This document shows, one piece after another, positions 1 through 64,000 of a stretch of 64,000 nucleotides of DNA (its first letter is position 1; every line of letters starts with the position of its first letter). The stretch comes from Marinomonas rhizomae (GTDB lineage Bacteria; Pseudomonadota; Gammaproteobacteria; Pseudomonadales; Marinomonadaceae), in assembly GCF_003315485.1 (NCBI RefSeq), contig NZ_QNSE01000012.1, forward strand, positions 1 through 64,000, in the 5' to 3' direction. Below the pieces are notes generated by a model. That model was not told where the DNA came from. It saw only the letters and a list, made by a program, of their open reading frames with translations, and made no database searches. The translations under genes and the position numbers were made by a program.

Positions 1-55
1 TTACCTAAGTAAGTTGCTCACTTTCGTTTGCGTTGTTGTCCGTGTCAGTGGGTGC

Positions 56-128
56 GTATAATACATTCCAAAATTTTCTATGCAAGCTCTTTTTTGAAAT
101 TCTTTTAATTTATTTATATTTCACTTAA
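56..128 (-). promoter_or_regulatory. rRNA P1-type promoter firing leftward out of the window
   Basis: On the minus strand there is a -35 TTGCAT (80-85), a 16-nt spacer and a -10 TATTAT (58-63). An A/T-rich UP-like tract precedes it (about 90-128) and a GC-rich discriminator ACGCACCC follows. The next bases, CACTGACACGGA then CAACAACGCAAAC, closely resemble the start of the E. coli rrn P1 transcript as I recall it. I infer an rRNA operon just left of the window; no rRNA gene body is inside it. Confidence 0.7.
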
Positions 129-142
129 CAAGCCATAGATAA

Positions 143-170
143 ACAAAAAGACACCGAAGTGCCTTTTTGT
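143..170 (-). terminator. Rho-independent terminator of the oad operon
   Basis: A 12-bp stem (ACAAAAAGGCAC / GTGTCTTTTTGT on the minus strand) closes a TTCG tetraloop. The one imperfect pair is G-U only in the minus-strand RNA, and U-rich sequence lies in the 3' arm. It sits 17 nt past the oadB stop, which fits termination of leftward oadGAB transcription. Confidence 0.8.
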
Positions 171-187
171 CAAAGTCGCTTTAAACA

Positions 188-1360
188 CTAACCACCAACG
201 TAGCTCAGCATTACACCAGCCGCCACGGCAGAACCTATAACACCAGCAACGTTAGGACCCATTGCATGCATCAATAAGAAATTTTGTTTATTCGCTTCAA
301 GACCCACTTTATTAGCAACACGTGCAGCCATTGGTACAGCCGACACACCCGCTGCACCAATCAATGGGTTAATTGCTTCTTTCGAGTATCGATTCATTAA
401 CTTCGCCATTAAAACACCAGCGGCTGTACCGATAGAAAACGCGATCAAACCTAAACTCAAGATACCTAACGTTTCCAGGTTTAAAAAGGCTTCTGAACTC
501 AACTTAGAGCCAACCCCCAAGCCCAAAAAGATCGTCACAATATTAATCAATGCATTTTGAGCAGTATCACTTAAGCGGTCAACAACACCACACTCACGCA
601 TTAAATTACCAAAACAGAACATCCCAAGCAGAGGAGCCGCCGACGGTAAAAACATCGCAACCAGAATAATCACTACGATTGGAAAGACTATTTTTTCTTT
701 CTTCGTAACAGGCCTAAGCTGCTCCATCTTAATAGAACGCTCCTCTTTCGATGTCAGCGCTCGCATGATTGGTGGCTGAATAAGCGGTACTAGGGCCATA
801 TAAGAGTAAGCAGCTACCGCAATCGCACCCAATAAATCTGGCGCCAGTCGGCTAGCAACGAAAATAGCTGTTGGACCATCGGCACCACCAATAATACCTA
901 TTGCCGCCGCATCAGCTAAGGAGAAATCCATAATGCCAGATGCACTTAATAGCACTGCACCAATAACAGTAGCAAAGATACCAAACTGTGCAGCCGCACC
1001 AAGAAGCAAGGTTTTCGGGTTGGCAAGCATAGGACCAAAGTCCGTCATAGCACCAACACCCATAAAGATAATCAAAGGGAACAAGCCTGTTTCAATACCA
1101 CCATGATAAATATAGTATTGAAGGCCGCCCGGAGAAACCATATGCCCAGTTGCATCATAAACAGGTGCAGCCATAAAGCCTGCACCTGGAATATTAACTA
1201 AAACCGCACCAATACCAATAGGTAAAAGAAGGAGCGGCTCAAAACCTTTTTTTATTGCCAAATAAACCAACAGCAAACCAACACAGATCATCACAAACTG
1301 TCCAAGTTCCAGTTGATAAATCCCTGTATCGTGATAAAGATTTAATAATTTATTTTCCAT
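188..1360 (-). CDS. oadB: Na+-pumping oxaloacetate decarboxylase, beta subunit
   Basis: This is the integral membrane subunit of the oxaloacetate decarboxylase sodium pump. It decarboxylates the carboxybiotin made by the alpha subunit and exports Na+. The 390-aa protein is almost entirely hydrophobic. It has the family hallmark GGADGPT at residues 158-164, whose Asp is implicated in Na+ and proton transfer in characterised homologues. The ATG is preceded by AAGGGA about 10 nt upstream. It is the last gene of oadG-oadA-oadB, starting 19 nt after the oadA stop, and a terminator follows. Length and motifs match the family. Confidence 0.96.
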
Positions 1361-1379
1361 TGTCGATCAATTCCCTTAA

Positions 1380-3179
1380 TTACAACGTAAGAAGTGACTG
1401 ACCAACTTGCACGGAGTCACCTTCTTTTACATTAATAGAACCAACGACACCGGACTTAGGAGCAGAAATTTCTGTCTCCATCTTCATCGCTTCGAGAATC
1501 ATGACAGTATCACCCTCTTCAACTTGCTGCCCTTGAGATACCAACACTTTAAAGATATTTCCAGACAATGGAGAAGGAACGTCTTCGCCAGATGACGCAG
1601 CAGGAGCCGCAGGTGCCTGACTTGCAGCTTTTTGAACATTCGCAACAGGCTGGATATCACTAACATCACCGCCCTCCGACACCTGAACAACAAAACTCTG
1701 CCCAGAAACAGAAACCGTATAAACACTCGCATCACCAGAGGAAACACTTGCAACCGCAGGCTTACTATCAACTGCATCCTCAAGTGTCGGAACAGGTTCA
1801 AAAGCACTAGCGTCACCACGATTCTGTAAGAACTTAAGACCTATTTGAGGAAACAAAGCAAAAGTTAACACATCATCAATCTGATCATCAGATAACTGAA
1901 TATTTTTTTCTTTCGATAGATCAACCAACTCCTCAGTCAACTTATCCATTTCCGGCGATAGCAAATCCGCTGGTCGACAAGTAATCGCCTCAGCCCCATC
2001 TAAAACTCTTGCCTGCAACTCTTTATTAAACTCCGCAGGAGCGGCACCATACTCCCCCTTCAAAATACCCGCCGTCTCTTTTGAGATAGATTTATAGCGC
2101 TCACCAGTAAGAACATTCAAAACAGCCTGAGTACCAACAATCTGTGACGTCGGCGTGACAAGAGGAATCAAGCCTAAATCTTCGCGGACTTTTGGAATTT
2201 CTTTTAATACTTCGTCAAACTTATCAGCCGCACCTTGCTCTTTAAGCTGACTCTCCATATTGGTCAACATACCGCCAGGCACTTGAGCAATCAAGATACG
2301 AGAATCTGTACCGCGAAGAGACCCTTCAAATTTCGCGTATTTCTTTCTAACTTCTCGGAAATAAGCCGCAATCTCTTCTAACAACTCTAGATTTAAGCCT
2401 GTATCCCTATCCGTTCCTTGCAAAGCGGCAACAACAGATTCTGTCGCACTATGACCATAAGTCATCGACATAGAAGAAATAGCAGTATCAACTCTATCCA
2501 CACCTGCTTCAACCGCCTTCAAAATGGTCATATCCGACAGGCCAGACGTAGCATGCGCGTGCAACTGCACCTCTAGCTGAGTCTGCGCCTTCAACAAACC
2601 AACCAATTCAAAAGCATCGTATGGCGTCAAAATGCCAGACATATCTTTTATAGCGATAGAGTCTGCCCCCATATCCTCCAGAGTCTTTGCATAGTCTACC
2701 CAGTTCTTAGTGGTATGAACTCGACTCTTGGTGTAAGAAATTGTTCCTTGAGCATGCTTACCTTGCTGCTTAACAGCTTTAATGGCCGTTTCCAAATTGC
2801 GCGGATCATTCATGGCATCAAAAATTCGAAAAACATCAACACCATTGAAAGCGGCTCGCTCAACGAATTTATTCACAACATCATCGGCATAGTGACGATA
2901 GCCAAGAAGGTTCTGCCCGCGCAACAACATTTGTTGAGGCGTTTTAGGCATAGCCTTTTTCAACTCACGAATCCGCTCCCAAGGATCCTCCCCGATAAAG
3001 CGAATACAAGAATCAAATGTTGCACCACCCCACGATTCAAGTGACCAAAAACCAACCTGATCGAGTTTTTCAGCAATGGGAAGCATATCGTCAATACGCA
3101 TACGCGTTGCAAACAAAGATTGATGAGCATCACGCAAAACGACATCAGTAATGCCAAGAGGTTGCTTTGTTGTTGTCAT
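1380..3179 (-). CDS. oadA: Oxaloacetate decarboxylase, alpha subunit (carboxyltransferase plus biotin carrier)
   Basis: This soluble catalytic subunit moves the carboxyl group of oxaloacetate to biotin, giving pyruvate. The N-terminal carboxyltransferase barrel shows LRDAHQS (Asp17, metal ligand), AIKDM (Lys178) and QLHAHA (His207 and His209, metal ligands). A conserved PYC/OADA domain follows, then an Ala/Pro-rich linker around residues 510-530, then a biotinyl domain with EAMKM, placing biotin on Lys566. The 599-aa length is typical. It lies 38 nt after oadG and 19 nt before oadB, the usual oadGAB order. Pyruvate carboxylase subunit B shares this architecture, but the neighbouring oadB and oadG settle the call. 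Confidence 0.96.
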
Positions 3180-3217
3180 ATTTCAGCCTCAAAGAAATTA
3201 AGATTAGTATTAAGAAA

Positions 3218-3469
3218 TTAAGAGTTTTTATTATTTCTGTGTTGATGAACCGCAGCTGTAATAACTGCAGCCATTTGCGCATCGACACCAGAAGTAGAAA
3301 GATTTTTAGCGGCAAGCTTTGGTGCTGCAACAGCAGGAGCTTCAGGAAATAAATAATTAAGCAGTCGCGACATGTAACCTGTCGCAAAAATCAATACCAC
3401 CAAAAATAGAAATACAAACCCCATCCCTAGCACCATCAAACCCACACCATCTTCCAACAGCCCATTCAT
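3218..3469 (-). CDS. oadG: Oxaloacetate decarboxylase, gamma subunit
   Basis: This small subunit assembles the alpha and beta subunits of the sodium pump. The 83-aa protein has one transmembrane helix (about residues 9-31) and a low-complexity Ala/Pro linker. The C-terminus is polar and ends near HQHR; in studied OadG proteins this tail binds Zn and contacts OadA. It is the first gene of the operon and is divergent from dusC across 178 nt, where the oad promoter must lie. OadG sequences are poorly conserved, so the call rests on the helix, the size and the operon. Confidence 0.9.
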   Translation of the reverse strand: MNGLLEDGVGLMVLGMGFVFLFLVVLIFATGYMSRLLNYLFPEAPAVAAPKLAAKNLSTSGVDAQMAAVITAAVHQHRNNKNS

Positions 3470-3647
3470 AACATAGCCACCTTTTTTTCTCGTCTTGTTT
3501 GTACCCTTCTAATGTGATCAGATGCGCACTCAAGAACACTATTTATTTTTGATAGTTAGTTTTTACCACAAACCAGAACAGTTTCATATTTTTATTGCAT
3601 AACAGTTAGACTTATTTCGTGAACAATTCTCTAAAAGCGACCACACT

Positions 3648-4628
3648 TTGAAAAAACCAACAGACAACAACAGCATTGTACTGGCCGTTGCACCAATGGA
3701 AGGTGTCATGGATCACACAATGAGAGCATTACTATCAGAAATTGGCGGCATGGACTATTTGGTCTCAGAATTCATTCGAGTCACTCAATATCCAATCCCT
3801 GCAACAACATTCAGACGCCTTATTCCAGAAAATACCAACGAAGCAAAAACGAAACACAACCACCCAGTTCACACTCAACTACTCGGCAGCAATGCAGAAC
3901 TTATGGCAGAGAGCGCTTTAAATGCCACCGAAGCTGGCGCCACGCATATCGATGTAAACTTTGGGTGTCCTGCCAAACGTGTAAATGGCCACGGCGGCGG
4001 TTCGGTTTTACTACAAAACCCCAATGTACTTTATGACATCATGAGCGCGATTCGAAGGATACTACCCACCGAAATCCCCGTGTCAGCCAAAATACGCCTA
4101 GGTTTCGAAAATGAAGATCTACTGTTTGACAATGTCGCCGCCATTGAAGCCGCTGGAGTCGGAACACTCACCATTCACGGCAGAACAAAAAAAGATGGCT
4201 ACAAACCACCAGCAAGATGGGAAAAAATAGGCGAAATTCAAGATAAAACAAACATGATAGTGATTGCCAATGGTGACATCAAAGACACAGAGTCTTTACT
4301 ACGCTGCCAATCCATTACTGGCTGCCAACATTTTATGATAGGCAGGGGCTCACTTAATAATCCGTTTATTTTCCAACAAATAAGAGAGGGGCTAAATGGA
4401 GAAAGCAGCACAATAGACACACTAAACCTAAACACACTGTTCATTAGTTACAGCTCTCAACTACAAGAACATTATGATGAAATAGCCACACTAGGTAGAC
4501 TAAAACAGTGGTGTGGACATTTAAGGTTTGGTTTTGAAGAAGTTAAAGAAAACCTTCAAACATTAAGACGCTGCAAAAGCGTAAACGAATTGATGCAAAC
4601 CTTTGAAAGGGCAGTAACTAGCACATGA
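3648..4628 (+). CDS. dusC: tRNA-dihydrouridine synthase, DusC-like
   Basis: An FMN enzyme that reduces uridine to dihydrouridine in tRNA; DusC acts at U16 in E. coli. APMEGVMD (residues 15-22) is the flavin-binding start of the barrel. NFGCPAKRV carries the catalytic Cys107, and IRLGF, TIHGRT and [10 protein letters not shown] are further family signatures. The 326-aa length fits. The start used is TTG; the only other near start, the ATG at the APMEG motif, would remove the first beta strand, so TTG is preferred although no strong Shine-Dalgarno is visible. DusC rather than DusA/B is inferred from overall similarity. Confidence 0.9.
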
Positions 4629-4672
4629 CGAGAGATTTTATACAAAGAAGAGAAACAGAGAAGAAATAGAAA

Positions 4673-4749
4673 TGGTGCACCCGAGAGGATTCGAACCTCT
4701 GACCGCTCGGTTCGTAGCCGAGTACTCTATCCAGCTGAGCTACGGGTGC
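4673..4749 (-). tRNA. tRNA-Arg (ACG), copy 1
   Basis: A full 77-nt cloverleaf with encoded CCA. The anticodon arm is CTCGG-CTACGAA-CCGAG (anticodon ACG), the T arm carries GGTTCGAATCC, and acceptor GCACCCG pairs with CGGGTGC. It is the distal copy of three identical genes, each 137 nt apart. Confidence 0.98.
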
Positions 4750-4809
4750 ATAGCAAAATATTCACAACCACATTTTAAATAGGATAGTTTTAAAATGTTT
4801 TTTTTGGAA

Positions 4810-4886
4810 TGGTGCACCCGAGAGGATTCGAACCTCTGACCGCTCGGTTCGTAGCCGAGTACTCTATCCAGCTGAGCTACGGGTGC
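4810..4886 (-). tRNA. tRNA-Arg (ACG), copy 2
   Basis: Identical in sequence to the copies on either side. The 60-nt spacer to copy 1 is identical to the spacer between copies 2 and 3, which points to recent tandem duplication of a 137-bp unit. Confidence 0.98.
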
Positions 4887-4946
4887 ATAGCAAAATATTC
4901 ACAACCACATTTTAAATAGGATAGTTTTAAAATGTTTTTTTTGGAA

Positions 4947-5023
4947 TGGTGCACCCGAGAGGATTCGAACCTCTGACCGCTCGGTTCGTAGCCGAGTACT
5001 CTATCCAGCTGAGCTACGGGTGC
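4947..5023 (-). tRNA. tRNA-Arg (ACG), copy 3
   Basis: The promoter-proximal copy of the three, 61 nt downstream of tRNA-Ser. It has the same 77-nt cloverleaf and anticodon ACG, which reads CGU/CGC/CGA once the wobble A is deaminated to inosine by TadA. Confidence 0.98.
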
Positions 5024-5084
5024 ACAATGACAATTCCAATCTTTTTTCAATTAGAGGGGATAGACTCTAAAAGACAACTTGAAA

Positions 5085-5174
5085 TGGCGGAGAGTGAGGG
5101 ATTCGAACCCTCGATGAGTGTTAACCCATACACCCTTAGCAGGGGCGCGCCTTCAGCCACTCGGCCAACTCTCC
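5085..5174 (-). tRNA. tRNA-Ser (GCU)
   Basis: A 90-nt class II tRNA with a long variable arm and encoded CCA. Acceptor GGAGAGT pairs with ACTCTCC, and the anticodon loop CTGCTAA gives anticodon GCU (AGC/AGU codons). It is the first gene of the tRNA-Ser/tRNA-Arg transcript and lies 58 nt below csrA, an arrangement common in gammaproteobacteria. Confidence 0.97.
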
Positions 5175-5190
5175 GTAACAAGTGGTGCGC

Positions 5191-5218
5191 ATTATATACG
5201 ACACATTTGTCTTGTAAA
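5191..5218 (-). promoter_or_regulatory. Promoter of the tRNA-Ser/tRNA-Arg operon
   Basis: On the minus strand: -35 TTTACA (5213-5218), 16-nt spacer, consensus -10 TATAAT (5191-5196), then a GC-rich discriminator GCGCACC. This layout is typical of stable-RNA promoters under stringent control. The tRNAs therefore need not depend on csrA read-through. Confidence 0.75.
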
Positions 5219-5232
5219 GCCTTTTTTAAAAA

Positions 5233-5421
5233 TTAATCTTCAGAAATTTGATCGTCTTGCTCTTTCTGAATACGAAGGTAAATCTCTTCACGGTGAACAG
5301 AGACATCTTTAGGCGCATTGATACCAATACGAACTTGATTTCCTTTCACACCTAACACAGTGACAGAAACTTCGTCACCAACCATTAAAGTTTCACCGAC
5401 TCGACGAGTAAGAATAAGCAT
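5233..5421 (-). CDS. csrA: Carbon storage regulator CsrA (RsmA)
   Basis: A small dimeric RNA-binding protein that recognises GGA motifs, usually near ribosome binding sites, and represses or stabilises target mRNAs. The 62-aa protein begins [10 protein letters not shown], contains [11 protein letters not shown] and ends in VSVHREEIY plus an acidic tail. The conserved Leu4 and Arg44 region used for RNA binding is intact. It lies downstream of alaS-lysC as in related bacteria. Its own Shine-Dalgarno is embedded in a CsrA-like site, suggesting autoregulation. A probable CsrA-sequestering RNA is encoded at about 19.5-19.8 kb. Confidence 0.98.
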
Positions 5422-5427
5422 AAGAAT

Positions 5428-5436
5428 ATCTCCCTG
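5428..5436 (-). promoter_or_regulatory. csrA ribosome binding site with CsrA-like GGA motif
   Basis: The minus strand reads CAGGGAGAT just before the csrA ATG. It serves as the Shine-Dalgarno and matches the CsrA/RsmE binding consensus CANGGANG at seven of eight positions. Autorepression by CsrA is known in other bacteria; here it is inferred from sequence only. Confidence 0.5.
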
Positions 5437-5461
5437 TTATAGCTTTTAAATTTTTTTAGAT

Positions 5462-5492
5462 GAATTGCCCGACAGTCAGTGTAGGGCAATTC
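5462..5492 (-). terminator. Hairpin between lysC and csrA
   Basis: A perfect 9-bp stem (GAATTGCCC/GGGCAATTC) with a 13-nt loop lies 73 nt after the lysC stop and about 40 nt before the csrA start. No U-tract follows on either strand, so it may be a weak terminator, a processing site or part of the csrA leader rather than an intrinsic terminator. Confidence 0.4.
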
Positions 5493-5564
5493 CTACAAAA
5501 TCAATTGTAGCCTCTCAACAAAAATTAAACTACGTATAACTAAAGGATTTTATGTATCCAATTG

Positions 5565-6806
5565 TTAAGCCTCTCGAACCCCTGATGCGACTTCACTCAA
5601 CTTAAAAGCTGAATGCAGCGCACGAACCGCCAGCTCCATGTATTTTTCATCAATAATGACAGACACTTTGATTTCAGAAGTAGAGATTAACTGAATATTA
5701 ATGGATTCGGCCGCAAGAGCCTTAAACATAGTACTTGCTACGCCCGCATGAGAGCGCATACCCACACCAACAATAGAGACCTTAGCAATTTTAGAATTAG
5801 AAAGTACAGCGCTAGCACCAAGCTCTTTAGAGATAATATTCAAAGTGGATAAGGCCTGGTCATATTCATTGCGATGCACCGTAAAGGTAAAATCCGTTGT
5901 ACCATCAACCGATACGTTCTGAACAATCATATCCACTTCAATATTGGCATCACTAATAGGACCAAGAATACGAGAAGCAATACCTGGGATATCAGGAACA
6001 CCTTTCAACGTTAATTTTGCTTCATCTCTATTAAACGCAATTCCAGAAACCGCTGGCTGCTCCATACCCTTACTCCCCTCAGTTGTAATCAACGTACCTT
6101 CACCTTCAACAAAACTAGACAGCACCCTAAGCGGCACTTGATATTTACCAGCAAACTCTACCGAGCGAATTTGTAGCACCTTAGAACCAAGGCTAGCCAT
6201 TTCTAGCATTTCTTCAAAGGTGATTTTTTCCAAGCGTCGAGCACTATCCACAACACGAGGGTCCGTCGTATAAACGCCATCCACATCAGTATAGATTTGA
6301 CATTCATCTGCCTTTAATGCGGCAGCAAGAGCCACACCAGTAGTGTCGGAACCACCTCGACCTAATGTCGTAATGTTGCCAAACTCATCTGCCCCTTGAA
6401 AACCGGCTGCGACAATCACTCGCCCCGCATCTAAATCTGCGCGCATTGCTTCGGTATCAATCTTTTGAATTCGAGCTTTACCATGAGCGCTGTCAGTCGT
6501 AATACGGATTTGCGAACCTGTATAAGAACGAGCATCAAGACCACGCTTCATTAACGCCATAGACAAAAGTGCAATAGTTACTTGCTCCCCTGTCGATAGC
6601 AGTACGTCCATTTCACGCGCACTTGGCGAAGCATTAATATTTTTCGCAAGATCAATCAGCCTATTGGTTTCACCACTCATAGCCGAAACCACGACAACTA
6701 TGTCGTCACCTTGCTGCTTATGCTTTAACACTCGATCTGCAACAGCCTCGATACGCTCAATTGTACCTACCGAGGTACCACCGTATTTTTGAACTAACAA
6801 CGCCAT
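5565..6806 (-). CDS. lysC: Aspartate kinase
   Basis: Phosphorylates L-aspartate, the first step toward lysine, threonine and methionine. The kinase domain opens with VQKYGGTSVG (residues 5-14) and carries a TTLGRGGSDT motif. Two C-terminal ACT domains begin around residues 265 and 345 and are expected to bind the inhibitory amino acids. The 413-aa length matches the monofunctional, lysine/threonine-sensitive class of Pseudomonas rather than the E. coli fusions; hom is separate at 51-52 kb. It starts 60 nt after alaS and is probably co-transcribed with it. Confidence 0.96.
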   Translation of the reverse strand: MALLVQKYGGTSVGTIERIEAVADRVLKHKQQGDDIVVVVSAMSGETNRLIDLAKNINASPSAREMDVLLSTGEQVTIALLSMALMKRGLDARSYTGSQIRITTDSAHGKARIQKIDTEAMRADLDAGRVIVAAGFQGADEFGNITTLGRGGSDTTGVALAAALKADECQIYTDVDGVYTTDPRVVDSARRLEKITFEEMLEMASLGSKVLQIRSVEFAGKYQVPLRVLSSFVEGEGTLITTEGSKGMEQPAVSGIAFNRDEAKLTLKGVPDIPGIASRILGPISDANIEVDMIVQNVSVDGTTDFTFTVHRNEYDQALSTLNIISKELGASAVLSNSKIAKVSIVGVGMRSHAGVASTMFKALAAESINIQLISTSEIKVSVIIDEKYMELAVRALHSAFKLSEVASGVREA

Positions 6807-6866
6807 AATTCTTCCACTATTTAAATCAAAAAAATCGCAATCAACGCTTTTAAGGAAGGATTCAAT

Positions 6867-9485
6867 TTAAACTCTTTCAGCAACCCAACCTGGCACCAAC
6901 TCAAGAGCAGCAGACAAGCCATCTGGATTATTACCTCCAGCTTGAGCCATATCAGGACGACCACCGCCTTTACCATCAACATAAGGCGCAACCATCTTAA
7001 TAAGATCACCCGCCTTCACATTTTTAGTCAGCTCTTTAGTCACACCGGCGATTAAACTTACCTTACCATCATTAACAGCAGCCAATAAAATCACAGCGGA
7101 CTGAAGCTTACTTTTCAGTTCATCAAGCAAATCACGCAATGCTTTTGGATTTTCCACTTCAACCTGAGCAACCAACAACTTACCGCCATTGATATCAACT
7201 GCTTGAGAAGCCAAATCAGCGCCAGCCAAAGCCGCCATCTTACCTTTCAATACATCCAATTCTTTCTGCAAACTGCGCGCTTGATCATTCAAGGCAACAA
7301 CCTTGTCTAACACACTGTCTTTATTACCTTTAACAAGACTAGCGATACCATCAAGAACCGACTCAGTCTGGCGTGTTGTATCAATTGCAACTTTGCCTGT
7401 AACCGCTTCAATACGACGAACGCCAGCAGCAATGCCACTTTCTGCAATGATTTTAAAGAAGCCAATATCCCCAGTACGGCTAACATGAGTACCGCCACAC
7501 AACTCTATCGAATAATCCGCCCCCATCGTTAACACTCGCACTTCGCTGTCATATTTTTCGCCAAACAACGCCATCGCGCCTTTCGCTTTAGCAGACTCAA
7601 CATCCATGATGTCTGTTTCCACCAAACGGTTTAAGCGAATTTGTTCGTTAACCATGTCTTCGATTTGTTCAATTTCTGTTGCCGTCACACCTTCAAAATG
7701 CGAAAAATCAAAACGCAAACGTTCAGGATTCACCAAAGAACCTTTTTGCGAAACATGATCACCCAAAACACGACGCAGCGCTTCATGCATTAGATGAGTA
7801 GCTGAGTGATTCAACGTAGTCGCCATACGCAAAGTACGGTCCACTTCACCTGTTACCTGATCGCCTATTGCCAAACGGCCTTCTTTTAGTTCACCGTAAT
7901 GCAAATGCGCTTTAGCTTGCTTGGTTGTGTTAGACACTTTGAATGCTACAGCGCCACGCAACCAACCTTGATCGCCAACTTGACCACCAGATTCCGCATA
8001 AAAGGGTGTTGATTTCAAAACGACTGCCGCAACTTGACCCGCCTCAATAAACTCAACAGCCCCCCCATCGACAAGAATCATCTCAACTTCACAGGTAGCA
8101 TGTAGATTCTCATAACCCGTAAACTCAGTAACAGAATCCAATTTAACACTGCTCGACATGTCCATAGAGAAGTTACTTGCTGAACGAGCACGAGCACGCT
8201 GAGCGTCCATCGCGACGTCAAATCCAACTTCATCTATTTCCAAGTCATTTTCACGCGCAACATCGTTGGTTAAATCCGCAGGAAAACCATACGTGTCGTA
8301 AAGTTTGAAAACAGTCTCGCCAGGGATAACTTTTTTATCGCCTAATTCGGATATCGCCTCTTCAAGAATCTTCATGCCTTGATCAAGAGTTTTGGCAAAC
8401 TGCTCTTCTTCTTTTAACAGAATAGAAGCAACACGATCTTTTAACTTGGTTAACTCTGGGTAAGCTTGCCCCATTTCAACATCAAGCGCTTCTACCAACT
8501 TATGGAAGAACACACCTTTCTGTCCTAACTTATTACCGTGACGGATTGCTCGACGAATAATACGACGCAACACATAACCACGACCTTCATTTGACGGAAT
8601 GACACCATCAACAATCATAAAGGAACAAGAGCGAATGTGGTCAGCGATAACACGTAGTGACTGCGCACTCAAATCTTGAGTACCTACTACCTGCGCCGCT
8701 GCTTTAATAAGGTTTTGAAACAAATCGATTTCGTAGTTACTGTGAACACCTTGCAAAATAGCAGCAATACGCTCCAAGCCCATTCCAGTATCAACAGAAG
8801 GTTTTGGCAAAGGCGTCATAGCACCATCAGCCGAGCGATTGAACTGCATGAAGACCACGTTCCAAATTTCAATAAAGCGATCACCATCTTCTTCAGGAGA
8901 GCCTGGAGGCCCACCCCAAATATGTTCACCGTGATCATAAAACACTTCAGAACAAGGGCCACAAGGGCCAGTATCACCCATTGCCCAGAAGTTGTCAGAC
9001 TGATATCGACCGCCTTTGTTATCACCAATACGGATGATCTTTTCTGCAGCAAGACCTATGTCTTTATTCCAAATATCAAACGCTTCATCATCGTCTGCGT
9101 AAACCGTTACCAACAACTTTTCTGTTGGCAATTTCAACACTACTGTTAAAAACTCCCACGCATAATGAATCGCCTCTTTTTTGAAGTAATCACCAAAACT
9201 GAAGTTACCCAACATTTCAAAAAAGGTATGGTGCCGCGCGGTATAACCGACGTTTTCTAAGTCATTGTGTTTACCACCTGCTCGAACACAACGCTGAGAC
9301 GTTGTGGCTCGTGAGTATGGGCGAAGATCTTCCCCCAAAAACACATCTTTAAACTGGACCATACCAGCGTTTGTAAATAGTAGTGTTGGATCATTTCCAG
9401 GAATCAACGAGCTGGATTCCACGATCTGATGCTGCTTACTTTCAAAGTACGATAAAAATGACTGGCGTAACTCAGAACTCTTCAT
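6867..9485 (-). CDS. alaS: Alanyl-tRNA synthetase
   Basis: A class II synthetase that charges tRNA-Ala and edits Ser and Gly mischarging. The N-terminal catalytic domain is followed by the editing domain with [12 protein letters not shown] (zinc-binding HxxxH) and CGGTHV. A C-terminal DHHA1-type domain ends with [12 protein letters not shown]. The start is placed at the ATG at 9485 (MKSSELRQ), giving 872 aa, because known AlaS proteins begin here; a further 36 in-frame upstream residues show no conservation and look spurious. The alaS-lysC-csrA order is conserved in gammaproteobacteria. Confidence 0.97.
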
Positions 9486-9648
9486 AATGGGATGAGTCTC
9501 TATCTCTATTTTTCTGGACGAATTGGATTGCGTGAATGGCAGATTAACAGGCGCCGATTCGATGCAACGAAAAGCACAAAATAGTACACGCAAAGGATAG
9601 GTGTTTTCAAAAGAAACCGTAGTAATTTAAAGCTTATTTTGTGCACAA

Positions 9649-9695
9649 CTTAAGCAAAAGTAGGATTTAAAGGCATAAACCCACTTTTACTTAAG
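9649..9695 (-). terminator. Long hairpin after alr
   Basis: Two 16-nt arms (CTTAAG...GGG and CC...CTTAAG) enclose a 15-nt loop. The two imperfect positions form G-U pairs only in minus-strand RNA, so the structure belongs to the alr transcript and begins 16 nt after its stop. The following U-tract is weak, so it may instead act as an mRNA-stabilising structure. Confidence 0.5.
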
Positions 9696-9711
9696 AATTT
9701 TAGGGAAGAGA

Positions 9712-10809
9712 TTATTGAGAACCTGCATCGCGAATATAGCGATAATGAGGTCGAGCTGTCATTCGAGTCACTAACTCATAACCGATAGTTCCGGCATAAT
9801 TCGCAACTTCCTCAACTGGCACATCCCCCCCCCAAAGCACAACTTCTTGCCCCATAGCTGGATCATCTGCCAAGTCTTGCATTCGCACAGTAATCATATC
9901 CATGGAAACACGGCCAGCTAAACAAGCAGCTCTCCCATCGATTCGAAGTGGCGTACCATTTTCAGCATGGCGGGGATAGCCATCACCGTAACCTACAGCA
10001 ACAGTTGCTAACACATGATCATCTTCGGCTATATAACCAAGACCATACCCAACTCTATCACCTTGCGTAAGCTTACGTGTCGAAATCACTTTTGACGATA
10101 AGGTCATCGCTGGGCGCAAGCCTACTGCTCGGCCACTTACTTCGGCAAAAGGCGAGATTCCATACAACATAATACCCGGACGAATCCAACCACCTTCTGG
10201 CACACTCCACTTCATGATCGCCGCAGAGTTCGCTACACTGGCTTCAATATCACCAATCGACTGGCGCGTTTGTTCAAAATAAGCGAGCTGCTGCATGGTT
10301 GCCAAATCTGACAAGTCATCCGCGCAAGAAAAATGCGTCATTAAAACAACCTCTCCCACTTGGCCGCTGTCTTTCAACGCCGTCACAAACGCTGGAGCCG
10401 TTTCTTTATCCACGCCAAGACGATGCATTCCGGAATCCAATTTCAGAAAAACCTTTTCGATTTTGGCGTGACTAGCGTGTAATTCATCCAGCTGCTGAGC
10501 ATTTTCTAGAGCAGACCAAAAACCATGCTTCTCACATAGCGCCCACTCTTCCCCTTCAAATACACCTTCCAACAGCAAAATAGGCGAAACAATACCCGCT
10601 TCACGCAATGTGATTGCCTCCTCAATAGCCGCCACAGCAAAAGCATCCACTTCTTCATCTAAATAACGTGAAACTTCAACAGCACCATGCCCATACGCAT
10701 TGCTTTTAACTACAGCAAACGCCTTGCAAGTTGGTTGTAATTTTTTTGCATAGCGGTAATTTTGAAGAATCGCGTCCAAATCTACCGTTGCCGAGAGTGG
10801 CCTTGCCAT
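9712..10809 (-). CDS. alr: Alanine racemase (alr/dadX type)
   Basis: A PLP enzyme interconverting L- and D-alanine. [11 protein letters not shown] places the PLP lysine at Lys35. The second catalytic tyrosine lies in the VGYGDGYPR region, and [12 protein letters not shown] is a family signature. It starts 30 nt after dadA, the layout of the catabolic dadAX operon of Pseudomonas and E. coli. It could therefore be the catabolic isozyme DadX, but no other racemase is visible in the window, so it may also supply D-alanine for peptidoglycan. The 365-aa length is usual. Confidence 0.94.
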
Positions 10810-10839
10810 TTTTGCCCCTTAAACTTTCAAAACGTTTTA

Positions 10840-12093
10840 TTACTTATAACGCTGAACAGAAAAATCTTGTGAATCGATCTCAGTTTTGTCACCAGCCATA
10901 ATGTCGGCAATCACGGCAGCGGAACCGCAGCTCATAGTCCAACCTAATGTTCCGTGCCCGGTATTCAAATATAAACCATCAATACCTGTGCGACCGACAA
11001 CTGGCGTACCATCTGGAGTCATTGGGCGAAGACCCGTCCAATAATCCGACTGAGATAAATCGCAACTCTGATTGAACAAATCATGCACAACATGAGTGAT
11101 AGTTTCTGTACGCACTTTTGGCAAATCAAGGTTGTAGCCATTCAGCTCTGCGGTTCCGGCAGCACGAATCCGACCACCAAGTCGAGTCACTGCAACTTTA
11201 TAGGTCTCATCCATTACAGTAGAAACTGGTGCAAACTGCTCATCCGTAATCGCTACTGTTAAGGAATAACCTTTTACCGGGTAAACAGGAATAGAAATAT
11301 CAATCGCTTTAAGCAACTCTTTTGAGTAACTGCCCATAGATACCAGAACGTTATCAAATTCAAAGTCCCCCTGATCGGTTTTAACGGCGCGTATTTTACC
11401 ACCTTCTACAACTAATCGATCAACTTCCACACCAAATGTGAATTTAACGCCCAATTCATCACAGTGTTTCCTAAGTTCTTGGCAAAAAACAAAACAATCT
11501 CCGGTTTCATCGCCAACCAAACGGAGCCCACCTTTGAACTTATTAATCACTGGAGCAAGACCCGGCTCAACGTCTAGAATTTGTGCCGGTGTTAATACTT
11601 GATGCGGCACATTCAAAGCCTTTAATACCTTGATGTCTTTTTCAGATGCCTCGACCTGTTCATCTTTACGAAAAAGCTGGGTCAAACCGCCCTGCCCATC
11701 ATCATATTTAATACCAATATCTTTTCGCATAGCGATAAATTGATCGCGGCTGTATTCCGCCAATGCCACCATACGAGATTTGTTTACGTCGTAAGCTTTT
11801 TCATTGCAATTCGCTAGCATTTTCCCCATCCAAGCCAATTTTTTAAGCTCAGGATCAGCACTCACTTTCAACGGCGCATGTTTTTGCATTAGCCATTTAA
11901 CCGCTTTAAGAGGAATCCCTGGCGCCGCCCAAGGTGCAGAGTAACCAGGCGAAATTTGTCCTGCATTTGCAAAGCTCGTCTCAAGAGCAACCCCTTCCTG
12001 GCGGTCAATCACTGTTACTTCAAAACCTTTTTTTGCTAAATAATAGGCTGAAGTTAACCCCACAACACCTGCACCTAACACGCAAACACGCAT
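10840..12093 (-). CDS. dadA: D-amino acid dehydrogenase, small subunit
   Basis: A membrane-associated FAD enzyme that deaminates D-alanine to pyruvate and feeds electrons to the respiratory chain. MRVCVLGAGVVGLTSAYYLA is the N-terminal dinucleotide-binding fold. The C-terminal TGLRPMTPDGTPVVG and NTGHGTLGWTMSCG motifs are typical of DadA. The ATG at 12093 is chosen because GAGG lies 6 nt upstream; a TTG start 12 nt earlier would place that Shine-Dalgarno inside the gene. This gives 417 aa. It is the first gene of dadA-alr and is divergent from recX across a very A/T-rich 195-nt gap. Confidence 0.95.
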   Translation of the reverse strand: MRVCVLGAGVVGLTSAYYLAKKGFEVTVIDRQEGVALETSFANAGQISPGYSAPWAAPGIPLKAVKWLMQKHAPLKVSADPELKKLAWMGKMLANCNEKAYDVNKSRMVALAEYSRDQFIAMRKDIGIKYDDGQGGLTQLFRKDEQVEASEKDIKVLKALNVPHQVLTPAQILDVEPGLAPVINKFKGGLRLVGDETGDCFVFCQELRKHCDELGVKFTFGVEVDRLVVEGGKIRAVKTDQGDFEFDNVLVSMGSYSKELLKAIDISIPVYPVKGYSLTVAITDEQFAPVSTVMDETYKVAVTRLGGRIRAAGTAELNGYNLDLPKVRTETITHVVHDLFNQSCDLSQSDYWTGLRPMTPDGTPVVGRTGIDGLYLNTGHGTLGWTMSCGSAAVIADIMAGDKTEIDSQDFSVQRYK

Positions 12094-12288
12094 AAAAAAC
12101 CTCAAATAAAGATAAAGTCATATCACCTATAATCACACAATAAATTCAGTTTTATCATCTTATTTTTTAAAAAATAAAAGAATAAAAAACTACAAAATAA
12201 AAAAAATAAAGTCGATTACAAAACGAATGTAAAAGCATTAATCAGCTGATAAAATAACAACTTCATAAAGATTCGCCGAGAAGCAGAT

Positions 12289-12744
12289 ATGAAAGAGCAC
12301 CAAACGTCCATTTTTGACCAAGCTTTATCACTGCTCAGCCATAGAGAACACAGTAAAAAGGAACTGAGCACTAAACTAAAAATAAGAGGTCATGGCGAAG
12401 AAGAAATCGAATCCATTATTGAACGCCTTGAAGAAATGAACTATCTCAACGACGCACGTTTTGCAGAAATTTTTGTCAGAGGACGTATAAACAAACCCCT
12501 TGGCGCAAATCGTATAAGGCAAGAACTAATACAAAAAGGGATCAGTAGCGAATTAGCAAAAACAACCATACTAGAAGCCGGTGTCGACTGGTTCGAATTA
12601 GCAAAACAATTAAAAAAGAGGAGATTCGGGGAGGCGCCCAGCATGGACTTTAAAGAAAAGGCCAAACAATCACGCTACCTTCAATATAGAGGATTTGACT
12701 TCGAGCAAATAAAATATGCCCTCTCCTCCAAAGATGAGTATTAA
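12289..12744 (+). CDS. recX: RecX, regulator of RecA
   Basis: A small helical protein that binds RecA filaments and modulates their growth. The 151-aa protein has the tandem three-helix repeats of the family, with LSHREHSKKELSTKL at the first and YLNDARFAEIFVRGR around residues 52-66. C-terminal QSRYLQYRGFDFEQI is also characteristic. It is unusual here in not following recA directly: it runs on the opposite strand, 1.8 kb away, with a coiled-coil gene between. No CTG-N10-CAG LexA box was found upstream, so it may have lost direct SOS control. Confidence 0.92.
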   Translation: MKEHQTSIFDQALSLLSHREHSKKELSTKLKIRGHGEEEIESIIERLEEMNYLNDARFAEIFVRGRINKPLGANRIRQELIQKGISSELAKTTILEAGVDWFELAKQLKKRRFGEAPSMDFKEKAKQSRYLQYRGFDFEQIKYALSSKDEY

Positions 12745-12834
12745 GAACTTCTGATTTAAAACCAAGATTACTGGTAGATCAGCTCTGAACCAATACATCA
12801 GAGCTAGCATACATGAGTAAAATGGAGCTGAATA

Positions 12835-14415
12835 TTATGCGTTATCCTCTTTTTCAATGAGTGCAGCTAAATAACGCTCTTCCATATCAACATAATTTTT
12901 TTGAACTATTTCTATCTTTTCATCCAATTCGTTGACTTTTTTTTCTAAGACTTCAAATTCTTCTAGCTGGTCTTGTTTATCAAACAACTCTGCTTCTAAA
13001 CGTTTTCGCTCCTCTTCTAGCTCTTCATTTATCTCACGAAGATTGTCGACCTCTTCTTGATCTTGACTGGCTAGAATATCTTCATTACCTATAACTTCGT
13101 CATCAATTTTTTCAGGATGGAGCAGCTTATCCTCTAAGTTTTCACGCAAAATTCTCGCCTTATCCAAATCTCGTTCAAGCATTTCCACATACAGTTCCGA
13201 CTCATTTACCATTAAACGTAAAGAACTTAATTTTGATGCCTGCTCATTAGCAAAGGCATCTGACTCTTCGGTGAATGAGTTCTGATGGAGCAAGTCTTCC
13301 ATACTTTTCATAGCATTACGTTCTTCCTCCATGACATCATAAATATCTATAGCTTGAACATCATTTCCATGCTGCTTTTCAAGCATTGCTTTTTTCTGTT
13401 TTAGAGCCTCATCACGCTTAATATTATCAATATTAAGGTTGTATTTAATGGCCTGTAAACTGTCTAATTTACCTTCTAATCGTTTAACCACACGGCTACT
13501 TTCTAAAAGTACCTTCTCTAGTCGAACAATAGTAATATCGTAAATACCAATGTGTTTTCCATCACCTTCATAGTCCACTTTTACTTTACGAACTTGTTGT
13601 TTTAAATCTGCAATTATTATTTTTTGGTAGGCCGCCAGTTGCTTAAGATCTGACACTTTTTCATCCAACTCTGAACGAACAGAGTGCACAAAATCAGATT
13701 GGTCTGCACCACTCAAATATTCTTCTAAGGCATCAACATACAGTGGATTATCACCTTCTTCCTTGACTTCCGCTAAATGCAGTTTCAAACGCTCTGCAAA
13801 CTCATAGAGACTGGCTATTTCAGAGCGAAGCACAGCGAGCGACTCATCAAGTTCAGCTTCTATATCAAGTTGTTTTTGAAGCTTCCCAAGCTGTGAGTTT
13901 AATTCAGATGTAACATTTACTTGCGCAAAGACCTTTTCACCAGCCTTTTGAATCACTTTATTCAACTCTCGAAGTAAAGACTGGTTTACTTTCAATGACT
14001 TCAAAAGTGCCTCTATTTCTTGGGCATGATCAACTTTATCCAAAAGACTTTTGAATGCTTCTAGCATTGCTAACACTTCAGAATTAGGCACTGAACGTTC
14101 AATAATTTTTATTTCGACATCCAAAAAAATAGCCCAACAGGACAAAGCTGCACGCCCCTGAAAATCAGATTTGGGTAATTCAACAAGTAGCTGAGCGCAT
14201 ATGTTTTTTTGTTGTTCCAACAATGCTAGCCACTGTCTTTTTTCACTTTCCGTTGCATCATGACCGCTTTCATGAGATTCAGCTGGTTCCAACACATCAT
14301 CAGCACCTTGATCTGATACCTTTTTCCGTAGAGAAAAATACCTCATCAAGACAAATGCAAGCACCACAAACAAAAGTGCGCTCGACGCAATAAGTCCCCA
14401 TTGCCAAATCAACAT
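12835..14415 (-). CDS. Membrane-anchored coiled-coil protein of unknown function
   Basis: I do not recognise this 526-aa protein as a named family. One N-terminal transmembrane helix lies at about residues 5-25 with a basic stop-transfer (RYFSLRKK). The rest is charged, Leu/Glu/Lys-rich sequence with heptad-like spacing in several blocks. The strongest blocks are about residues 140-215, 290-350 and 400-520, the last rich in Glu-Glu pairs. No enzyme motif is visible. It would be inner-membrane attached with a long cytoplasmic rod. It lies downstream of recA beyond a clear terminator, and convergent with recX. A scaffold or polarity role is possible but unproven. Confidence 0.85.
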   Translation of the reverse strand: MLIWQWGLIASSALLFVVLAFVLMRYFSLRKKVSDQGADDVLEPAESHESGHDATESEKRQWLALLEQQKNICAQLLVELPKSDFQGRAALSCWAIFLDVEIKIIERSVPNSEVLAMLEAFKSLLDKVDHAQEIEALLKSLKVNQSLLRELNKVIQKAGEKVFAQVNVTSELNSQLGKLQKQLDIEAELDESLAVLRSEIASLYEFAERLKLHLAEVKEEGDNPLYVDALEEYLSGADQSDFVHSVRSELDEKVSDLKQLAAYQKIIIADLKQQVRKVKVDYEGDGKHIGIYDITIVRLEKVLLESSRVVKRLEGKLDSLQAIKYNLNIDNIKRDEALKQKKAMLEKQHGNDVQAIDIYDVMEEERNAMKSMEDLLHQNSFTEESDAFANEQASKLSSLRLMVNESELYVEMLERDLDKARILRENLEDKLLHPEKIDDEVIGNEDILASQDQEEVDNLREINEELEEERKRLEAELFDKQDQLEEFEVLEKKVNELDEKIEIVQKNYVDMEERYLAALIEKEDNA

Positions 14416-14523
14416 AGTATGACAGCCTTATAAAATGCAAAACTCAAAAAATAATCATAGAGGGATATGAATCAAGAAACCATAAAACCTACATTTTTTA
14501 ACGCACTCACCACAAAAACAAAA

Positions 14524-14546
14524 AAAGCAGGTACAAGACCTGCTTT
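14524..14546 (-). terminator. recA terminator
   Basis: A 9-bp stem AAAGCAGGT/ACCTGCTTT with a 5-nt loop, followed on the minus strand by a run of about seven U residues. It lies 28 nt after the recA stop. Confidence 0.88.
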
Positions 14547-14573
14547 AAAAAACACTGTGTTTTATAAAAGAAT

Positions 14574-15632
14574 TTAGAAGTCTAACTGTTCGGCTTCAGC
14601 TTCTTTATCATCAGTTTTACCATCGGCTTTAACCGTTTTTGGTAATAAATCTTCACGGATCTTAGCTTCAATCTCTTTCGCCATCTCAGGATTATCAGCT
14701 AAGAACTGAGCTGCATTGGCCTTACCTTGTCCAATTTTATTACCATTGTAAGCGTACCAAGCACCCGCTTTATCAACAAAACCTTGTTTAACACCTAAGT
14801 CAATCACTTCCCCCATACGGTAAATACCAGCACCATACATGATTTGAAATTCGGTCTGTTTAAACGGTGGTGCAATCTTATTTTTCACCACTTTAACGCG
14901 GGTTTCATTACCTATAACTTCATCGCCCTGCTTCACAGATCCAATACGACGAATATCCAAACGAACAGAAGAGTAGAACTTAAGCGCATTACCACCTGTC
15001 GTTGTTTCTGGGCTTCCAAACATCACACCAATTTTCATACGAATTTGGTTAATAAAGACAACAAGACAATTAGCGTTCTTAATAGAACCTGTCAGTTTAC
15101 GCATTGCTTGAGAAAGTAGACGTGCTTGAACACCAACAGAAGAGCTTCCCATCTCACCTTCAATCTCAGATTTAGGAACCAAAGCCGCTACGGAGTCAAC
15201 AATAACCACATCAACACTGTTAGAACGAACCAACATATCAACAATTTCAAGCGCTTGCTCACCAGTATCTGGCTGAGAGATCAAAAGGTCAGCAATATTT
15301 ACGCCAAGCTTTTCTGCATAAGATGGATCTAAAGCGTGTTCGGCATCGATAAAAGCACACGTTTTACCTTGCTTCTGAGCTTCGGCAATCACGCTCAATG
15401 TTAGAGTGGTTTTACCAGAAGACTCTGGTCCATAGATTTCACAAATACGACCATAAGGAAGACCACCAGCACCTAGTGCAATATCCAGACCTAGCGATCC
15501 AGTAGAAACTGTATCAATATCAAGCTTGGCTCCTTCACCCATCTTCATGATGGCGCCTTTACCAAATTGACGCTCGATTTGAGACAGCGCTGCATCCAGC
15601 GCTTTTTTCTTGTTGTCTGCAATAGATGACAT
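14574..15632 (-). CDS. recA: Recombinase RecA
   Basis: Forms ATP-dependent filaments on single-stranded DNA, drives homologous pairing and activates LexA self-cleavage. The 352-aa protein has Walker [10 protein letters not shown] at residues 68-76, the VIVDSVAAL Walker B region and the loop motif [10 protein letters not shown], and it ends in a typical acidic tail. AAGGA lies 8 nt before the ATG. A promoter TTGAGA (15707-15712), 17 nt, TAGAGT (15684-15689) and an SOS box just upstream fit damage induction. There is no intein. recX is not in the same operon. Confidence 0.98.
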
Positions 15633-15718
15633 AATGAAATCCTTGTGGCTACTTTTCGTTGTGATTAATTGTCGTTGTGGGTAACTCTATCGTTTTTTTA
15701 GGGTAATCTCAAGAAATA

Positions 15719-15734
15719 CTGTATATAAAAACAG
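15719..15734 (-). promoter_or_regulatory. LexA (SOS) box of recA
   Basis: The 16-nt palindrome CTG-TATATAAAAA-CAG has both invariant half-sites CTG and CAG with a 10-nt A/T spacer, and is further flanked by TA on each side. It lies 7 nt upstream of the recA -35 and squeezes into the 104-nt gap between the pncC stop and the recA start. Confidence 0.9.
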
Positions 15735-15736
15735 TA

Positions 15737-16237
15737 TTATTTTTGGCCGCTTTTAAGCCTCTCTTTCACACCATTCAATGCCGCCAAAACAGTCGCTTCC
15801 CTGACCGCTGAACGGTCCCCAGGAAACTCAAATCGCTCGACTGTGGCTTCTTGTCCCGAGACTTGCCAGCCGATATAGACACAACCTACCGGTTTTTCTA
15901 GTGAGCCCCCTCCAGGTCCCGCTACACCACTCACCGCAACAGCAACATCACCGCCTAATTGTAACGCACCAGCACACATTTCTTGCACAGTTTGTTCAGA
16001 TACCGCGCCAAAGGATGATAAGGTCTCTTCTTTGACAGATAAGCCACGTACTTTGGCTTCATTTGCGTAGCTGATCACGCCACCAAAAAACCATGCAGAA
16101 CTGCCCGCTATTTCGGTGCATACCGCACCTATTAAGCCACCAGTACAAGATTCCGCCGTGACGAGCAACAGCCCGCTTGCTTGTAAGAATTCACCAGCTT
16201 GCTGTGCGACCTGTGTCATTTTTTGCATGTGATTCAT
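15737..16237 (-). CDS. pncC: Nicotinamide-nucleotide amidohydrolase PncC (CinA C-terminal family)
   Basis: Deamidates NMN to nicotinate mononucleotide, recycling the NMN released by DNA ligase. TAESCTGG (around residues 27-34) holds the catalytic serine, and [10 protein letters not shown] and [10 protein letters not shown] are family signatures. The 166-aa length is the stand-alone C-terminal domain; the N-terminal CinA domain is absent, as in E. coli PncC. It lies directly upstream of recA in the same direction and is divergent from mutS, the order also found in Pseudomonas. Confidence 0.94.
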
Positions 16238-16315
16238 TATCGTTATCCCTTAAATCCTAGGAAAATATCCCGTAGAATACCCCTCTATTTTTTGGATCAC
16301 AATCGAGCTTCCCGA

Positions 16316-18952
16316 ATGAGTAAAACACCAGCAGATAATCACACGCCTATGATGCGCCAATACTTCGGCCTTAAATCACAGCATCCAAACCAGCTGCTCT
16401 TTTATCGTATGGGAGATTTTTACGAGCTTTTTTACGATGACGCCAAACGTGCGTCACAATTGCTTGATATTACACTTACGGCTCGAGGCCATTCAGGAGG
16501 AATGCCAATTCCAATGGCTGGTATTCCCTTCCACGCCGCGGAAAACTACATTGCACGCTTGGTTCGCATGGGCGAATCGGTAGTCGTTGCAGAGCAAACA
16601 GGTGATCCAGCCACCAGTAAAGGCCCAGTTGAACGAAAAATCGCTCGTATCGTCACTCCAGGCACGATCAGCGATGAAGCTTTCTTAGAAGAAAAACGCG
16701 AGAACTTATTACTTTCCCTAGCCCATCAATCCCGCAAAGGCCTCGATATTTTTGGTTTTTCCTATTTAGATATGGCCAGTGGTCGTTTTTGTCTATTCGA
16801 AGTGGATGGTCACGAAGCGCTTTCTAGTGAACTACAGCGTTTATCCCCTAGAGAAATTTTGATCTCTGAAGATTTTCCGATGCGAGCAGCACTAAAACTC
16901 GAAAAAGGAGTCGCTGAGCTTGGCCCTTGGCATTTTGATTATGAATCTAGCTATCGTCAATTGATTCAGCAATTCAACACCAAGGATTTATCTGGCTTTG
17001 GTTGTGAATCATTAACGGCAGCCATCTCATCAGCCGGCGCACTATTACAATATGCTAAAGATACACAACGCTCCGCTTTGCCACACATTCAATCCATTAT
17101 GGTGGAGCATAAAGATGACTCGGTATTAATAGACGGTGCGACTCGACGCAATTTAGAAATTGACGTCAATCTTACTGGAGGCACCAGCAACACAGTAGTA
17201 GAAGTCTTAGATAAATGCTCTACTCCAATGGGGAGTCGTTTATTAAAACGCTGGCTGCACACACCAATTCGTGATTTAAATGAAATTCAGGCTCGCCAAC
17301 AGGTCGTTTCGGAGCTACAGCAAAACCAGACGTATGAAACCTTTGAAGTACCGCTTAAAAAAATCGGTGATTTAGAACGCATATTGTCACGAGTTGCCTT
17401 ACGCTCTGCTCGCCCGAGAGATTTATTGCGACTCCGACTTGCTCTTGAAGCGACCCCAGAAATCAACAATTTACTTGCTAACGCAACATCTGAGCGACTA
17501 CAAGGGCTCAATCAACGTATTCATGCTCAACCTACTATCACCGAAAGGCTAGCAAAAGCCCTTGTCGAAAATCCGCCATCAGTTGTGCGTGATGGTGGTA
17601 TTTTTGCAAAAGGATATGATGATGAGTTAGACGAGCTGTTAGCGCTATCCACCAACGCAACAGACTTCTTAGCGGAAATGGAACGTAGTGAAAAAGCTCG
17701 CACAGGTATTAGCTCATTAAAAGTTGGTTTTAATCGAGTTCATGGCTATTACATTGAAATTAGTCGTCTGCATTCTGACCAAGCACCCGTAGAGTACATT
17801 CGTCGCCAGACACTGAAAAATGCCGAACGCTTTATTACTCCCGAACTAAAAGCCTTTGAAGACAAAGCACTCAGTGCAAAATCCAAATCCCTTGCTCGAG
17901 AAAAAGAACTTTACGAAGCACTTTTAGAACAACTCAATGAGATCCTTGGCGAGTTACAAACCACCAGCCAAGCCTTGGCACAACTTGATGTGCTGAACAA
18001 CTTTGCGGAGCGAGCTAGCACACTTAGCTTTACCTGCCCTGAGTTACACAATCGCGGTGGCATTAACATTGTTGGCGGCCGTCACCCTGTAGTGGAAGCG
18101 GTGATTTCAGAACCCTTCGTGCCAAACGACCTCAATCTAAATGATAAACGCTCATTACTGATGATTACAGGCCCAAACATGGGTGGTAAATCGACCTACA
18201 TGCGTCAAATCGCCTTAATCTCTTTATTGGCACACACGGGCTGTTTTGTGCCAGCAGAATCGGCGTCGATTTCAGTGGTAGACCGAATTTTTACGCGGAT
18301 GGGCTCATCCGATGACCTTGCAGGCGGTCGGTCTACCTTCATGGTAGAAATGACAGAAACCGCCAACATCCTAAATAACGCCAGCAAGAACAGCTTGGTA
18401 TTAATGGATGAAGTCGGGCGTGGTACCAGTACTTTTGACGGTCTGTCATTGGCTTGGGCTGCTGTGGACTATTTAGCCAACCAGCTAAAATGTCACGTAT
18501 TATTCGCAACGCATTACTTTGAACTCACGACATTAGCGGACCAACTAGAAAATGCCGCCAACGTCCATTTAACAGCAACGGAGTATGAAGATGAAATCGT
18601 CTTTTTACATAAAGTTCATGAAGGCCCAGCTAGCCAATCCTATGGCTTACAAGTTGCGCAATTAGCAGGGGTTCCTCGCGATGTTATTGGGCATGCAAAA
18701 CAAAAGCTTAAAGAGCTGGAAGTCATCACAGGCATTGAGTTTGATACAAACGTCCAAGCAATTAAAACAGACTCAACCCAGTCCAAGACTAAGGTCAAAG
18801 AAAGCAAGTGTGACTATCAACCTCAACAAGTAGATATGTTTGCTCAAGCAGAACAAAATGCATTGAAAAATTCCATTGAAGAATTGGATATAGACAATAT
18901 GACGCCATTAGAAGCCATTAGCGCTCTCTACCAATTGAAATCTCAACTGTAA
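16316..18952 (+). CDS. mutS: DNA mismatch repair protein MutS
   Basis: Recognises base mismatches and small loops and recruits MutL. Domain I carries the mismatch-reading motif Phe35-Tyr-Glu37 in RMGDFYELF. The C-terminal ATPase has GPNMGGKST near residue 620 and the signature region [12 protein letters not shown]. The C-terminus ([18 protein letters not shown]) matches the tetramerisation tail. The ATG at 16316 is preferred; a longer frame upstream would run antisense into the start of pncC and lacks conservation. This gives 878 aa, close to the usual 850-860. Confidence 0.97.
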
Positions 18953-19082
18953 TGATAAACGACTGTTGGTATAAGCTAATAGCAGATAAATGTAGAATAT
19001 TGACGATTGTCGCTTGCCGCGAAATGGCCTATACCTCTAAAATAGCCCGCAATCATTTTTATAGCTTGTAAGGAGAAGTCGA

Positions 19083-19406
19083 ATGGCTTTCATCGTTACC
19101 GATAACTGCATTCGCTGCAAATACACTGACTGTGTCGAAGTTTGTCCTGTTGACTGCTTCTATGAAGGCCCTAATTTTTTGGCTATCAACCCTGATGAGT
19201 GTATAGACTGCGCATTGTGCGAACCAGAATGTCCAGCCAATGCCATCTTCTCTGAAGACGAATTGCCTGAAGATCAAGAAGTATTTGTCGAACTGAACAG
19301 AGACTTATCTCTGATCTGGCCAAATATCGCTGAGAAAAAAGATGCTCTTTCCGATGCTACGCAATGGGATGGTGTTGAAGATAAATTAGAGCACTTAGAA
19401 CGCTAA
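19083..19406 (+). CDS. fdxA: 7Fe ferredoxin FdxA
   Basis: A small electron carrier with one [3Fe-4S] and one [4Fe-4S] cluster, like Azotobacter FdI. Cysteines at 9, 12, 17, 21 and 25 and at 40, 43, 46 and 50 give the two cluster motifs. The 107-aa length and the C-terminal extension ([10 protein letters not shown]) fit the family. A strong AAGGAG lies 7 nt before the ATG. It follows mutS by 130 nt. In Pseudomonas fdxA adjoins rsmZ, and a matching RNA is found just downstream here. Confidence 0.96.
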
Positions 19407-19435
19407 CTTACCGCCCTCGTAAAATAGCAAAAATT

Positions 19436-19463
19436 AAAAAGCGACTTAATTGTCGCTTTTTTT
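19436..19463 (+). terminator. fdxA terminator
   Basis: A 10-bp stem AAAAAGCGAC/GTCGCTTTTT with loop TTAATT and a T-tract of seven, 30 nt after the fdxA stop. Confidence 0.9.
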
Positions 19464-19511
19464 ATGCCTCACCTTATACCGATAAAAACTGATAAATGAC
19501 AAATTTTAGGC

Positions 19512-19538
19512 AAAAAAAAGGGCGCCTATTGGCAACCC
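19512..19538 (-). terminator. Terminator of the RsmZ-like RNA
   Basis: The minus strand reads GGGTTGCC, loop AATA, GGCGCCC, then eight T. The stem has one G-U pair and one bulged U. It ends the GGA-rich RNA. Confidence 0.85.
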
Positions 19539-19763
19539 TACTTTTTGCTCACATCCTGTTAAGCGACTCTTCCGATGAGTAAACATCACTGTTTGCTCCA
19601 TCCTGAAGCATCCAAACTATCCTTTCGCATGGTGCATTCCATCAAACCACGTTATTCCTTTGAACAATCCATTGCTCTCGAACATCCGGTTCAATCCTCA
19701 ACACCCTCAATGGTATTTCATTAAGCACCTCATGCGCTTTTCATCCATGAATTCCGTTTGGAT
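19512..19763 (-). ncRNA. rsmZ: RsmZ/CsrB-type CsrA-sequestering small RNA
   Basis: The minus-strand transcript of about 250 nt contains 13 GGA motifs. Several sit in hairpin loops: GAAC-CGGAT-GTTC, CAA-TGGA-TTG, GCTTC-AGGATG-GAGC, ACTC-ATCGGAA-GAGT, and an AGGAT loop just before the terminator. It ends in a rho-independent terminator with eight U residues and has no plausible ORF. RNAs of this build titrate CsrA away from mRNA. In Pseudomonas rsmZ lies beside fdxA after mutS, the same place as here. The GGA count and length are closer to CsrB than to the roughly 120-nt Pseudomonas RsmZ. The 5' end is inferred from the promoter and uncertain by about 10 nt. Confidence 0.87.
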
Positions 19764-19770
19764 AAGACAC

Positions 19771-19798
19771 AATTTACCAGCTAAAAAATATATATCAA
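19771..19798 (-). promoter_or_regulatory. Putative promoter of the RsmZ-like RNA
   Basis: -35 TTGATA (19793-19798), 16-nt spacer, -10 TAAATT (19771-19776) on the minus strand, placing the start near 19763, just before the first GGA motif. Other A/T-rich hexamers nearby could also serve. Confidence 0.5.
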
Positions 19799-19911
19799 CT
19801 TTTCAAAAAAAAACCAAAAATAAAAATTTTCTTATAAATCAAAAAGATAAAAACCTACTACAGAATAGAATGACATTTAGCCACATAACAAACGGGAAAC
19901 ACCTACAGGCA

Positions 19912-19929
19912 TGTAAGAAAAGGACTACA
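19912..19929 (-). promoter_or_regulatory. GacA/UvrY-like upstream activating site
   Basis: The 18-nt imperfect palindrome TGTAAG-N6-ACTACA matches the GacA site TGTAAG-N6-CTTACA at 10 of 12 positions. Its centre lies about 157 nt upstream of the inferred RNA start, near the distance known for rsmY/rsmZ in Pseudomonas. Confidence 0.6.
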
Positions 19930-19961
19930 AAGACTCAAGATTTATTGAAAACACACTCTCA

Positions 19962-21182
19962 TCACACCATAACAAGAAACTCATCAGCCCACCTAATCGC
20001 ATCTAAATAGGTTTTTTTCAGATCATCTAAATCTTGAGAGTTCTTTATGGCTTGACCATTACCATAATGCTCGACTAGATCAAGCGTATTACCTACTCTT
20101 CCTGATCGATGCACTATCGCATTAATAAATTCATTGGGTAAAGGCAACTCTCCGAGCACTTCGCCTAGCTTCATTCCGGTGCAGACATCAATCATTGATA
20201 ACATCCCGGCTAAAAAGTATTTATCTTGATTGTTATAGCCTCGACGATGAGCAAACAATTCCGCATGTTTCGCACGAACCATAATTTGCTCCAGTAATAC
20301 ATGTCTATCACCAATCATTTCAGACATTAACAATAAATTAGTTAATGATTTAAGCTTTTCCACACCGATCAGCATGATAGCTAAGCGAACAGAATCTACC
20401 GAGGCGACTAAACCAGTAATAGGAGAGTTTAAGTAACGTAATAATTTATGAACAAGACCAGCATCTTGGCTGACTATCCGCTCCAATTCATCAATACTTA
20501 AAACAGAGGTATTTAACAGCGAGGACATTAGCTGAAGCAATGTCATACTGTTTACTTTAGATGCCTTACTGGTCACCATCTCAGGCTTTTCAAAAAAGTA
20601 TCCCTGAAAATATTCGATGCCTAACAAACGACAAAATTGGTAGTCTTCCCATGTTTCAACTTTTTCAGCAATAATCTTGACGTTAAAGCCTCTAAGCGCT
20701 TCAAATTGTTTATGAAAATCATCATGACCTAAAGCCAATATATCTAATTTGATGTAGTCTGCCAGCTCAATAAAAGGGGTCAACTTACTACTGAATACAA
20801 AATCGTCTAATGCAATAGAGCAGCCAGCGTTTACCCAGCGACGCAAAGACGACAGTAAGACCGCATCAAAACCGGAATCCTCCAACACCTCAATCACAAT
20901 ATTTTCTTTGTTGATAGGCATGCCACTTGGGCTCAGCAAATAGGCACGAGGAAAATTAATAAATGCCTTGCTTGTTCCAACAAGGTTTTCCATACCTAAT
21001 TCAAAAAGACTAGCAGCAATGACCTGAGCCGTTGCACCAACTTCATCAATGACATTGGCCTGTGTCGCAAGCGCATTATTGCGATAAAGGAGCTCATACC
21101 CCATTACAGCAAGGCGGCTATCCACAATTGGCTGTCTTGCCAATGCAACATTAGAGTGAGCTGATAGTGAATTTTCGGCCAT
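19962..21182 (-). CDS. EAL-like plus HDOD signalling protein (YuxH type)
   Basis: An N-terminal EAL-like domain (about residues 10-190) is followed by an HDOD domain (about 195-400). The EAL signature is changed to GYELLYRN, although IALDDF, YIKLDIL, IIAEKVET and YFQGYFFEKP are recognisable. This is the usual state of the YuxH family, where c-di-GMP hydrolysis is doubtful and binding or protein contact is more likely. HDOD lacks the HD catalytic pair and acts as a protein-interaction module. ATG at 21182 is used (406 aa, GGAA 6 nt upstream); a TTG 15 nt earlier is less likely. Its start is divergent from ilvD, and the RsmZ-like RNA lies beyond its stop on the same strand. Confidence 0.88.
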   Translation of the reverse strand: MAENSLSAHSNVALARQPIVDSRLAVMGYELLYRNNALATQANVIDEVGATAQVIAASLFELGMENLVGTSKAFINFPRAYLLSPSGMPINKENIVIEVLEDSGFDAVLLSSLRRWVNAGCSIALDDFVFSSKLTPFIELADYIKLDILALGHDDFHKQFEALRGFNVKIIAEKVETWEDYQFCRLLGIEYFQGYFFEKPEMVTSKASKVNSMTLLQLMSSLLNTSVLSIDELERIVSQDAGLVHKLLRYLNSPITGLVASVDSVRLAIMLIGVEKLKSLTNLLLMSEMIGDRHVLLEQIMVRAKHAELFAHRRGYNNQDKYFLAGMLSMIDVCTGMKLGEVLGELPLPNEFINAIVHRSGRVGNTLDLVEHYGNGQAIKNSQDLDDLKKTYLDAIRWADEFLVMV

Positions 21183-21342
21183 ATCGTTTCCGTTCAATAA
21201 AAGTATCAGTATTCATTCATACAGTGTCTCAATATTGCCTAAAAATTGCCATTGGGCATAGACAATAATCTTGGTAACATGGAGCCATTACATGTAGACA
21301 ACTATATAAAACAAGATAAAGCAAAAATCTGTGGGGAAAATA

Positions 21343-23187
21343 ATGCCAATATACCGTTCCAAGACAACCACCTCAGGCCGCAACATGGCAGGAGCTCGCG
21401 CTCTATGGCGTGCAACCGGAATGACAGACGATGATTTTCAAAAACCAATCATAGCAGTGGTCAACTCTTTCACTCAATTTGTACCAGGCCATGTTCACCT
21501 CAAAGACATGGGGCAATTAGTTGCTCGTGAAATTGAAGCCGCAGGTGGTGTAGCAAAAGAATTTAACACTATCGCTGTCGATGACGGTATCGCCATGGGA
21601 CATGATGGCATGCTTTATAGCCTCCCCTCTCGTGATTTAATCGCTGACTCTGTTGAATACATGGTTAATGCCCATTGCGCCGATGCTATGGTTTGTATTT
21701 CTAACTGTGACAAAATCACACCAGGAATGTTAATGGCTGCGATGCGCATAAACATTCCGGTTATTTTTGTGTCTGGCGGCCCTATGGAAGCGGGCAAAAC
21801 AAAACTGTCCGAGAACAAACTTGACCTAGTCGATGCCATGGTTATCGCAGCAGACCCAACGGCAACGGATGAAAAAGTCGCCGAGTACGAGCGCTCTGCA
21901 TGTCCAACCTGTGGTTCTTGCTCAGGCATGTTTACGGCGAACTCCATGAACTGCCTAACCGAAGCGCTTGGTCTAAGTTTACCAGGTAATGGCACGACAC
22001 TAGCAACTCACTCTGACCGTCGCCGTTTGTTTTTAGATGCAGGTCGTCGCATTGTCGACATTACCAAACGCTACTATGAAAATGACGAATTGCATTGGGC
22101 TCCTCGTGCCATTGCCAATTTTGAAGCCTTTGAAAATGCGATGACTCTAGACATCGCTATGGGCGGATCTACCAATACCATCCTGCATTTATTAGCCATT
22201 GCTCGTGAAGCGAATGTAGAATTTACTATGGAGGATATTGACCACTTATCCCGTCGTGTTCCACAACTTTGTAAGGTCGCTCCAAACTCACCTAAGTACC
22301 ATATTGAAGATGTACACCGTGCCGGTGGCATCTTTGGCTTATTGGGTGAACTTGATCGCGCAGGCTTGTTACATAACCAATGCCACACGGTACATGCAAC
22401 AAACCTAGAAGAGGCGCTTGAAACTTGGGATATAATGCGCTCACCAACACCAGAAGTGATTGAGTTCTACAAAGCGGGTCCAGCAGGCATTCCAACGCAA
22501 ACTGCGTTTAGCCAGTCAACTCGCTGGCCTTCACTGGATGGCGATCGCAAAGACGGCTGTTTCCGCTCTATCGAAAACGCGTTCTCTCTTGAAGGAGGCT
22601 TAGCCGTTCTTTACGGTAACATCGCGCTTGATGGTTGCGTGGTGAAAAGTGCAGGTGTAGACGAGTCAATTCTTGTGTTTGAAGGCCGTGCTCACGTAAC
22701 AGAATCTCAAGACGAAGCGGTTCAGAATATTCTTGACGATAAAGTGGAAGCCGGTGACATTGTCATCGTTCGCTATGAAGGTCCCAAAGGCGGACCAGGC
22801 ATGCAAGAAATGCTTTACCCAACGTCTTACATTAAGTCAAAAGGGTTAGGCAAAGCCTGTGCACTACTAACCGACGGCCGTTTCTCTGGTGGTACATCAG
22901 GCCTGTCTATCGGCCACGCTTCACCTGAAGCGGCAGCCGGCGGCGCAATTGGTTTGGTTGAAAATGGCGACCGTATTTTGATCGACATTCCAAACCGCTC
23001 TATCAATGTTTTGCTTAGCGATGAAGAGCTGCAAACTCGTCGCAACGCGATGAACGCAAAAGGCGCAAACGCTTGGAAACCAGTAGACGAACGTCCACGT
23101 AAAGTTTCTCCAGCATTAAAGGTATACGCACACTTTGCGACCAGTGCGGACAAAGGGGCGGTACGCGACATTAGTCAAATCGACTAA
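21343..23187 (+). CDS. ilvD: Dihydroxy-acid dehydratase
   Basis: An iron-sulfur enzyme of valine, leucine and isoleucine synthesis that dehydrates 2,3-dihydroxy acids to 2-oxo acids. Cluster cysteines appear in [10 protein letters not shown] and [17 protein letters not shown], and [14 protein letters not shown] is the C-terminal signature. The ATG at 21343 follows GGGGA by 5 nt; an in-frame GTG 12 nt earlier overlaps that Shine-Dalgarno and is rejected. This gives 614 aa, near the E. coli length. It is monocistronic, with its own terminator; no leader peptide was evident upstream. Confidence 0.97.
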
Positions 23188-23206
23188 TGATTAAAAAGTA
23201 ATACGC

Positions 23207-23247
23207 AAAAGGCCGCTTTGCCAGATATAGGCGCTGCGGCCTTTTTT
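23207..23247 (+). terminator. ilvD terminator
   Basis: A stem AAAAGGCCGC/GCGGCCTTTT separated by 19 nt and followed by a T-tract, 20 nt after the ilvD stop. Confidence 0.8.
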
Positions 23248-23281
23248 ATTCAAAATCTCATGACTCATTACAGGAAAAACC

Positions 23282-24124
23282 ATGCTCAGCTATCGCCATA
23301 TTTATCATGCAGGCAACCACGCTGATATTTTAAAACATTTGACAGTCAGTCAAATATGTCGCCATTTTATAAAAAAAGACGCGCCTTTTTTCTATTTGGA
23401 TACACACGCTGGCATTGGTCAATACTCGCTAGATTCTGAGCAGGCGCAAAAGAACAAAGAGTTCCATTCGGGGATAGCACGACTGCTTAACGAAGATAAC
23501 CTTCCTGAACCATTGGAAAATCTGTTAGACATCATCCGAGAAATGAACCCAACAGACACCTTAGAGCTTTACCCTGGTAGCCCAAAAGTGGTCGACTATT
23601 ACGTTCGCCAAAAAGACAAGCTACACTTATGTGAGCTACATCCAAACGATTACCCAATTTTAGCGGCACTTTTCCCAAATAAGCGTAAAGCTAATGTTGT
23701 AAAAGACAATGGTTTTGCCGCCGTTAAGGCGATGTTGCCACCACCACAAAAGCGTGGATTCGTGCTAATGGACCCACCTTATGAAGTCAAAAAAGATTAC
23801 CAATATGTGGTTCAGGCATTAGAGGATGGCTACAAGCGTTTTCCTCAGGGAACCTATGCTATTTGGTATCCGGTTTTAAATCGCCTACAAGCTAACGAAT
23901 TATTAAAATCCGTAAAAGCAACGAATATTCGCAATGTGCTTTTACTAGAGCTTTGCATTAGAAACACAGAACAGGAGCGTGGCATGGCAGGAAGCGGTAT
24001 GATTATCGTCAATCCACCTTGGACTTTAGAAAAAGAAGCAAAGGAGTTTCTGCCTGCTTTAAGCCAGTTACTAGCAGAAGATAATAATGCAGGTTACCAA
24101 ATTACTTGGATCACCCCAGAATAA
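23282..24124 (+). CDS. rlmJ: 23S rRNA (adenine-2030-N6)-methyltransferase RlmJ
   Basis: Methylates A2030 of 23S rRNA using SAM. The N-terminal LSYRHIYHAGNHADILKH is diagnostic of the family. LDTHAGIGQY forms the SAM pocket and VLMDPPYE is the catalytic D/N-PPY motif. The 280-aa length equals that of E. coli RlmJ. It is followed after 22 nt by a PAS/GGDEF-like gene with a strong ribosome binding site, and the two are probably co-transcribed. Confidence 0.95.
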   Translation: MLSYRHIYHAGNHADILKHLTVSQICRHFIKKDAPFFYLDTHAGIGQYSLDSEQAQKNKEFHSGIARLLNEDNLPEPLENLLDIIREMNPTDTLELYPGSPKVVDYYVRQKDKLHLCELHPNDYPILAALFPNKRKANVVKDNGFAAVKAMLPPPQKRGFVLMDPPYEVKKDYQYVVQALEDGYKRFPQGTYAIWYPVLNRLQANELLKSVKATNIRNVLLLELCIRNTEQERGMAGSGMIIVNPPWTLEKEAKEFLPALSQLLAEDNNAGYQITWITPE

Positions 24125-24146
24125 CCATATTATAAAGGAGCGCGTC

Positions 24147-25370
24147 ATGGACACGCCTTTCGAACTCGCGTTTAAGTACATGCCAACGCCCGCTTTTATA
24201 ATAGAAAGCAGCACGGGTAAGTTGATATCATACAATCGCAACTTTGAAATTTTTTTTGAAAACTTTAATGCGACCCCTTCAGATACATGGGAATCTCTTT
24301 GCGAAAATGCCGTCTCTTTTGATGATTGGCAGGCACTCAACAGCAAAGTTAAAAACGGCAGCATCGAGCGCTGTGAAAATTTAATTCGTGTTGGCGATAA
24401 ACTCATTAACATGCAACTTGAAATGCGCCATCTTGGTGATACAGTTTTGGCTTGCGTTTACAATACTGACCACATGGATCTTTCTGCTGCTGAAAACACC
24501 CTGCTAAAATTCGCACTCACTGAATCTTCTGCAGGATTGTGGATTTGGGAAACAGGGTCCGATTTAGTATCTTGTTCGAAATCTATTGCAACACTATTAA
24601 ATTATCCGCTTGATAAAACACCACGTTCGACAGCAGAATGGCATGCACTCGTTCACCCAGATGATGTAAAAAGATTGGCCACTATCGTCAATGAACATGT
24701 CGCACTTAATCAAGACTATTATGAAGTGGAATACCGCATCCTGACCGGCGATCAACATTATCTTTGGGTCAAAGAACGTGGTAGAAGCTATACTAAAGGT
24801 CCTGATGGCAGTATTAAAAAAATCATTGGCTTCATGGTAGATATCAGCCACCAAAAAGCTCTAGAAGAACATTTGCGCAACCAGGCTACGTTTGATGAAT
24901 TAACTGGATTATTGACCCGTGGTGCGGCGCTAACACATTTTAAAAAACAACTGGGCTTAGCAAAACGTCAATACACGCCATTAACCATGGCAAAAATCAA
25001 CCTTGATGCCAATGAACGTCTTAGCAAACTTCCAATGGAAGCTCGTAACATTGCGATTCAAACCTCAGCCCGTTACATCTATAAAAAGATCCGCGAAGCT
25101 GATGTTTTAGCACGAGTAGAGCCTGATAAACTGCTATTGTTGCTACCTAATACCAGCGTCAAAGATGCAAAAAATTTATTAAAACACATCATCAACCCAA
25201 CAGAAGATGAGAAGTCAACCTTATTCGAAGGTAACTCAGACCCAATGGATTTCTGTATTGGTATAGCCGCCTTTCCAGAAGATGGTGAAACCATTGAAGA
25301 ATTGGCACTCAGCGCAAATCAAGCCGTTGAAGATGGCCAAGCGTCTTGTAAACAAATCGTCGTTAACTAA
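24147..25370 (+). CDS. PAS-domain protein with degenerate GGDEF domain
   Basis: A 407-aa soluble sensor-like protein. A first PAS-like domain covers about residues 1-105 and a second, PAS_3/PAC-type (WLWVKERGR-like core, GFMVDIS) covers about 115-238. A GGDEF-like domain follows, starting at FDELTGLLTRGAAL. The catalytic signature is replaced: EPDKL (325-329) stands where GGDEF should be, so diguanylate cyclase activity is unlikely. It may bind c-di-GMP or GTP, or signal by dimerisation. The ATG at 24147 has AAGGAG 8 nt upstream; a longer reading would overlap rlmJ. Confidence 0.88.
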   Translation: MDTPFELAFKYMPTPAFIIESSTGKLISYNRNFEIFFENFNATPSDTWESLCENAVSFDDWQALNSKVKNGSIERCENLIRVGDKLINMQLEMRHLGDTVLACVYNTDHMDLSAAENTLLKFALTESSAGLWIWETGSDLVSCSKSIATLLNYPLDKTPRSTAEWHALVHPDDVKRLATIVNEHVALNQDYYEVEYRILTGDQHYLWVKERGRSYTKGPDGSIKKIIGFMVDISHQKALEEHLRNQATFDELTGLLTRGAALTHFKKQLGLAKRQYTPLTMAKINLDANERLSKLPMEARNIAIQTSARYIYKKIREADVLARVEPDKLLLLLPNTSVKDAKNLLKHIINPTEDEKSTLFEGNSDPMDFCIGIAAFPEDGETIEELALSANQAVEDGQASCKQIVVN

Positions 25371-25385
25371 ATTGAGTTTTCAAAC

Positions 25386-25418
25386 AAAAACGCCGCATTT
25401 CCTAAATGCGGCGTTTTT
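25386..25418. terminator. Bidirectional terminator between the PAS gene and yjbQ
   Basis: A perfect 15-bp stem AAAAACGCCGCATTT/AAATGCGGCGTTTTT with a 3-nt loop. T-rich arms on both strands allow it to end both the rlmJ-PAS transcript and the converging folA-yjbQ transcript. Confidence 0.88.
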
Positions 25419-25445
25419 ATTTTTAGCAAATATTATTGCTTAGTA

Positions 25446-25865
25446 TTATTCACCTTGCAGTGTTAAAACAATCCGCCTCACACCGCCATGATCTCGATGC
25501 TCTCCTAAATAGATCCCCTGCCAAATCCCCAAGCACAACCGCTTATCACGAATAGAAATCATCAGTGATGATCCCAGCATACTGGCTTTTATATGTGCCG
25601 GCATGTCATCACTACCTTCATAAATATGCTCATAATAAGGCTGATTTTCCGGCACCATGTGAGAAAAATGACGTTCCATATCTCGGCGTACCGAGGGATC
25701 GGCGTTTTCGTTGATCGTCAAAGAAGCCGAAGTATGCAACAGCTGAATATGCAATAACCCTATCGAAACTGGCGACATTTTTGACAAAGCGATTTCCACC
25801 TGCTCAGTGATCAAATGAAAACCTCGACGCATCGCTGGCAATTGAAACTCAATTTGTTGCCACAT
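25446..25865 (-). CDS. yjbQ: YjbQ family protein (UPF0047)
   Basis: A small conserved protein, 139 aa, whose E. coli homologue has weak thiamine phosphate synthase activity and whose true role is unsettled. [28 protein letters not shown] and the [17 protein letters not shown] region are family signatures, with His and Asp residues lining a presumed metal site. It starts 6 nt after folA and is surely co-transcribed with it. Confidence 0.93.
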
Positions 25866-25871
25866 AACAAA

Positions 25872-26381
25872 TTACTCTGCGCTGGTTCTTTGGTAAACCG
25901 AAAAACGGTAATCGTATGGATTCGGCCCTTCAGCAACAAACGCTTCTTCACCGATCAGAGTAAAAGACGGCCAATCTACCTCTGGGAAAAAGGCATCACC
26001 TTTTACTTCAGCATCAACGTGAGTAATGTACAAACGATCCGCACGCTCTAGCGCCAATTGATAAATTTGCGCACCACCGATCACCATTACTTCCTCTTGC
26101 CCATTCACCAAGCAAATATCTTCACCAAGGGAGATTGCATCTTCCAACGTCATCACCACATCAACCCCCTCTGCTTGATAAGCAGGATCGCGGCTAATGA
26201 CAATATTGCGTCGACCTGGCAAAGGCTTTCCTATGGACTCAAAGGTCTTACGCCCCATCACAATAGGCTTTCCCATGGTCGCTTGCTTGAAGTATTTAAG
26301 GTCATTTGGCAAATGCCAAGGTAGAGAATTATTAATACCGATTGTTCGGTTCGTAGACATAGCGACAATAAGTGACAACAT
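25872..26381 (-). CDS. folA: Dihydrofolate reductase
   Basis: Reduces dihydrofolate to tetrahydrofolate with NADPH. MLSLIVAMSTNRTIG is the N-terminal strand, LPWHLPNDLKYFK carries the active-site acid, and MGRKTFESIGKPLPGRRN is the NADPH-binding signature. The 169-aa length is typical of chromosomal enzymes. It is divergent from thyA, whose product makes the dihydrofolate this enzyme recycles. Confidence 0.97.
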   Translation of the reverse strand: MLSLIVAMSTNRTIGINNSLPWHLPNDLKYFKQATMGKPIVMGRKTFESIGKPLPGRRNIVISRDPAYQAEGVDVVMTLEDAISLGEDICLVNGQEEVMVIGGAQIYQLALERADRLYITHVDAEVKGDAFFPEVDWPSFTLIGEEAFVAEGPNPYDYRFSVYQRTSAE

Positions 26382-26545
26382 AAAATAACCTGCTTAAAAA
26401 TCTTGGCTCTTCTCTGCTCCGACAATCCAAGAGCAAAGGCTTCTGATATAATCAATGGCATTTATTATACCCATGACGATGCAGATTGCATTTCCTAACC
26501 TGTATTACTAGCATTCGTCGAGGCCAAAACAGACAAGGCATTTTT

Positions 26546-27397
26546 ATGAAACAGTATTTAGATCTCTGTAACCGTATCGTCAATGAAGGTGAGTGGGTCA
26601 ACAACGAACGGACAGGCAAGCGCTGCCTGACCATTATTAATGCCGACCTTACTTATGATGTCAGCAAAGGCGAGTTTCCACTCGTTACCACTCGTAAAAG
26701 CTACTGGAAATCTGCCATTGCAGAAATCATCGGTTACTTAAGAGGCTATGATAATGCCGCAGATTTTCGAGCACTCGGTACAAAAACATGGGATGCCAAT
26801 GCCAACAAAAATCAAACTTGGCTAAACAATCCTTATCGTAAAGGCGAAGACGATATGGGACTTTGCTACGGCGCCATTGGCCGTAACTTCCCCAAGCCAG
26901 ACGGTGGTCATATCGATCTATTAAAACAAATTGTTGATGATCTCAGTCGTGGCATAGATAACCGCGGAGAAATTCTTACATTTTATCATCCTGGCGCGTT
27001 TCATATGGCCTGCCTTCGTCCTTGCATGTATAACCACCACTTTTCATTGCTTGGCGACACACTTTATCTTAACAGTACTCAACGCAGCTGTGATGTACCA
27101 CTAGGGCTTAATTTCAACATGGTTCAAGTGTATGTATTGCTTGCCATCGTTGCACAAATCACAGGTAAAAAACCGGGCAAAGCCTTTCATAAGATAGTAA
27201 ACGCTCATATCTATGAAGATCAGCTAGAGTTAATGCGTGATGTACAGCTGAAACGCGAGCCCTATCCATTACCAACATTAAAAATCAACCCAGAAATCAA
27301 ATCACTAAAAGACGTAGAAACCTGGGTCACAATGGACGACTTCGAAATAGAAGGCTATCAATTCCACGACCCCATTGCCTACCCTTTCTCAGTTTAA
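26546..27397 (+). CDS. thyA: Thymidylate synthase
   Basis: Converts dUMP to dTMP using methylene-tetrahydrofolate. The catalytic Cys160 lies in [10 protein letters not shown], followed by [16 protein letters not shown] (dUMP phosphate and base binding). The 283-aa form belongs to the Vibrio-like branch, where RPC replaces the usual PPC of E. coli ThyA. The ATG at 26546 is preferred (AAGG about 9 nt upstream) over a 20-residue extension without conservation. In many gammaproteobacteria thyA follows lgt on the same strand; here it is reversed and separated from lgt by three genes. Confidence 0.95.
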
Positions 27398-27411
27398 GCT
27401 GCCTAACAAGC

Positions 27412-27443
27412 AAAACGGCGAGCCAATTATGGCTTCGCCGTTT
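27412..27443 (+). terminator. Probable thyA terminator
   Basis: Stem AAACGGCG-AGCC/GGCT-TCGCCGTTT with a 6-nt loop and one bulge, 15 nt after thyA. The T-tract is short (TTTGTTATTT). Confidence 0.6.
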
Positions 27444-27477
27444 GTTATTTACATCGACTTTTTAGGATTGATTCAGC

Positions 27478-27978
27478 TTATAAGAACTTTTCTATCAAAA
27501 CCTCATTAATATATTTTTCACGAACTTTAGCGTGCTTTTTCGCAACACCAACGACATTAAAGCCTTGCTTTAAATACGTTGCTAAAGCATTTGGGTTATC
27601 TTCTCTGACGTAGGCAAACAACTTCTCATAACCTTTTGCTTTTGCTCGCTCAAATGTTGACTCAAATAAGCTAGATGCAACACCTTGCCTTCTACAACTA
27701 GCATCAACAAAGGTTCCAATAACACCGACATGGTCAAAAGCATGAGTATAAGCAGCAAACGGCTCGACATTTTGAAAGCCAACGACATTTGAACTCTCTT
27801 CATTTAACGCCACATGAAACACACCATGTTTAGGAAAATCTTGAATAAACTGCCTTTCCTCTTCCTCTGAAAAAGTAATATCAAGCACGGTGAAAAGACC
27901 TTCCTCAATAATTGGGTTCAAAATATTGACTATGCCTAGTGCATCTTTTACTTGCGCCTCTCTAACCAAGAGCATCAT
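27478..27978 (-). CDS. GNAT family N-acetyltransferase
   Basis: A 166-aa acetyl-CoA-dependent acetyltransferase with the CoA-binding loop RRQGVASSLF and the following FERAKAKGYEKLFAYVREDNP region. Its substrate cannot be named; the fold resembles phosphinothricin/L-amino-acid acetyltransferases. The ATG at 27978 has AAGGA 6 nt upstream. It overlaps the end of the upstream acetyltransferase gene by 17 nt, so the two are translationally coupled. A much longer open frame upstream runs through that gene and is rejected. It is last in a three-gene cluster. Confidence 0.88.
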   Translation of the reverse strand: MMLLVREAQVKDALGIVNILNPIIEEGLFTVLDITFSEEEERQFIQDFPKHGVFHVALNEESSNVVGFQNVEPFAAYTHAFDHVGVIGTFVDASCRRQGVASSLFESTFERAKAKGYEKLFAYVREDNPNALATYLKQGFNVVGVAKKHAKVREKYINEVLIEKFL

Positions 27979-28489
27979 GTTTTTCCTTAACGAATTTATG
28001 ATATTCAATACAATCAATGCCTTCACCTCGTACTTTTGCGAAATTGGCATGACACTTAACATCAAAAAATCCGTTGTGTACCAGCACTTTCTGCGAAGCA
28101 ATGTTATCCACCGAAGCAAAAGCAATTAACGTTTGCAGATTAAGTTCATTAGCCACTTGAATAATTTGCTCCACTGCACGTTTAGCGATACCACGTCCGG
28201 CAAAATTTTCGCCTATCCGGTAACCTAAATAAGCCTCGCTCAAAACCAAATTAATATCCGTGAGATTGATACGTCCGGCCATTTCACCACTGTCATCAAT
28301 AATAAGCATCGGCAACATGACTTTTCTTTGGTGCTGTGAGAGAAGTTCTTCAATATGCTTTTTTACACCTTCATCACTGTAAAAACCAACTTCCCGTGGA
28401 TTGATATGTGCTTCAAACCACGTTCTATTTCCTGTTTCAAATTGCAGCAAAGCTCGAAAATCAGATCGAGATAATAAACGCAGTTCCAT
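27962..28489 (-). CDS. GNAT family N-acetyltransferase, RimJ/RimL-like
   Basis: A 175-aa acetyltransferase with YLGYRIGENFAGRGIAKRAV (acetyl-CoA loop) and FASVDNIASQKVLVHNGF, both typical of RimJ/RimL enzymes that modify protein N-termini or amines. The ATG at 28489 is used (AAGGATTTGAGG upstream); a TTG 9 nt earlier overlaps the Shine-Dalgarno. It sits 23 nt after a P-loop kinase-like gene and overlaps the next acetyltransferase, forming a compact cluster between lgt and thyA. Confidence 0.88.
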   Translation of the reverse strand: MELRLLSRSDFRALLQFETGNRTWFEAHINPREVGFYSDEGVKKHIEELLSQHQRKVMLPMLIIDDSGEMAGRINLTDINLVLSEAYLGYRIGENFAGRGIAKRAVEQIIQVANELNLQTLIAFASVDNIASQKVLVHNGFFDVKCHANFAKVRGEGIDCIEYHKFVKEKHDALG

Positions 28490-28512
28490 TCGCCTCAAAT
28501 CCTTTATACAAG

Positions 28513-28998
28513 CTAATTTCTGATGATGTTAAGACCCTCATCTTCGGATGGAGCCTGAAAATATTGAATAACGTGATAGAAAACTGTTTCATTATCAAAC
28601 TGAGCTCGTTCAGGTTGCTCGACTCGACGTTTTGCAAGTTGAGTCAGGCATTGCTCATCGCTCAAATCGAGAAAAATAAGCTCGTGTTGGCTTTGAACTT
28701 CAGAACACAATTGCTTGAACCATGCTCGCTGGTTAACAGTATTGGCAGGAAAATCCATCACCACATTGGCTCCTGTCTGCAAGATACTCTGCACATGTGC
28801 TTTCACAAAAGGTTTTATCAACGCAGAGAAAGTTAAGTAATCATCGAAAGAGCGAATTTGATTAGGGTAGTGGGCTGTAAGCCAATCATCTTCCGATAGC
28901 AGCACTGCGTTTTTTTCAACGGATAAAACTTTAGACTTAGTTGATTTACCTGCGCCCATTTTTCCACAGAAATAAGTGAGCGTTCCTGCATTTTTCAT
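28513..28998 (-). CDS. Small P-loop kinase-like ATPase
   Basis: A 161-aa protein with Walker A CGKMGAGKST near its N-terminus, SEDDWL as a likely substrate-binding acidic motif, VVMDFPAN as a Walker B-like strand and an Arg-rich lid (LAKRRVEQPERAQF). The build matches AAA_33-type small-molecule kinases related to zeta toxins and chloramphenicol phosphotransferase; the substrate is unknown. ATG at 28998 is used (GAAGGA 7 nt upstream). It heads a three-gene set with two acetyltransferases, which hints at a modifying or resistance role. Confidence 0.85.
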   Translation of the reverse strand: MKNAGTLTYFCGKMGAGKSTKSKVLSVEKNAVLLSEDDWLTAHYPNQIRSFDDYLTFSALIKPFVKAHVQSILQTGANVVMDFPANTVNQRAWFKQLCSEVQSQHELIFLDLSDEQCLTQLAKRRVEQPERAQFDNETVFYHVIQYFQAPSEDEGLNIIRN

Positions 28999-29051
28999 AA
29001 GCAATCCTTCTCAATAATGCCAAGCAACAAGATTAAAAGCAGGAAAACAAA

Positions 29052-29072
29052 AAAGCCAGCGAGGCTGGCTTT
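29052..29072 (-). terminator. lgt terminator
   Basis: Stem AAAGCCAGC/GCTGGCTTT with a 3-nt loop and a six-U tract on the minus strand, 24 nt after the lgt stop. It isolates rppH-ptsP-lgt from the kinase/acetyltransferase cluster downstream. Confidence 0.9.
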
Positions 29073-29096
29073 AATCGTAACTCTAAATCTTTTTAG

Positions 29097-29906
29097 CTAT
29101 TTTGAAGCATCCGCTTTTGGAAAAGCATTCAGCTTGAAACCTGCAATGATTAGACCTGCACCAATTATCACCATAGGCAAAGACAGGAGCTGCCCTTCTG
29201 TCAACCAACCAAAAGCAAGGTAACCAATTTGTATATCTGGCTCGCGGACAAATTCTACTAAGATTCGGAAAATACCGTAGAGAAATAGGAACATACCGGA
29301 AACACAATAACGAGGTTTTGTTCTTTGCGAGAAGAACCACAGAATACAAAACAACGCGACACCTTCAAGTGCAAACTGATACAGCTGCGAAGGATGACGA
29401 ACAAGTTGCAAAGGATCATTAGGAAAAATCATCGCCCAAGGAACGTCTGTCGGCTTACCCCATAATTCACCGCCAATAAAATTACCTAAGCGCCCAGCCC
29501 CTAAACCAATAGGTACAAATGGCGCAAGAAAATCAGTTACATCAACAAGATGCTTATTATAGCGACGAGCGAAGAAGAACATTGCGACAATGACGCCTAA
29601 TAATCCTCCGTGAAAAGACATACCACCTTCCCAAATCCGCACGAGAATAAGTGGGTTATCAACAAATGCAGGAAACTGATAAAACAGAATATAACCAACT
29701 CGACCACCTAAAATGACACCAAGTGCACCATAAAATATAGCGTCACTCACCATTTCAGGCGTCCAAAGCCCGTTAGAGCGTTTGGCGCGATACATGCCGC
29801 ATAGGTAAGCTCCGGCAAAACCGATTAGGTACATAATACCGTACCAATGCACGGAAATTGGTCCTATTGATACGGCAATAGGATCAATGTCTGGATATGA
29901 AATCAT
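29097..29906 (-). CDS. lgt: Prolipoprotein diacylglyceryl transferase
   Basis: An inner-membrane enzyme that transfers diacylglycerol from phosphatidylglycerol to the lipobox cysteine of prolipoproteins. The 269-aa protein has about seven membrane helices. [11 protein letters not shown] holds the essential His, and [13 protein letters not shown] is the Lgt signature. It follows ptsP by 27 nt and is the last gene of the rppH-ptsP-lgt set, an arrangement shared with E. coli. Confidence 0.97.
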
Positions 29907-29933
29907 AATATTGAAGCAAACCTCTGGTAGGGA

Positions 29934-32222
29934 TTATTCCACATTCGTGGTTTTAGATGGTCGAATCAAACGCTCGATATTGGCTTCGCGCATGAGCCGT
30001 GTCATGGTCTGTGTGACCGCTTCGGCATGAGATAGTTTCATAACTTCGTTAAGCATAACCTGAGATTGTTCCATTGAAATGTTGCGAATCACCGCTTTTA
30101 CCTTTGGAAGACTAGTCGAACTCATCGATAATACGTCATATCCCATGGCCATCAACAAAATAGCCCCCATCGGATCACCAGCCATTTCACCACAAACGCT
30201 TAAACCGACACCTTCGTCTCTCACTTGATCCACAATACTAAGCAAGGCACGTAATACTGAAGGATGGAAAGAGTTATATAAATCTGCCACACGTGGATTA
30301 TTCCGGTCTACAGCTAGTAAATATTGCGTTAAATCGTTACTTCCTACGGATACAAAGTCGACTAATTCGGCCAGTTCTTTGACCTGATAAACCGCAGCAG
30401 GAATTTCAATCATGACACCAACCTGCGGCATTTTGACATCATAGCCTTCTTCTTTAACTTCAGCGTAACCCCGACGAATCAATGCCAAGGCCTCTTCCAC
30501 TTCTGCTACATTGGAGATCATAGGCAACATGATCTTAAGGTTATACAAGCCAGCACTGGCTTTTATCATGGCACGAATTTGCGCCATGAAGATTTCCAAA
30601 TGATCCAACGTGACTCGAATACCGCGCCAACCTAAGAAAGGATTCGCTTCATTTATCGGAAAATAAGGCAGCGCTTTATCACCACCAATATCCAAGGTCC
30701 GAACTGTTACAGGAGAAGGTGCAAAGCCTTCTAATTGCTGACGATAAATAATCACCTGTTCCGCTTCAGTAGGAAAACGGTCGCGTACCATGAAAGGCAC
30801 TTCCGTGCGATAAAGACCAATGCCTTCCGCACCACGATCCAATGAACGAGCGATATCTGCGGACAAGCCAGTGTTCACATATAAAGATAAACGATGGCCA
30901 TCAAGGGTTTCACAAGGTAAATCTTTAAGAGTCTCGTACTCTTCTTCTAACAGCCGTTCTTCATCAACAATTTGCTGATAGTTTTCAATTAAAGCCTCAG
31001 AAGGATAAGTGAAAACCTTCCCTAAATAACCGTCAACAATAAGGTCGACTTTATCCAATTGTGCATAAGGTAGATCTAAGGCTCCCATAACCGTCGGAAT
31101 ACCCATAGCACGAGCTAAAATTGCCACATGAGAGTTGCCCGACCCCATGACAGACACTAGCCCCTTGATCTTATCAATTGGGATTTCACCCAACATAGAT
31201 GCAGTGAGTTCCTCGCCGATAATAATAGAAGGCTCACTAAAGCGCTCTGCGACATTAGGAGCCTTTTCTTGAAGATGGGATAGAATACGACGACCAAGAT
31301 CACGGAGGTCTGATGCCCGCTCACGTAAATAAGGATCATCCATGCGGTTAAACTGCTGAATATGCGCCTGAATAACCTGCCTTAATGCTCCTTGTGCCCA
31401 CTGCCCTTCTTTGATTTTCCGGACAACTTCTCCAGCAATAGAGTTATCATCAAGAATTTTTAAATAGACATCAAAAAGCGCTTTTTCATCTTTAGAAAGG
31501 TGTTGACTGATACGGTTACTGGCTCGACGTATATCTTGCCTAACGGCGTCCAACGCTTGATAAAAGTCCTGAATCTCTTCATCAAAATCTGTCGTAATAC
31601 GATCGGGGATAACATCCAAATCCGCAGGGGGAAACACCACAACACCACGACCAATCGCGACACCAGAACTGCCTGGAATACCTTTGTAACGAAAGTCTGA
31701 TCCGCTCGGAATAACATTGGGATTGATGCTAGTAATTGCTCCTGTTGCTTCCGCATGGGCAATAACGCCGGCTAATTGCGCTGATAATGTAATAAGAAAG
31801 GCTTCTTCGCCTTCATCAAAACGACGTTTATCTTCATGCTGAACCACCAGCACGCCTAAAACTTGTCGATGATGGATGATAGGAACACCTAGAAAAGAAC
31901 GGTACCTTTCTTCACCAGAGCCCTTTAAATAATGGAAGGATGGGTGAACATGAGCATCTTCAAGGTTAACAGGTTCAGCCCTTCGACCAACCAAACTCAC
32001 CAAACCTTCATTCGCTTTTAGACTAACATTACCGGCAACATCGGCATTCAAACCACGAGTTGCCATCAAGATATATTCTTTAGTATTTTTATCTACCAAA
32101 TAAATAGAACACACCTCTGCGCGCATTGCTCTGCGGACACGACGGACGATAATATCCAGTGCCGCAGATAAAGACTGCGCGGCGGTCACCTCTTGGGTAA
32201 TACGTCTCAACAAACTTAGCAT
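29934..32222 (-). CDS. ptsP: PEP-protein phosphotransferase PtsP (EI-Ntr)
   Basis: First enzyme of the nitrogen-related phosphotransferase chain, which passes phosphate from PEP to NPr and EIIA-Ntr. An N-terminal GAF domain (about residues 15-155, glutamine-sensing in E. coli) precedes the EI domains. The phosphorylated His365 lies in GSGNSHVAILARAMG. The C-terminal PEP-binding barrel has GIGLYRTEVPFM and SVGSNDLTQYLLAVDR. The 762-aa length is usual. It lies 49 nt downstream of rppH. Confidence 0.96.
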   Translation of the reverse strand: MLSLLRRITQEVTAAQSLSAALDIIVRRVRRAMRAEVCSIYLVDKNTKEYILMATRGLNADVAGNVSLKANEGLVSLVGRRAEPVNLEDAHVHPSFHYLKGSGEERYRSFLGVPIIHHRQVLGVLVVQHEDKRRFDEGEEAFLITLSAQLAGVIAHAEATGAITSINPNVIPSGSDFRYKGIPGSSGVAIGRGVVVFPPADLDVIPDRITTDFDEEIQDFYQALDAVRQDIRRASNRISQHLSKDEKALFDVYLKILDDNSIAGEVVRKIKEGQWAQGALRQVIQAHIQQFNRMDDPYLRERASDLRDLGRRILSHLQEKAPNVAERFSEPSIIIGEELTASMLGEIPIDKIKGLVSVMGSGNSHVAILARAMGIPTVMGALDLPYAQLDKVDLIVDGYLGKVFTYPSEALIENYQQIVDEERLLEEEYETLKDLPCETLDGHRLSLYVNTGLSADIARSLDRGAEGIGLYRTEVPFMVRDRFPTEAEQVIIYRQQLEGFAPSPVTVRTLDIGGDKALPYFPINEANPFLGWRGIRVTLDHLEIFMAQIRAMIKASAGLYNLKIMLPMISNVAEVEEALALIRRGYAEVKEEGYDVKMPQVGVMIEIPAAVYQVKELAELVDFVSVGSNDLTQYLLAVDRNNPRVADLYNSFHPSVLRALLSIVDQVRDEGVGLSVCGEMAGDPMGAILLMAMGYDVLSMSSTSLPKVKAVIRNISMEQSQVMLNEVMKLSHAEAVTQTMTRLMREANIERLIRPSKTTNVE

Positions 32223-32271
32223 AGCTCTCCCATCAATCTATATAACCTCCAGCATCCAGTCACCAAGTTTA

Positions 32272-32757
32272 TCACTTTTCCAGTCGACGATGTGCGCAAG
32301 GAATAAGCTCTTTTAGAGCTCGTCGGTAAACATCTTTCTTAAACGCAACCACTTGGCCAAGCGGATACCAATAACTTACCCAACGCCAGCCATCAAATTC
32401 GGGAGCTTCGGTTCCATCCACACACACAGAAGCATCAGGACAGCGAATAGAAAGAAGAAACCATTTCTGCTTCTGCCCAATACATAAAGGCTTACTATTG
32501 TGTCTAAGCATGCGCTTTGGAAGACGATAACGCAGCCAACCACGAGTTTTACCAATTACTTCCACCTGATGAGGATCTAGGCCCACTTCTTCTTTAAGCT
32601 CTCGAAACAACGCTTCTTCAGGCGTCTCGTCGGATTTGATACCTCCTTGAGGAAACTGCCAAGCATTCTGCCCTACGCGCCTCGCCCAAAGAAGTTGGCC
32701 ACGCTCGTTCATCAGTATGATGCCCACATTCGGTCTGTATCCGTCTGCATCAATCAC
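32272..32757 (-). CDS. rppH: RNA pyrophosphohydrolase RppH
   Basis: A NUDIX enzyme that removes pyrophosphate from triphosphorylated mRNA 5' ends and so starts decay. The Nudix box [20 protein letters not shown] begins near residue 38, and WQFPQGGI and RYRLP are RppH hallmarks. The 161-aa protein starts at GTG with AAGGTGA 6-7 nt upstream. It is co-directional with ptsP and lgt, as in E. coli, and divergent from a HAD hydrolase gene. Confidence 0.96.
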
Positions 32758-32892
32758 GAGCTATCACCTTTTAATATAAAAATAAATTAGTTTCATTGTT
32801 CCATAATTCCCCCATCCGCACAATTAAGACTACTGTTATTTCTTGTCTCCAAGGCTATAATTCGCGGACTTTAGAAGAATTGAGGACAGCTT

Positions 32893-33549
32893 GTGACACT
32901 CGCAATATTTGACTTAGACGGCACGTTATTAAACGGTGACAGTGATTACACTTGGGGACAATTTCTCGTTGAGAAAGGCTTAGTAAACAGCGAAGACTAC
33001 AAATTGGCCAATGACAAGTTCTTCGAAGAATACCAAGAGGGGACGCTAGACATTCATGAATACTTGGCATTTAGCTTAGAGCCATTAACCAAGTTTTCGA
33101 GAAAAGAGTTAACCAAACTACATAACACCTTCATGCAAGAAAAAATTCAGCCAATGATGCAAGAAAAAGCCGACGCTTTACTAAAGTATCATAAAGACCA
33201 AGGCCACTTTTTACTCATGATTACCGCGACCAACCAATTCGTTACTGGACCCATTGGCGATGCTTTGGGGATGGATCACATTATTGCGCCTGTGCCAGAA
33301 ATCATTAACGATCATTACACAGGCAAGATTGTGGGTGTACCAAGTTTCCAAGCAGGTAAAGTCACTCGCCTAAACGATTGGTTAGCAGAAACAGGTCACA
33401 CAATGGAAGGCAGCTATTTTTATAGTGATTCTCGTAATGATTTGCCACTACTAGAACTAGTCACACACCCAATTGCTGTTGATGCCGATGAGACATTAAC
33501 AAACATTGCCCAAGACCGTGGTTGGCAGCACATCTCATTAAGAGATTAA
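32893..33549 (+). CDS. HAD-IB family phosphatase (SerB-like)
   Basis: A 218-aa haloacid dehalogenase-type hydrolase. Motif I is FDLDGTLL (residues 6-13), motif II is MITATNQ, and motif IV is SDSRNDLPLL. The helical cap after motif I is of the small class typical of phosphoserine phosphatase relatives. The substrate is unknown; a SerB, histidinol-phosphatase or lipid-phosphate role is possible. The start is GTG, with GAGGA well placed upstream. A HAD gene next to rppH also occurs in Pseudomonas. Confidence 0.88.
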   Translation: MTLAIFDLDGTLLNGDSDYTWGQFLVEKGLVNSEDYKLANDKFFEEYQEGTLDIHEYLAFSLEPLTKFSRKELTKLHNTFMQEKIQPMMQEKADALLKYHKDQGHFLLMITATNQFVTGPIGDALGMDHIIAPVPEIINDHYTGKIVGVPSFQAGKVTRLNDWLAETGHTMEGSYFYSDSRNDLPLLELVTHPIAVDADETLTNIAQDRGWQHISLRD

Positions 33550-33570
33550 TCAACAAAGCGATAGCAATAT

Positions 33571-33609
33571 AAAAAAGCGCAGCCAGAATCAGATCTGACA
33601 GCGCTTTTT
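33571..33609. terminator. Terminator between the HAD gene and rlmI
   Basis: Outer stem AAAAAGCGC/GCGCTTTTT encloses an inner element with CAGA/TCTG pairing. T-tracts occur on both strands, so it can serve both converging genes. Confidence 0.7.
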
Positions 33610-33637
33610 ACCACGAAATCATATAAACAAAATGAGT

Positions 33638-34834
33638 TTATAAACCCATATTATTATGAATACGATAAAACATTGCTTTTAGGTATTCTGTTTCCTCAAT
33701 CGCAGGATGCACTGGATGATCTGGTGCTTGCGTTCCACGATATATTAACTGTGAAAAACGCTCTAGCTGACGACTATTACTACGAATAATATCGTGTAAT
33801 CGACCCGTTTCGAGGTGCATAGAACACGACCCTGAAACCAGAATCCCCCCCTTTGCAACTAAACGCATCGCTAGTTGGTTAGCACGATGATAAGCGCCTT
33901 CGCCTGCTTTAATATCTTTTCGACGAGCAATAAAGGCCGGAGGATCCATAACCACCACGTCGAAGCGTTCTTTGTCTTCAATCAAAGACTGCATCGCTTC
34001 AAATGCATCACCATGCATCAAGTTAGAACCCCCTTCATATTGGTTCAACTTAAGGTTTTCATCCACATGACTTAACGCACTCTCAGACGCATCAATAAAG
34101 GTAACGTCTGTTGCCCCAGCCGAGGCCGCTTGAACACCCCAACCACCAATATAAGAGAACACGTCTAAGACGCGTTTGCCATCACAATAACCTTGCATGG
34201 TTTTACGGTTTTCGCGATGATCATAGAACCAACCTGTTTTTTGGCCATCCCAAACAGGCGCTTGGAATAACACACCGTTTTCTTGTAGAAAAACCAATTC
34301 TGGGACAGTACCGAAAGCTTCCTCGACATAGGTCTCAAGACCTTCAATTTGACGCATCTTGCCATCATTTTTCATCAAAATAGCGGATGGTTTCAGCACA
34401 TCTTGCAAAGCTTCAACGATTTCATTTTTCACTCGCTCCATGCCTGCCGTCGAAATCTGCACAACCAAAATATCGGCAAAGCGATCAACAACCAAACCAG
34501 ACAAGCCATCGGAGTCACCAAAAACAAGGCGATAATATGGCGCAGGGTAAGTAAGCTCGCGCAAAGATAAAGCAATCTTTATACGATGAACTAAGGTCGA
34601 TTTATTTAAAAAGGTATCCTTACTTCGGCTCACCAAGCGACCACAGATCAATGTATTAGGATTGATTGTCGCAATCCCAAGAGGTTTACCTTGAGCTGTT
34701 TCGACAACAACCTGATCCCCTGGAGTGAATTGCTTTAATGGCGTCGCAGAGGTATCTACCTCATTACTGTATATCCATTGATGTCCAGCCCTTAAACGGC
34801 GATCAGCTTGACCTTTTAGTCGAATAACACTCAA
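33638..34834 (-). CDS. rlmI: 23S rRNA (cytosine-1962-C5)-methyltransferase RlmI
   Basis: A SAM-dependent methyltransferase with an N-terminal PUA domain (GHQWIYSNEV onward, about residues 1-75) and a Rossmann methyltransferase domain. VLDVFSYIGGWGVQAA is the SAM site, and VVMDPPAF precedes the C-terminal catalytic region. The start is uncertain. TTG at 34834 is favoured because AAGGTG lies 6 nt upstream; a GTG at 34843 would add three residues but overlaps that Shine-Dalgarno. Length is about 398 aa, as in the family. It is convergent with the HAD gene. Confidence 0.92.
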   Translation of the reverse strand: MSVIRLKGQADRRLRAGHQWIYSNEVDTSATPLKQFTPGDQVVVETAQGKPLGIATINPNTLICGRLVSRSKDTFLNKSTLVHRIKIALSLRELTYPAPYYRLVFGDSDGLSGLVVDRFADILVVQISTAGMERVKNEIVEALQDVLKPSAILMKNDGKMRQIEGLETYVEEAFGTVPELVFLQENGVLFQAPVWDGQKTGWFYDHRENRKTMQGYCDGKRVLDVFSYIGGWGVQAASAGATDVTFIDASESALSHVDENLKLNQYEGGSNLMHGDAFEAMQSLIEDKERFDVVVMDPPAFIARRKDIKAGEGAYHRANQLAMRLVAKGGILVSGSCSMHLETGRLHDIIRSNSRQLERFSQLIYRGTQAPDHPVHPAIEETEYLKAMFYRIHNNMGL

Positions 34835-34937
34835 AATTTTCACCTTGTATATTTAAAAAACGCTATTATAAAGACTCTTGATTCAATTGCTACGAATTAC
34901 GTGGCAGTATAGTTACTTGCCTTAAAGAAGTGTGTCC

Positions 34938-35804
34938 ATGTCATCTACATTAAATGAAAATCAGCTTAAACTCATCTTGCAAGGCATTAGCATTCCAACA
35001 CAACCGCAGGTAATGGTGGATCTACACATGGAACAAGCCATGCCGGATCCTGACATGGATCGTATATCGGAAATTATTTCACAAGATGTGAGCCTTTCGG
35101 CGGCCGTGTTAAAATTGGTCAACTCTGCGTCTTTTAATTTACCTAAAAAAATTGCCTCCATTCAGCAAGCCGTGATCTTACTTGGTCCAAATAGTGTCAC
35201 GAATATTGTTAATGGACTTGCAGTAAAAAGCGAATTGTCTGACGAAGCAATACAATCACTGCACAGTTTTTGGGACACAGCCAACGATATAGCAGCAATT
35301 TGCTCAAGCTTAGCAAACCAACTTGGTTTTAAATATCAAGATGAATGCTATGCATTAGGGCTTTTTCATAACGCTGGAATGCCTTTGATGCTAAAGCGTT
35401 TTGATGGTTACCAAGAGGTGTTAAAACAAGGCTATCAAGATCCAAAATTCAACCTAACCGACGTTGAGAACCAAGCCTTTAAAACCAACCATTCCGTTGT
35501 CGGTTATTATTTGGCAAAGTCATGGGGATTACCTAAAAGCTGCTGTGCGGTCATCGCTAAACACCACCGCGTCGACTACCTATTTCGCCACAGAGTACCA
35601 GGCGACTCTATCAACCTAACCTTCGCTTCCATTTTAAAAATGGCCGAGCACATAGCATCCACTTTCAGGCACATAGGTGGGGCAAATGAAGACTATGAAT
35701 GGAAAAAAACAGGCCATTACGTTCTGGATCATTTAGAACTGACTGAATACGATTTCGAAGGCATGATTGAAGTATGCCACGAGCAAGGGATAGGAACGGT
35801 TTAA
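34938..35804 (+). CDS. HDOD domain protein
   Basis: A 288-aa single HDOD-domain protein. The core is recognisable in SQDVSLSAAVLKLVNSASFN, then SIQQAVILLGPNSVTNIV and ALGLFHNAGMPLML. The HD catalytic pair is not conserved as an HD motif, so it is taken as a signalling scaffold rather than a phosphodiesterase. ATG at 34938 is used, with AAAGAAG upstream; a GTG 6 nt earlier is possible. It is divergent from rlmI. Related proteins in Pseudomonas and Vibrio affect stress, motility or c-di-GMP responses, but no target can be named here. Confidence 0.85.
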   Translation: MSSTLNENQLKLILQGISIPTQPQVMVDLHMEQAMPDPDMDRISEIISQDVSLSAAVLKLVNSASFNLPKKIASIQQAVILLGPNSVTNIVNGLAVKSELSDEAIQSLHSFWDTANDIAAICSSLANQLGFKYQDECYALGLFHNAGMPLMLKRFDGYQEVLKQGYQDPKFNLTDVENQAFKTNHSVVGYYLAKSWGLPKSCCAVIAKHHRVDYLFRHRVPGDSINLTFASILKMAEHIASTFRHIGGANEDYEWKKTGHYVLDHLELTEYDFEGMIEVCHEQGIGTV

Positions 35805-35842
35805 CACTTTTATTAGTGTTATTTTATCAGCAAGTAGCCATA

Positions 35843-35886
35843 AAAAATGTCCAAGTAATTTATAAGAAAACCACTTGGGCATTTTT
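35843..35886. terminator. Terminator between the HDOD gene and fbpC
   Basis: A 14-bp stem AAAAATGTCCAAGT/ACTTGGGCATTTTT with one U-G pair and a T-rich tail on the plus strand. The converging fbp operon may use it too. Confidence 0.8.
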
Positions 35887-35912
35887 ATTTATAAGCCTTT
35901 CCTAATATCCCT

Positions 35913-36980
35913 CTAACGCGGAAACATCACAAGATGATCTAAATGAACGCTCAGGCCGATTTCCTGACCAACAGAATGATTATGATGAGAAGAAGCAAAA
36001 CAATAGATTACTTTGCCAGAAGACAGTTTCACGCGGTATAAAAAGTGCGACCCACGAAACCATTTACTCACAATCACACCAACAAACTCACTAGTATCAT
36101 CATGCAAAATATCATCAGGTCGAACCAACAAATCCACTTCAGTGTTATCAGCGAAGCCATGATCTAAATCACCACGAATATTACCTAAGGCAGAATGCAC
36201 ACAATCTGGCCCACAAACCTTTGCACTCAAAAAATCACCATGACCAATAAAACTGGCTACAAAACGTGTTTCCGGACGATGATAAATTTGATATGGAGAA
36301 CCAGTTTGATGAATCACTCCTTCGCTCATCACCGACACTTGATCCGCCATGGCGAATGCTTCCATCTGATCATGAGTAACTAATAGCGCGCTCATCTTTT
36401 CATGCTGCAATATGGCACGTATATCGGGCACTAGCTCTTCTCTCAACTTGGCATCCAGTCCAGAAAAAGGCTCATCCATCAATAATAATTTAGGCTTAGG
36501 AGCAATCGCGCGTGCCAGAGCAACGCGTTGCTGTTGCCCACCAGAGAGAGAGTGCGGATAGCGAGATTCAAACCCAGACAATCCAACTAGGCTTAATAAA
36601 TAAATAACACGTTCCTGCGCCGCCTCTTTAGGCCAAGCAGATAAGCCAAAAGCAATATTCTGTGCAATGGTAAGATGCGGAAACAAGGCAATATCTTGAA
36701 ACACCATACCGATAAAACGATGCTCAGGATTAACACTGCGTGAAGGACTTGAAATCACTTCACCATCAATATTTATCTCGCCCGTCATCAAAGATTCAAA
36801 GCCAGCGATTGCACGCAATAGCGTTGATTTACCGCAACCGCTAGGCCCAAGCAAACAACCTATCTGGCCTTCTAACAGCTTGAAGGAAGCATTTTTGACA
36901 ACCACATTACCATCGTAACCAACCGAAACATCGGCCAGCGTCATTTCTTTCAATAGTTTATGTGGAGGTAACGATGACAT
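35913..36980 (-). CDS. fbpC: Ferric iron ABC transporter, ATP-binding subunit
   Basis: The ATPase that powers ferric iron import with FbpA and FbpB. Walker A is LLGPSGCGKST, the signature is LSGGQQQRVALARA and Walker B is LLLMDEPFSGLD. A C-terminal regulatory/TOBE domain (LLVRPDDIL onward) follows. ATG at 36980 is chosen (AGGA 6 nt upstream), giving 355 aa; a TTG 6 nt earlier is unlikely. It lies 24 nt after the permease gene and ends the operon. Specificity for iron is inferred from the partner binding protein. Confidence 0.92.
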   Translation of the reverse strand: MSSLPPHKLLKEMTLADVSVGYDGNVVVKNASFKLLEGQIGCLLGPSGCGKSTLLRAIAGFESLMTGEINIDGEVISSPSRSVNPEHRFIGMVFQDIALFPHLTIAQNIAFGLSAWPKEAAQERVIYLLSLVGLSGFESRYPHSLSGGQQQRVALARAIAPKPKLLLMDEPFSGLDAKLREELVPDIRAILQHEKMSALLVTHDQMEAFAMADQVSVMSEGVIHQTGSPYQIYHRPETRFVASFIGHGDFLSAKVCGPDCVHSALGNIRGDLDHGFADNTEVDLLVRPDDILHDDTSEFVGVIVSKWFRGSHFLYRVKLSSGKVIYCFASSHHNHSVGQEIGLSVHLDHLVMFPR

Positions 36981-37004
36981 ATGCAATCCTATTTTTAATA
37001 AACT

Positions 37005-38669
37005 TTATTTAGCGCTGTCAGTGCGGGATGAAATGGAACGACTCAACAAAATTACTGGCACCAACCCTACCAGCACTATCATTAACGAAGCAGGAGCGGC
37101 GTCAACAAGACGTTCATCTGACGCTAGCTCAAAAGCTCTTACTGCCAACGTATTAAAATTAAAGGGACGTAATACCAAAGTAGCTGGCAATTCTTTTAGC
37201 ACATCGACAAAGACAATTAATATGGCCGTTAAGACCGAACCTTTTAATAGCGGAATATGAATACGCGTTAATACTTTAAAAGGCGACATACCAAGCGAGC
37301 GCCCTGCCATGTCCATACTAGGCTTAATCTTTCCAAGACCATTTTGTACCGCACCTAAAGACACCGCCATAAAACGAACCGTGTAGGCAAACAACAGTGC
37401 GACTAATGTGCCTGAAAAAATAAGGCCTACTCTTTCATCGCTGTAATGCTTAACCAAGTCAATAATTCGATGATCTAGCCAAGCCAACGGAACAATAGTA
37501 CCAATGGCAATAATTGTCCCTGGTAAGGCATAACCTAAACCGGCAATCCCAACCGATGCTCTGACCGCTTTACCATTATTCAAACGAATCGCATAACTCA
37601 GAACCAAAGCTAAACTCACTACAATTAAAGAGGCCATCGCAGCAAGATAAAAAGAATTCCACGCCAATTGAATAAAGTTTGCTCCCGGCATTTCGGCTTT
37701 AAATACCGCCCAATACGCTAACACGCTGACAGGAATAAGAAAGCCAACAATAATAGGTAATAAACAAAAAATACAAGCAAATAATCCACGTCCACGGCTT
37801 AAAATCATACGTCGATTACTGGCCTTTTTTAAACCAGATGCATGATAACGAATACGATGTCGTGAATATCGTTCAAGCAGAATCAATACAGCTACAAACA
37901 TCAGCAAAACGCCTGCTAACTGAGAAGCAGCCGCCACATCACCAAAGCCATAAAAAGTTCGTAAAATCCCCGTGGTGAAGGTGTTTACGCTGAAATATTG
38001 CACCGTGCCATAGTCTGCTAATGTTTCCATAAGCGCCAGCGTCAGGCCTGTGACAATCGCGGGACGAGCAAGAGGAAGAGCCAGTTTGAAGAATACAGCT
38101 CGGCCGGAATAGCCAAGTGTCCGGCTGACTTCTAAAGTGTTCTCAGATTGCTCTAAAAAAGCAGCTCGACTCATCAAATACACATAAGGATAAAGTACCA
38201 AAGTCAACATAGCGATGGCACCACCAAGTGAGCGTATTTCAAAGAACCAGTATTCACCATATCGCCAACCAGTTAGCTCACGAATAAAGCTTTGCACTGG
38301 GCCAGCAAAATCCAACACACCAGTGTAGGTATAAGCAATAATATAAGCGGGCACCGCCATAGGTAACAGTAAAGCCCAAGAAAGGAAGGTACGGCCAGGA
38401 AAATCGCACATGCTTGTCAACCAAGCACAAGGCACACCAATAATAAGCACGCCAACGCCAACGCCAAGCATTAACAACAATGAGTTCGAAATGTATTCTG
38501 CTAATACCGTCTGATAAAGGTGTTTCCACACTTCACCGTTACCAATCAGAACATTAACCAGAACAACTAAAATGGGTAATGCCAAAATGGCAGCAATAAA
38601 CATTGCCGCCACCTTTAACCAATCCCACTTAGACTTACTTGCTAAACTCGAGCGAGCTAAATTTGCCAT
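37005..38669 (-). CDS. fbpB: Ferric iron ABC transporter, permease (fused two-domain)
   Basis: A 554-aa inner-membrane permease made of two fused halves of about six helices each, the layout of FbpB/SfuB iron permeases. Each half carries an EAA-type ATPase contact loop: LEVSRTLGYSGRAVFFKLALP in the first and MDMAGRSLGMSPFKVLTRIH in the second. It lies 55 nt downstream of the binding-protein gene. No truncation is seen. Confidence 0.93.
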   Translation of the reverse strand: MANLARSSLASKSKWDWLKVAAMFIAAILALPILVVLVNVLIGNGEVWKHLYQTVLAEYISNSLLLMLGVGVGVLIIGVPCAWLTSMCDFPGRTFLSWALLLPMAVPAYIIAYTYTGVLDFAGPVQSFIRELTGWRYGEYWFFEIRSLGGAIAMLTLVLYPYVYLMSRAAFLEQSENTLEVSRTLGYSGRAVFFKLALPLARPAIVTGLTLALMETLADYGTVQYFSVNTFTTGILRTFYGFGDVAAASQLAGVLLMFVAVLILLERYSRHRIRYHASGLKKASNRRMILSRGRGLFACIFCLLPIIVGFLIPVSVLAYWAVFKAEMPGANFIQLAWNSFYLAAMASLIVVSLALVLSYAIRLNNGKAVRASVGIAGLGYALPGTIIAIGTIVPLAWLDHRIIDLVKHYSDERVGLIFSGTLVALLFAYTVRFMAVSLGAVQNGLGKIKPSMDMAGRSLGMSPFKVLTRIHIPLLKGSVLTAILIVFVDVLKELPATLVLRPFNFNTLAVRAFELASDERLVDAAPASLMIVLVGLVPVILLSRSISSRTDSAK

Positions 38670-38724
38670 TAATCATCAAAAACCATGTCAGAAAGCTCAT
38701 TATACGGAGCCGATGTCAAAAAAA

Positions 38725-39798
38725 TCACTTCCAGCCGGCAACATCCATAATTTCAACGGCTTCACGATTATTTTCACCAAGTTGGCTTAATGAAATAGTA
38801 TCCGCTCGGAAAGTACCAAATGGAGCAAGCATTTCTGGCGCTCCGATACCTTTTACCACTGGGTATTCGTTGTTCACATGGGCGTACCATGCTTGAGATT
38901 CTTTATTAGTAAGAAACTCAAGCAGCAAGGTCGCATTGTCAATATTGGTGGCCGCTGCAGTAATGCCCGCACCACTGACGTTGACATGAGCACCTCGTTC
39001 ACCGTCTGCCTGATTGGGCCAGAACAATTTCACCTTGTTATAAACAGCCCTTTCGTCTGCGCTATCACTTTGCCCAAGACGACCATAGTAATAAGTATTT
39101 GCCAGTGTGAGATCACAAACTCCCGCTGAGACAGCTTTTAATAAATCCACGTCACCACCAAAAGGTGGGCGCGCTAAATTAGAAACTAACCCCTTAACCC
39201 AAGCTTGAGTCTTCTCTCGGCCATCTGCTTCTAACATGGAAGCAACTAAAGATTGATTATATATATTAGCGGACGAACGCACACAAATACGCCCTTTCCA
39301 CTTCGAGTCGGCAAGATCTTCGTAGGTCGACAAATCATTCGCAGAGATTTCTTGAGGGTTATAAAAAATCACGCGAGCCCGCTGAGACAAACCAAACCAA
39401 TAACCATCACTATCACGTAGATGACTAGGAATATTGGCACTTAATACATCACTGTGAATTGTCTTCAATACGCCAGCCGCTTTGGCACGATGTAAACGTC
39501 CCGCATCAACCGTAATAAAAATATCTGCTGGGCTGGCATCGCCTTCGGCCTTTAAACGGCTCAACAAGGCATCAGCTGAACCAGTAATAAGGTTAACAAC
39601 GACATCGTTTTGTTCTGAGAACTTATCCAAGGCAGGCTTAATAAGAGATTCTTTACGGGCAGAATAAATGTTCACTTCGCCTTTAGCTTGTAAACCAGTA
39701 GAAAGAAGCAATGAGGAAGCTAGCGCAGCAAACCCAACATAGCCCAACACAGACTTTCGTCTTTGCTTTTCAACCGATTGGCACAATTTTACGGACAT
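38725..39798 (-). CDS. fbpA: Ferric iron ABC transporter, periplasmic binding protein
   Basis: A 357-aa extracytoplasmic solute-binding protein. A signal peptide covers about residues 1-38 (QRRKSV, then a hydrophobic core ending LQA). The mature part has VNIYSARKE, and the YYY run at 236-238 matches the paired tyrosines that bind Fe3+ in FbpA. The ATG at 39798 has GGAAGG 7 nt upstream; an in-frame GTG ten codons earlier is rejected. The paired arginines before the core could suggest Tat export, but the consensus is poor. First gene of fbpABC, with a possible Fur box upstream. Confidence 0.93.
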   Translation of the reverse strand: MSVKLCQSVEKQRRKSVLGYVGFAALASSLLLSTGLQAKGEVNIYSARKESLIKPALDKFSEQNDVVVNLITGSADALLSRLKAEGDASPADIFITVDAGRLHRAKAAGVLKTIHSDVLSANIPSHLRDSDGYWFGLSQRARVIFYNPQEISANDLSTYEDLADSKWKGRICVRSSANIYNQSLVASMLEADGREKTQAWVKGLVSNLARPPFGGDVDLLKAVSAGVCDLTLANTYYYGRLGQSDSADERAVYNKVKLFWPNQADGERGAHVNVSGAGITAAATNIDNATLLLEFLTNKESQAWYAHVNNEYPVVKGIGAPEMLAPFGTFRADTISLSQLGENNREAVEIMDVAGWK

Positions 39799-39916
39799 AT
39801 TAACCTTCCACCTATTCCAGAAATTCACTTTTCCCTAAGGCAAAACACACCCCACATAACGAGAGAAAAGACCATAAAAAAATGAGACAAGAAATTAGCA
39901 CAACACGATATTAAAC

Positions 39917-39935
39917 ACTAGCGATTATCATTTAT
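39917..39935 (-). promoter_or_regulatory. Possible Fur box upstream of fbpA
   Basis: On the minus strand a 19-nt site contains an intact TGATAAT half followed by CGCTAGT. It matches the consensus Fur box at about 12 of 19 positions, with one good half-site. It lies about 120 nt before the fbpA start. Weak on sequence alone, but an iron importer makes Fur control likely. Confidence 0.4.
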
Positions 39936-40066
39936 TTATGGCGTTATAAACCTGACGTTAAGCAAAGAAAACCAAGACACAGTTTGGCCAATGTCTTTAT
40001 CAAATACGCCAAACCATTGACTATATGAATAAAAAAAAGAAAGACTTCAGGTGATGAGATTCGTTC

Positions 40067-40894
40067 TTAGTGAAGCAATTGGTTAAGTCCATCACCAACA
40101 GCCAAAGCATCATCTAATTCATAAATGATCCCCTCGGGCAAACCCGCCGCTTTTGCTACCGCTGAAGGGAAACCCTCTCGAACTAAGTCGTATTCTCTTT
40201 CATTACGAATACAAGCATTTATGTAGCAGGCTAGATTCAAAACACAAGCTAGCGGATTGGGCTCACCATCAGAAAATGGTCGTTTATGGTGCTGTACTGC
40301 ATCCCCAATACCGGCGGGAAACTTCCATAAATCCATTAACGCTTTCCCTGCATCTTGAGTGGTAAACCCCATTAAGTCTTGTTCGGCTTTAACACGTCCA
40401 GCTTTACGGTTTGCAACCAAGGATTGAATTTCTTTCGCTATCTCAGGTTCGGTTAAATGCAATAACAATCGACCAATATTGTGAACAATACCAACGGTAA
40501 AGGCCTCATCTTCTTGAACCAACGGCGTTCGCTTGGCAAACCATTGCGCTAATTCAGCAACTCGAAAGGAGTCTGCCCAAAACTCAGGTAGTTTTATGCC
40601 TTCAACTTTTTTTACTGAGTTAGAAAAACCGGAAGCAATAACTAAGGTTTTGAGCTTATCAATGCCAAGTAAAACAGTCGCCTCATCTATCGAAGATATT
40701 TTCCTAGATAAACCAAAATAAGCCGAATTCACCACTCGCAACACTTTTAAAGAAATGGTCTGATCATGGGAAACACGTTCCGTAAGATCGGAATACTTAA
40801 CATTAGGGTCACTAAGAAGCTGAATTAGTTCGCGTACAACATCTGGGACATTAGGAAGTTTATCCGTTTTCTTCAGAAGATCAGTTGCTTGCAT
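40067..40894 (-). CDS. HDOD domain protein
   Basis: A 275-aa HDOD protein beginning LLKKTDKLPNVPDVVRELIQL. Core segments are SHDQTISLKVLRVVNSAYFG, SSIDEATVLLGIDKLKTLV and EAFTVGIVHNIGRLLLHL. The HD pair is replaced by HN (VHNIGR), as in other HDOD proteins, so no phosphohydrolase activity is expected. It stands alone between fbpA and ubiI. The target is unknown. Confidence 0.86.
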   Translation of the reverse strand: MQATDLLKKTDKLPNVPDVVRELIQLLSDPNVKYSDLTERVSHDQTISLKVLRVVNSAYFGLSRKISSIDEATVLLGIDKLKTLVIASGFSNSVKKVEGIKLPEFWADSFRVAELAQWFAKRTPLVQEDEAFTVGIVHNIGRLLLHLTEPEIAKEIQSLVANRKAGRVKAEQDLMGFTTQDAGKALMDLWKFPAGIGDAVQHHKRPFSDGEPNPLACVLNLACYINACIRNEREYDLVREGFPSAVAKAAGLPEGIIYELDDALAVGDGLNQLLH

Positions 40895-41036
40895 ACTATT
40901 CTGCCTTTTACTCTAATTAGGGACATATTTATACATGCAGAATAAAACAGCCAATACGTTTTGCAACCGAAAATACGTAGCGTTTTGAAAATATACTCTT
41001 CATCTACCGACAATAAAAAATGGCAAAGGGGACAAA

Positions 41037-42242
41037 TTAAGAAAAAGAAGACAGACCAGCCGCACGAGCGACTAATTTTTTCTTCAAAGATTCTCCCTTG
41101 TTAAATTGCTTCATACCAATATTTCTTAGCTGAACCACAAGGGGTTGTTGAGTCGAAAATAGACGTTTAAACGACTCCATACCTGCAGCCATAGCAATGT
41201 TATCCAACATACGAGCGCGCTGATAACGGCGTAAAACATTGCTTACCCCAAGGCCCTCACCTCGTCGATGCGCTTTTTCTAGCACTTCCACCAGCGCCTT
41301 AACGTCACCAAAACCCAGATTTGCACCTTGTCCGGCTAGGGGATGAATCGTATGCGCGGCATCCCCAATCAATACAAGTCCAGCTTTTACATATTGCTTA
41401 GCATGACGCTGTCTCAATGGAATCGCTTGACGAACTTGGGTCAACCCCAAAATGTCAAAGCGCTTACTAATTGCGTAATGTAAACGACGACAAAAAGCAC
41501 TGTCATCAAGAGCCATTAGAGAGTTCGCTTCTTTTGGTGGCACAGACCAAACAATAGAGACAAAATGCTTTTGATCAACAGAAGGTAGCGGAAGAAAGGC
41601 TAAAATCCCCTCCTCCCCAAAACTTTGCCAAGCTGTATTTTCATGTGGTTGAGCAATTTCGACTGTGGTGACAATTGCATGGTGCCCATAGTCCCACTCT
41701 ATGGTATCGAACGCATTTTCAGTGCGCAGTTTAGACAAAGCACCATCTGCAGCAACAATCACCTGAGCATCTAGAACTTGCCCTGAAGTCAGCTCGACTC
41801 TGACACCTGACTCGCTTAATTCATGAGACTCTAAGGTATCACCTAAATAAAGATCGATATTTTCGGAGCGTCTAACCTGCGCTATTAACTGCTGATTTAA
41901 TACGGCATTTTCAACTAAATGACCAAGTTCAGGCATCGCTGTCGCTTGAGCATTAAAGTCAATATATCCCTCACCAAGGCCATCCCAAACCACCATATTG
42001 TCATAAGAAGCAATACGGTCTTGACCAATACCTTGCCAAACATTGGCTTTTTCAAGTAAAGCTTTTGATTGACTGGAAATAGCACTGACACGAGCATCAT
42101 AAGCAGGAGGCGAAGACAATTGATATTCGCCGTCATGTCTATCAATAAGAGCGATTCGTAAAGAAGATTTAGCCAATAATATCGCAGACAAAGCGCCAAC
42201 CATACCAGCACCCACAATAATCACATCGTACGATTTAGCCAT
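41037..42242 (-). CDS. ubiI: FAD-dependent ubiquinone-biosynthesis hydroxylase UbiI/VisC
   Basis: A flavin monooxygenase of ubiquinone synthesis; UbiI performs C5 hydroxylation in E. coli. VIIVGAGMVGALSA is the FAD-binding start, LGHLVENAVL and GEGILAFLPL match UbiI, and GDAAHTIHPLAGQGANLGF is the second FAD motif. The ATG at 42242 is preferred because GGAG precedes it; the ATG 21 nt earlier has no ribosome binding site. This gives 401 aa, near E. coli UbiI (400). It starts 26 nt after pepP. ubiH, which often lies between pepP and this gene, is absent here. Confidence 0.92.
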   Translation of the reverse strand: MAKSYDVIIVGAGMVGALSAILLAKSSLRIALIDRHDGEYQLSSPPAYDARVSAISSQSKALLEKANVWQGIGQDRIASYDNMVVWDGLGEGYIDFNAQATAMPELGHLVENAVLNQQLIAQVRRSENIDLYLGDTLESHELSESGVRVELTSGQVLDAQVIVAADGALSKLRTENAFDTIEWDYGHHAIVTTVEIAQPHENTAWQSFGEEGILAFLPLPSVDQKHFVSIVWSVPPKEANSLMALDDSAFCRRLHYAISKRFDILGLTQVRQAIPLRQRHAKQYVKAGLVLIGDAAHTIHPLAGQGANLGFGDVKALVEVLEKAHRRGEGLGVSNVLRRYQRARMLDNIAMAAGMESFKRLFSTQQPLVVQLRNIGMKQFNKGESLKKKLVARAAGLSSFS

Positions 42243-42268
42243 TTTCTTTACTCCGTCTCTCATAGGGA

Positions 42269-43576
42269 TTATCGGCTTTCAGCCATTAACGCTTCAATCT
42301 CTGTCATTTCTTTAGGCAAACCATGAGTCAAAACATATGGGCCATCGGCGCGAATGAGTACATCGTCTTCAATACGAATACCTATGCCCCGCCATTTTGC
42401 ATCCACTGATTCATTATCAACTGACACATATAACCCAGGCTCTATGGTCAACACCATACCTTCTTCTAACAAGCGAGATTCACCAGCGATTTTATAAACG
42501 CCACAATCATGGACATCCAAACCTAACCAATGTCCAGTATTGTGCATGTAAAAATCTCTATATGCCTTGCTCTCGATCAGCTGATCTACATCCCCGGTTA
42601 ATAATCCGTGCGTAACTAGACCTTCTGTCAAAGTCCGCACCGCCGCATTATGACAAGCTTCGTAAGGTGTACCAACTCTCAGCTCTTTCATGCCAGCATG
42701 ATAAGCATCTAGCACCAGTTGGTATAAAGCTGCCTGCGACTCACTGAATTTACCATTCGCTGGAAAAGTACGAGTAATATCCGCCGCGTAGCAACCTAAC
42801 TCCGCACCAGCATCAATCAATATTAAATCACCGTCCTCGATCACTTCATCGTTTTTGATGTAATGTAAAACGCAAGCGTTACTACCTGAAGCGACAATAT
42901 TGTTATACGCAGGTTGGCGCGCACCGGATTTCATAAACACATAATTCAATTCTGCTTCTAGCTGATATTCATTCATACCCGGACGAACAGATCTCATAGC
43001 CTGTTTATGAGCCTCAACACTAATTTGCGCAGCTGTTTCCATAATGGCAATTTCTTCCGCGTCTTTGCGCAAGCGCATTTCAGACACCAATGGCAATAGG
43101 TCGATAAAACGTGTCGGTGCCGCCGCGCCTATTCGGACTCGTGCGGCAATAGCATCACGCCAACCAGCTATTTTTTCGCGAAGAACATCGTCATTAAACA
43201 AATACACAACTTGCTCAGCGCCATTCAAAGCATCAAACGCGACTTTATCTAATTCTTCTAACGGAGCGGCATCATCCGCACCAAAAGTTTTTATCGCTCC
43301 TTGGCTACCAAACCGAAAACCATCCCATTGCTCACGCTCAGGATCTTTTGACAAAGTAAGTAAAGTAATTTCGCCTTTACCATGAATAATGGCGTAAGCA
43401 CTTGGCTCTGGAAATCCGGTTAAATAGAAAAAACTACTATGTGGACGAAACTCATACTCACAATCATTATTACGAGTTGCTAGCTCACCCGTTCGCAAAA
43501 CAACCACACTATTGTCAGGCAACGATTGCATCAAGCGCTCACGACGAGCCTGATAAGTTTGAGTATCAATTTTCAT
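42269..43576 (-). CDS. pepP: Xaa-Pro aminopeptidase PepP
   Basis: A manganese peptidase that removes N-terminal residues preceding proline. The C-terminal pita-bread domain has the metal ligands in LIDAGAELGCYAADITRTFP, GHWLGLDVHD, TIEPGLYV and GIRIEDDVLI. The ATG at 43576 (MKIDTQTYQARRERL) aligns with known PepP starts; a GTG four codons earlier is less likely. This gives 435 aa. It sits between ygfB and ubiI in the conserved ygfB-pepP-ubi order. Confidence 0.95.
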   Translation of the reverse strand: MKIDTQTYQARRERLMQSLPDNSVVVLRTGELATRNNDCEYEFRPHSSFFYLTGFPEPSAYAIIHGKGEITLLTLSKDPEREQWDGFRFGSQGAIKTFGADDAAPLEELDKVAFDALNGAEQVVYLFNDDVLREKIAGWRDAIAARVRIGAAAPTRFIDLLPLVSEMRLRKDAEEIAIMETAAQISVEAHKQAMRSVRPGMNEYQLEAELNYVFMKSGARQPAYNNIVASGSNACVLHYIKNDEVIEDGDLILIDAGAELGCYAADITRTFPANGKFSESQAALYQLVLDAYHAGMKELRVGTPYEACHNAAVRTLTEGLVTHGLLTGDVDQLIESKAYRDFYMHNTGHWLGLDVHDCGVYKIAGESRLLEEGMVLTIEPGLYVSVDNESVDAKWRGIGIRIEDDVLIRADGPYVLTHGLPKEMTEIEALMAESR

Positions 43577-43644
43577 AGAAGGTCTCACTTATTAATTGTT
43601 ATTCCATTAAACACTAGCGATAACATTTTGATTTAATAAAAAAT

Positions 43645-44235
43645 CTAGTGTAAGGAGTTTTGTTTAGTATGATCTACATCGGGATTAATATCATGATGTT
43701 CGGTGTACAACATCATCGCAGACAGTCTGACGTACTCAACCAATTCGGTTAAATCAGCCTCGTTGTCATTGTTGTCTTCAAGTGCACGCATTTCCGCTTG
43801 CATGCCTGAGATATTGGCAAAATCACGCAGAATTTGTTTAGTTTCATCGGATAAATCATTCTTTTGTCCTGACAAGCCATACCCTGCTAAAAAGCCATGT
43901 GCCCATTGCGCCAACGTTACACCTCTTTCGCATAATTCAGCATCTTCATCCGAAATACTTGGTTCAAGGGCAAACTCACCATTTTGAAGTAAAGTCAGGG
44001 TAGCCGTATAGAGTTCAATAATCACCGCTCGGCTAGCCTCTTCCTTCCAGCCTTCGATATCGCAAAACTCCACTACCATAGTAAGCCAGTCTTCTAACGG
44101 TAACGTCACACCAGAGGCGAGATAACCACAAAGTTGACCATGTAATTCTGACGGTGACGCGGTAATGGACTCGGTGACAAAAACATCGGCGATTAAATCG
44201 AAGTCCAATGCGTCTTTTAACATTTCTGTGGACAT
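43645..44235 (-). CDS. ygfB: YgfB family protein (UPF0149)
   Basis: A 196-aa acidic protein of the YecA/YgfB family. SPSELHGQLCGYLASG and WAHGFLAGYGL are signatures. In Pseudomonas a homologue modulates expression of the peptidoglycan amidase AmpDh3; its role here is untested. It lies 68 nt upstream of pepP on the same strand. The ygfB-zapA-6S RNA neighbourhood of other gammaproteobacteria is not continued: folD follows upstream instead. Confidence 0.9.
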   Translation of the reverse strand: MSTEMLKDALDFDLIADVFVTESITASPSELHGQLCGYLASGVTLPLEDWLTMVVEFCDIEGWKEEASRAVIIELYTATLTLLQNGEFALEPSISDEDAELCERGVTLAQWAHGFLAGYGLSGQKNDLSDETKQILRDFANISGMQAEMRALEDNNDNEADLTELVEYVRLSAMMLYTEHHDINPDVDHTKQNSLH

Positions 44236-44276
44236 AGTGTGCCAACCTTATAGCTGTTCAATTCATTAAAATTTAT

Positions 44277-44313
44277 GGTTTAACTTAGAAAATTACGGTT
44301 TAACTTAGAAAAA
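44277..44313. repeat. Short direct repeat upstream of ygfB
   Basis: The 16-nt sequence GGTTTAACTTAGAAAA occurs at 44277-44292 and again at 44298-44313, 21 nt apart start to start. It abuts the folD terminator and may be a small local duplication or a regulator site for ygfB. Confidence 0.6.
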
Positions 44314-44315
44314 AG

Positions 44316-44339
44316 AAGCCGCACCTAGTGGCGCGGCTT
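44316..44339 (-). terminator. folD terminator
   Basis: Stem AAGCCGC/GCGGCTT with an inner CC/GG pairing, followed on the minus strand by CTTTTTTC. It lies about 60 nt after the folD stop. Confidence 0.8.
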
Positions 44340-44399
44340 TCTGTCTCATTTTGAGATCTCATATCAACAATATGGGGCAGTGATACAAACCTTTCAAGT

Positions 44400-45245
44400 C
44401 TATTGGCCTAGTTGCTTCAGGCCAGACTCCACTGTTTGTAAAATCAAAGTATTGATTGTCATTGGACCAACACCACCAGGAACTGGCGTATAAGCAGCAA
44501 CGCGATCAGTCAAAGGAGCAAGCTCAATATCGCCAACGCCACCAGGATGATAACCAGCATCAACCACAACCGCGCCGTCTTTAATCCACTCTGCTTTGAT
44601 AAATTCTGGTTTACCCACAGCACCAACAATCACATCAGCTTGCTTAACAAATTCAGACAAATTTTGTGTGCGCGAATGACAAATCGTCACGGTCGCATTA
44701 GCATTCAGCATCATCATCGCCATTGGTTTGCCAAGAATAGGGCTACGACCAACCACAACAACGTGTTTGCCTTCTAGATTCACATCGTATGCTTCAAGCA
44801 GGCGCATTATGCCAGCAGGCGTTGCCGCACCGTAAGCAGGCTCTTGCATTGCCATACGACCAAACCCAAGACAGGTTACACCATCTACGTCTTTATGAGC
44901 CGCAATAGCGTCAAAGCACAAACGCTCATCGATTTGCTCTGGCACTGGATGTTGTAACAAAATACCGTGTACATCTGGGTTATTGTTTAGCTCGTCAATC
45001 TTTTCTAGTAGCTGCTCAGTGGTCGTCGTTTCAGGCAATTCAATTGCCATAGAATCCATACCAACGCGACGACACGCGTTGCCTTTCATCTTCACATAAG
45101 TGGCTGATGCTGGATCAGCACCCACTAGAATTGTCGCTAAAATTGGGGTGCAACCGGTACGCGCTTTCAACTCGGTAACTTGAGCCTGTAGGCGGTTTTC
45201 AGTTTCTTTGGCGCAAAGTTTGCCGTCAAGAACCAGTGCAGTCAT
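44400..45245 (-). CDS. folD: Bifunctional methylenetetrahydrofolate dehydrogenase/cyclohydrolase FolD
   Basis: Interconverts methylene-, methenyl- and 10-formyl-tetrahydrofolate with NADP+. [14 protein letters not shown] contains the catalytic lysine, [13 protein letters not shown] and [11 protein letters not shown] bind folate, and [15 protein letters not shown] is the dinucleotide site. [14 protein letters not shown] is the C-terminal signature. The 281-aa length is typical. Monocistronic, with a terminator downstream; it adds to the folate genes folA and thyA elsewhere in the window. Confidence 0.97.
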
Positions 45246-45381
45246 GAATGAGCTCCAGTAAAATTAGAGTGATATATGAGGGAGGCACATTATACCTCAA
45301 CTTTTACCTTGATACGCAGTGCCAAAACCAATTTGTTCGGCAAAAGATCGAATCTCCACTTTTTTGTTATAAGGGCCACAA

Positions 45382-47106
45382 TTAAGCAGGTTCGAGATAG
45401 TCCACCAACAACTGTAGATTGCGCTGTCCGCGAAACTCATTCACATCCAATTTATAAACCAAGCGTGCTTGCGTCGCTTTATCATTCGGCCATTGATCCA
45501 GATCGACAAAAAAACTAATCGCATCCAATAAAAGCCCACTGTTCGGTTCACGCACCATTAGTTTAAGATGCTTCTCACCGACAATACGCTGCTGCAAAAT
45601 ATCAAACACGCCATCAAAACAAGGTTCGGGAAACATCTGCCCCCACGGCCCAGATAAGCGAACTTGCTCAGCAAAGCTCAAACTAAAGTCTTCTGGCGCC
45701 AACGCCCCATCAGTAAGCAATGTCGCTTCTAATTGCTCCGGTGTTACCCATTCGGTAATGATGGCATCGAACGCCAATTGGAATGCTTCATAGTGAGACT
45801 CTTTAATCGACATCCCCGCCGCCATAGCGTGACCGCCAAATTTACTAAGCAACTGCGGGTAACGCTTTGCCAATAAATCCAAAGCATCACGAATATGCAC
45901 TCCAGGGATAGAGCGAGCCGAGCCTTTTAGCTCATCTTCACCCACTCGAGCAAAAGCAATCACTGGACGATGGCATTTATCCTTCATTCGTGACGCTAAA
46001 ATCCCAATAACGCCTTGATGCCAATCCGCATCGTAAAAACACATACCGTTTGGCATGTCGTGATCTTCATCCAACAAAGACACCAGCACCAATTCGGCCT
46101 GTTCTTTCATATCAGATTCAATGGCTTTGCGTTCTCGATTAAATTGATCCAACTGCTGTGCGTAGTCACGCGCTTGATGAGGATGAACCGCCAACAAACA
46201 TTCAATACCGATCGACATATTATCTAGACGACCTGCTGCGTTTAACCTTGGCCCAACGACAAAACCCAAATCTGATGCTTTCAACTGAGTATAATCACGA
46301 CGCCCGACTTCTAATAAAGCAAGAATGCCCGGACGCGCCAAACCCGCTTGAATACGCTTAATCCCCTGCTGAACGAGAATGCGATTATTGACATCCAAAG
46401 GCACCACATCGGCTACCGTTCCGAGTGCGACCAAATCTAAAAAGTCTGCCATTTTCGGTTCGGGGATGTGCTGCTCGGTAAACCAGTTACGGCGATTCAG
46501 CTCGGCTCGTAAAGCAGACATAACATAAAAAATCACCCCAACACCGGCTAAATTCTTACTTGGAAAACCGCAATCTGGATGATTCGGGTTCACAATAGCA
46601 TCGGCGTTTGGCAATGTATCGCCAGGTAAATGGTGATCAGTAACCACCACCTTCATACCATAGGACTTTGCAGCGAGCACACCATCAATACTGGCTATAC
46701 CGTTATCCACTGTCACCAAGACATCTGGTGATCGCTCTTGTGCGACCGCTACAATTTCAGGCGTCAATCCATAACCAAATTCAAAACGATTCGGCACCAA
46801 ATATTCTGGAGCAATCGCTCCCATTGCTTCTAAAGCTAGAACCCCAAGGCTAGTACTAGTCGCGCCATCCGCATCAAAATCACCAACGATCAGAATCTTT
46901 TGGCCATCCACAATTGCATCTGCCAAAATTTTGGCCGCCGTAGTTAAATCAAATAAAGAATCAGGTCTTAATAAATACGGCAAACGGTAATCCAACTGGG
47001 CAACAGACATCACATCACGAGATAAAAAGACTCGCTGCAAAGTTGCAGACATTGTTGATGGAAAGTCATTTGCTTCAGCCGGTACAGCTCGGCGCTCGAT
47101 ACGCAT
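45382..47106 (-). CDS. recJ: Single-strand-specific exonuclease RecJ
   Basis: A 5'-to-3' single-strand exonuclease of recombination and mismatch repair. The DHH phosphoesterase motifs are present: VGDFDADGATSTS, TVDNGIAS, VTDHHLPGD and NPNHPDCGFPSKNLAGVG. A DHHA1 domain with GGHAMAAGMSI and an OB-like C-terminal domain follow. The ATG at 47106 has GAGG 7 nt upstream; the 21-residue upstream extension is not conserved. This gives 574 aa (E. coli 577). It lies in the wider dsbC-hom-thrC-recJ neighbourhood seen in Pseudomonas, but with genes inserted between thrC and recJ. Confidence 0.96.
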   Translation of the reverse strand: MRIERRAVPAEANDFPSTMSATLQRVFLSRDVMSVAQLDYRLPYLLRPDSLFDLTTAAKILADAIVDGQKILIVGDFDADGATSTSLGVLALEAMGAIAPEYLVPNRFEFGYGLTPEIVAVAQERSPDVLVTVDNGIASIDGVLAAKSYGMKVVVTDHHLPGDTLPNADAIVNPNHPDCGFPSKNLAGVGVIFYVMSALRAELNRRNWFTEQHIPEPKMADFLDLVALGTVADVVPLDVNNRILVQQGIKRIQAGLARPGILALLEVGRRDYTQLKASDLGFVVGPRLNAAGRLDNMSIGIECLLAVHPHQARDYAQQLDQFNRERKAIESDMKEQAELVLVSLLDEDHDMPNGMCFYDADWHQGVIGILASRMKDKCHRPVIAFARVGEDELKGSARSIPGVHIRDALDLLAKRYPQLLSKFGGHAMAAGMSIKESHYEAFQLAFDAIITEWVTPEQLEATLLTDGALAPEDFSLSFAEQVRLSGPWGQMFPEPCFDGVFDILQQRIVGEKHLKLMVREPNSGLLLDAISFFVDLDQWPNDKATQARLVYKLDVNEFRGQRNLQLLVDYLEPA

Positions 47107-47305
47107 GTAAACCTCAAAGTCAGGATAAGCAGAAGACAAAGAATAACACGAAAATAACACCACCCTCACCGCAACTGGCGCAAAATGGAATCATTAGCAA
47201 AGGCAACTTCGCGCACACTTCTAAACCGCCATAAAATAATGACAAATCAAACCTCAGTGCCGAAGCAGCCATTAGTAGTTTATTGATTAACTCCTTTGGC
47301 CTTGA
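47107..47305. other. Non-coding stretch upstream of recJ
   Basis: No ORF with a ribosome binding site, RNA gene or hairpin was recognised on either strand. It must contain the recJ promoter on the minus strand. It passes directly into a transporter gene relic. Confidence 0.5.
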
Positions 47306-47428
47306 AACACAGCAGAACTAGCAAAAGCCGATGTCACTTATTATTCGGGGCGCGCAATGGTAGGTCGTTTTATTGGTGCGGCATTTATTTCGTTTATCGT
47401 CATACAAAAAAACAAAGCCCCCGCTTAA
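47306..47428 (+). pseudogene. Relic of a GluP/FucP-type sugar MFS transporter
   Basis: Forty codons between two in-frame stops include VTYYSGRAMVGRFIGAAF. This matches the signature region (SLYWGGAMVGRFIGSAL) that I recall from glucose/galactose and fucose permeases. The preceding TAELAKAD also fits the family's ...EEAAKYV segment. Everything before and after has decayed, and no start codon with a Shine-Dalgarno is present. It is interpreted as the last trace of a deleted transporter gene between recJ and the diguanylate cyclase gene. Confidence 0.55.
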
Positions 47429-47483
47429 ACACCTTAAGCAAGGCCTTCTACTGATTAAACAAGCTTCAATCGAACTTTCCTAT

Positions 47484-48590
47484 TCAGCTGCTACGAGTTT
47501 GATTTCGACCTGCTCGCTTTGCGCTATATAAATGATTATCGGCCAAGGTAATTGCCTCTCTAAGTGAAATCATTTCATTCATCGTCGCCACACCAAAGCT
47601 CATAGTCATACGAAACTTCTGATCTAAATAAACAAACTCATATTCTGCCACGCGTTGTCGAATAGACTCAGCCAAAGCAATAGCCTGCGACTCACTGCAA
47701 TCACAAACTGCTATTAAAAACTCTTCCCCACCCCACCGAGAAGCCAAATGGCCTTCAGAAAGAGAGGTTTGAATGATCTTACTAAGTTCAATAAGCGCAT
47801 AATCTCCGGCATCATGACCATATTCATCATTAATACTTTTAAAGAAATCAACATCCGCCAATATTAGATGAAAACTTCTATAAGTGCTTGCTTCAAGCCG
47901 TTGAAGCATTCCCCTTCGGTTCAGCAACTCAGTCAATGAATCGGTATAAGCAACTAATTTAAGTTTCGCTGAAGTCTCCTTTAATTCTTGATTAAATCTC
48001 GACATCGAATATTCATAAATCCAAGAAAGAAACACCACCAAGATAAAAGAAAATATGATTCTCGACTTTAACATAGGGTCATAACCAAACTCAGTAAAAT
48101 GGCTATTCATGAAAAACATCGTAACAATTAAAGCAAGAGTAAAAATACCAAGCTCAATCATACCTCTCTTCATACCGTGCAAAAATAACGACACGGCAGG
48201 CACACAAAATACCCAAACATGCCCTGTACCCTTAGCTCCACCAGTATACATAAGGTAAATCATCAAAACATATAGGGGATAAATGACAAATTTGCCGGAT
48301 AAATTATGATTATGAGTACGACGTAAATAGATATGATTTATTGCATACAATAATGCAACAAATAGAAGTAGCGAACCGAGGACAAATTTCCCTTCTATGA
48401 GAGACCCAATACCCAATGGCAGCGTAAAAAGTACACCAACGGATGCAAAAAGATTAATAACAAAAACTCGCCGAATATCTTCAGAAAAAACATCCTCTGC
48501 TCTACCAACATAAAAAGAAATCAGCCAAGAAAATCTAGCGTTATTATATTTAGAGTGTTCGACTTTTGCTTTATAGGAGTGTTTTGTCAT
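47484..48590 (-). CDS. Membrane-bound diguanylate cyclase
   Basis: A 368-aa protein with about six transmembrane helices (residues 40-190) and a C-terminal GGDEF domain that should make c-di-GMP. The catalytic signature is intact as GGEEF at 287-291, preceded by DVDFFKSINDEYGHDAGD. The RxxD inhibitory site is not seen in the usual position, where HLASRW stands instead, so product inhibition through it is unlikely. The ATG at 48590 follows GGAG by 8 nt; a 45-residue extension upstream is rejected. Its signal is unknown. Confidence 0.9.
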   Translation of the reverse strand: MTKHSYKAKVEHSKYNNARFSWLISFYVGRAEDVFSEDIRRVFVINLFASVGVLFTLPLGIGSLIEGKFVLGSLLLFVALLYAINHIYLRRTHNHNLSGKFVIYPLYVLMIYLMYTGGAKGTGHVWVFCVPAVSLFLHGMKRGMIELGIFTLALIVTMFFMNSHFTEFGYDPMLKSRIIFSFILVVFLSWIYEYSMSRFNQELKETSAKLKLVAYTDSLTELLNRRGMLQRLEASTYRSFHLILADVDFFKSINDEYGHDAGDYALIELSKIIQTSLSEGHLASRWGGEEFLIAVCDCSESQAIALAESIRQRVAEYEFVYLDQKFRMTMSFGVATMNEMISLREAITLADNHLYSAKRAGRNQTRSS

Positions 48591-48754
48591 ATATATTCTC
48601 CGGCCCAGCGCTTTTAAATCGCAATGGTGGGGAAAATATGAAAAAACTCCCCCAATACGAACAATCCTACACCAAAGCCTAAAAGAGCTCTTCTTATAAT
48701 CTCCTATGGTTACAAAATACAACAATTCATACCTAAACTCAGATATATAACGAA

Positions 48755-49477
48755 CTAAGCTGGGTATAAACGCGACAATAAAACAGGCACCACCGTTTCA
48801 ACCTTTAAAATACGATCACCTAAATGAACAGACTCCATTCCAGCCTCATGCCATTTACTCACTTCAAATTCATTCCATCCACCTTCGGGCCCGAGCGCAA
48901 GAACACAAGGTTGCTGGATATCGATAGGACATCGCTTAGCTAAATAAGGATGAGCAAGTAACCCAACTTTGCCTTTCAGAATAGCCGGCAATTGATCTTC
49001 TACAAAAGGACGAAAACGAGGAATAAGCGTCCAGTTAGGCATTATCGTATCTTTTGCTTGCTCTAGACCTTCTAACAAACACTGCTGAATAGATTCAGTT
49101 TGTAAAACAGGGCTTTGCCAGTAACTTTTTTCCACTTTGGCTGAATGAATAAGGTATAAATCCTTCACCCCCATCGCGGTTATATTCAGCAAGGTTCGCT
49201 TCAGCATATTTGGTCTTGGCAAAGCCATAACCAACACCATAGGCAAAGGTTCTGGAGGTTGTGAAGATAAATTTAGCGAATGGATATAGCCAAATTGATT
49301 GTCGTCGTTGGGCGGTTCATAAATACCCTCTCCAATTTTACCATTCAACACCCCCACTCGTAGAACATCACCTCGCTTCGCTTTAATGACTTTTGAAATA
49401 TGGGTTTGCTGACGCAAGGTCAGCCCGTAAAGACCGTTATCAAAGGTGTTTTTAGGATCAAGTAAGATGATATTCAT
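48755..49477 (-). CDS. rsmE: 16S rRNA (uracil-1498-N3)-methyltransferase RsmE
   Basis: A SPOUT-fold methyltransferase acting on U1498 of 16S rRNA. ALGPEGGWNEFE is the knotted SAM-binding signature, followed by LGDRILKVETV. The N-terminal PUA-like part and 240-aa length fit. It lies downstream of thrC but beyond a clear terminator, so it likely has its own promoter. Confidence 0.95.
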   Translation of the reverse strand: MNIILLDPKNTFDNGLYGLTLRQQTHISKVIKAKRGDVLRVGVLNGKIGEGIYEPPNDDNQFGYIHSLNLSSQPPEPLPMVLVMALPRPNMLKRTLLNITAMGVKDLYLIHSAKVEKSYWQSPVLQTESIQQCLLEGLEQAKDTIMPNWTLIPRFRPFVEDQLPAILKGKVGLLAHPYLAKRCPIDIQQPCVLALGPEGGWNEFEVSKWHEAGMESVHLGDRILKVETVVPVLLSRLYPA

Positions 49478-49508
49478 ATAAGAGGCGCAAAAGTATGAGG
49501 AAAAAAGA

Positions 49509-49533
49509 AACGGCCAATCAGGGATTGGCCGTT
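49509..49533 (-). terminator. thrC terminator
   Basis: A perfect 11-bp stem AACGGCCAATC/GATTGGCCGTT with a 3-nt loop and a T-rich tail on the minus strand, 29 nt after thrC. Confidence 0.9.
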
Positions 49534-49562
49534 ATTATTAGTCTTGCTCAGCTATTTTAAAG

Positions 49563-50948
49563 CTAGATCTTATCTGCAACAAAAGTCTGAATATCACTCA
49601 GGCTATTATCTAGCACACTATAAGATTCGTCACGCTCGAAAAGATCTTTCATATGCTCTGGCAACACAGGAGTTTCACAACCCGCCTTCTCAACGGCTTC
49701 AGGAAACTTCACAGGATGAGCCGTTGCCAAGGTAATCATTGGGACTGACGGGTCTTTCCAGCAATGGCGAGCCGCCTCGAGACCAATCGCAGTATGCGGA
49801 TCAAGAAGGTATTGCGTCTTAGCAAATACATCAGCAATGACTTCGCAGGTTTTTTCATCATCGACTTTATAGCTATCAAAGTTATCTTTTACAAAAGACC
49901 AAGCTTGGTCATTTAACGACACATCACCTTTATTAAAGCGCGCCATCAAATCATCAATTGCTGCGCCATCACGACCATGAGCATCAAACAACAAACGCTC
50001 AAAGTTACTAGAAACCATGATGTCCATACTTGGCGATAAAGTCACGTTCAAAGACTGACGACTCATGTCGTTTTCTGCGATAACACGATGCAAGATATCG
50101 TTTTGATTGGTTGCAACCACCAGCTGATCGATCGGTAAGCCCATTTTCTTCGCTAAATAACCGGCAAAAATATCGCCAAAGTTACCAGTCGGCACAGAGA
50201 AAGATACCTTACGATGTGGCGCGCCAACAGATAAAGCTGACGAGAAATAATAAACGATCTGAGCCATGATACGGGCCCAGTTAATTGAGTTAACCGCGCC
50301 TAATTTAGCACCTTTCAAGAAAGACTGATCAGCAAAGCTGGACTTCACCATACCTTGGCAATCATCAAAATTGCCTTTCACCGCAATGTTAAAGACATTG
50401 TCATCAATAACCGTCGTCATTTGGCGACGCTGAACTTCGGAGACTCGCTGATATGGATGCAAGATAAAAATATTCAGATGTTCTGAATGGCGGCAACCTT
50501 CAATCGCAGCTGACCCAGTATCCCCTGAAGTAGCACCAAGAATAACCAGTTTTTCTTTACGCTCAGAGAGAACATAATCCATCAAACGACCAAGCAACTG
50601 CAAGGCAAAATCTTTAAACGCCAAGGTTGGACCACGGAATAACTCCAGTATCCATTCGTTATTACCAACCTGAACCATAGGCGCGATAGAAGTATGATTA
50701 AAGCTCGCATATGCATCATTAATCATCACCTTAAAGGCATCAGCAGGAATGTCACCTTCCACAAAAGGCCACATTACTTTGAAGGCTAAGTCTTGATAAC
50801 TAAGATTCGCCCAAGACGCGATCTCTTCTTTACTGTAATGCGGCAAGGTCTCTGGTACATACAAGCCACCATCATTTGCCAACCCAGCCAACAACACATC
50901 ACCAAAAGAAAGCGCAGGCGCCTTACCACGAGTAGAAATGTATTTCAT
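49563..50948 (-). CDS. thrC: Threonine synthase
   Basis: A PLP enzyme converting O-phosphohomoserine to threonine. The PLP lysine lies in GPTLAFKDFALQ, and GATSGDTGSAAIEG is the phosphate-binding loop; SVPTGNFGDIFAGY is also conserved. The 461-aa length matches the Pseudomonas form, which is longer than the E. coli enzyme. It starts 12 nt after hom and forms hom-thrC, probably behind dsbC. Confidence 0.97.
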   Translation of the reverse strand: MKYISTRGKAPALSFGDVLLAGLANDGGLYVPETLPHYSKEEIASWANLSYQDLAFKVMWPFVEGDIPADAFKVMINDAYASFNHTSIAPMVQVGNNEWILELFRGPTLAFKDFALQLLGRLMDYVLSERKEKLVILGATSGDTGSAAIEGCRHSEHLNIFILHPYQRVSEVQRRQMTTVIDDNVFNIAVKGNFDDCQGMVKSSFADQSFLKGAKLGAVNSINWARIMAQIVYYFSSALSVGAPHRKVSFSVPTGNFGDIFAGYLAKKMGLPIDQLVVATNQNDILHRVIAENDMSRQSLNVTLSPSMDIMVSSNFERLLFDAHGRDGAAIDDLMARFNKGDVSLNDQAWSFVKDNFDSYKVDDEKTCEVIADVFAKTQYLLDPHTAIGLEAARHCWKDPSVPMITLATAHPVKFPEAVEKAGCETPVLPEHMKDLFERDESYSVLDNSLSDIQTFVADKI

Positions 50949-50960
50949 ATTTGCTCTCTC

Positions 50961-52262
50961 TTACGCCAAGTTTTCAACACGGATTCGCTGCACTGTTCCA
51001 GCAACATCCGGCAAGGCTTCAATCGCCGCTATTGCAGCATTCATATTGCGTTCTTTTACATCATGAGTCATAACAACCAGTGGTACCAGTTCACTGCCTT
51101 CGCGTTCACGCTGAATAAGAGACTCAATGCTAATATCATTAGTCGATAAGATTTGCGTGATATTCGCAAGAACCCCAGCACGATCTTTAATAGTCATATT
51201 AAGGAAGAAGCCACACTCAATCTCTTCCACCGGTAGAACGCTAGTGTCAGACAAAGAGTCCGCTTGAAACGCTAAATGAGGGACACGATTAGTTGGGTCT
51301 GCAGTTAAAGTACGCGCCACATCAATGACATCAGCGACAACAGAAGAGCCTGTTGGCAATGCACCAGCACCAGCACCATAAGTCAAAGTCGGCCCGACAA
51401 CATCACCTTGAACCATAATCGCGTTCATCACACCATTTACATTGGCCAAAAGCTGCTTATGAGAAATTAAAGTAGGATGAACTCGTAATTCAATACCTGC
51501 TTTAGAGCGACGAGCAATGCCTAAATGCTTAATGGCATAACCAAGATCATCAGCAAAAGACACATCTTCTGAAGTAATACGACTAATACCTTCGGTATAC
51601 GTCTTTTCAAATTGCAGAGGAATACCAAACGCAATAGACGCAAGAATTGTCAGTTTATGTGCAGCATCAATACCTTCAATATCAAAGGTTGGATCTGCTT
51701 CGGCGTAGCCAAGTGCTTGTGCTTCCGCTAAGACGTCTTCAAATTCACGACCCTTTTGACTCATTTCTGTCAGAATAAAGTTACCAGTTCCGTTGATAAT
51801 GCCTGCTAGCCATTCGATTCGATTGGCAGACAAGCCTTCACGAAGCTGTTTAATAATTGGAATGCCACCAGCAACCGCTGCTTCAAAAGCAACAATGACG
51901 CCTTTCTCTTGAGCTTTGGCAAAAATTTCGTTGCCATGCTCAGCAATAAGCGCTTTGTTTGCCGTAACAACATGCTTACCATTTTCTATGGCGGCAAGAA
52001 CAAGCTCTTTCGCAACAGAAGTCCCACCAATCAACTCAAGAACAATATCGATCTCTGGATTGTTAACCACATCAAAAATATCACGGCTAACATTAATATT
52101 GGTGGTATCACAAGCGTCGTTATCACGACGGGCACCTATTTGCTCAATAACAATACTGCGACCCACACGTCGTGTAATCTCTTCCGCATTATTACGAAGA
52201 ATGTTAAAACTACCGGACCCCACTGTCCCCAGTCCACAAATTCCGACTTTTACCGGTTTCAA
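50961..52262 (-). CDS. hom: Homoserine dehydrogenase
   Basis: Reduces aspartate semialdehyde to homoserine. VGICGLGTVGSGSFNIL is the NAD(P)-binding start, GIINGTGNFILTEM the central signature, and a C-terminal ACT domain (IKDRAGVLANITQIL onward) suits threonine feedback. The 433-aa monofunctional form pairs with the separate lysC at 5.6 kb. The start codon is TTG: no ATG lies near, GGGG is 7 nt upstream, and the protein begins at the conserved MKPVKVGICG. The hom-thrC pair is transcribed together. Confidence 0.95.
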   Translation of the reverse strand: MKPVKVGICGLGTVGSGSFNILRNNAEEITRRVGRSIVIEQIGARRDNDACDTTNINVSRDIFDVVNNPEIDIVLELIGGTSVAKELVLAAIENGKHVVTANKALIAEHGNEIFAKAQEKGVIVAFEAAVAGGIPIIKQLREGLSANRIEWLAGIINGTGNFILTEMSQKGREFEDVLAEAQALGYAEADPTFDIEGIDAAHKLTILASIAFGIPLQFEKTYTEGISRITSEDVSFADDLGYAIKHLGIARRSKAGIELRVHPTLISHKQLLANVNGVMNAIMVQGDVVGPTLTYGAGAGALPTGSSVVADVIDVARTLTADPTNRVPHLAFQADSLSDTSVLPVEEIECGFFLNMTIKDRAGVLANITQILSTNDISIESLIQREREGSELVPLVVMTHDVKERNMNAAIAAIEALPDVAGTVQRIRVENLA

Positions 52263-52405
52263 AACAATACCCCACAGAGATAATTTAATTTTTATAAGAC
52301 ACTTAATTAAGTGACAGTTGACTCATTATAACGCCAGTATTATTCAAACCCAACGTAGAAAAGGCTGAAGAAGACTCATGTTTAGAGGAATATTTCGCGA
52401 TAAGA

Positions 52406-53122
52406 CTATAACCCAAGGTGTTTAACCAACTCAGCCGCTGGCAAATAACCTGGTAAAAACTCACCATTTCCTAGCACTATGCTTGGTGTACCACGCACAC
52501 CTACTTCATTACCTAGCTTATATTGATCCGCAACCGGGTTAACACACTTATTTTCAGGAATTTCAGAACCTAATTTAGCCTTAGTCAACCATTCTTTAGG
52601 TTCTGCCGAACACCAAATACTTACCATTTTTGTGTAGGCTTCTGAACCGATGCCTGCTCTTGGATAAGCCAAGTAGCGAACAGTAACACCTGCCGCATTA
52701 AGTTTTGGCACTTCTTTATGAAGCATACGACAGTAACCACAATCCACATCAGTGAATACAGTAATGTGCGCTTTCTCGTCCTTCGCTTTATAGACGATCA
52801 TTTCCGACTCAGGAAGTGTTTCAATTTTAGTCAGTTTTGCTTTTTCTGTTTCATTTTCCAGCACTGTATTGTCAATCCGGTAAAGGTCACCAGGCACAAA
52901 ATACTTACCATCTTGCGTCACATGCAATGTGGGACCATTTTTTAAGACAACAACATACAAACCTGCCCCTTTATGCAACTCAGCACTCTCAACTTCGTAT
53001 TGAGGCAGAGCTGTTTGAACAGCAGATAAAACAGCGGATTGATCAGCAAACACGGCACAGGAAAGAGGAAAAAACATACTTATTGCAGTAAAGCGAAACA
53101 ATGAACGAAAAAAACTCTTCAT
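52406..53122 (-). CDS. dsbC: Thiol:disulfide interchange protein DsbC
   Basis: A periplasmic disulfide isomerase. A signal peptide covers about residues 1-26 (ending CAVFA), then a dimerisation domain, then a thioredoxin fold with active site CGYC in DVDCGYCRML. GVRGTPSIVLGNG is the cis-Pro loop. The ATG at 53122 has GAGG 7 nt upstream; an ATG six codons earlier lacks one. This gives 238 aa. It precedes hom, as in Pseudomonas, but xerD, which often lies just upstream, is absent. Confidence 0.94.
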   Translation of the reverse strand: MKSFFRSLFRFTAISMFFPLSCAVFADQSAVLSAVQTALPQYEVESAELHKGAGLYVVVLKNGPTLHVTQDGKYFVPGDLYRIDNTVLENETEKAKLTKIETLPESEMIVYKAKDEKAHITVFTDVDCGYCRMLHKEVPKLNAAGVTVRYLAYPRAGIGSEAYTKMVSIWCSAEPKEWLTKAKLGSEIPENKCVNPVADQYKLGNEVGVRGTPSIVLGNGEFLPGYLPAAELVKHLGL

Positions 53123-53186
53123 GGAGAACCTCAAAGACATGATAAACAGTCTCTATTAGGCCATACGATAGGGGGTTAGTTCCATA

Positions 53187-53215
53187 AAAAAAGGCGACTC
53201 GCGTCGCCTTTTTTT
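53187..53215 (-). terminator. Terminator of the rpsP-rplS operon
   Basis: Stem AAAAAAGGCGAC/GTCGCCTTTTTT with loop TCGC and T-runs on both sides, 13 nt after the rplS stop. Confidence 0.9.
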
Positions 53216-53227
53216 AATAAGAAAAAA

Positions 53228-53590
53228 TTAACGTTTAGCCAATTTTTCTTTGATACGTGCAGATTTACCAGAACGCTCGCGTAGGTAGTAGATCTTAGCT
53301 TGACGCACGTCACCGCGGCGTTTAACAGAGATGCTTTCAACCAAAGGGCTGTACGTTTGGAAAGCACGCTCAACACCGATACCGCTAGAAATTTTACGAA
53401 CGGTAAATGCTGAGTTAAGACCACGGTTACGCTTAGAGATTACAATACCTTCATAGGCCTGTAGACGCTCGCGTGAACCTTCTTTAACTTTAACTTGAAC
53501 AACAATAGTGTCACCAGGACCGAAGGCTGGGACTTCTTTTGTCATTTGTTCAGCTTCAATCTGCTGAATCAGTTTAGTTTTATTACTCAT
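53228..53590 (-). CDS. rplS: Ribosomal protein L19
   Basis: A large-subunit protein at the 30S-50S interface. The 120-aa protein has [32 protein letters not shown] and the C-terminal [17 protein letters not shown] region of L19. AGGAG lies 8 nt before the ATG. Last gene of rpsP-rimM-trmD-rplS, 69 nt after trmD. Confidence 0.98.
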
Positions 53591-53659
53591 GGATGTGACT
53601 CCTAATGATATGGTTTCTTATCAGCACGAAGGTTCTTCTTTCTGATAAGCTCGCAATTC

Positions 53660-54412
53660 CTACTCTGCCGAGGTTGAATCTTCAGTTTCGCGAATAAACT
53701 CTTCTAACAGCAACTGCTGTTCCTTGTCCAACTCAAGGTTCTGCAGAAGGTCTGGCCGGCGCTGAAAAGTTCTTCCGAGCTTTTGCTTTAAACGCCAGCG
53801 TCTAATCTCCTCGTGGTTGCCACTAAGCAGCACTGATGGCACAAGTTCACCATTTAGCACTTCTGGGCGAGTATAATGCGGGCAGTCCAACAAACCATCA
53901 GAGAATGAATCTTCATCCGCAGACGCCTGCTTTCCCAATACCCCTGGAACCATACGAAATACAGCATCCATGAGCACCATTGCCGGCAACTCACCACCGC
54001 TTAGGACAAAGTCGCCAATTGACCATTCTTCATCAATCTCAGATTGAATCAAACGCTCATCAACGCCTTCATAACGACCTGCTACCAGAATAAATTCTGC
54101 TTGTTTAGCAAGCTGTTGCACGCCTTCTTGCGTTAGCGTACGCCCTTGAGGGGATAGATAAATAACTTTTGCATTGGGCACCGATAACTTGGCACTCGCA
54201 ATAGCATCTTTGAGAGGCTGAACTTTCATCAGCATCCCTGGACCACCACCATAAGGTCGATCATCTACAGTCTTATGCTTGTCATGTGTAAAGTCTCGGG
54301 GATTAACATAATCCACCTCAACTAACCCAGACTTAATGGCTCTGCCTGTTACTCCATACTGGGTAATGGCCTGAAACATCTCCGGAAAGAGCGATATAAC
54401 GCTAACCTTCAC
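53660..54412 (-). CDS. trmD: tRNA (guanine-37-N1)-methyltransferase TrmD
   Basis: A SPOUT methyltransferase making m1G37 in tRNAs that read CNN-type codons, preventing frameshifts. [32 protein letters not shown] and [17 protein letters not shown] (trefoil knot) are signatures. The 250-aa protein starts at GTG. It lies 22 nt after rimM in the conserved operon. Confidence 0.97.
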
Positions 54413-54434
54413 GTTGTGACCTCAGCTTATCTGT

Positions 54435-54980
54435 TTAAAATTCTGGATCCCAGTCAACGACCATTTCCTGCTGTTCTAAATCGATGTTTAAAACATAAGT
54501 TCCTGGAGCATAAGGAATCAATCGCTCTTCACGATCAAAGCTACCTTCACACGCACGGACAACAATTACATCATTCGCACCAGTTTCCATAAGTTGAGAA
54601 ACCTTCCCTAAGAGGACACCCTCTTTGGTAATAACCCTCAGTCCTTCCAGTTGGCTCCAGTAATAATCACCTTCTTCCAAATCTGGTAGTTCTGCTGCAT
54701 CAATATAAACATCCATACCGCAGATATCTTTTACTTGATCTCTGTCGGTATAACCTTTTACCGATGCGACCAAACCTCGTCCTTGCAGACGGCCTTGGCT
54801 TAATTCAACGATTTTCCACCCACTAGGAGTTTTCAACCACCAATGCTTGTAATCAAAGATCCCTTGCATTGGATCGGTGTGCGAATATAACTTCACCCAC
54901 CCTTTAACACCATATACCGATGTAATGCGTCCAACCACAAGGGCTTGCTCAGGAGCGGCCGCTTGTTTTAACTCAGACAT
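54435..54980 (-). CDS. rimM: Ribosome maturation factor RimM
   Basis: Binds S19 and aids 30S head maturation. The 181-aa protein has the N-terminal barrel VVGRITSVYGVKGWVKLYSHT and the C-terminal PRC barrel with YYWSQLEGLRVI and PYAPGTYVLNIDLEQQEMVVDWDPEF-like end. It lies 15 nt after rpsP and 22 nt before trmD. Confidence 0.97.
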   Translation of the reverse strand: MSELKQAAAPEQALVVGRITSVYGVKGWVKLYSHTDPMQGIFDYKHWWLKTPSGWKIVELSQGRLQGRGLVASVKGYTDRDQVKDICGMDVYIDAAELPDLEEGDYYWSQLEGLRVITKEGVLLGKVSQLMETGANDVIVVRACEGSFDREERLIPYAPGTYVLNIDLEQQEMVVDWDPEF

Positions 54981-54995
54981 AGCATTACCTCAGTA

Positions 54996-55244
54996 TTAAG
55001 CGTTTTTGCTAGCATCTTTTACAAGCTGCGCAGCACGGTCAGAAAGTTGAGCGCCTTGGCTAACCCAATGATTTACGCGATCTAGATCGATGCGTAGACG
55101 TTCTTCTTGACCACGAGCAACAGGGTTAAAGAAACCCAAACGCTCGATATAACGACCATCACGTGCACGACGGCTATCAGCCACGTTCAAATGATAGAAT
55201 GGGCGCTTTTTAGAGCCACCACGAGAAAGACGAATAGTTACCAT
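54996..55244 (-). CDS. rpsP: Ribosomal protein S16
   Basis: A small-subunit assembly protein. The 82-aa protein begins [19 protein letters not shown] and contains [20 protein letters not shown]. First gene of the four-gene ribosome/tRNA modification operon. AAGGA precedes the ATG. Upstream lie a strong-looking promoter and a small leader hairpin (55285-55302, GAGTC/GACTC). Confidence 0.98.
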
Positions 55245-55321
55245 ATGATTGGTTCCTTATTGCTTAACGAAACACCCCTTGCCGAGTCGAATTTTTGACT
55301 CATACAACAAGAAGGCGGCAT

Positions 55322-55350
55322 ATTCTAGTCGATTAACTAGAAAAACAAAA
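55322..55350 (-). promoter_or_regulatory. Putative promoter of rpsP-rimM-trmD-rplS
   Basis: -35 TTTTGT (55345-55350), 17-nt spacer, -10 TAGAAT (55322-55327), then a GC-rich discriminator ATGCCGCC typical of ribosomal operons. It begins after the ffh terminator. Confidence 0.6.
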
Positions 55351-55377
55351 GGGCGAATTGCTCACCCAGACATTAAA

Positions 55378-55401
55378 AATGGCAGTTTTTTAACTGCCAT
55401 T
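55378..55401 (-). terminator. ffh terminator
   Basis: A perfect 10-bp stem AATGGCAGTT/AACTGCCATT with a 4-nt loop, then TTTTTAAT on the minus strand, 21 nt after the ffh stop. It separates ffh from the rpsP operon. Confidence 0.85.
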
Positions 55402-55422
55402 AGTAAAAACAAGAAGATATCC

Positions 55423-56808
55423 TTAAAACTTAGGGAAATTCCCACCGCCTGGCATACCACCACCAGGCATCATTCCACCCAAACCACGCATCATTTTCTT
55501 CATTCCGCCTTTGGCGGTCATCTTCTTCATCATTTTTTGCATTTGCTTATGTTGCTTTAGAAGACGATTCAAATCTTGAATTTGTAAACCCGCACCTGTT
55601 GAGATACGCTTTTTACGAGACCCATTTATCACATCAGGGTTATGACGTTCAGCTGGCGTCATGGAATTAATCAGAGCCTCCATCTGAACAAACATCTTGT
55701 CATTCACTTTATCTTGAATATTACCAAGCTGCCCTCCCACACCGGGAAGTTTATCTAACATGGAACTCATACCGCCCATGCTCTTCATTTGCTGCAGCTG
55801 CTCCTTGAAATCTTCTAAATCAAAGCCTTTACCTTTTTTCAGCTTACCGGCAAGCTTTTCCGCTTTCTCTTTGTCGATCTTTTGTTCGGCTTCCTCTATT
55901 AAGGAAAGCATATCCCCCATACCAAGAATACGAGACGCCAAACGATCCGGATGGAAAGGTTCCAGTGCATCGATTTTCTCACCCACGCCTAAGAACTTAA
56001 TCGGCTTACCGGTAATATGGCGAACAGATAAGGCCGCACCACCACGAGCATCACCATCCGTCTTGGTAAGAATCACACCAGTTAGCGGCAACACATCACC
56101 AAACGCTTTGGCCGTATTCGCTGCATCTTGCCCCGTCATGGCATCTACCACGAACAAGGTTTCGATTGGGTTAACCGCCGCATGCAACGCTTTGATCTCT
56201 GCCATCATATCTTCGTCAATGGACAAGCGGCCTGCGGTATCGACGATCAAAACATCTTTATGACCTTTCTTGGCATAATCAATAGCATTATTAACAATAT
56301 CTATTGGTTTTTGCGACAAGTCACTAGGGATAAAATCCACACCCACTTCACCCGCTAGGGTTTCAAGCTGCTTAATCGCGGCAGGGCGATAAACATCAGC
56401 ACTAACAACCGATACAGATTTTTTCTCGCGCTCTTTTAAGTATTTCGCCAGTTTAGCGGCAGATGTGGTTTTACCTGCACCTTGTAAACCAGCCAATAAA
56501 ATTACTGCAGGGCGAGCGACGCGAAGGTTAAGACCATCGTTCGCTTGCCCCATTACGCTTTCAAGTTCCTGCTTAACAATTTTTAGAAAGACCTGACCTG
56601 GGCTCAAGCTTTTAGAAACTTCAGTTCCTATCGCACGCTCTTTAACGGCGGAAATAAAGTCTTTTACAACAGGCAAAGCAACGTCTGCTTCAAGAAGAGC
56701 CATGCGCACTTCACGCAACACTTCTTGTATGTTGTCTTCAGTTAATTTAGCTCGACCTCGAATACGATCAAGCGAGGAAGTTAAGCGATTCGATAAATTG
56801 TCGAACAT
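55423..56808 (-). CDS. ffh: Signal recognition particle protein Ffh
   Basis: The SRP54 GTPase that, with 4.5S RNA, delivers nascent membrane proteins to FtsY. The NG domain shows GLQGAGKTTSAAKLA (G1), VDTAGRL (G3) and TKTDGDARGG (G4). The M domain is Met-rich (MQKMMKKMTAKGGMKKMM) and ends in a Gly/Met/Pro tail. The 461-aa length is standard. It is divergent from ypjD, the same arrangement as in E. coli. Confidence 0.97.
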   Translation of the reverse strand: MFDNLSNRLTSSLDRIRGRAKLTEDNIQEVLREVRMALLEADVALPVVKDFISAVKERAIGTEVSKSLSPGQVFLKIVKQELESVMGQANDGLNLRVARPAVILLAGLQGAGKTTSAAKLAKYLKEREKKSVSVVSADVYRPAAIKQLETLAGEVGVDFIPSDLSQKPIDIVNNAIDYAKKGHKDVLIVDTAGRLSIDEDMMAEIKALHAAVNPIETLFVVDAMTGQDAANTAKAFGDVLPLTGVILTKTDGDARGGAALSVRHITGKPIKFLGVGEKIDALEPFHPDRLASRILGMGDMLSLIEEAEQKIDKEKAEKLAGKLKKGKGFDLEDFKEQLQQMKSMGGMSSMLDKLPGVGGQLGNIQDKVNDKMFVQMEALINSMTPAERHNPDVINGSRKKRISTGAGLQIQDLNRLLKQHKQMQKMMKKMTAKGGMKKMMRGLGGMMPGGGMPGGGNFPKF

Positions 56809-56937
56809 ATTGCCCTCAAATTTTGGCTCTAAATGGAAAAAACCTACGGTTTCAGTTTATCCAAGGTGAAATTGTCTCTATTATAACGGATAAATGATTT
56901 TCACCCTATACCTTTACTCTGCGGAACCCTTAGTTTC

Positions 56938-57705
56938 ATGACTCAATTATCGCTTTGGCTTGCTTGTATCGCTTGTTTGATTGCTGGCACAGCGTATTAC
57001 CTGCGTCCAGAAAATCGCTCAATCCAGTACATTGGGGCGTTTACGATTGCCCTACACACTTTTTCTCTCACTCAAGTATTACTTAACCGAGATGGTTTTA
57101 ATTTTTTAACCATAGGGCTATTAATTGCTTTAATTGGCAATAGCTTGCTCTGGTTCAGTAATCGCAACAAAGATTTGTCCCTACTACTTGGCACGGCATT
57201 CCCTCTCGGAGCGGTAATCATCGCGCTAAATGCCATCGAGCCATGGAATTTGACTCAATTGCATAGCAACTCTTGGGGCACAAGCGCCCACATTTTAATC
57301 GCTTCCGTTGCTTACAGTTTATTTACCACCGCCTGTGGCGTTGGCATTTTACTTTCCATGCAAGAATACCAACTTAAGCACCACAAGCTAAAACAACTAC
57401 TTAGAGTGCCACCATTACAAGTATTAGAACGCTTGATGTTTGAGTTTATCTGGGCAGCCTTCGTCTTGTTGACCATTACAATAGCAACAGGCTTTTATTT
57501 TATTGAAGATATGTTTGCTCAACATCTAGTCCACAAAACATTTTTTACAATTGCTTCTTGGTTTGTGTTTGCAGGTTTACTACTTGGCAGACATATAGCA
57601 GGCTGGCGCGGTCAGCTGGCGGTCAAGCTAACGTTGAGCGGCTTTTTCTTGCTAATGCTAGGTTACTTTGGCAGCCAAATAGCACTACAAATATTAACTC
57701 ATTAG
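56938..57705 (+). CDS. ypjD: YpjD-like inner membrane protein (cytochrome c assembly domain)
   Basis: A 255-aa protein with about eight membrane helices and a CcsA/CcmC-type domain (WGTSAHILIASVAYSLFTTA). Histidines in helices may contact heme, but in E. coli YpjD has been linked instead to metal export or CorC-type function, so a role in cytochrome assembly is not implied. It is divergent from ffh and 83 nt upstream of yfjD; both neighbours are conserved in E. coli. Confidence 0.9.
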   Translation: MTQLSLWLACIACLIAGTAYYLRPENRSIQYIGAFTIALHTFSLTQVLLNRDGFNFLTIGLLIALIGNSLLWFSNRNKDLSLLLGTAFPLGAVIIALNAIEPWNLTQLHSNSWGTSAHILIASVAYSLFTTACGVGILLSMQEYQLKHHKLKQLLRVPPLQVLERLMFEFIWAAFVLLTITIATGFYFIEDMFAQHLVHKTFFTIASWFVFAGLLLGRHIAGWRGQLAVKLTLSGFFLLMLGYFGSQIALQILTH

Positions 57706-57788
57706 TGAGTAATGGCGTAAAGTATGTTTGACAGTCTGATCTTAAGAACCAATAATCCATTTATCTACATAATTGAGGCGATCCCTTT

Positions 57789-59045
57789 TTGAACGAAGTA
57801 CCCTTAGGTGTTCTTGGTGGAATACTTTTTTGTCTAATTTTACTTTCTGCTTTCTTTTCGAGTTCCGAGACAGGGATGTTGTCGATCAACAAATATCGAC
57901 TAAAACATCTTGTTAAAAACAAGAATCGGTCAGCAACCAAAGTACACTCTCTTTTAGAACGTCCGGATCGACTGATTGGCGTTATCTTAATTGGCAACAA
58001 CTTTGTTAATATCCTTGCTTCTGCCATAGCAACCATCATTGCTGTGCGCCTTTGGGGCGACGCAGGTGTCGCTATTGCAACCGCTGCACTCACCATGATT
58101 GTGTTGATTTTCGCAGAAGTTACCCCAAAAACATTGGCGGCAATCCACCCTGAGAAAATTGCTTTCCCAGCCTCTTGGATTCTTGCGATTTTATTAAAAG
58201 CTCTTTATCCACTAGTTTGGCTAGTAAATGGCTTGTCTAATGGTCTGTTACGCTTAATCGGTGTGAATGCTTCACAGAAAAACCATGACACACTCGACTC
58301 AGAAGAACTAAGAACCGTGGTAAATGAAGCGAGTGGTTTGATCCCTGCAGCCCACCAAGAAATGCTTATTTCGATTCTGGATTTGGAAAAAGTCTCAGTC
58401 GAAGACATCATGATCCCTCGCAATGAAGTGGTGGGTATCGATATAGAAGATTCAATTGAAGAGATCATTGAGCAGATTTGCCAAAGCAGGCACACCCGCA
58501 TGCCGGTTTATAATGGTGAGATCAATAAAGTCATCGGCATACTGCACGCACGCCATGCCGCTGTATTTCTTCGTGACCCAACACCATCGAAAGCCGCGCT
58601 TTTAAAAGCAACCGTTGAACCTTATTTCATCCCTGAAAGCACCTCACTAAACACCGTACTGCTGAATTTTCAAAAAGATCATCAGCAAATGGGGATAGTG
58701 GTCGACGAATATGGTGACGTTCAAGGTATTGCTGCTTTAGAAGACGTACTTGAAGAGATCGTTGGCGAATTCACCCCACCAACTCAAGACGAAGAAGAAG
58801 AAATTAAAACGCTTGATGATGGTTCCTTTAGAATTGAAGGCTCCACGCATATTCGAGAAATCAACAAAACATTGGACTGGCATTTACCAACAGATGGCCC
58901 CAAAACACTCAATGGTCTTATCATCGAAACATTGGAATTCATTCCTGAACACCCAATTAGTCTATGGGTTGGTCATTACATGATTGAAATTCAAGAAATT
59001 GAAGATAAGGTTGTCAAATACGCCAAACTTCAGTTGAAACGGTAA
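57789..59045 (+). CDS. yfjD: CNNM/HlyC-CorC family membrane transporter-like protein
   Basis: A 418-aa protein with an N-terminal DUF21 (CNNM) membrane domain (about residues 1-150; SAFFSSSETGMLS, IGNNFVNILASA, FAEVTPKTLA). A CBS pair (about 190-320; VSVEDIMIPRNEVVGID) and a C-terminal CorC_HlyC domain (DGSFRIEGS onward) follow. The family is tied to Mg2+ or Co2+ export. The start is TTG with GAGG about 11 nt upstream; no nearby ATG would keep the first helix. It lies downstream of ypjD as in E. coli. Confidence 0.92.
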   Translation: MNEVPLGVLGGILFCLILLSAFFSSSETGMLSINKYRLKHLVKNKNRSATKVHSLLERPDRLIGVILIGNNFVNILASAIATIIAVRLWGDAGVAIATAALTMIVLIFAEVTPKTLAAIHPEKIAFPASWILAILLKALYPLVWLVNGLSNGLLRLIGVNASQKNHDTLDSEELRTVVNEASGLIPAAHQEMLISILDLEKVSVEDIMIPRNEVVGIDIEDSIEEIIEQICQSRHTRMPVYNGEINKVIGILHARHAAVFLRDPTPSKAALLKATVEPYFIPESTSLNTVLLNFQKDHQQMGIVVDEYGDVQGIAALEDVLEEIVGEFTPPTQDEEEEIKTLDDGSFRIEGSTHIREINKTLDWHLPTDGPKTLNGLIIETLEFIPEHPISLWVGHYMIEIQEIEDKVVKYAKLQLKR

Positions 59046-59054
59046 GGACATTCC

Positions 59055-59600
59055 ATGAGATACTGCCCGCAATGTGGTCATGCTGTTAATATGACAATTC
59101 CTGCTGGAGACAATAGGCTGCGCGCAGTCTGTCCAAGTTGTGATTTTATCGATTACGACAATCCTAGATTAATAACGGGCACTCTCCCGCTTTACAATGG
59201 CAAGATCCTATTATGCAAAAGAAATATTGAGCCCCGTTTAGGTTATTGGACGCTGCCTGCAGGTTTCATGGAAAACCAAGAAACCACAAGTGAAGGCGCG
59301 TTAAGGGAGACATTAGAGGAAAGCGGATCAACTGCCATCTGTAAACAAGCATTCAGCATGATTAGTATCCCCAGGATCAACCAAGTTCATCTGTTCTATA
59401 TCGCTGAATTAGAAAAAGATGACTTCCATGCGACAGAAGAAAGCTCTGAAGTCGCACTATTTGGTCTCGATGAAATTCCTTGGGATGAACTGGCTTTCAG
59501 CAGCGTGACTAAAACGATTGAACTATTCATCGAAGATCACAAAAAAGGTCAGTATGGCTTTCACGAAGACACCATTCACTTCAATACTGTACCGGAATAA
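59055..59600 (+). CDS. NUDIX hydrolase with N-terminal zinc ribbon
   Basis: A 181-aa protein. A zinc ribbon (CPQC near residue 4 and CPSC near 31) precedes a NUDIX domain with GFMENQETTSEGALRETLEE. The build resembles the NudC-like and plant NUDT23-like FAD/ADP-ribose hydrolases, but it is shorter than NudC and lacks its SQPWPFP motif, so NAD-capping activity should not be assumed. It starts 9 nt after yfjD and is probably co-transcribed. Its 3' end overlaps the next gene on the other strand by 20 nt. Confidence 0.9.
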   Translation: MRYCPQCGHAVNMTIPAGDNRLRAVCPSCDFIDYDNPRLITGTLPLYNGKILLCKRNIEPRLGYWTLPAGFMENQETTSEGALRETLEESGSTAICKQAFSMISIPRINQVHLFYIAELEKDDFHATEESSEVALFGLDEIPWDELAFSSVTKTIELFIEDHKKGQYGFHEDTIHFNTVPE

Positions 59601-59889
59601 AATGATAGGCCACCTCTTCATAGGGGTGAGCCAATAACAAAGCAGCCAAAACCCTTGCCTTTACCTCCTTACTCAGAACCATTTCCACTCGATACTCATC
59701 AACAACTTCTAGTTCATCAACCTTACCAAGAAACGGCGTCGCTCCTTCCACTGGTCTAAACTGCCCTTGGCCTTTTATCTGCCAACAACAAGAGTCATAG
59801 TCTCCCATTGAACCAGCACCAGCCGAAAACACAGCCTGCTTTACAGATTCTAAATGCGACTCAGGAACATAAAAAACTAATGAATACAT
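59581..59889 (-). CDS. NIF3-like/YqfO-type small domain protein
   Basis: A 102-aa protein beginning MYSLVFYVPESHLESVKQAV, with GAGSMGDYDSCCWQ, GKVDELEVVDEYRVEMV and AHPYEEVAYHFIPV. It matches the ferredoxin-like insert domain (related to CutA/PII folds) found within some NIF3 proteins, here free-standing. Its function is unknown. The ATG at 59889 has GAAGG 5 nt upstream; seven further upstream residues are possible. It overlaps the NUDIX gene tail to tail. Confidence 0.85.
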   Translation of the reverse strand: MYSLVFYVPESHLESVKQAVFSAGAGSMGDYDSCCWQIKGQGQFRPVEGATPFLGKVDELEVVDEYRVEMVLSKEVKARVLAALLLAHPYEEVAYHFIPVQY

Positions 59890-59936
59890 AACACCTTCCA
59901 ACCATTTCATTGAGATGAATAATCAATTTCCCCTGC

Positions 59937-60800
59937 TCACCACAGATTCGTCTGCTCCTGGCTTTGCGGTAAAACCAAAGACTTTTGATAACTAGGCGTT
60001 AGCGCACGAACTTTATCGTCTAATATTGCCGCTAACGTTGGCGCAGCGATATTATCTGACGAGTGCACAAACACACTCGGCGTCAGCCCTTCAAATAACC
60101 ATTGTGACAGTTTCGCCGCCCATTGATCTAGCCAGATTTCATTAAGAGGTAAATCAGGATGACCAATAAAACGTACAACAGGATGTTTAGCCGTCGCTAC
60201 AGGGTGGCAAGGCACTCTCGGCTTTTTCTTTTGCGCATCAATCAAACTATCACAGTACGCTTGTGTTGAAAAAACAGGGCGTGAATCCATCACCACACGA
60301 TTCACATTACGCTCAGACAAAGCAGATAAAAACTGGCGTTCAGTATAAGTCTTATCAAAATAAGCAAGGTTACGCACCTCAACAGACAAAGGCGTAGATA
60401 ACGTCCACATATCACACAAAGCCAAAATCGTCTCCAAAGCACGCTCGTCACATATAGCAGGGAACTGCAGCATGGTCGGTCCAAGTTTATTCTGTAGAGG
60501 TTGCAAGGAAAGCATGAAAGCGAACCAATCTTGCTGAATATCGCGCCAAGGGCGTTCTATTAATCGGTGAGAGACGGTTTGTGGCGCCTTAAAACTAAAC
60601 CTAAAATCGCCAGCAACCGAATCATACCAACGCAGCAGCTGAGTATCGTCCACCCTAGTATAAAAAGTACTACCGACTTCAACCGTTGAGAATACTTGTG
60701 AATATCGACCAATTCTCTCCGCGGCAGGAAGCGAAGCAGGGTATAACCAATTAACCCAAGCAGGATGCTGCCATTGCGCCATACCGTAATAAATGCTCAT
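59937..60800 (-). CDS. DUF72 family protein (YecE-like)
   Basis: A 287-aa protein with the DUF72 TIM-barrel layout: GMAQWQHPAWVNWLYP, STVEVGSTFYTRV, FSFKAPQTVSHR, LQFPAICDERAL, LSVEVRN and a late VFVHSSDNIAAPT (in place of the common FNN/Y). The family function is unknown. It is preceded by a small ORF whose stop overlaps this ATG by 4 nt, a sign of coupled translation. Confidence 0.9.
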   Translation of the reverse strand: MSIYYGMAQWQHPAWVNWLYPASLPAAERIGRYSQVFSTVEVGSTFYTRVDDTQLLRWYDSVAGDFRFSFKAPQTVSHRLIERPWRDIQQDWFAFMLSLQPLQNKLGPTMLQFPAICDERALETILALCDMWTLSTPLSVEVRNLAYFDKTYTERQFLSALSERNVNRVVMDSRPVFSTQAYCDSLIDAQKKKPRVPCHPVATAKHPVVRFIGHPDLPLNEIWLDQWAAKLSQWLFEGLTPSVFVHSSDNIAAPTLAAILDDKVRALTPSYQKSLVLPQSQEQTNLW

Positions 60801-61000
60801 GTGGATTTTTGACGATATTCGACAGCGTCAATAAAGTAGAATGTTTCTCTGCCTGCAAACCACCTACTCACAACACCTTCTGGTTTTAGATAGAAAGAAT
60901 TAGCAGACACTAAGCTAGATACTATATCCCCCAGACTATATCTATCCGGATAGAAAACAGCACAAATCCCCAAACGCATGGTAAAGCCTCTGATGTACAT
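60797..61000 (-). CDS. Small hypothetical protein coupled to the DUF72 gene
   Basis: A 67-aa ORF with a strong Shine-Dalgarno (GGAGGTG, 4-5 nt before ATG) and an ATGA stop/start overlap with the DUF72 gene. Both point to a real, co-translated gene. The protein has a short hydrophobic N-terminal segment and no recognised motif; a start at the second Met would give 60 aa. I do not recognise the family. Confidence 0.65.
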   Translation of the reverse strand: MYIRGFTMRLGICAVFYPDRYSLGDIVSSLVSANSFYLKPEGVVSRWFAGRETFYFIDAVEYRQKST

Positions 61001-61322
61001 GCTACACCTCCAATCACAGCGCTATAAATCAATTAGACTCAAGAATATCACACTCAAAGACCCTGTTTTGAAAAGTCACTAAGCCCTAACTAAATGGCAC
61101 TTGGTGTTCCACGCTATTTAATAGAAAAAATACCACCTTAACCTTCAGAAAACACAGGACTAGACAAGCATCAATCCGATAAAAGCGTTTACAGATAGTC
61201 GATTACAAATTAGATTATGTACGCTCCTTTCTTGCATTGAATAGATAAAGCTTACGCTTTTTGGCCATGATAAAGACGGTATTATCTATTCTCGCTCCCC
61301 AAACACATAATAAGTGGAAGTT
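61001..61322. other. Intergenic region before the antiporter gene
   Basis: No ORF or RNA gene recognised in 322 nt of A/T-rich DNA between divergent genes; it must hold both promoters. A perfect 10-bp inverted repeat, GAATAGATAA (61239-61248) and TTATCTATTC (61282-61291), lies 30-80 nt upstream of the antiporter start and may be a hairpin or operator pair. Confidence 0.5.
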
Positions 61323-62777
61323 ATGAACGAAAAATTTACGAATGTGCCTAATACACCACCCTTTAAGGTTATAGGTATTGCCTTTGTAGTATGCCTAATC
61401 TTGGGCTTTGGAATTCTGAACCCTGGTAGCTTGCCAATTAACTCTGTGGTGCTGGCGATTGGTCTGATGATTTTCCTTTGTGTTGCGCGAGTTCCTGTCA
61501 CTATTGCTCTAATTGCTTCCGCTTTGGCAGGTGGCTTACACAGTGGGCTTTCCACCCAAGAAGCCATTGCCGCGATTAATGACAATCTGTTGGTCGGCTC
61601 TCAAGTCGGCATGACCTATATTATGGTAGGTGCACTTGCGGTTGCTCTTGCACGAAGCGGTGTGCTCGATTTGCTCGCTAGAAAGTTGGTGAGCATGTTA
61701 GGCAACGAAGATACGCATCACCAAAATAAAGTAAAATGGCTGCTTTATGGGGTTTTCATGGTCGCGTCGATCTTGTCCCAAAATGCGGTACCAGTTCATA
61801 TCGCTTTTATCCCTGTGATGATTCCGCCTCTTTTGGTTATTTTTAATAAGCTGCGTATTGACCGTCGCGCTATTGCTTGTATTTTGGCCTGCTCAATCAG
61901 TTCTAGCTATTTACTACTACCTACAGGTTTTGGGGCGATTTTCTTAAATGAAATTTTGTTAGCAAACGTTAATGATGTCGGTTCTGCATATGACCTAGCG
62001 GTAACAGCTGATATGGTTCCAAAAGCTATGTTTCTCCCTGTTATGGGAATTCTTGCAGGCATGTTGGTAGCAATATTTTTCTCTTACCGCAAACCTCGTG
62101 ATTACACCACGAACGAAGCCGCTCAGCAGCATCTTGATAACACCAAAGACACTGTACTGAAGCCCTTCCAGCTGGTCATGACATTAATCGCTATTGCAGT
62201 CACTTTGGTATTTCAAATCACGTTTGATTCACTGCTTGTGGGTGCCATGATAGGATTCATGATTCTATCGATTTCAGGCATATTTCGTTGGGATCAGCAG
62301 GATGATGTCTTTACAGAAGGCATGAGAATGATGGTGCAGATCGCGGTAATCATTACCATAGCGTCGGGCTTTGCGGGTGTACTAGAAGCCACAGGGGAAA
62401 TTAAACCCTTGGTACAAGCGTCGGCGGAAATGATCGGAGATCACAAAGCGCTAGCAGCCGCGATCATGCTGATTGTAGGTCTGTTTATTACGATTGGTTT
62501 CGGTGATTCATTCGCCAGTGTACCAATTCTAGCGCCTATTTATATTCCTCTCGCGCTGACCTTAGGCTTCTCACCAATGGCGGCAGTCGCATTATTAGGA
62601 GCCTCGGCCGCACTGGGTGATGCAGGCTCACCAGCCTCAACCATCACTCTTGGCGCGACCTCGGGACTTAACGCCGATGGCCAACATGACCACGTTCGCG
62701 ATTCAGTAATCCCTACCTTTATGCATGCTAACTTCGGCATGGTGATCTTTGCTTGGGTTGCTGCAATGATTCTGTAA
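61323..62777 (+). CDS. Na+/H+ antiporter family protein (NhaC-like)
   Basis: A 484-aa inner-membrane protein with about eleven to twelve helices. ASILSQNAVPVHIAFIPVMI, ISSSYLLLPTGFG and GDSFASVPILAPIYIPL, with ALGDAGSPASTITLGATS near the end, mark the Na+/H+ antiporter (NhaC-type) family; the exact ion is inferred. ATG at 61323 is used, close behind GGAAG; an in-frame GTG at 61314 has no clear ribosome binding site. It suits a marine cell that cycles sodium, alongside oadGAB. Confidence 0.88.
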   Translation: MNEKFTNVPNTPPFKVIGIAFVVCLILGFGILNPGSLPINSVVLAIGLMIFLCVARVPVTIALIASALAGGLHSGLSTQEAIAAINDNLLVGSQVGMTYIMVGALAVALARSGVLDLLARKLVSMLGNEDTHHQNKVKWLLYGVFMVASILSQNAVPVHIAFIPVMIPPLLVIFNKLRIDRRAIACILACSISSSYLLLPTGFGAIFLNEILLANVNDVGSAYDLAVTADMVPKAMFLPVMGILAGMLVAIFFSYRKPRDYTTNEAAQQHLDNTKDTVLKPFQLVMTLIAIAVTLVFQITFDSLLVGAMIGFMILSISGIFRWDQQDDVFTEGMRMMVQIAVIITIASGFAGVLEATGEIKPLVQASAEMIGDHKALAAAIMLIVGLFITIGFGDSFASVPILAPIYIPLALTLGFSPMAAVALLGASAALGDAGSPASTITLGATSGLNADGQHDHVRDSVIPTFMHANFGMVIFAWVAAMIL

Positions 62778-62828
62778 ACAATGCTTTTTTGTCTTCTGTA
62801 CAAAAAACTAAAATACAAGGTAGCCTTT

Positions 62829-62859
62829 AAAACAAAGCCTCAGAGACGAGGCTTTGTTT
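62829..62859 (+). terminator. Antiporter gene terminator
   Basis: Stem ACAAAGCCTC/GAGGCTTTGT with a 6-nt loop, about 50 nt after the stop; the T-tract is short. Confidence 0.65.
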
Positions 62860-62916
62860 CCTAAATAACACGAAGAAGTGAAGTTGTTATCCGCGAAAAT
62901 AATGACGCCATAAACA

Positions 62917-63351
62917 TCACTCTTTTGTGGTTGTACTAACTGCAGAGGCAAAATACGCCATAATTTCTGCTTTAGTCATTTCTTTCGTTTTATTAGCAAA
63001 ACAATAATAACCAGGACGTTGGTCGCTAAAATATTGCATATCCATTTCAATACCATCAAGATCTGAAAAGATCCCGACCGACATGTTATAAGCGCCGCTT
63101 TCTTTCAGTTTATAAAATAAATGCGTGCCACATTCGGCACAAAAACTCCGTGACGCCCATGCCGAAGAGTCATACTCTTTAATGTGATCTTGACCTTCAA
63201 TCACCACGTCGGTACCACATTGAACGGCAAAAAAAGGCGCACCGCCCCAGCCACGACAAGAATCACAGTGGCAAACGGTGAATTTAGGATCAATCTGATT
63301 GGCCATGATACTTACCGCACCACATAAACACTGTGCTTTTGCTTTTAACAT
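62917..63351 (-). CDS. GFA family zinc-binding protein
   Basis: A 144-aa protein of the glutathione-dependent formaldehyde-activating (GFA) fold. Zinc ligands appear as CLCG, CHCDSCRGWGGAPF and SFCAECGTHLFY. Most members are not true formaldehyde enzymes, so the substrate is unknown. The ATG at 63351 follows AGGAG by 8 nt; a 15-residue upstream extension is rejected. It lies downstream of, and on the same strand as, the WYL regulator. Confidence 0.9.
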   Translation of the reverse strand: MLKAKAQCLCGAVSIMANQIDPKFTVCHCDSCRGWGGAPFFAVQCGTDVVIEGQDHIKEYDSSAWASRSFCAECGTHLFYKLKESGAYNMSVGIFSDLDGIEMDMQYFSDQRPGYYCFANKTKEMTKAEIMAYFASAVSTTTKE

Positions 63352-63469
63352 TAGGCTACTCCTGATGAAATGAAATCTGTTGAATAAATGTCTCAATACA
63401 TTCTATGGTCACCTAATGACAGCCCTATGTCAGGGGTCTAAAAGCAAATTAGCGATTATAGCGAAACCA

Positions 63470-64000
63470 TTAACCATAACGACAAAAATACTCTTCTAAC
63501 GTCATATCATGAGGCGTAAATGTTGTGGAGAGTAAATCGAGGTTTTGTATTCTATCTAAACGAAAGTTTCTAAAATCTTTACGTAAACGACACCAAGCAA
63601 CCAGTATCCAGCCCTTCCTCGTATTTAATAAAGCAAAGGGTTCAGCTTGTCTTTGCGTCAGTCGACCGCTTTCATCCGTATAGCCAATATCGATGAGAAA
63701 GAAATTCGTGAGTGCGCATTGTAGCGTCGATAAATGATTGCTGTTCTTCTCTTGCGCCTTCATTTGGCTGAATTGCGTTCGTTCCGAGAGAAGATTCACC
63801 TTCGCCTTACTCCTACTGTTGAGCGATGACTTAATTTTATCTATGGCATTGGAGTACTCTTTTACTAGCGATGAATCCTTATTATGAAGCACTAACTGTT
63901 CCACCATCACCAAAGCATTCGCCTCATTTTCGGTAAACATAATGGGCGGTAAACGATAGCCTTCGACCATCCGATAGCCTTTGCCTTCTTCTGTATAAAT
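63470..64000 (-). CDS. WYL-domain transcriptional regulator (YafY-like), 5' end outside the window
   Basis: The C-terminal 176 codons of a helix-turn-helix/WYL regulator. The frame stays open to the window edge (IYTEEGKGYRM before VEGYRLPPIMFTENE), so the N-terminal winged helix lies beyond 64000. GYRLPPIMFTENEANAL is the linker typical of YafY regulators, and LLNTRKGWILVAWCRLRKDFRNFRLDRI is the WYL core with its Arg-rich ligand site. It probably controls the adjacent GFA-like gene or a neighbour outside the window. Confidence 0.88.
   Translation of the reverse strand: MYTEEGKGYRMVEGYRLPPIMFTENEANALVMVEQLVLHNKDSSLVKEYSNAIDKIKSSLNSRSKAKVNLLSERTQFSQMKAQEKNSNHLSTLQCALTNFFLIDIGYTDESGRLTQRQAEPFALLNTRKGWILVAWCRLRKDFRNFRLDRIQNLDLLSTTFTPHDMTLEEYFCRYG

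Follow-up and report, generated by a model that had tools for sequence, protein, structure and literature searches.

In Escherichia coli, the csrB promoter carries an 18-nt inverted repeat centred at -183/-182 with an extra TGTAGGAGA 5 bp past it, an IHF site lies between this repeat and the promoter, and full UvrY binding requires IHF (available portion of PMC4682653). Within the genus studied here, the accessible text on Marinomonas mediterranea MMB-1 places CsrB at 755,847-756,302 and CsrC at 3,922,203-3,922,857 and reports that, in mutants of ppoS and of ppoR, both of these highly expressed RNAs drop and csrA1 increases (PMC8523701). The same text describes control of CRISPR-Cas expression and phage resistance by the PpoS/PpoR cascade, the part of the RNAs in this control being inferred there (PMC8523701). 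A search of the open-licence literature on Marinomonas CsrB or RsmZ returned nothing besides this paper. One of the genomes compared here, G010, carries fdxA at 756,305-756,625 and matches to the covariance model described below at 756,048-756,279 and 3,922,436-3,922,690; because these coordinates match the published CsrB and CsrC, we take G010 to be MMB-1. Since MMB-1 CsrB sits just before this fdxA, an fdxA-adjacent RNA, the counterpart of the one described here and with a PpoS- and PpoR-dependent transcript, is already published in one species (PMC8523701). The RNA class and its M. mediterranea counterpart are thus already known; newer are the arrangement of the switch and the recurrent copying of the gene within the genus.

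The window, by which we mean the whole 64,000-nucleotide stretch of Marinomonas rhizomae DNA that was analysed, contains a minus-strand locus next to fdxA (Table 1) that we are confident is the gene of a small RNA activated by GacA (PpoR/UvrY) and sequestering CsrA. The RNA is conserved and has a covarying fold, its promoter elements and synteny are conserved, and the genome carries CsrA and a GacA candidate; we infer CsrA binding, IHF binding and function in this strain. A CsrB/RsmZ-like RNA had been suggested here in the first-pass annotation, and the GGA density, the covarying GGA hairpins, the terminator and the GacA box all uphold that assignment; the published, expression-tested counterpart in M. 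mediterranea is not mentioned there. A main CsrA switch of this genome would thereby be located, at a place missed by gene-based annotation and by the Rfam gathering score alike.

Table 1 Features of the RNA locus, of its neighbourhood and of csrA in the window, with related loci in other genomes.
Feature	Position or locus	Strand	Description
csrA, presumed target protein of the RNA	5236..5421	minus	PF02599, 89.7 bits
Predicted GacA box upstream of csrA	5480..5497	minus	TGTCGG half-site 23 bp past box start
fdxA, ferredoxin	19083..19406	plus	Pfam Fer4 and DUF3470
Terminator hairpin between fdxA and RNA	19436..19461	minus (as listed by scan)	A-run on one side, T-run on the other
Small RNA, very probably of the CsrB/RsmZ class	19512..19763	minus	~252 nt, 13 GGA motifs
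Intrinsic terminator	19512..19538	minus	hairpin 19538-19520 and T-run 19519-19512 (eight T)
Hairpin GCUUAACAGGAUGUGAGC	19547..19564	minus	ACAGGAUGU in loop; helix 10, double changes at 3/6 pairs
Hairpin ACUC-AUCGGAA-GAGU	19566..19580	minus	loop GGA; helix 9, 100% of cells paired, zero double changes
Hairpin GAGCAAUGGAUUGUUC	19662..19677	minus	loop GGA invariant; helix 5, double changes at 3/4 pairs
Hairpin GAAC-CGGAUG-UUC	19680..19692	minus	loop GGA; helix 4, double changes at 3/5 pairs
5' hairpin UUCA-UGGA-UGAA, candidate CsrA site	19740..19751	minus	kept in alignments; absent from predicted consensus fold
-10 box TAAATT	19771..19776	minus	-35-like TTGATA at 19798-19793, 16-nt spacer
IHF-like site TATCTTTTTGATT	19837..19849	minus	8/9 to consensus
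Third half-site TGTGGC, weaker	19880..19885	minus	+44
Second half-site TGTAGG	19902..19907	minus	22 bp past box start
Putative GacA/UvrY box TGTAGTCCTTTTCTTACA	19912..19929	minus	10/12 to GacA consensus on RNA strand
ORF, 116 aa, TTG start, mechanical call	19660-20010	plus	overlaps RNA
EAL-HDOD protein gene, upstream neighbour	19962..21197	minus (RNA strand)	start codon mechanical
Tandem-copy loci beside fdxA (seven Marinomonas genomes)	L088, L089, L090, L093, L094, L095, L096		

The 5' end of the RNA (~19763) was placed from the position of the -10 box. The count of 13 GGA motifs in about 250 nt of minus strand given in the first-pass annotation is correct (first letters spanning 19755 to 19556), and this is the densest such stretch on both strands of the window at 5-nt steps, the runner-up 250 nt holding nine; composition-matched shuffles of 252 nt contained 6.4 GGA on average and at least 13 in 31 of 10,000 cases. 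Against dinucleotide-shuffled versions of itself the 252-nt stretch also forms the better fold (z -3.0, 0 of 200), and GGA letters are more often unpaired than the RNA overall (unpaired probability ~0.59 as the mean of 13 values, versus 0.35). Several GGA motifs do lie in hairpin loops, as had been claimed, but not all of them, one being nearly fully paired (unpaired value 0.02). The mechanically called plus-strand frame, or another frame, could encode a short protein; in relatives, however, alignment gaps of one nucleotide (150 of 228) and two nucleotides (67 of 228) dominate, for which reason coding is unlikely, and base pairs covary, so that a protein is the least credible of the readings considered here.

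The consensus fold comprises 57 pairs, 17 of which show two-sided changes that preserve pairing. None of 500 shuffles reached any of five covariation measures, a comparison that kinship among the rows can inflate, and structures slid along the alignment, a control that preserves relatedness, gave 2-10 such pairs. GGA lies in the loop of several hairpins that covary or are fully kept, and the GGA columns in the loop of helix 5 are invariant in 22 rows; one other hairpin keeps its stem while GGA becomes TGA in many rows. Some GGA motifs have been lost in relatives. The terminator that had been called clear is present in the sequence, and across 22 species 96.3% of the cells of its helix (helix 11) are paired; a simple terminator scan of the sequence did not pick it up. 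The hairpin between the RNA and fdxA may terminate transcription in both directions, since an A-run and a T-run flank its opposite sides.

A covariance model was built from 22 of the RNAs, the row of the window RNA included, and sequences used in building it match by construction; the window scores 283 bits (19512-19764). The model matches all 48 genomes of the genus at E 0.1 and 47 of them at E 3e-11 or better, fdxA is likewise present in 48 of 48, and the best match adjoins fdxA on the same contig in 42. The exceptions are G010 and G021, where a distant CsrC copy outscores the one beside fdxA (only 17.3 bits in G021); G012, G019 and G060, where the best copy and fdxA are on different contigs; and G029. 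Contigs end less than 0.8 kb from fdxA on the RNA side in G012, G019, G058 and G060. The genome scan used stricter filters, under which the copies of G029 were missed: it returned only a weak match elsewhere (0.083), and a direct search of the fdxA locus gave 35.7 and 26.4 bits. Loci with species names, M. polaris, M. arctica, M. foliarum, M. pontica and M. ushuaiensis among them, carry the RNA in 13 of 13 cases (139-299 bits). When this genome was searched for a second sponge with the covariance model, under these stricter filters, and with M. mediterranea CsrC DNA, only the fdxA copy was convincing, and the other model match (C24, 15.9 bits) looks like chance; a divergent RsmY-like RNA might pass unnoticed under such filters. 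The plasmid records searched held nothing similar to the RNA.

The TGTAAG-N6-ACTACA palindrome of the first-pass annotation is found upstream of the RNA, centred at about -157. As evidence by itself a GacA box was rejected, because the window has 28 such sites against 29.1 expected by chance, and the genome has 153 with up to two mismatches against 151 for the reversed pattern; the box is meaningful because it is conserved, not because it is rare. Our sample held 54 boxes in 47 intergenic regions, which are related rows and not 54 independent events. The best box reached at least 10 of 12 consensus positions in 35 of the 47 regions (reversed pattern, 1 of 47; shuffles, 21 of 470 or 4.5%) and at least 9 of 12 in 45 (reversed, 11 of 47; shuffles, 34%), and the distance from box to first GGA of the RNA was 173-184 nt in 51 of 54.

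A second TGTA-like half-site (TGTA, TGTC, TGTG, AGTA, CGTA or GGTA) follows every one of the 54 boxes, which were chosen without using this feature: it begins at +22 in 45 and at +23 in nine, and is exactly TGTA in 47. A third, less exact half-site occurs at +44 or +45 in 36 boxes, and the next most frequent offset within 18-63 is found in 15. Since 22 bp is about two helical turns, the half-sites would face the same side of the DNA. As a plain pattern with up to two mismatches the array occurs five times in the window against 4.7 expected, its sole exact match being 19904-19929. The presence of the extra half-site at all 54 RNA-gene boxes makes cooperative GacA binding directly testable; beyond a one-line note on E. 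coli csrB, phased GacA half-sites did not come up in the open-licence literature searched, of which PMC2375449, PMC4353343, PMC7911923 and PMC8523701 were consulted. Another site with this 22-bp half-site, TGTAGGA-N4-GCYTACAAGATTGTA, is present in six genomes (G004, G008, G009, G024, G032, G064), at places distant from csrA and from the RNA (L165, L166, L175, L191, G004 (C3) and G009 (C1:2259965)).

The promoter suggested earlier is supported by its -10 box, for which 29 of the 54 promoter copies have TAAATT and another 10 have TACATT (39 together), whereas a plain match is no better than chance (TTGATA-16-TAAATT, 3 sites versus 4.2 expected). Scored against the IHF consensus YAANNNNTTGATW, 41 of the 54 copies reach 8 or 9 of 9, versus 16% of shuffles, and in 48 the distance between box start and best site is 78-81 nt. 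The upstream DNA is A+T-rich, with a mean of 74% over 120 nt versus 57% for the window.

The presumed target, csrA, is encoded 14 kb from the presumed sponge in the same window and was found in 47 of the 48 genus genomes; this genome has three CsrA genes, two of them outside the window (G000:C15:15171-15323 and 53824-53979). Thirty csrA loci were fetched, of which 29 had a readable promoter (L232 did not), and in 28 of these 29 the csrA start codon is preceded by a GacA box at -68 to -82, the best site of the remaining one being at -55. A second half-site is visible by inspection in most csrA promoters, which suggests a phased operator at csrA too. Downstream of csrA are tRNA genes, and the preceding frame is one that we take to encode aspartokinase. 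This setting is that described for M. mediterranea csrA1 in the accessible text of PMC8523701. Just downstream of csrA (window 4676-5174), three equal-scoring tRNA genes stand in near-identical repeats of ~137 bp, plus one further tRNA. The genome likely encodes a GacA/UvrY regulator, judging from a 213-aa candidate that scores 252 bits, below the formal NCBIfam cut-off of 280, and lies beside a frame that we read as uvrC.

We propose that the phosphorylated response regulator would bind the box and the phased half-sites (about -166 to -117), and that IHF would bend the A+T-rich DNA at about -80, bringing it to the sigma-70 promoter. An RNA of ~252 nt would then be transcribed and stop at its own terminator before fdxA, and its GGA hairpins would bind several CsrA dimers, freeing CsrA-repressed mRNAs. 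By analogy with M. mediterranea, the same regulator may also act on csrA through the box upstream of that gene, in this case as a repressor.

Copy number varies within the genus. Of the 47 intergenic regions, 7 contain the whole set of box, GGA cluster and terminator twice over (G003, G005, G014, G016, G029, G059, G065); G060 has two successive model matches on a contig without fdxA, and in G012 two contigs carry one match each. A tree was computed from 56 copies, with L062 excluded. It joins both G065 copies as sisters (100/99) and does the same for G029 (94/88), whereas for the genome pairs G003/G059 and G014/G016 it groups first copy with first copy and second with second, which suggests more than one duplication; the number is only indicated, because 17 of 53 inner branches have support under 80. 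Four genomes (G004, G009, G013, G032; loci L064, L069, L072, L073) have an extra GGA-rich module past an intact-looking first terminator, which would end at the fdxA-side hairpin. Outside Marinomonas, two of the four loci of family f209 (L196 and L199) carry two GacA-box-led, GGA-rich antisense RNAs less than 1 kb from fdxA. At L206, a second GGA cluster was seen by eye.

Two other readings were weighed. In the first, the RNA would be under GacA control but work chiefly by pairing with mRNAs, its GGA motifs being incidental; such an RNA would equally have a sigma-70-like promoter and a terminator, as any small RNA does; but the extreme GGA density, the placement of GGA in loops of covarying hairpins and the gain and loss of GGA-rich modules between species are sponge-like, and we give this reading only a slight chance. 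Slighter still is the chance that the locus is no independent gene, the stretch belonging instead to the untranslated portion of the EAL-HDOD transcript or forming a tail antisense to fdxA. It does sit between these two genes and on the EAL-HDOD strand, but it has its own conserved -10, GacA array and terminator, the RNA ends more than 100 nt short of fdxA with a terminator hairpin in between, every tandem copy has its own box and terminator, and at two loci of family f21 the upstream neighbour is, by eye, a sigma-factor gene.

We regard as evenly balanced the wider proposal that GacA/UvrY in this lineage uses, in place of a single palindrome, an operator built as an array of helically phased half-sites (0, 22-23 and often 44-45 bp), several regulator dimers sitting on one DNA face, that the same kind of array activates the sponge and represses csrA, and that the sponge evolves by repeated tandem duplication and by modules added after decayed or leaky terminators, dose and capacity being tuned per species. 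What deserves further work is the phased operator, together with the repeated duplication of the gene.

The first-pass annotation had further placed the RNA at the locus orthologous to rsmZ and asked for a search with Rfam models. At the gathering score Rfam finds only four tRNAs in the window, for which reason membership of an Rfam family was rejected. The PrrB_RsmZ model (RF00166) does match the 3' part of the RNA (19512-19649 only), but at 27.0 bits, below its gathering score of 44, and on 20 related loci (19 at fdxA and one CsrC) its best score was 36.9 bits, none reaching the gathering score. Models of CsrB (RF00018), CsrC (RF00084) and RsmY (RF00195) likewise gave nothing at gathering score in the window, RsmY reaching 14.4 bits. 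Over 369 genomes of the class, RF00166 matched 13, one above the cut-off (G054); tblastn with FdxA, EAL-HDOD and the last 400 aa of MutS as queries gave no match closer than 1.5 kb to any of the 13, and the search was uninformative about synteny. In G054, fdxA is on another contig than the match, and the frame beside this match is presumably rpoS.

Position gives a different result from the Rfam scores. The window has the order mutS-fdxA-RNA, with the RNA antisense to fdxA and the GacA box at its far end, which is the rsmZ position. Of 132 genomes outside the genus that have fdxA, 65 supplied order-level loci, namely the 25 best matches and 40 of the other 107 taken in list order, not at random, and 1 kb downstream of fdxA was examined in each (698 bases in one). 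Antisense GGA clusters accompanied by a GacA box lie within 1 kb of fdxA at 12 of these 65 loci, in six families, against 1 of 65 for the sense control; the order by no means shares this arrangement throughout, because 53 of 65 loci lack such an RNA by the same rule. A mutS match is present at all 25 loci having both flanks, which cover 5 of the 12 RNA-bearing loci, the remaining 7 comprising the downstream side of fdxA only. At the f21 loci L193 and L204 the order is rpoS-like frame, box, RNA, fdxA, mutS, the upstream frame being one that we recognise as rpoS, a sigma-factor gene. The box of L204, TGTAAGCATTCGCTTACA, is one letter off the Pseudomonas fluorescens rsmZ site given in the available part of PMC4353343. 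The +22/+23 half-site is clear at 11 of 14 boxes from the twelve non-genus loci, missing from both f24 boxes and partial at one f209 box. Orthology to rsmZ, as originally claimed, is thus supported because position and promoter agree, although the Rfam RsmZ model falls short; the claim of twice the RsmZ length also agrees with 252 nt versus the 133 positions of RF00166.

Compared with known systems, the locus shares with RsmZ/PrrB of Pseudomonas the neighbours fdxA and mutS (available part of PMC4353343) and with the f21 loci an RNA that has a GacA box and runs antisense to fdxA, whereas the Pseudomonas RNA is half as long and the upstream neighbour here is an EAL-HDOD gene. M. mediterranea CsrB is likewise beside fdxA and is described with GacA box, GGA motifs and terminator (accessible text of PMC8523701), but is far apart in sequence (33 bits to the window-RNA model). 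M. mediterranea CsrC is nearer in sequence (104 bits), with a 5' sequence similar to that of the window RNA, but is located elsewhere in the genome, is ~470 nt long and continues, past a terminator hairpin with no T-run, into a second module; among the other genomes of the 48 in the genus, G021 alone has a full-length CsrC match. Position therefore points to CsrB and sequence to CsrC, and the tree does not decide between them. The layout of E. coli csrB is the same, with a far-upstream repeat, an extra motif in the phase of the window's second half-site and an IHF site (available portion of PMC4682653), although its box is centred further upstream than that of the window and the CsrB model stays below gathering score here. 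The tandem pair rsmX-1/rsmX-2 of Pseudomonas brassicacearum differs in being rsmX, of 110 nt, but is likewise a GacA-driven sponge duplicated in tandem, its own box included (accessible part of PMC7911923).
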